DNA of 16,150 nt, from assembly GCA_031262135.1 (NCBI GenBank), contig JAISIG010000033.1, positions 1 to 16,150 of the forward strand, written 5' to 3'. The stretch comes from Endomicrobium sp. (GTDB lineage Bacteria > Elusimicrobiota > Endomicrobiia > Endomicrobiales > Endomicrobiaceae). How positions within the stretch are numbered: the first letter of the stretch is position 1; every line of letters begins with the position of its first letter. Shown here piece after piece: positions 1 to 16,150 of this stretch. The position numbers were made by a program, and so were the translations under genes. The notes below the pieces were generated by a model, which searched no databases, was not told where the DNA came from, and saw only the letters and a program-made list of their open reading frames with translations.

Positions 1-1689
1 CTTGATAATATGCAACTTGAAAAAGAAAGAGGAATTACAATAAAAGCTAAGTCTGTTAGAATGGATTATATTCATTCAAATAATACTAGATATATATTTA
101 ATTTAATTGATACACCTGGACATGTTGATTTTAGTTATGAAGTTACTAGAGCCCTTGTTGCTTGTGAAGGAGCTATACTTGTAATAGACGCTACCCAAGG
201 TGTTGAAGCTCAAACTATTGCAAATGCATTACTAGCCAAAAAGGCTAGATTAATTATTATTCCAGTAATTAATAAAATTGATCTTGTTAACTCTAACATT
301 AGTAGTACGTGTAAACAAATTCAAAGTGAACTCAACATTGATAAAAAACCACTTCTGATAAGTGCAAAAAAAAATATTGGGATAGACACATTAATTAATT
401 CATTGATTAATGATATTCCACCAGCAAAAATTATACTAGATACTTCACTATTAGCCATAATATTTGATTCTTTTTATGATCCATATCGTGGAGCTGTACT
501 GTTAATTAGAGTGTTTGAAGGAATAATTAGAAAAAATATGAAGATTCTATTTAGCCCATCGCATAGAGAATATAAAGTTTTAGAAGTTGGATATATGAAG
601 CTTTCTATGGTGGAAACTGATATTCTTTCTTCGGGAGACGTTGGATATATAGTTACAGGGATAGGGATAAAAGACATACATAATATAAAAATAGGAGAAA
701 CTATTACTGATGTAAGTAGGAATCAAGTCAAAAAAGATTTAAAGCTTCATAATATTCATGAACAAAGTACTCCTTTTATATTTGCAAGCATTTACTCTAA
801 TAACATGTCTGAATATAATAATCTCAAAATTGCTTTAGAGAAATTACGACTTTCTGATTCATCATTTAATTATACTGCAGATAAATCGCAAGCCTTGGGA
901 TTAGGATTTAGATGCGGTTTTTTAGGGTCTTTACATATGGAAATTATACAAGAGCGCCTTGAAAGAGAGTTTAATCTTAATATTATTATTACTTTTCCAA
1001 GTGTAGTATATAAGTTTAAATATAAGGGGAATGTAATTACAATAGATCATCCTTCTCAAATTCCTAATAACATTAAAATTGCAGAAATTTTAGAACCATA
1101 TGTTGAAATTGTTATTACTACTCCTGTAAAATATTTAGGTAAAATTATAGAATTATGTCACCAAAAACGTGGCAGTCAAAAATTCATGAAGTATGTAAGT
1201 ACTATTAGTGTGATGTTAACATATAATATTCCTTTAGCAGAAATAATTATTAACTTTCATACTGTATTAAAATCAATATCAAAAGGATATGCTTCGTTTT
1301 CTTATAAACATATAGGATTTGAATATAGTGATTTAGTAAAATTAGAAATGTTAATAAATTTTACAGTAATAAATGAATTAACTATAATTGTACATAGGAC
1401 TAAAGTGTATAATGTTGCTAAGATATATATAAATAAATTGAAAGAAATAATTCCAAGACAAATGTTTAATATTCCAATACAAGCAAAGGCAAACAATAAA
1501 ATTATTGCTAGAGAAAATATATCTGCATTACGTAAAGATGTACTAGCTAAATGTTATGGTGGCGATATATCTAGGAAACGTAAATTATTAGAAAAACAAA
1601 GAGAAGGTAAACTTAAAATGAAAAAATTTGGGAAAGTTTATATTCCTTCTGATACTTTTATTAATTTATTTAAAATAAGTTTAGATTGA
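1..1689 (+). CDS. lepA: Elongation factor 4 / LepA GTPase (5' end outside window)
   Basis: LepA (EF4) is a ribosome-associated translational GTPase linked to back-translocation and 30S biogenesis. The reading frame is open from base 1. The first codons give LDNMQLEKERGITIK, which matches the LepA switch region, so the ATG at base 10 is an internal Met. About 40 residues, including the P-loop, lie outside the window. Visible motifs in order are DTPGHVDF (G3, bases about 109-132), NKID (G4), SAK (G5), the elongation-factor domain III/V signature ALGLGFRCGFLGSLHMEI, and the LepA-specific C-terminal block ending AKCYGGD with a basic KRKLLEKQREGK tail. The visible 562 codons plus the missing part equal the family's usual ~600. 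The stop is TGA and lepB follows 22 bases later. The lepA-lepB pairing is common in bacteria. Function is assigned from family membership; no lesion is visible. Confidence 0.96.
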   Translation, partial: LDNMQLEKERGITIKAKSVRMDYIHSNNTRYIFNLIDTPGHVDFSYEVTRALVACEGAILVIDATQGVEAQTIANALLAKKARLIIIPVINKIDLVNSNISSTCKQIQSELNIDKKPLLISAKKNIGIDTLINSLINDIPPAKIILDTSLLAIIFDSFYDPYRGAVLLIRVFEGIIRKNMKILFSPSHREYKVLEVGYMKLSMVETDILSSGDVGYIVTGIGIKDIHNIKIGETITDVSRNQVKKDLKLHNIHEQSTPFIFASIYSNNMSEYNNLKIALEKLRLSDSSFNYTADKSQALGLGFRCGFLGSLHMEIIQERLEREFNLNIIITFPSVVYKFKYKGNVITIDHPSQIPNNIKIAEILEPYVEIVITTPVKYLGKIIELCHQKRGSQKFMKYVSTISVMLTYNIPLAEIIINFHTVLKSISKGYASFSYKHIGFEYSDLVKLEMLINFTVINELTIIVHRTKVYNVAKIYINKLKEIIPRQMFNIPIQAKANNKIIARENISALRKDVLAKCYGGDISRKRKLLEKQREGKLKMKKFGKVYIPSDTFINLFKISLD

Positions 1690-1711
1690 CGTTTAATAGG
1701 CAGGTGATATA

Positions 1712-2401
1712 ATGGAAGAAAGACTATTTATCATTGGGTGTATAATATTACTTATAAACATAAGCATGATTCTTATAAGAAAATATTATAAACCAATATC
1801 TTCAAATAAACTATTTAAAGATATATACTCATGGGTTGATGCTGGATGGACTTCTTTAATTGCATCAGCCTTTATTATGTTTTTCTTAATACAAGCATTT
1901 AAGATTCCATCAGGAAGTATGAACAATACTCTAATTGAGGGAGATCACATCTTTGTAAATAAGTTCATTTATGGAATTCGTCGTCCTTTTCACCAAACAG
2001 GGAAGCGTTATATAAAAATACAAAATATCAAGCGTGGAGATATTGTTGTTTTTCAATGTCCACCAAAGGCAATGACAGTTTTTGAAAGATCAACTGGAAT
2101 AACAAAAGACTTTATTAAAAGATGTGTAGGTATAGCAGGAGATACTATTGAGATTAAAAACAACAAACTTTTTGTTAATGGAAAGTTAATATATGAACCA
2201 TATGTTATTTCAATAAATGAAAACCATGCAGAATGTAATAATTTCGGTCCTATTGTTATTCCACAAGGGCATTACATGATGTTAGGAGATAATAGAGATG
2301 TATCTTTTGATTCTCGTTTTTGGGGAACATTACCTGACAAATATATTAAAGGTAAAGCATTTTGCATTTACTGGCCTATAAGTAGATGGAGATTATTATG
2401 A
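1712..2401 (+). CDS. lepB: Signal peptidase I
   Basis: Membrane-bound leader peptidase that removes signal peptides from proteins exported by Sec or Tat, acting on the outer face of the inner membrane. The protein is 229 aa. Two hydrophobic segments (residues about 5-22 and 48-64) resemble the two-helix anchor of Gram-negative LepB. The catalytic Ser-Lys dyad is clear: Ser69 in IPSGSM and Lys136 in FIKRCVGIAGD. The later family boxes GDIVVFQCP and MLGDNRDVSFDSRFWG are also intact. A good ribosome site (AGGTGA, 1702-1707) sits 4 bases before the ATG. The stop codon overlaps the start of nfeD (ATGA), implying translational coupling. It is a functional partner of secA, about 2.5 kb downstream in the same run. 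Confidence 0.96.
   Translation: MEERLFIIGCIILLINISMILIRKYYKPISSNKLFKDIYSWVDAGWTSLIASAFIMFFLIQAFKIPSGSMNNTLIEGDHIFVNKFIYGIRRPFHQTGKRYIKIQNIKRGDIVVFQCPPKAMTVFERSTGITKDFIKRCVGIAGDTIEIKNNKLFVNGKLIYEPYVISINENHAECNNFGPIVIPQGHYMMLGDNRDVSFDSRFWGTLPDKYIKGKAFCIYWPISRWRLL
2388..2391 (+). promoter_or_regulatory. Ribosome binding site deciding the nfeD start
   Basis: GGAG lies inside the last codons of lepB, 6 bases before the ATG at 2398. An in-frame ATG at 2386 overlaps this GGAG and has no ribosome site of its own, so the 2398 start is preferred. Confidence 0.6.
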
Positions 2402-2832
2402 TGACATATTCTACATGGATATTATTTTCATTAGTTTTCATAACTTTAGAAATATGCATTCCATCATTTTTTTTCTTCTTTTGTTTGACAATTGGTGCTT
2501 TATTTGCAGGATTGTTTTCTTTTTATTTCAAATCTTTTTATAATATAGATTTAATTTTTTTCTTTATAGGATCTTTTGCATCATTGTACTTAATTAAACC
2601 TATTTTTAAAATGATTATGAAATCAAAATTCACACATTTACGTTCTAATGTTGATGCTCTAATAAATTCTAAAGCTAGAGTAATTACTACTATAACTCCT
2701 ACTGATGTAGGCTTAGTAAAAGTGTCAAATGAAATATGGAGAGCTAAATCTAATGTAGAAATTACAGTAGGAGAAACAGTGATTATAGCAAGTATAGATG
2801 GAACAACATTAAGCGTCTATAAAATACATTGA
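2398..2832 (+). CDS. NfeD family membrane protein, short form
   Basis: Small membrane protein of the NfeD family, 144 aa from the ATG at 2398. The N-terminal half is hydrophobic, with about three membrane segments (residues about 7-24, 26-44 and 51-68). It includes the family-typical turn IPS followed by a Phe-rich stretch and GALFAGL. The C-terminal part (from about residue 85) is the soluble OB-fold domain (GLVKVSNEIW, then GETVIIASIDGTTLSVYK). Short NfeD proteins lack the ClpP-like serine protease domain of long forms, so no protease activity is expected. They are usually encoded beside an SPFH/stomatin gene, as here, and are thought to work with it in membrane microdomains or membrane quality control. 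It overlaps lepB by 4 bases and the stomatin gene follows closely. The exact cellular role is inferred only. Confidence 0.88.
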   Translation: MMTYSTWILFSLVFITLEICIPSFFFFFCLTIGALFAGLFSFYFKSFYNIDLIFFFIGSFASLYLIKPIFKMIMKSKFTHLRSNVDALINSKARVITTITPTDVGLVKVSNEIWRAKSNVEITVGETVIIASIDGTTLSVYKIH

Positions 2833-2835
2833 AAT

Positions 2836-2842
2836 AAGGTGG
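2836..2842 (+). promoter_or_regulatory. Ribosome binding site deciding the stomatin start
   Basis: AAGGTGG, 9 bases before the ATG at 2852. An in-frame TTG at 2843 directly abuts this site and is too close to be served by it, so 2852 is chosen. Confidence 0.6.
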
Positions 2843-2851
2843 TTGAGAATT

Positions 2852-3751
2852 ATGGATGTATTAGTTTGGCTAACACTATGTTTCATAATTGTTCTTGTAG
2901 CAAATTCTATTAAAATAATAAGACAATATGAAAAAGGCCTTGTTGAAACCTTAGGAAAATATACTGGTACAAAAAATTCTGGGGCTAATATTATTATTCC
3001 AATTTTTCAGAGAATATTAAGAGTAGATATGAGAGAACGAGTGATAGATGTTCCTCCTCAAAGTGTCATAACAAAAGACAATGTCTCTGTACTCGTTGAC
3101 GCAGTAATTTATTTTCAAGTTACTGATCCTGTAAAAGTTGTATATAATATAGAAGATTTTGCTATAGCAGCTTTGAAATTAGCACAAACCAATTTAAGAA
3201 ATGTCATTGGGGATATGGAGCTTGATAGTACACTTACATCAAGAGAAAATATTAATACACAATTAAGAGCAGTCCTTGATGAAGCTACTGATAAATGGGG
3301 AGTGAAAGTAACAAGGGTTGAAATCCAAAAAATAGATCCTCCAAAAGATATAACAAATGCTATGTCTAAACAAATGAAAGCAGAAAGAGAAAAAAGAGCT
3401 AATATTTTAGAAGCAGAAGGGCTTAGACAAGCTGAAATTCTTAAAGCCGAAGGAGGAAAACAAGCTGTTATACTTGAGGCTGAAGCGTTAAAAGAAAAGC
3501 AAATATTAGAAGCTATTGGAAAAACAGAAGCTATAAAAAAAGTAACAGAAGCAGAAAAATATAAAATAGAAACTCTTTATAAAGCCATTCATAATGGGCA
3601 TCCAACGAACGATCTATTACTAATAAAATACTTAGATACTTTAAATAAAATTGCTAATGGAACAGCTACAAAAATTTTTCTTCCACTTGAAACTAGTAAA
3701 ATGATGGCTTCCATTGGTGCCATAACAGAAATTCTTAGAAAAAATAAATAA
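2852..3751 (+). CDS. SPFH/stomatin-like membrane protein (QmcA/HflK-C relative)
   Basis: Stomatin-type membrane scaffold, 299 aa. A single N-terminal hydrophobic segment (residues about 3-20) is followed directly by the SPFH/band-7 domain. Recognisable parts are the YEKGLVETLGKY strand, IIIPIFQRILRVDMRE, DVPPQSVITKDNVSV (residues about 67-80), DAVIYFQVTDP and the DMELDSTLTSRE block near 121-132. After the domain comes a long Ala/Glu/Lys-rich coiled coil (about 172-245) with repeated EAE/KAE units such as ILEAEGLRQAEILKAEGG, then a short C-terminal region. These proteins form large oligomeric rings in the membrane and modulate proteases or other membrane proteins. The adjacent nfeD is its standard partner. 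QmcA-like is the best description; the substrate is unknown. It ends 5 bases before hemW. Confidence 0.9.
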   Translation: MDVLVWLTLCFIIVLVANSIKIIRQYEKGLVETLGKYTGTKNSGANIIIPIFQRILRVDMRERVIDVPPQSVITKDNVSVLVDAVIYFQVTDPVKVVYNIEDFAIAALKLAQTNLRNVIGDMELDSTLTSRENINTQLRAVLDEATDKWGVKVTRVEIQKIDPPKDITNAMSKQMKAEREKRANILEAEGLRQAEILKAEGGKQAVILEAEALKEKQILEAIGKTEAIKKVTEAEKYKIETLYKAIHNGHPTNDLLLIKYLDTLNKIANGTATKIFLPLETSKMMASIGAITEILRKNK

Positions 3752-3756
3752 TTTTA

Positions 3757-4845
3757 ATGTTAACAAGTGTATATTTACATATACCGTTTTGTTATAATAA
3801 ATGTTTTTATTGTAGTTTTTTTTCTGTTAAATATAATAAATTCATTGTAGATGAATATGTTAATGCTTTAATCAAAGAAATGTCTTTATTCAAAAATCAA
3901 TCAATATATTCATTTTATATAGGAGGAGGGACTCCTTCTATATTATCTACAGTACAACTTCAAAGCTTATTAAAGAATATAAATAATGTTTTATATTTAA
4001 ATAAACCAAAAGAATTTACAATTGAACTTAATCCTGATTCTACATCTTTGGATAAACTAAAAATATTAAAAGATTCTGGAGTAAATAGATTAAGTTTAGG
4101 TTTACAAACAGTTCATGATAGAGAACTTAAATATCTTGGCAGGACATATACCTTTCAAACGTTTATTAATATATATAAACTAGCAAGAAAAGTAGGATTT
4201 AGTAATATTAATATTGACTTGATATATGGATTTCCATATCATACAACAAATAGTTGGAGAAAAACTTTAGATATAGTTTTAACGTTGAGTAGTGAACATT
4301 TATCTATTTATCCTATGATGTTAGAAAAAAATACTTTTTTTTACAAAAAAAATCTCAACATTAATGATAATGTACAACGTAATATGTATAAATACACTGT
4401 AACAAAGCTATCTAACTATCAATATGAACATTATGAAATTTCAAATTGGGCAAAAAAAAACAAAGAATCTTTACATAATATACATTATTGGAGAAACAAC
4501 GAATACATAGGTATAGGAGCTGGTGCATCAGGATATTTAAATCATACAAGATACAAAAATATTGATAATATATTGAAATATATAGATTTAATACAACGTA
4601 ATATTAATCCAAAAGCTGAAGTTGAAAAGATTAATAAGCTTACCAATAGAGTAGAAAGTATAATTCTTGGATTAAGACTTCTAAAAGAAGGTGTTCCAAT
4701 TAAGTATTTTACTGAGTATAGAAAGCATTATATTGCTCTTAAAAAATGTTTACTTAATAACCTATTAATAAATCATAACGGGAATATTATGCTGAATCAA
4801 AAATATGTGTTTGTTTGTAATCAAATTCTTTTACAATTTATATGA
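3757..4845 (+). CDS. hemW: HemW, radical-SAM heme chaperone (HemN-like)
   Basis: Radical SAM protein of 362 aa. The 4Fe-4S motif is Cys12-x3-Cys16-x2-Cys19 in the context HIPFCYNKCFYC, followed by Ser-Phe. True oxygen-independent coproporphyrinogen oxidase (HemN) carries a further Cys there, so HemW is favoured. Other family marks are the SAM-binding GGGTPS (residues 57-61), SLGLQT, IDLIYGFP and the C-terminal NNEYIGIGAGASGY. HemW binds heme and delivers it to membrane targets. Many genomes mislabel it as coproporphyrinogen III oxidase. The start lies 5 bases after the stomatin stop with no evident Shine-Dalgarno sequence, so translation probably depends on coupling. Nothing else in this window concerns heme. 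Confidence 0.91.
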   Translation: MLTSVYLHIPFCYNKCFYCSFFSVKYNKFIVDEYVNALIKEMSLFKNQSIYSFYIGGGTPSILSTVQLQSLLKNINNVLYLNKPKEFTIELNPDSTSLDKLKILKDSGVNRLSLGLQTVHDRELKYLGRTYTFQTFINIYKLARKVGFSNINIDLIYGFPYHTTNSWRKTLDIVLTLSSEHLSIYPMMLEKNTFFYKKNLNINDNVQRNMYKYTVTKLSNYQYEHYEISNWAKKNKESLHNIHYWRNNEYIGIGAGASGYLNHTRYKNIDNILKYIDLIQRNINPKAEVEKINKLTNRVESIILGLRLLKEGVPIKYFTEYRKHYIALKKCLLNNLLINHNGNIMLNQKYVFVCNQILLQFI

Positions 4846-4869
4846 GATGCAAAAGAAAAGGATCAAATT

Positions 4870-7296
4870 ATGATAAAAGGTATTTTAAAAAATATTTTTG
4901 GATCTCAAAACTATAGAGATTTGAAAGTAATTAAATTAATAGTCAATAAAGTTAATGCTTTAGAACTATTGATAAAAAAACTCACAGACAAAGAATTAAA
5001 AAATAAAACTATTGAATTCAAACAACGTATATTACAAGGCCAAACTCTTGATGAGATTTTGCCAGAAGCGTTTGCTTGTGTTAGAGAAGCATCAGTAAGA
5101 ACTATAGGGTTAAGACATTTTGATGTACAAATTATGGGAGGGTATATTCTTCATAATGGAAAAATAGCTGAAATGAAGACAGGAGAAGGAAAAACTTTAG
5201 TAGCTACTTTACCTGCATACTTAAATGCTTTATCTGGAAATGGAGTTCATATAGTAACTGTAAATGATTATCTTGCAAAAAGGGATCATAATTGGATGAA
5301 AGCTATTTATGAAAAATTAGGATTAACAGTTGGATATATTGAACAAAGTACAACTACCAAAAATAGAAAAATAGCTTATCATTGTGATATTACTTACGTA
5401 ACAAACAATGAACTTGGATTTGATTATTTAAGAGATAATATGGTGTTAAGAAAAAACGATAAAGTGCTTAGGACTCTTCATTATGCTATTGTAGATGAAA
5501 TAGATTCAATATTGATTGATGAAGCGAGAACTCCATTAATTATATCTGGGAATAGTGAACTAAAAGATAAAAAATATTACATATCTAACAGTATAGTATT
5601 GCAGTTAAAAGGGAAATATATAACTGAAGAAGAAGAAATTAAAGCAAAATATTCTGGTATTAGTTTAGAAAGTGGTAGTGACTATATTATTGATGAAAAA
5701 AACCATTCAGTAAGTTTAACAGAAAATGGAATCAAAAAATCTGAAAAATTATTAGGAATAACCAATCTTTATGATGATGTTCAATCAGAATGGGTTCACC
5801 ATATTCTTCAAGCAATTAAAGCTAATAAATTATTTCATAAAAATATTGATTATGTTGTTAAAGATGACAATATAGTGATAGTTGATGAATTTACAGGTAG
5901 ATTAATGTATGGAAGAAGATGGGCAGATGGATTACATCAAGCTATTGAAGCCAAAGAACATTTAACAATCCATAATGAAAATATAACATTGGCAACCATA
6001 ACCTTTCAAAACTTTTTTAGAATGTATAGAAAACTGTCAGGGATGACTGGTACAGCTTTAAATGAAGCTAACGAATTTTGGAAAATTTATAAATTAGGTG
6101 TTGTTGAAGTGCCAACAAATAAGCCTATGATAAGAAAAGATTATCCTGATGTAATATACCGAACAGAAAAAGAAAAAATACATGCAATAATACAAGAAAT
6201 TGAATTATGCTGGAGAAAAGGCCAACCTGTACTAGTAGGTACAAGATCTATTGAAAAATCTGAAAGAATTTCTAAATATTTAACAGATAGAGGAATTCCT
6301 CATAATGTTTTGAATGCTAAACATAACGAAATTGAAGCTAAAATTATTGCTAATGCTGGAGTAATTAGAGCAGTAACAATAGCAACAAACATGGCAGGAA
6401 GAGGAACAGATATTATTTTAGGAGCAGGCAATATAGATCAAAGAGAAGAAATAAAAAAATATGGTGGTCTTCACATTATAGGAACAGAAAGACATGAATC
6501 TAGAAGAATAGATAATCAATTGAGAGGAAGATCCGGCAGACAAGGAGATCCTGGTTCATCTAGATTTTTCTTATCTATGGAAGATGAGCTAATGAGACTT
6601 TTTGGCTCAGATAAAATATCAATTTTTATGAGGAAATTAGGATTAAAAGATAATGAGGACATACAACATCCATGGATAACAAAAGCTATAGCCACTGCAC
6701 AAAAAAAGATAGAAAATATGAATTTTGATTTAAGAAAACAACTTATTGATTTTGATGATGTTATTAATAAACAAAGGGAAATTATATATAAATTACGTAA
6801 TAATATTATAGAGAAAGATAATATCAATATAATAGTTTATTTTTTTATTAAAGATTCAATATTAAATCATATTAACAGTTTAGCTAAAGGAAATAAGTAT
6901 TTAACCTATAATGATTTAAAAAACATACGTAATTGGATATTAAATACTTTTTTATTTCAATATAAATTTAATAATTCAAAATCACTGATAAAACAAGATA
7001 AGATTAAATACGATATTTTGAAGGAGATACTTAAGATATATAAAGCAAAATTAGAAAATATACAAATTAACATACAACAAATAATTATTTTACAAACAAT
7101 AGATATATCATGGCGTCAAAATTTATCTTGTCTAGAACAGTTAAAACATGGAGTTAGTTTTAGAGCATATGCTCATCAAGATCCAAAATTAGAATATCAA
7201 CAAGAAGCTTTCATTTTATTTCGTTCTATGATGAATAAAATTAGAGATAAATCGATAGAACATATTTTTAAAATTTGTATTGATAAAACTTATTAA
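4870..7296 (+). CDS. secA: Preprotein translocase ATPase SecA
   Basis: SecA is the motor that drives secretory proteins through SecYEG. The 808 aa protein shows the Q-motif region LRHFDVQIMGGYILHNGKIAEM (81-102), Walker A TGEGKT (104-109), Walker B VDEIDSILIDEARTP (208-222), the VPTNKP linker, and the second nucleotide-binding domain motifs GTRSIEKSE, NMAGRGTDI and QLRGRSGRQGDPGSS. The helical scaffold end (LEQLKHGVSFRAYA) is also present. It stops right after the scaffold (IFKICIDKTY). The C-terminal linker and Cys-rich zinc motif that bind SecB and lipid in E. coli SecA (901 aa) are absent, which is known in some lineages. AAGGA at 4858-4862 lies 7 bases before the ATG. lepB (upstream) and lnt (directly downstream) act on proteins SecA exports. 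Confidence 0.97.
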   Translation: MIKGILKNIFGSQNYRDLKVIKLIVNKVNALELLIKKLTDKELKNKTIEFKQRILQGQTLDEILPEAFACVREASVRTIGLRHFDVQIMGGYILHNGKIAEMKTGEGKTLVATLPAYLNALSGNGVHIVTVNDYLAKRDHNWMKAIYEKLGLTVGYIEQSTTTKNRKIAYHCDITYVTNNELGFDYLRDNMVLRKNDKVLRTLHYAIVDEIDSILIDEARTPLIISGNSELKDKKYYISNSIVLQLKGKYITEEEEIKAKYSGISLESGSDYIIDEKNHSVSLTENGIKKSEKLLGITNLYDDVQSEWVHHILQAIKANKLFHKNIDYVVKDDNIVIVDEFTGRLMYGRRWADGLHQAIEAKEHLTIHNENITLATITFQNFFRMYRKLSGMTGTALNEANEFWKIYKLGVVEVPTNKPMIRKDYPDVIYRTEKEKIHAIIQEIELCWRKGQPVLVGTRSIEKSERISKYLTDRGIPHNVLNAKHNEIEAKIIANAGVIRAVTIATNMAGRGTDIILGAGNIDQREEIKKYGGLHIIGTERHESRRIDNQLRGRSGRQGDPGSSRFFLSMEDELMRLFGSDKISIFMRKLGLKDNEDIQHPWITKAIATAQKKIENMNFDLRKQLIDFDDVINKQREIIYKLRNNIIEKDNINIIVYFFIKDSILNHINSLAKGNKYLTYNDLKNIRNWILNTFLFQYKFNNSKSLIKQDKIKYDILKEILKIYKAKLENIQINIQQIIILQTIDISWRQNLSCLEQLKHGVSFRAYAHQDPKLEYQQEAFILFRSMMNKIRDKSIEHIFKICIDKTY

Positions 7297-7314
7297 TAAA
7301 TAAGTATCTATTTT

Positions 7315-8859
7315 ATGAGAATAACATATCAAAATAAGTATAAACCATTTATATATTGTTTATCAAGTGGGTTTTTTACAATGTGTTCTTTTCCAAATGT
7401 ATGTTGTGATTTTACAATATGGCTATCATTTATTCCATTAATTTACATTGTACTAACAAACAAAACTAAATACTCTTTTATATATGGATTTATATCAGGT
7501 TTTGTATGTAATATATTGAGCTTATTTTGGATTGTTCAACCATTAAATTTATATCTTGGGATTTTTAAAGCTAGTATATTATCTTTGCTTTTATGGATCT
7601 ATGTATCATTATACTGGGGAGTATGGAGTTTTTTTGTAAAGTTATTTTCAAAAATCGTCACTTATAATATAAATTTTATAATCTGCTGTTCCTGTCTATG
7701 GGTATTACTTGAATATATAAGAACATATTTATTTACTGGATTTCCTTTGATTTTAATTGGATATTCTCAATTTAAATTTCTCTCTATAATACAAATTGTT
7801 GAATTTACTGGAATATATGGGATATCATTTATAATAATATTTTTTAATTTTTGTTGTTATTTTTTATTAACAACAAATAAAAAGATTAATCTATCCATAA
7901 AAGATATTTTATATTACAAATTACAATATGTTTATATATCTTTAATTCTTTTTTTTTTCATTTTTATAATTGGAAAAGTAAGAATACATAAATTTAGTAA
8001 AAATTTTGGAGATGATAGTTTAAAAGTAGTAATAATACAACCAAATATTGAACAGTATAAAAAGTTAGATATTAACTATATCAATGATATTTTATTAAAT
8101 TTAGAAAGACATGTGAATAAAATAGCACAAACCAAATATGATTTGGTAGTATGGCCAGAAACTGCTATTCCAGCATGTATTCCACAAAATAAAGCTGTTT
8201 TTAAATATATAAGAAATATAATGCGTAAAACAAAATGTTGTAATATAATTGGAACAGTCTATAACAATATATATGGAGAGCAATCTAATGCTATCGTAGT
8301 AATAAGAGAAACAAGTAGTTTTTTATTGCATAAAAAAAAGCATTTAATTCCTTTTGGGGAATATATCCCACTAAGTTTTACATTTTTAACTAAAGTTTTT
8401 ATGCCATTGAATCAATTAGAAAACTTTATAAAAGGCACAGATGTGAATATCTTAAAATATAAAAATATTAATTTAGGAACACTAATTTGCTCTGAAAATT
8501 TTTTCCCTGAAATTGCAAGTCAATTTGTTATGAATGGTGCTAGAATTCTTACCAATCATGCAAATGATGCTTGGTTTAATAATACTGCTGTTTTATATCA
8601 ACATTTTATAATGAATGTATTTAGAGCTGTTGAAAATAGAAAAGTTGTTATGATTTCATCTAATTCAGGAATTTCTGGGCTAATAGATATTACTGGAAAG
8701 ATTATTATTAGTACTATTAATGGGAAAAGTACTGCCATTTCTTGCTCAGTAATGCAAAATCATTTCAAAACATTTTATACCTTGCATGGAGATATATTTA
8801 TCAAAATGTGTTTTGTTTTTGTCTTACTTATGTATATATTATATAATCCATATATATAA
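7315..8859 (+). CDS. lnt: Apolipoprotein N-acyltransferase
   Basis: Transfers a third acyl chain to the N-terminal cysteine of lipoproteins at the periplasmic side of the inner membrane, the last step of lipoprotein maturation in diderms. The 514 aa protein has about six hydrophobic segments in residues 12-222, then a nitrilase-like domain (about 236-480) and a final membrane segment (about 494-512). The catalytic triad is readable: Glu282 (VVWPETAIP), Lys341 (KKHLIPFGEYIP, with Glu349) and Cys392 (LICSENFFPE). The residues matching E. coli Trp237 and Tyr388 are Leu251 and Ser393. No clear ribosome site precedes the ATG, which is 18 bases after secA. A run of ten T at 7949-7958 lies within a Phe-rich membrane segment and leaves the frame intact. 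Identification is firm; activity of the variant active site is inferred. Confidence 0.94.
   Translation: MRITYQNKYKPFIYCLSSGFFTMCSFPNVCCDFTIWLSFIPLIYIVLTNKTKYSFIYGFISGFVCNILSLFWIVQPLNLYLGIFKASILSLLLWIYVSLYWGVWSFFVKLFSKIVTYNINFIICCSCLWVLLEYIRTYLFTGFPLILIGYSQFKFLSIIQIVEFTGIYGISFIIIFFNFCCYFLLTTNKKINLSIKDILYYKLQYVYISLILFFFIFIIGKVRIHKFSKNFGDDSLKVVIIQPNIEQYKKLDINYINDILLNLERHVNKIAQTKYDLVVWPETAIPACIPQNKAVFKYIRNIMRKTKCCNIIGTVYNNIYGEQSNAIVVIRETSSFLLHKKKHLIPFGEYIPLSFTFLTKVFMPLNQLENFIKGTDVNILKYKNINLGTLICSENFFPEIASQFVMNGARILTNHANDAWFNNTAVLYQHFIMNVFRAVENRKVVMISSNSGISGLIDITGKIIISTINGKSTAISCSVMQNHFKTFYTLHGDIFIKMCFVFVLLMYILYNPYI
8819..8847 (+). promoter_or_regulatory. Candidate sigma-70-type promoter for prfB
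   Basis: A perfect TATAAT at 8842-8847 has TTGTCT (4 of 6 matches to TTGACA) at 8819-8824, with a 17-base spacer. It lies within the 3' end of lnt and would start transcription near 8854, about 25 bases before the prfB frame. In DNA this A+T-rich, a chance match is quite possible. Confidence 0.3.
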
Positions 8860-8867
8860 TATATATG
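8849..8867 (+). repeat. AT-rich inverted repeat at the lnt stop codon
   Basis: CATATATA and TATATATG flank a 3-base centre (TAA, the lnt stop codon), giving a possible 8-bp stem. No T-run follows it, so it is not a convincing intrinsic terminator. It could arise by chance in such AT-rich sequence. Confidence 0.3.
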
Positions 8868-8877
8868 AAATAAAAGG

Positions 8878-9988
8878 ATGCATGTAAAAAGAATGCTTAG
8901 TTTATATAAAGATAGAATAAATATGATAAGAAGGTATCTTTAATATAAAGTTAAAGGAACAAAAGATACAACGCTTAGAAGCTAATATATTAAAGCCTCA
9001 TTTTTGGGATGACTCAATACATGCTATGGAAACTATTAATGTGTTGAATAATTTGAAAGATTTATGTTGCTCATTCAATAAGCTTTATACTCAAGTTGAT
9101 TATTTAATAGAATTAAAGCAAATTGCAAAATTAGAAGAAGATGAATCTCTCTTACAATCTATTAATATTGAAACAAAAAAATTAGAAAAAGAATTGTTAA
9201 TTTTTGAAGTTAAAGCTAATTTAAAGGATATGAAGCATTATAATAATGCTATTGTATCTATACACGCAGGAGCTGGTGGTACAGAAGCTTGCGATTGGGT
9301 GCAAATCTTAGTTAGAATGTATTCAAGATGGGCAGAAAACAAAAAATTTAAATTTAACATTGTAAACACATTGTATGGAGATGAAACAGGCATAAAAAGT
9401 GTAACTATAATTGTCCAAGGAGAATATGCTTATAACCTATTACAGTCTGAAATAGGAGTACATAGACTTGTAAGGATTTCACCTTTCGATTCAAACAAAA
9501 GACGACATACTTCCTTTTGTTCAGTAGATGTAATTCCAGAATTGGAAAAAGATATTGATATACTGATTAAAGGTAAAGATATCAGGATTGATACATATAG
9601 ATCATCAGGAGCAGGCGGACAACATGTCAATACAACTGACTCTGCTGTTAGAATAACACATTTAGCAACAGGGATAGTAGTCCAATCTCAAAATGAAAGA
9701 TCTCAAAATCAAAACAAGACAATAGCAATGAAACTATTGAGAGCTAAATTGTATCAATTTGAACATAATAAAAAACTATCTTATTGTGAACAACATTATC
9801 ATACACAAGATTCTATCCAATGGGGAAATCAAATAAGATCTTATGTTTTTATGCCATATAAATTAGTTAAAGATCACAGAACAGGATATGAAATGACACA
9901 GATTGATTTGGTAATTGATGGTAACATTGATGAATTTATTAATACTTATTTAATTTGGAAATTAAAAGAACACAATTCTCTTGCTTAG
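8878..9988 (+). CDS. prfB: Peptide chain release factor 2, programmed +1 frameshift
   Basis: RF2 ends translation at UGA and UAA. The gene is split: a short frame (8878-8943) ends MIRRYL then TAA, and skipping T8941 joins it to the main frame 8942-9988. The junction RRYL-NIKLKEQKIQRLEA aligns with E. coli RGYL-DYDAKKERLEE, proving that the upstream piece belongs here. The joined protein is 369 aa (E. coli RF2 has 365). It holds the RF2 stop-reading tripeptide SPF (residues 201-203) and the peptidyl-hydrolysis GGQ (246-248, SSGAGGQHVNTTDSAVRITH). The start is uncertain. ATG 8878 gives a family-like head length but abuts the AAAGG at 8873-8877, while ATG 8893 lies 15 bases after it. The Met at 9026 is internal. 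Its own stop is TAG, read by RF1. Five of fourteen genes here end in TGA, so RF2 is needed. lnt-prfB adjacency occurs in other bacteria. Confidence 0.95.
8929..8944 (+). promoter_or_regulatory. prfB +1 frameshift site with UAA stop
   Basis: The site reads AGA AGG TAT CTT TAA T. AGAAGG (8929-8934) is the internal Shine-Dalgarno-like element, three bases (TAT) before the slippery CTT (8938-8940), the same geometry as the E. coli AGG GGG TAT CTT TGA. Peptidyl-tRNA-Leu on CUU slips to UUU, and decoding resumes at AAT 8942. In the known mechanism low RF2 slows termination and favours the shift, making an autoregulatory loop. The stop here is TAA rather than TGA. Confidence 0.9.
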
Positions 9989-10014
9989 TATATAATATGA
10001 TATATCCTGATGTG

Positions 10015-10032
10015 ATGGAGGTGATGATTTGA
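10015..10032 (+). promoter_or_regulatory. Strong ribosome site and mini-ORF before psd
   Basis: GGAGGTGAT (10017-10025) is a near-perfect anti-Shine-Dalgarno match and lies 7 bases (counted from GGAGG) before the TTG start at 10029. The same bases spell a five-codon ORF, ATG GAG GTG ATG ATT TGA, whose stop overlaps the TTG. This fixes the psd start, since no in-frame ATG lies near. Confidence 0.55.
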
Positions 10033-10652
10033 AAATTGTTAAAGAAGGACATCCGTTTATTATATCATTATCAATTGTTTGTTTATTTTGTTTTATACTA
10101 TCAAGGTATACTATTATTTTTTTTCTTTTAGGAGTTTTATTATTTATTTTAACTTGTTTTTTTCTTTATTTTTTTAGAGATCCAAAAATAAAAATAACCT
10201 ATGGTGACCCTTACATAATTGCACCATGCAATGGAACTGTTATTGAAGTAGATCGAAATGAAACAGGAAAATTTATTAGAGTTTTTTTGTCTATTTTTGA
10301 TATTCACTTGCAACGTTCTCCTATTTCTGGTATAGTAACAAACATCGAGTATAGGCCTGGAAATTTTTTACATGCAATGAACGGAAAGGCTCATTTGCAA
10401 AATGAGCAAAACATAATAACAGTAGAAAATGCAAGTGGCAGATATATTATTAAACAAATTGCTGGGATGATAGCGAGACGTTGTATCACCTGGGTAAAAC
10501 AAGGAGATTATCTCAATCAAGGAGATAAACTAGGAGTCATCAAATTTGGATCACAGGTAGATTTATATATGCCAAATCATGTTGATGTCATAGTAAGAAA
10601 AGGGAATAAAGTTATATCCGGAGTTACAATAGTAGCAATTAAAAATGTATAG
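10029..10652 (+). CDS. psd: Phosphatidylserine decarboxylase, short form
   Basis: Converts phosphatidylserine to phosphatidylethanolamine at the membrane, using a pyruvoyl group made by self-cleavage. At 207 aa it belongs to the short Psd class (about 210-220 aa) rather than the ~320 aa E. coli form. The N-terminus MKIVKEGHPF is typical of this class and supports the TTG start. Two hydrophobic stretches follow (residues about 10-24 and 28-48). Conserved elements are FDIHLQRSPISG (90-101), FLHAMNGKAHLQNEQN (113-128) and the processing site LGVIKFGS, where cleavage between Gly174 and Ser175 would yield the pyruvoyl alpha chain. pssA, which makes its substrate, begins 11 bases downstream, so the pair forms a complete PE branch. 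The stop is TAG. Confidence 0.94.
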   Translation: MKIVKEGHPFIISLSIVCLFCFILSRYTIIFFLLGVLLFILTCFFLYFFRDPKIKITYGDPYIIAPCNGTVIEVDRNETGKFIRVFLSIFDIHLQRSPISGIVTNIEYRPGNFLHAMNGKAHLQNEQNIITVENASGRYIIKQIAGMIARRCITWVKQGDYLNQGDKLGVIKFGSQVDLYMPNHVDVIVRKGNKVISGVTIVAIKNV

Positions 10653-10663
10653 TAAATTAATTT

Positions 10664-11443
10664 ATGGAGAATAAATTTAAAAAAGTTATTTATATTGTTC
10701 CTATTATTTTGACATGTGGAAATATAATTTGTGGATATTTATCGATAGTATCTTCCATAGGTGGAAATTTCCATCAAGCATCATGGTTGATCATACTATC
10801 ACTTCTTTTTGATATGGCAGATGGTAGAATTGCTAGAATGACAAAGACTACTAGTGATTTTGGCATCTATCTAGATTCTTTAGGAGACTCAATTTCGTTT
10901 GGTGTAGCTCCAGCAATAATGATTTATCAAATAGCCTTGAAACCTATGAGAATACTTGGTTTAGCTCTATCAGCTATTTTTGTTTTGTGTAGTCTTTTAA
11001 GACTTGCTAAATTTAATATACAAGCAAAAAACATTGTATTAAACAACATGTTTGCAGGGTTGCCAACACCAGCAGCAGCAGGTGTGTTGATTTCTTTTGC
11101 ATTAAGGTATAAATTTAATAATTTAACTTTTAAAACTATTCCATTATGTATGCATAACATATCTATATTTTTTAAAATTATGCCTACGATTGTGTTGATA
11201 TTGTCTTTGCTTATGATATCTAATATACCTTATATGTCTTTAAAAGGGATTAAGTTATCCAACCCAAAGATATTTAGATTGTTAATTTTGTTAATTGTTA
11301 TTGTATTGGCAATGTTTGCTTTTTTACACAATATTATTTTTATATTTTTCGTTTTATATGCTATTTCTGGAATAGTGAATTACATTATAAGGTATTGTAA
11401 ACTTTTTATAAGCAGAAACAAACATGAGAACAATAACTATTAA
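10664..11443 (+). CDS. pssA: CDP-diacylglycerol-serine O-phosphatidyltransferase
   Basis: Makes phosphatidylserine from CDP-diacylglycerol and serine; the product is decarboxylated by the upstream psd. The 259 aa integral membrane protein carries the full CDP-alcohol phosphotransferase motif, D50-x2-D53-G54-x2-A57-R58-x8-G67-x3-D71-x3-D75. It is preceded by hydrophobic segments around residues 8-30 and 41-50. Further segments follow near 85-105, 130-147, 170-188, 205-222 and 224-241. The LPTPAAAG block after the catalytic region is typical of the type II (Bacillus-like) PssA found in many bacteria, not the phospholipase-D-type E. coli enzyme. The start lies 11 bases after psd with no obvious ribosome site, suggesting coupling. 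The C-terminus ends in a short basic/polar tail. Confidence 0.94.
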   Translation: MENKFKKVIYIVPIILTCGNIICGYLSIVSSIGGNFHQASWLIILSLLFDMADGRIARMTKTTSDFGIYLDSLGDSISFGVAPAIMIYQIALKPMRILGLALSAIFVLCSLLRLAKFNIQAKNIVLNNMFAGLPTPAAAGVLISFALRYKFNNLTFKTIPLCMHNISIFFKIMPTIVLILSLLMISNIPYMSLKGIKLSNPKIFRLLILLIVIVLAMFAFLHNIIFIFFVLYAISGIVNYIIRYCKLFISRNKHENNNY

Positions 11444-11451
11444 ATTCTAAT

Positions 11452-11456
11452 GGAGG
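11452..11456 (+). promoter_or_regulatory. Ribosome binding site upstream of pckG
   Basis: GGAGG, overlapping an in-frame ATG at 11450 that it cannot serve. The next in-frame ATG (11471) is 14 bases downstream, longer than ideal. The start is therefore probably 11471, but the spacing leaves doubt. Confidence 0.5.
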
Positions 11457-11470
11457 TTATAAATTATATT

Positions 11471-13240
11471 ATGAATGCTAAAATGCAAATATTTATAAAA
11501 GATATGGAAGAACTTCTGCTTCCTAAAAAAACATATGTTATGGATGGTACGCAGAATGAGGCATATAATTTAGTAGAGCTTGCTATGAAATCTAAATTTG
11601 ACGGGAGGTTTATTTTACATGAGTTAAATCAAACTAAATTCCCAAATTCATATTATCATAGATCAAATCCTAATGATGTAGCAAGAACTGAACATTTAAC
11701 ATTTGTTTGTACAAAATCAAAAAACTTTGCTGGACTAAATAATAATTGGATGCATCCAAATCTTGCTAGAGAGAAAATGATAAATTTATTTAAAGGAGCT
11801 ATGCAAGGTAGAACAATGTATGTTATACCATTTGTTATGGGAAATCCAGATTCTCCATATTCTAAAAATGGTGTACAAGTAACTGATTCTTTATATGTTG
11901 CATTAAGTATGCGTATTATGACTAGAGTTGGAAATGTTGCTATACAACATATTGAAAGCTCTAATGATTTTTTTAGAGGTATTCATTCAGTAGGAGATGT
12001 TAATCCTAATAGGAGATTTATTATGCATTTCCCTGAATCCAATATGGTTATGAGTTTTGGATCAGGATATGGAGGAAATGCTTTACTTGGTAAGAAGTGT
12101 TTTTCTTTGAGAATTGGATCTTATATGGGATTGAAACAAAATTGGCTTGCTGAACATATGATCATTATAGGTGTACAATGCCCGAATGGAAATATATTAT
12201 ATTTCCTTGGAGCTTTTCCTTCAGCTTGTGGAAAGACAAATTTAGCTCTACTTGAGCCTATTTTTAAAGACTATAAAATTTGGACATTAGGAGATGATAT
12301 TGCTTGGATTCATATAGGGTCTAATGGTAAACTCTACGCTATTAATCCTGAAGCTGGATTTTTTGGAGTAGCACCAGGTACATCTATTAAAACAAATCCT
12401 ACTATGATGAAGACATTAACTAATAATAAATTTTTCCCTACTTTATTTACAAATACTGCTATTAATAACATTGATAACACTCCATGGTGGGAGGGAATGT
12501 CAAATATTATTCCGCAGAATATTACTGATTGGAATGGGAATAATGTAAATAGCAATATAGTAAGCCCACTAGCTCATCCAAATTCAAGATTTACTGTTTC
12601 AATGTATAATTGTCCTACTTTATCTAAAGAATATAATAATCCTCACGGGGTTCCAATTTCTGGTATTATATTTGGAGGGAGACGTAGTGATACACTTCCG
12701 CTTGTTTATGAAGCTAATGGGTGGAGTAATGGTGTTTTTTTAGCTTCTATTTTAGGTTCAGAAACAACAGCAGCAGCAAGTGGCAAAATAGGATGTGTTC
12801 GTAGAGATCCTATGGCAATGTTACCATTCTGTGGATATAATATGGGAGATTATTTCAAACATTGGTTAAATATTGGTAAACAATTACAAGATCCTCCTAA
12901 AATATTTATGGTAAATTGGTTTCGTAAAGATCAACAAGGGAATTTTATGTGGCCAGGATATAGAGAAAATTTTAGAATTTTAAAGTGGATGATAGATAGA
13001 ATACATGGAAATGTTAGCGCAAAAGAAACTGCAATAGGTTTATTACCAATACAAAATACTATAGATACAAATGATTTACAAATTGATCCAGAAGTTTTAA
13101 GTAAATTATTATTAATTAATAAAGATGAATGGCGCAAGGAACTTATGATGATAGAAGAATTTTATAAACCATTTGGTAATACTATTCCTAATGAATTATT
13201 AACCCACTTGAATCTTTTGAAACGTAAGTTAGAAAAATAA
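11471..13240 (+). CDS. pckG: Phosphoenolpyruvate carboxykinase (GTP)
   Basis: Interconverts oxaloacetate + GTP and phosphoenolpyruvate + CO2 + GDP, at the link between the TCA cycle and gluconeogenesis. From ATG 11471 it is 589 aa, normal for the GTP class (about 600) and longer than ATP-dependent enzymes (about 530). Class-specific motifs are GSGYGGNALLGKKCF, the P-loop GAFPSACGKTN with the active-site Cys253, LGDDIAWI, GFFGVAPGTS, NWFRKD and ENFRILKWMIDR. The ATG at 11450 would add seven residues but overlaps the GGAGG. No other central-metabolism gene lies in the window. Its place between lipid synthesis and aspS looks like fortuitous operon packing. Direction of flux cannot be told from sequence. 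It may supply PEP from organic or amino acids, or work anaplerotically. Confidence 0.96.
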   Translation: MNAKMQIFIKDMEELLLPKKTYVMDGTQNEAYNLVELAMKSKFDGRFILHELNQTKFPNSYYHRSNPNDVARTEHLTFVCTKSKNFAGLNNNWMHPNLAREKMINLFKGAMQGRTMYVIPFVMGNPDSPYSKNGVQVTDSLYVALSMRIMTRVGNVAIQHIESSNDFFRGIHSVGDVNPNRRFIMHFPESNMVMSFGSGYGGNALLGKKCFSLRIGSYMGLKQNWLAEHMIIIGVQCPNGNILYFLGAFPSACGKTNLALLEPIFKDYKIWTLGDDIAWIHIGSNGKLYAINPEAGFFGVAPGTSIKTNPTMMKTLTNNKFFPTLFTNTAINNIDNTPWWEGMSNIIPQNITDWNGNNVNSNIVSPLAHPNSRFTVSMYNCPTLSKEYNNPHGVPISGIIFGGRRSDTLPLVYEANGWSNGVFLASILGSETTAAASGKIGCVRRDPMAMLPFCGYNMGDYFKHWLNIGKQLQDPPKIFMVNWFRKDQQGNFMWPGYRENFRILKWMIDRIHGNVSAKETAIGLLPIQNTIDTNDLQIDPEVLSKLLLINKDEWRKELMMIEEFYKPFGNTIPNELLTHLNLLKRKLEK

Positions 13241-13262
13241 GATAAAATACAAGGTAATAATA

Positions 13263-15029
13263 ATGAAACAACGTAGTGATTACTGTGGCAATTTGAGAGA
13301 AAATAGTATAGGAAAAGAAATTACATTATATGGATGGGTTAATTCATATAGGAATCATGGTTCGCTAATCTTTGTAGATATCAGAGATAGGGAAGGAATC
13401 CTGCAGCTGGTTTTTGATCCCAATAATAGAAAATCATTTCAAATAGCAACTCAACTACGTAATGAATATGTGATTAGTGTAACTGGGGTAATACAACGTA
13501 GACCAAAAGGAACTTGTAATAATGGTATAGGAACAGGAACAATTGAATTATTAGTAGACCATATATATATATTAAATACTTCAGAGAATCTTCCATTTCC
13601 TATTGCAACTCAAAAGAATTGTTCTGAAGAATTAAGATTAAAATATAGATATTTAGATTTAAGACGACCTCAATTACAACATAATTTAATAACACGTAGC
13701 AAGATCTCAAAAATAATAAGAGATTTTTTACATACAGAACAATTTATAGAAATTGAAACTCCAAGTTTAACTAAGTCTACTCCAGAAGGAGCAAGAGATT
13801 TTTTAGTTCCTTCTAGAATATATCATGGTAAATTTTTTGCATTACCTCAATCTCCTCAAATATTTAAACAAATTTTAATGATTTCTGGATTTGATAAATA
13901 TTATCAGATAGTAAAATGTTTTAGAGATGAAGATTTACGTTCTGATAGACAAATAGAATTTACACAAATAGATATTGAAATGTCGTATATTAATGAAAGC
14001 ATTATTATGAATCTTATTGAAAGAATGATTTCTAAAATATTTAAACTGATTCTAAATATTGATTTGGAAATTCCATTTAAATGTATGACTTATGAGGATG
14101 CAATTTTGAAATATGGGTCAGAGAATCCAGATATAAGGTTTAATATGGAAATCAAGAACTTATCTCATGAGTTCAAGGATAGTAGAATATTCTCTACTAT
14201 AATATCACAAGGTGGGACAGTACAAGGATTATGTATTCCTAACGGAGCAATATTATCTAAGTCTACACTAAAGAATATTATTGAATTTGTTAAAATGTTA
14301 GGTGCTAAAGGACTTTCATGGGTGAAGAGTAGTTCTAAAGGCATTGAATCTAATCTTGAAAAGATTTTTTCAAAAAACGAACTAAGTAATATTTTATTAA
14401 CATGTAATGTAAAACAAGGAGATTTATTAGTATTTATTGCTGATGGAAATAAAAATACAGTAATTAATTGTTTAGGTCAGCTTAGATTAAAAATAGGCAA
14501 TAAACTTGGTATGGGTAATGATAAAAAATTTAGTTTTCTTTGGGTTGTAGATTTCCCTCTTATTACATTTAATACAGATCAAAATAAATTTGAATCTTTT
14601 CATCATCCGTTTACTGCTCCTAAAAATGATTTAGATTTATTTTCTTTAAAAAATCAACGTAATATAGGTTTCATTAAATCAAAATCATATGATATAATTC
14701 TCAATGGAATAGAAATAGGTGGTGGATCTATAAGAATAAATAAGAATGATGTACAGAGAAAAATTTTCGATTTGTTACGGATTTCATATAAAGATTATAA
14801 AAATAAATTTGGTTTTTTATTGGATGCTTTATCATATGGAGCTCCTCCTCATGGAGGTATAGCATTAGGTTTTGACAGATTATGTGCCTTAATACTTGGA
14901 ACAAAATCTATACGAGAGGTTATAGCTTTTCCAAAAACACAAAATGCTATTGATTTAATGGTAAATGCCCCAAATGATGTTAATGATGAGCAACTGTTAA
15001 CTTTAGGAATAAATAGGATAATGAAATGA
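13263..15029 (+). CDS. aspS: Aspartyl-tRNA synthetase (bacterial type)
   Basis: Class II synthetase charging tRNA-Asp with aspartate. The 588 aa length and layout are those of the bacterial type. An N-terminal OB-fold anticodon-binding domain (residues about 1-105: LYGWVNSYRNHGSLIFVDIRD) is followed by the catalytic core with motif 2 at 220-234 (FRDEDLRSDRQIEFTQ). A bacterial GAD insertion domain lies around 280-415, and motif 3 (GIALGFDRL) is near the C-terminus. His32 in the anticodon domain matches the position that is His in the non-discriminating Pseudomonas aeruginosa enzyme and Leu in discriminating E. coli AspRS. It might therefore also charge tRNA-Asn, which would need GatCAB to finish Asn-tRNA; that is inference. 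AAGGT at 13251-13255 lies 7 bases before the ATG. Confidence 0.96.
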   Translation: MKQRSDYCGNLRENSIGKEITLYGWVNSYRNHGSLIFVDIRDREGILQLVFDPNNRKSFQIATQLRNEYVISVTGVIQRRPKGTCNNGIGTGTIELLVDHIYILNTSENLPFPIATQKNCSEELRLKYRYLDLRRPQLQHNLITRSKISKIIRDFLHTEQFIEIETPSLTKSTPEGARDFLVPSRIYHGKFFALPQSPQIFKQILMISGFDKYYQIVKCFRDEDLRSDRQIEFTQIDIEMSYINESIIMNLIERMISKIFKLILNIDLEIPFKCMTYEDAILKYGSENPDIRFNMEIKNLSHEFKDSRIFSTIISQGGTVQGLCIPNGAILSKSTLKNIIEFVKMLGAKGLSWVKSSSKGIESNLEKIFSKNELSNILLTCNVKQGDLLVFIADGNKNTVINCLGQLRLKIGNKLGMGNDKKFSFLWVVDFPLITFNTDQNKFESFHHPFTAPKNDLDLFSLKNQRNIGFIKSKSYDIILNGIEIGGGSIRINKNDVQRKIFDLLRISYKDYKNKFGFLLDALSYGAPPHGGIALGFDRLCALILGTKSIREVIAFPKTQNAIDLMVNAPNDVNDEQLLTLGINRIMK

Positions 15030-15053
15030 AGTGTGCTTGGAATTTGTTATATT

Positions 15054-15476
15054 ATGAATAATATTAATATAAATTTTATCAATTTTCCACAAAAATATAT
15101 TGCAACATTAAAAACAGTAATAAGTATAACATTAATAGAAGAAAAAATAGATATATGTACTTTAAACTGTATAATAATTTCTGACAAGAATATGATACGT
15201 TTAAATGAACAGTACAAACAGAAGAAAGCTATAACAGATATTATATCTTTCCTATTAATTCCTAAATTATTTATAGGGGAAATTTATATTGCTAAAAAGT
15301 ATTCACAGGAACAAGCACGTACATATAACAATACATGGAAAGCTGAGCTGGCTTATTTGATCATTCATGGGATTCTACATTTATGTGGATACACAGATTA
15401 TACTAAGACAGAAAAACATAAGATGATTGTTAAACAGGATTTATTATTTAATCTCATTGAAAGAAAATTTTTCTAA
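15054..15476 (+). CDS. ybeY: Endoribonuclease / rRNA maturation factor YbeY
   Basis: YbeY is a single-strand endoribonuclease used in 16S rRNA 3' processing and ribosome quality control. The 140 aa length and order of motifs fit: LNEQYKQKKAITDIISF (where the family usually has YRxKDxPTDVLSF), IGEIYIAKKYSQEQA, then the metal site IIHGILHLCGYTDYT. The first two metal-binding His are present, but the third of the usual HGxLHLxGYDH is Asp. The RNA-contacting Arg59 of E. coli aligns with Lys. As I recall, Bacteroidota YbeY proteins also have Asp at this point, so the Asp need not inactivate it. A GTG at 15033 would add seven residues, but neither start has a strong ribosome site. Its 3' end overlaps the convergent mnmA by 4 bases. 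Confidence 0.88.
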   Translation: MNNININFINFPQKYIATLKTVISITLIEEKIDICTLNCIIISDKNMIRLNEQYKQKKAITDIISFLLIPKLFIGEIYIAKKYSQEQARTYNNTWKAELAYLIIHGILHLCGYTDYTKTEKHKMIVKQDLLFNLIERKFF

Positions 15477-16150
15477 AGAATAATCCCTCCACCAATGACA
15501 TAATCTCCATTATAAAATACTGCACTTTGTCCTGGGGTAATAGCCTTTTGTGGCTCATGAAATTTTACTGTTAGCTTATTTACAATAATCATGGCTTTAG
15601 CTCCTAAATGTTGTGATCTTAGCTTTATTATGCAATGAATAATATTTGTTTGTAAGGGAATATGCCATACGACATTTGTTACAGTACAATACGAAGAATA
15701 AAGATCTAATTTATTATCACTAACAATAATTTCATTTTTGCTTGGTAAAATTTTTATTACATATAATGGTAACGATGTAGCTTTCTGTTTTATATTTGTA
15801 CATAGTAATTTACGTTGCCCTATGGTATAATTCCATATTCCGTTATGCTGCCCTAGAATATTCCCATGAATATTAACTATATTTCCACAATTTTTCTTAC
15901 TTTGACTACAATATAGTTTTAAAATTTCATGAGTTTTCCCATAACATAAATCTTGACTTTCTTTTTGCATCTCAATATTAAATTTAAGTTGGGAATAAAT
16001 TCCCTTAACTTCTTGTTTAGTATATGTTGCGAGTGGGAATATTATTTTAGATAGTATTTTACCTGTAAGTCTATATAGAAAATATGTTTGATCTTTTTTT
16101 CTATCCATGGCTATCTTTAATCGATAGGACTGAGGTAAGTTTTTATTAAA
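15473..16150 (-). CDS. mnmA: tRNA-specific 2-thiouridylase MnmA (5' end outside window)
   Basis: MnmA adds sulfur to U34 of tRNA-Lys, -Glu and -Gln, needed for accurate decoding of A/G-ending codons. The frame is open to the window edge, and the 14 codons before the Met at 16108 (ending QSYRLKIA) match the family, so that Met is internal and only the last 226 residues are visible. They include KDQTYFLYRL, PLATYTKQEV and the second catalytic cysteine in KESQDLC (bases 15944-15946). The IGQRK RNA-binding stretch and the C-terminal barrel ending ITPGQSAVFYNGDYVIGGG are also present. The N-terminal PP-loop and first catalytic Cys lie outside. It is the only minus-strand gene here and ends in TAG. 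It belongs to a different transcript convergent with the main run. Confidence 0.95.
   Translation of the reverse strand, partial: FNKNLPQSYRLKIAMDRKKDQTYFLYRLTGKILSKIIFPLATYTKQEVKGIYSQLKFNIEMQKESQDLCYGKTHEILKLYCSQSKKNCGNIVNIHGNILGQHNGIWNYTIGQRKLLCTNIKQKATSLPLYVIKILPSKNEIIVSDNKLDLYSSYCTVTNVVWHIPLQTNIIHCIIKLRSQHLGAKAMIIVNKLTVKFHEPQKAITPGQSAVFYNGDYVIGGGIIL

What the first reader, a model, noticed from the sequence alone, without database searches (positions are those of the whole stretch)
8929..8944. prfB frameshift site uses UAA instead of UGA
Seen: AGAAGG-TAT-CTT-TAA-T, with both flanking frames aligning to RF2, so the +1 shift is still required. Known: this element is found in most bacterial prfB genes and almost always has UGA, which only RF2 reads. 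That makes the shift a sensor of RF2 level. Inferred: UAA is read by RF1 as well, so RF1 would terminate at the site. RF2 synthesis would then report the combined RF1+RF2 supply, or run at a lower basal level. UGA remains a normal stop here (lepA, lepB, nfeD, hemW, aspS), so this is not due to loss of UGA as a stop. It may be a rewired or eroding control loop.
Basis: partly seen in the sequence, partly recalled or inferred. Interest (0 to 1): 0.72.

Follow-up and report, generated by a model that had tools for sequence, protein, structure and literature searches.

The report
RF2 frameshift switch carrying a UAA
The gene for a protein that ends translation normally checks its own level through a built-in UGA stop signal; in this termite-gut symbiont that signal has become UAA, a rare but already described change that seems to have arisen several separate times in the symbiont's genus.

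Summary
prfB reads AGAAGG-TAT-CTT-TAA-T at 8929-8944; ORF1 ends at this UAA and RF2 continues in the +1 frame. It is not a lone base error: of 38 genomes of the same genus in which the site could be read, 7 carry CTTTAA, 30 CTTTGA, and one has lost the frameshift. The genus is that of 'Candidatus Endomicrobium trichonymphae', now Endomicrobiellum, symbionts of termite-gut flagellates. The UAA forms are not one clade (AU p = 6.7e-7); at least five changes are needed, read most simply as four gains and one reversion. RF1 is unbroken in all seven. In the DNA sampled, neither GC content nor UGA stop usage separates UAA from UGA genomes. The variant itself is in print: Prince et al. 2025 found UAA in 1.4% of 8,164 motif-bearing genomes. 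Best reading: a +1 frameshift site, probably working, whose stop has drifted to a codon that both factors read, which weakens but probably does not abolish RF2 control. A pooled RF1+RF2 sensor is possible and untested. New here: the recurrence within one endosymbiont genus.

The parts
8893..8943 (+). prfB ORF1 (frame 0), 16 sense codons then UAA; another in-frame ATG lies at 8878
   Evidence: a start 16 sense codons before the stop is found in 9 of the 10 other genomes with a frame-0 ORF listed (G027 has 18; G031, without the frameshift, has none)
8929..8934 (+). internal Shine-Dalgarno-like element AGAAGG, 3 bases before the slippery codon; weaker computed pairing (-4.2 kcal/mol) than AGGAGG (-10.5)
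   Evidence: the 16S 3' end with CCTCC was read in 2 of 11 genomes searched, G006 and G299, not in G000
8938..8941 (+). slippery CTT_T: the P-site tRNA-Leu moves from CUU to UUU
   Evidence: Sequence; CTTT in 37 of 38 genus members read; mechanism from published work on E. coli
8941..8943 (+). in-frame UAA in place of the usual UGA; the +4 base is U (8944)
   Evidence: 7 of 37 motif-bearing genomes of the genus
8942..9988 (+). prfB ORF2, +1 frame: 348 aa of RF2 starting with Asn (AAT) and ending in TAG
   Evidence: SPF and GGQ are visible in the translation; GGQ in 7 of 7 UAA genomes and SPF read in 6 of 7

Best explanation
This is the classical prfB +1 programmed frameshift. A ribosome that translates the 16-codon ORF1 stops at UAA. 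If a release factor arrives, the short peptide is released. If it is slow, pairing of AGAAGG with 16S rRNA helps the P-site tRNA-Leu slip from CUU to UUU, and AAU is read next, giving RF2. With UAA both RF1 and RF2 can terminate, so fewer ribosomes should shift and the signal is less specific to RF2; RF2 probably still supplies much of the termination. The change arose by recurrent, nearly neutral G-to-A substitutions in an endosymbiont genus where precise RF2 control is under weak selection. Shown: sequence, frames, conservation, recurrence, unbroken RF1 and RF2 genes. Inferred: that the site shifts efficiently, who terminates at UAA, and the near-neutrality.
For: Frames and motif. UAA in 7 of 37 motif-bearing genomes of the genus, with CTTT and 3-base spacing kept in all 7. 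Minimum of 5 changes on the prfB tree and on the concatenated tree; one clade rejected, AU p = 6.7e-7. RF1 in all 7 UAA genomes. UGA stop use is equal: 109 of 420 ORFs in the 7 UAA genomes against 104 of 395 in 6 close UGA relatives, Fisher p = 0.94. The G-to-A step turns Asp into Asn; over 11 proteins 7 of 71 Asp columns show Asn at least as often, so such a step is within what the genus tolerates. G031 has lost the shift, as have G312 and G314 elsewhere in the family. The genus has eroding genomes (Mies et al. 2024, PMC11257099).
Against: No measurement of frameshifting or RF levels. The site changes more than most: 45 of the 71 Asp columns never show Asn, the mean is 5%, and none of the 11 Asp columns in prfB itself reaches the site's 7 of 37 (highest 14%), so positive selection is not excluded. 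G014 looks like a return to UGA inside a UAA clade, which could mean that UGA still matters. In a first pass on single regions the UGA stop share was higher in UAA genomes (0.33, n = 7, against 0.24, n = 29; p = 0.08); this was not seen with more sequence from 13 genomes.
Confidence: 0.55

Rival explanations
1. Selected rewiring: UAA makes the site sense RF1 plus RF2 together, so RF2 output follows total UAA-terminating capacity in cells whose commonest stop is UAA.
For: UAA is the commonest stop in sampled ORFs of the UAA genomes (245 of 420); RF1 present in all 7; at least four gains on the simplest reading; the site changes more often than any of 11 Asp columns in prfB.
Against: UGA-site relatives use UAA about equally (223 of 395). 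In E. coli, prfB ribosome density is about 6 to 9 times that of prfA (526-737 against 83-87 RPKM in strains with RF3, PMC5373646), so RF1 may add little. No genomic covariate was found.
Confidence: 0.13
2. Regulation is already dead: the site is a costly relic on the way to an in-frame gene, and RF2 is made at a low unregulated level.
For: G031 in the same clade is single-frame, and G312 and G314 in the family are too. The window's SD-like element is weak (-4.2 kcal/mol against -10.5 for AGGAGG).
Against: CTTT and spacing are kept in 7 of 7 UAA genomes; 5 of the 7 have pairing energies of -9.6 or stronger, three of them (G001, G027, G296) in one UAA clade. AGAAGG also occurs in 4 of 30 UGA genomes.
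Confidence: 0.2
3. RF2-specific control is essentially unchanged because RF2 does nearly all UAA termination in this genus.
For: RF2 carries Ser or Ala at position 246 in all 37 genus members read, the canonical forms (PMC5373646). Prince et al. argue that UAA may be mainly read by RF2.
Against: RF1 is unbroken, with PxT and GGQ in the 6 UAA genomes whose motifs were read. The published survey finds UGA in 98.6% of motifs, which suggests that UGA and UAA are not equivalent.
Confidence: 0.2
4. Base error or assembly artefact at 8942.
For: Fragmented MAG, 49 contigs, 63% complete.
Against: Six other genomes carry CTTTAAT at the same place.
Confidence: 0.01

Closest known systems
prfB +1 programmed ribosomal frameshift (RF2 autoregulation; E. 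coli prfB)
   Same: Short ORF1, SD-like element 3 bases before CTT, CUU_U slippery run, stop readable by RF2, RF2 in the +1 frame
   Different: UAA instead of UGA; U instead of C at +4; Asn instead of Asp as first +1 residue; weaker SD-like AGAAGG
CTTTAA variants in the survey of Prince, Lin and Feaga 2025 (PMC12421855; abstract, passages and section 8 seen)
   Same: Same motif and same stop change; [quoted passage not shown]
   Different: They describe UAA as not broadly fixed in particular clades (supplementary figure title: randomly distributed; figure not seen). Here it recurs within one genus and 4 of 5 members of one subclade carry it. 'Elusimicrob' does not occur in their main text; their genome tables were not open to me
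Single-frame prfB genes (autoregulation lost)
   Same: G031 in this genus and G312 and G314 in the family
   Different: The window still needs the shift

Membership tests
prfB programmed frameshift motif | RF2 coding sequence split between frame 0 and frame +1 | tested here: met
prfB programmed frameshift motif | CTT_T slippery run directly before the stop | tested here: met
prfB programmed frameshift motif | SD-like purine element 3 bases upstream of CTT | tested here: met
   AGAAGG at 8929-8934; weak pairing
prfB programmed frameshift motif | In-frame stop readable by RF2 (UGA or UAA; UAG in none of 8,164 genomes) | tested here: met
   UAA; criterion from PMC12421855
prfB programmed frameshift motif | RF2-specific stop UGA (98.6% of motifs; not universal, so not defining) | tested here: not met
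   TAA at 8941-8943; UAA is a published variant of the same motif
prfB programmed frameshift motif | Weak-termination C at +4 (highly conserved, not universal, so not defining) | tested here: not met
   T at 8944; T in 34 of 37 motif-bearing genomes of the genus
prfB programmed frameshift motif | Frameshift efficiency rises when RF2 is scarce | not testable with these tools
   Needs a reporter or ribosome profiling
Genome without RF1 (would make UAA RF2-only) | prfA absent or broken | tested here: not met
   prfA unbroken in the window genome and in the other six UAA genomes

The most novel reading that the evidence does not exclude
In Endomicrobiellum the RF2 switch has been rewired repeatedly, by selection, from an RF2-only gauge into a gauge of total UAA-terminating capacity (RF1 plus RF2), with at least four independent origins and one return to UGA.
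Probability: 0.13. Interest if true: 0.65.

Novelty: new member of a known kind. Interest (0 to 1): 0.36.

Why it matters
The UGA in prfB is treated as close to invariant because only RF2 reads it. A single genus with several independent moves to UAA (four on the simplest reading), one apparent return to UGA and one complete loss is a natural experiment on how much RF2-specific sensing is worth, and it qualifies the published statement that UAA is scattered and not fixed in clades. It would not change the basic model of RF2 autoregulation.

Tried and rejected
Sequencing error: rejected, six other genomes share the base. Loss of RF1: rejected. UGA reassigned or rare as a stop: rejected, UGA ends 17% of ORFs of 150 aa or more in the 105,586 bases sampled of the window genome and 26% (109 of 420) in the pooled UAA genomes. 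AT pressure: not supported, GC of the prfB regions 0.330 (7 UAA) against 0.319 (29 of the 30 UGA; G012 too short), p = 0.43. Horizontal spread of one UAA prfB: not supported, the prfB gene tree rejects a UAA clade. Link with Ser246 of RF2: Ser in 5 of 7 UAA genomes and 4 of the 29 UGA-site genomes in which the residue was read (G012 unread; the frameshift-less G031 has Ala), but independent pairs agree in at most 2 of 5 and the sign test cannot reach 0.05. Confinement to one 18-genome subclade: all 7 lie there, but given branch lengths the chance of that is 0.12-0.18. A stronger SD-like element as compensation: not seen, mean -8.6 (7 UAA) against -9.1 kcal/mol (30 UGA). prfB's own terminal stop is TAG in 3 of 7 UAA genomes and 4 of 30 other genus members with a readable end, not pursued. 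The 16S 3' end was found in only 2 of 11 genomes searched. Sampling of other phyla was left out, since the published survey is far larger. The 2026 paper on loss of prfB autoregulation (PMC13245932, passages only) showed nothing on UAA sites in the passages seen. A first IQ-TREE run timed out and was replaced by quicker searches. The G018 rows are script artefacts (position before the contig end); its site was read. In one search my pattern for the SPF motif failed for every row; it was repeated.

Full report
WHAT IS THERE. The window is contig C2 of a 446,572-base, 49-contig, 63%-complete genome. prfB follows lnt and precedes psd (gene names come from reading the translations and from tblastn matches among relatives, not from a family library). 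Bases 8929-8944 are AGAAGG TAT CTT TAA T. ORF1 starts at ATG 8893 (or 8878) and ends at TAA 8943; RF2 continues from AAT 8942 to TAG 9988 in the +1 frame.

WHO IT IS. One relative in the same genus, G299, has a small contig identical over 5,518 bases to plasmid NZ_AP017460.1 of 'Candidatus Endomicrobium trichonymphae', and a second identical over 5,752 bases to NZ_AP017461.1. Mies et al. 2024 (PMC11257099; abstract and sections 6 and 10 seen) place that species in Endomicrobiellum, the flagellate endosymbionts of termite guts with eroding, AT-rich genomes. A term search of its main text for prfB, release factor, frameshift and stop codon found none. That the window lies in Endomicrobiellum rests on the tool's genus label plus this one named relative.

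DISTRIBUTION. The genus holds 41 genomes. In 3 (G022, G023, G298) no RF2 match was found. Of the 38 read, 37 have the motif: 7 UAA (G000, G001, G006, G018, G024, G027, G296) and 30 UGA; G031 is single-frame. G018's prfB is split over two contigs; the site is on one of them. In the rest of the family (35 genomes) 29 have UGA and none was seen with UAA, 2 (G312, G314) are single-frame, 3 gave no RF2 match (G309, G315, G332), and G329 was not read; G318, G319, G320 and G330 were read only from the pattern text. In the remaining 264 genomes of the phylum a strict pattern found UGA in 40 and UAA in none; 224 matched neither, and the SD-like element was not checked for most of these. The pattern is not fully sensitive: in the genus it found 26 of 30 UGA and 5 of 7 UAA sites, and it missed the UGA site of G056. 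The UAA pattern allowed a gap of 305-335 bases, the UGA pattern 320-331. Its one UAA hit outside the genus, G312, is not a +1 site.

HISTORY. On a concatenated tree of up to 11 proteins the UAA rows need 5 changes, all forced by well-supported branches; counting the loss in G031 as well gives 6. This tree left out G292 and G293 for sparse data, and 18 rows are under half filled. The prfB tree alone, without the site's own residue, also needs 5 (5-95% bootstrap range 5-5) and rejects one clade (AU p = 6.7e-7). G000 is sister to UGA G017, G024 to UGA G297+G299, and G018 to UGA G008+G028; G006, G027, G296 and G001 form a clade with UGA G014 nested inside. G014 pairs with G001 (support 0.94 and 92), but that fork is open. 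The simplest reading is four gains and one reversion; four separate gains in the last clade cannot be excluded. All seven lie in one 18-genome subclade, but given branch lengths that could be chance (0.12-0.18).

COVARIATES. RF1 is present and unbroken in all 7 (motif residues read in 6, not in G296). No RF3 match at E <= 1e-100 in 41 of 41 genomes; many are incomplete and the limit is strict. UGA ends 109 of 420 sampled ORFs in the 7 UAA genomes and 104 of 395 in 6 close UGA relatives (p = 0.94); a first pass on one region per genome had leaned the other way (0.33 against 0.24, p = 0.08). GC of the prfB regions does not differ. RF2 residue 246 (E. coli numbering; Ala/Ser canonical per PMC5373646, passages seen; the position was placed by me from the YRxSGAGGQ stretch) is Ser in 5 of 7 UAA genomes and in 4 of the 29 UGA-site genomes where it was read (G012 unread); G031 has Ala. 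The sign never runs the other way in independent pairs, but there are too few pairs. The +4 base is T in 34 of 37 genus sites and, by my count from the rows, in 25 of 29 family sites against 7 of 40 elsewhere in the phylum, so the weak C context was probably lost before UAA arose.

HOW IT PROBABLY WORKS. The anatomy is the classical one (mechanism as described in PMC12421855 and PMC5009743, passages seen). UAA admits RF1, and UAA followed by U should terminate well (the abstract opening of PMC5289835, seen in a listing, says readthrough is reduced with +4U in E. coli), so the predicted effect is lower basal shifting and less RF2-specific control. How much RF1 matters is unknown: in E. coli prfB ribosome density is about 6 to 9 times that of prfA (PMC5373646), and Prince et al. 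argue that RF2 may read most UAA. The G-to-A step also changes Asp to Asn. Among 71 Asp columns (Asp plus Asn at least 95%) in 11 genus proteins, 7 are at least as Asn-rich as the site, 45 never show Asn, and the mean is 5%; none of the 11 such columns in prfB reaches the site's level. So the change is within what the genus tolerates but more frequent than usual; drift with relaxed constraint is my preferred reading, and mild selection stays open.

NOVELTY. Prince et al. 2025 (PMC12421855; abstract, passages and section 8 seen) report UAA in 1.4% of 8,164 motif-bearing genomes, in several phyla, not broadly fixed in particular clades, and no UAG. The variant is therefore known. Searches for prfB together with Endomicrobium, for Endomicrobium with release factor, for Endomicrobiellum and for prfB with frameshift, UAA and endosymbiont returned no paper whose listing describes this case; of the papers they listed only PMC11257099 was opened, and the held library lacks most subscription papers. 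What appears new is the repeated origin inside one endosymbiont genus.

Noticed in passing
L122 (G031, prfB region): prfB has lost the frameshift: a single frame runs through a T-rich remnant. Its fetched region has the lowest GC of those read (0.238).
   Followed up: partly
window 8944 and family-wide: The base after the recoding stop is U in most Endomicrobiaceae sites (34 of 37 in the genus; 25 of 29 elsewhere in the family, counted), not the C that is conserved in most bacteria.
   Followed up: partly
L133 (G312) and L134 (G314): Two further family members have a single-frame prfB without a recognisable frameshift site.
   Followed up: no
window 9986-9988: prfB itself ends in TAG, which only RF1 reads, so finishing RF2 here needs RF1; TAG ends prfB in 3 of 7 UAA genomes and 4 of 30 other genus members with a readable end.
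   Followed up: partly
genus-wide: No RF3 (prfC, TIGR00503) match at E <= 1e-100 in any of 41 genomes of the genus, many of them incomplete.
   Followed up: partly
window 9590-9622 (RF2 stretch before GGQ): RF2 position 246 (E. coli numbering) is Ser here and Ala in the sister genome G017; Ser is commoner among UAA-site genomes, but the number of independent cases is too small.
   Followed up: partly
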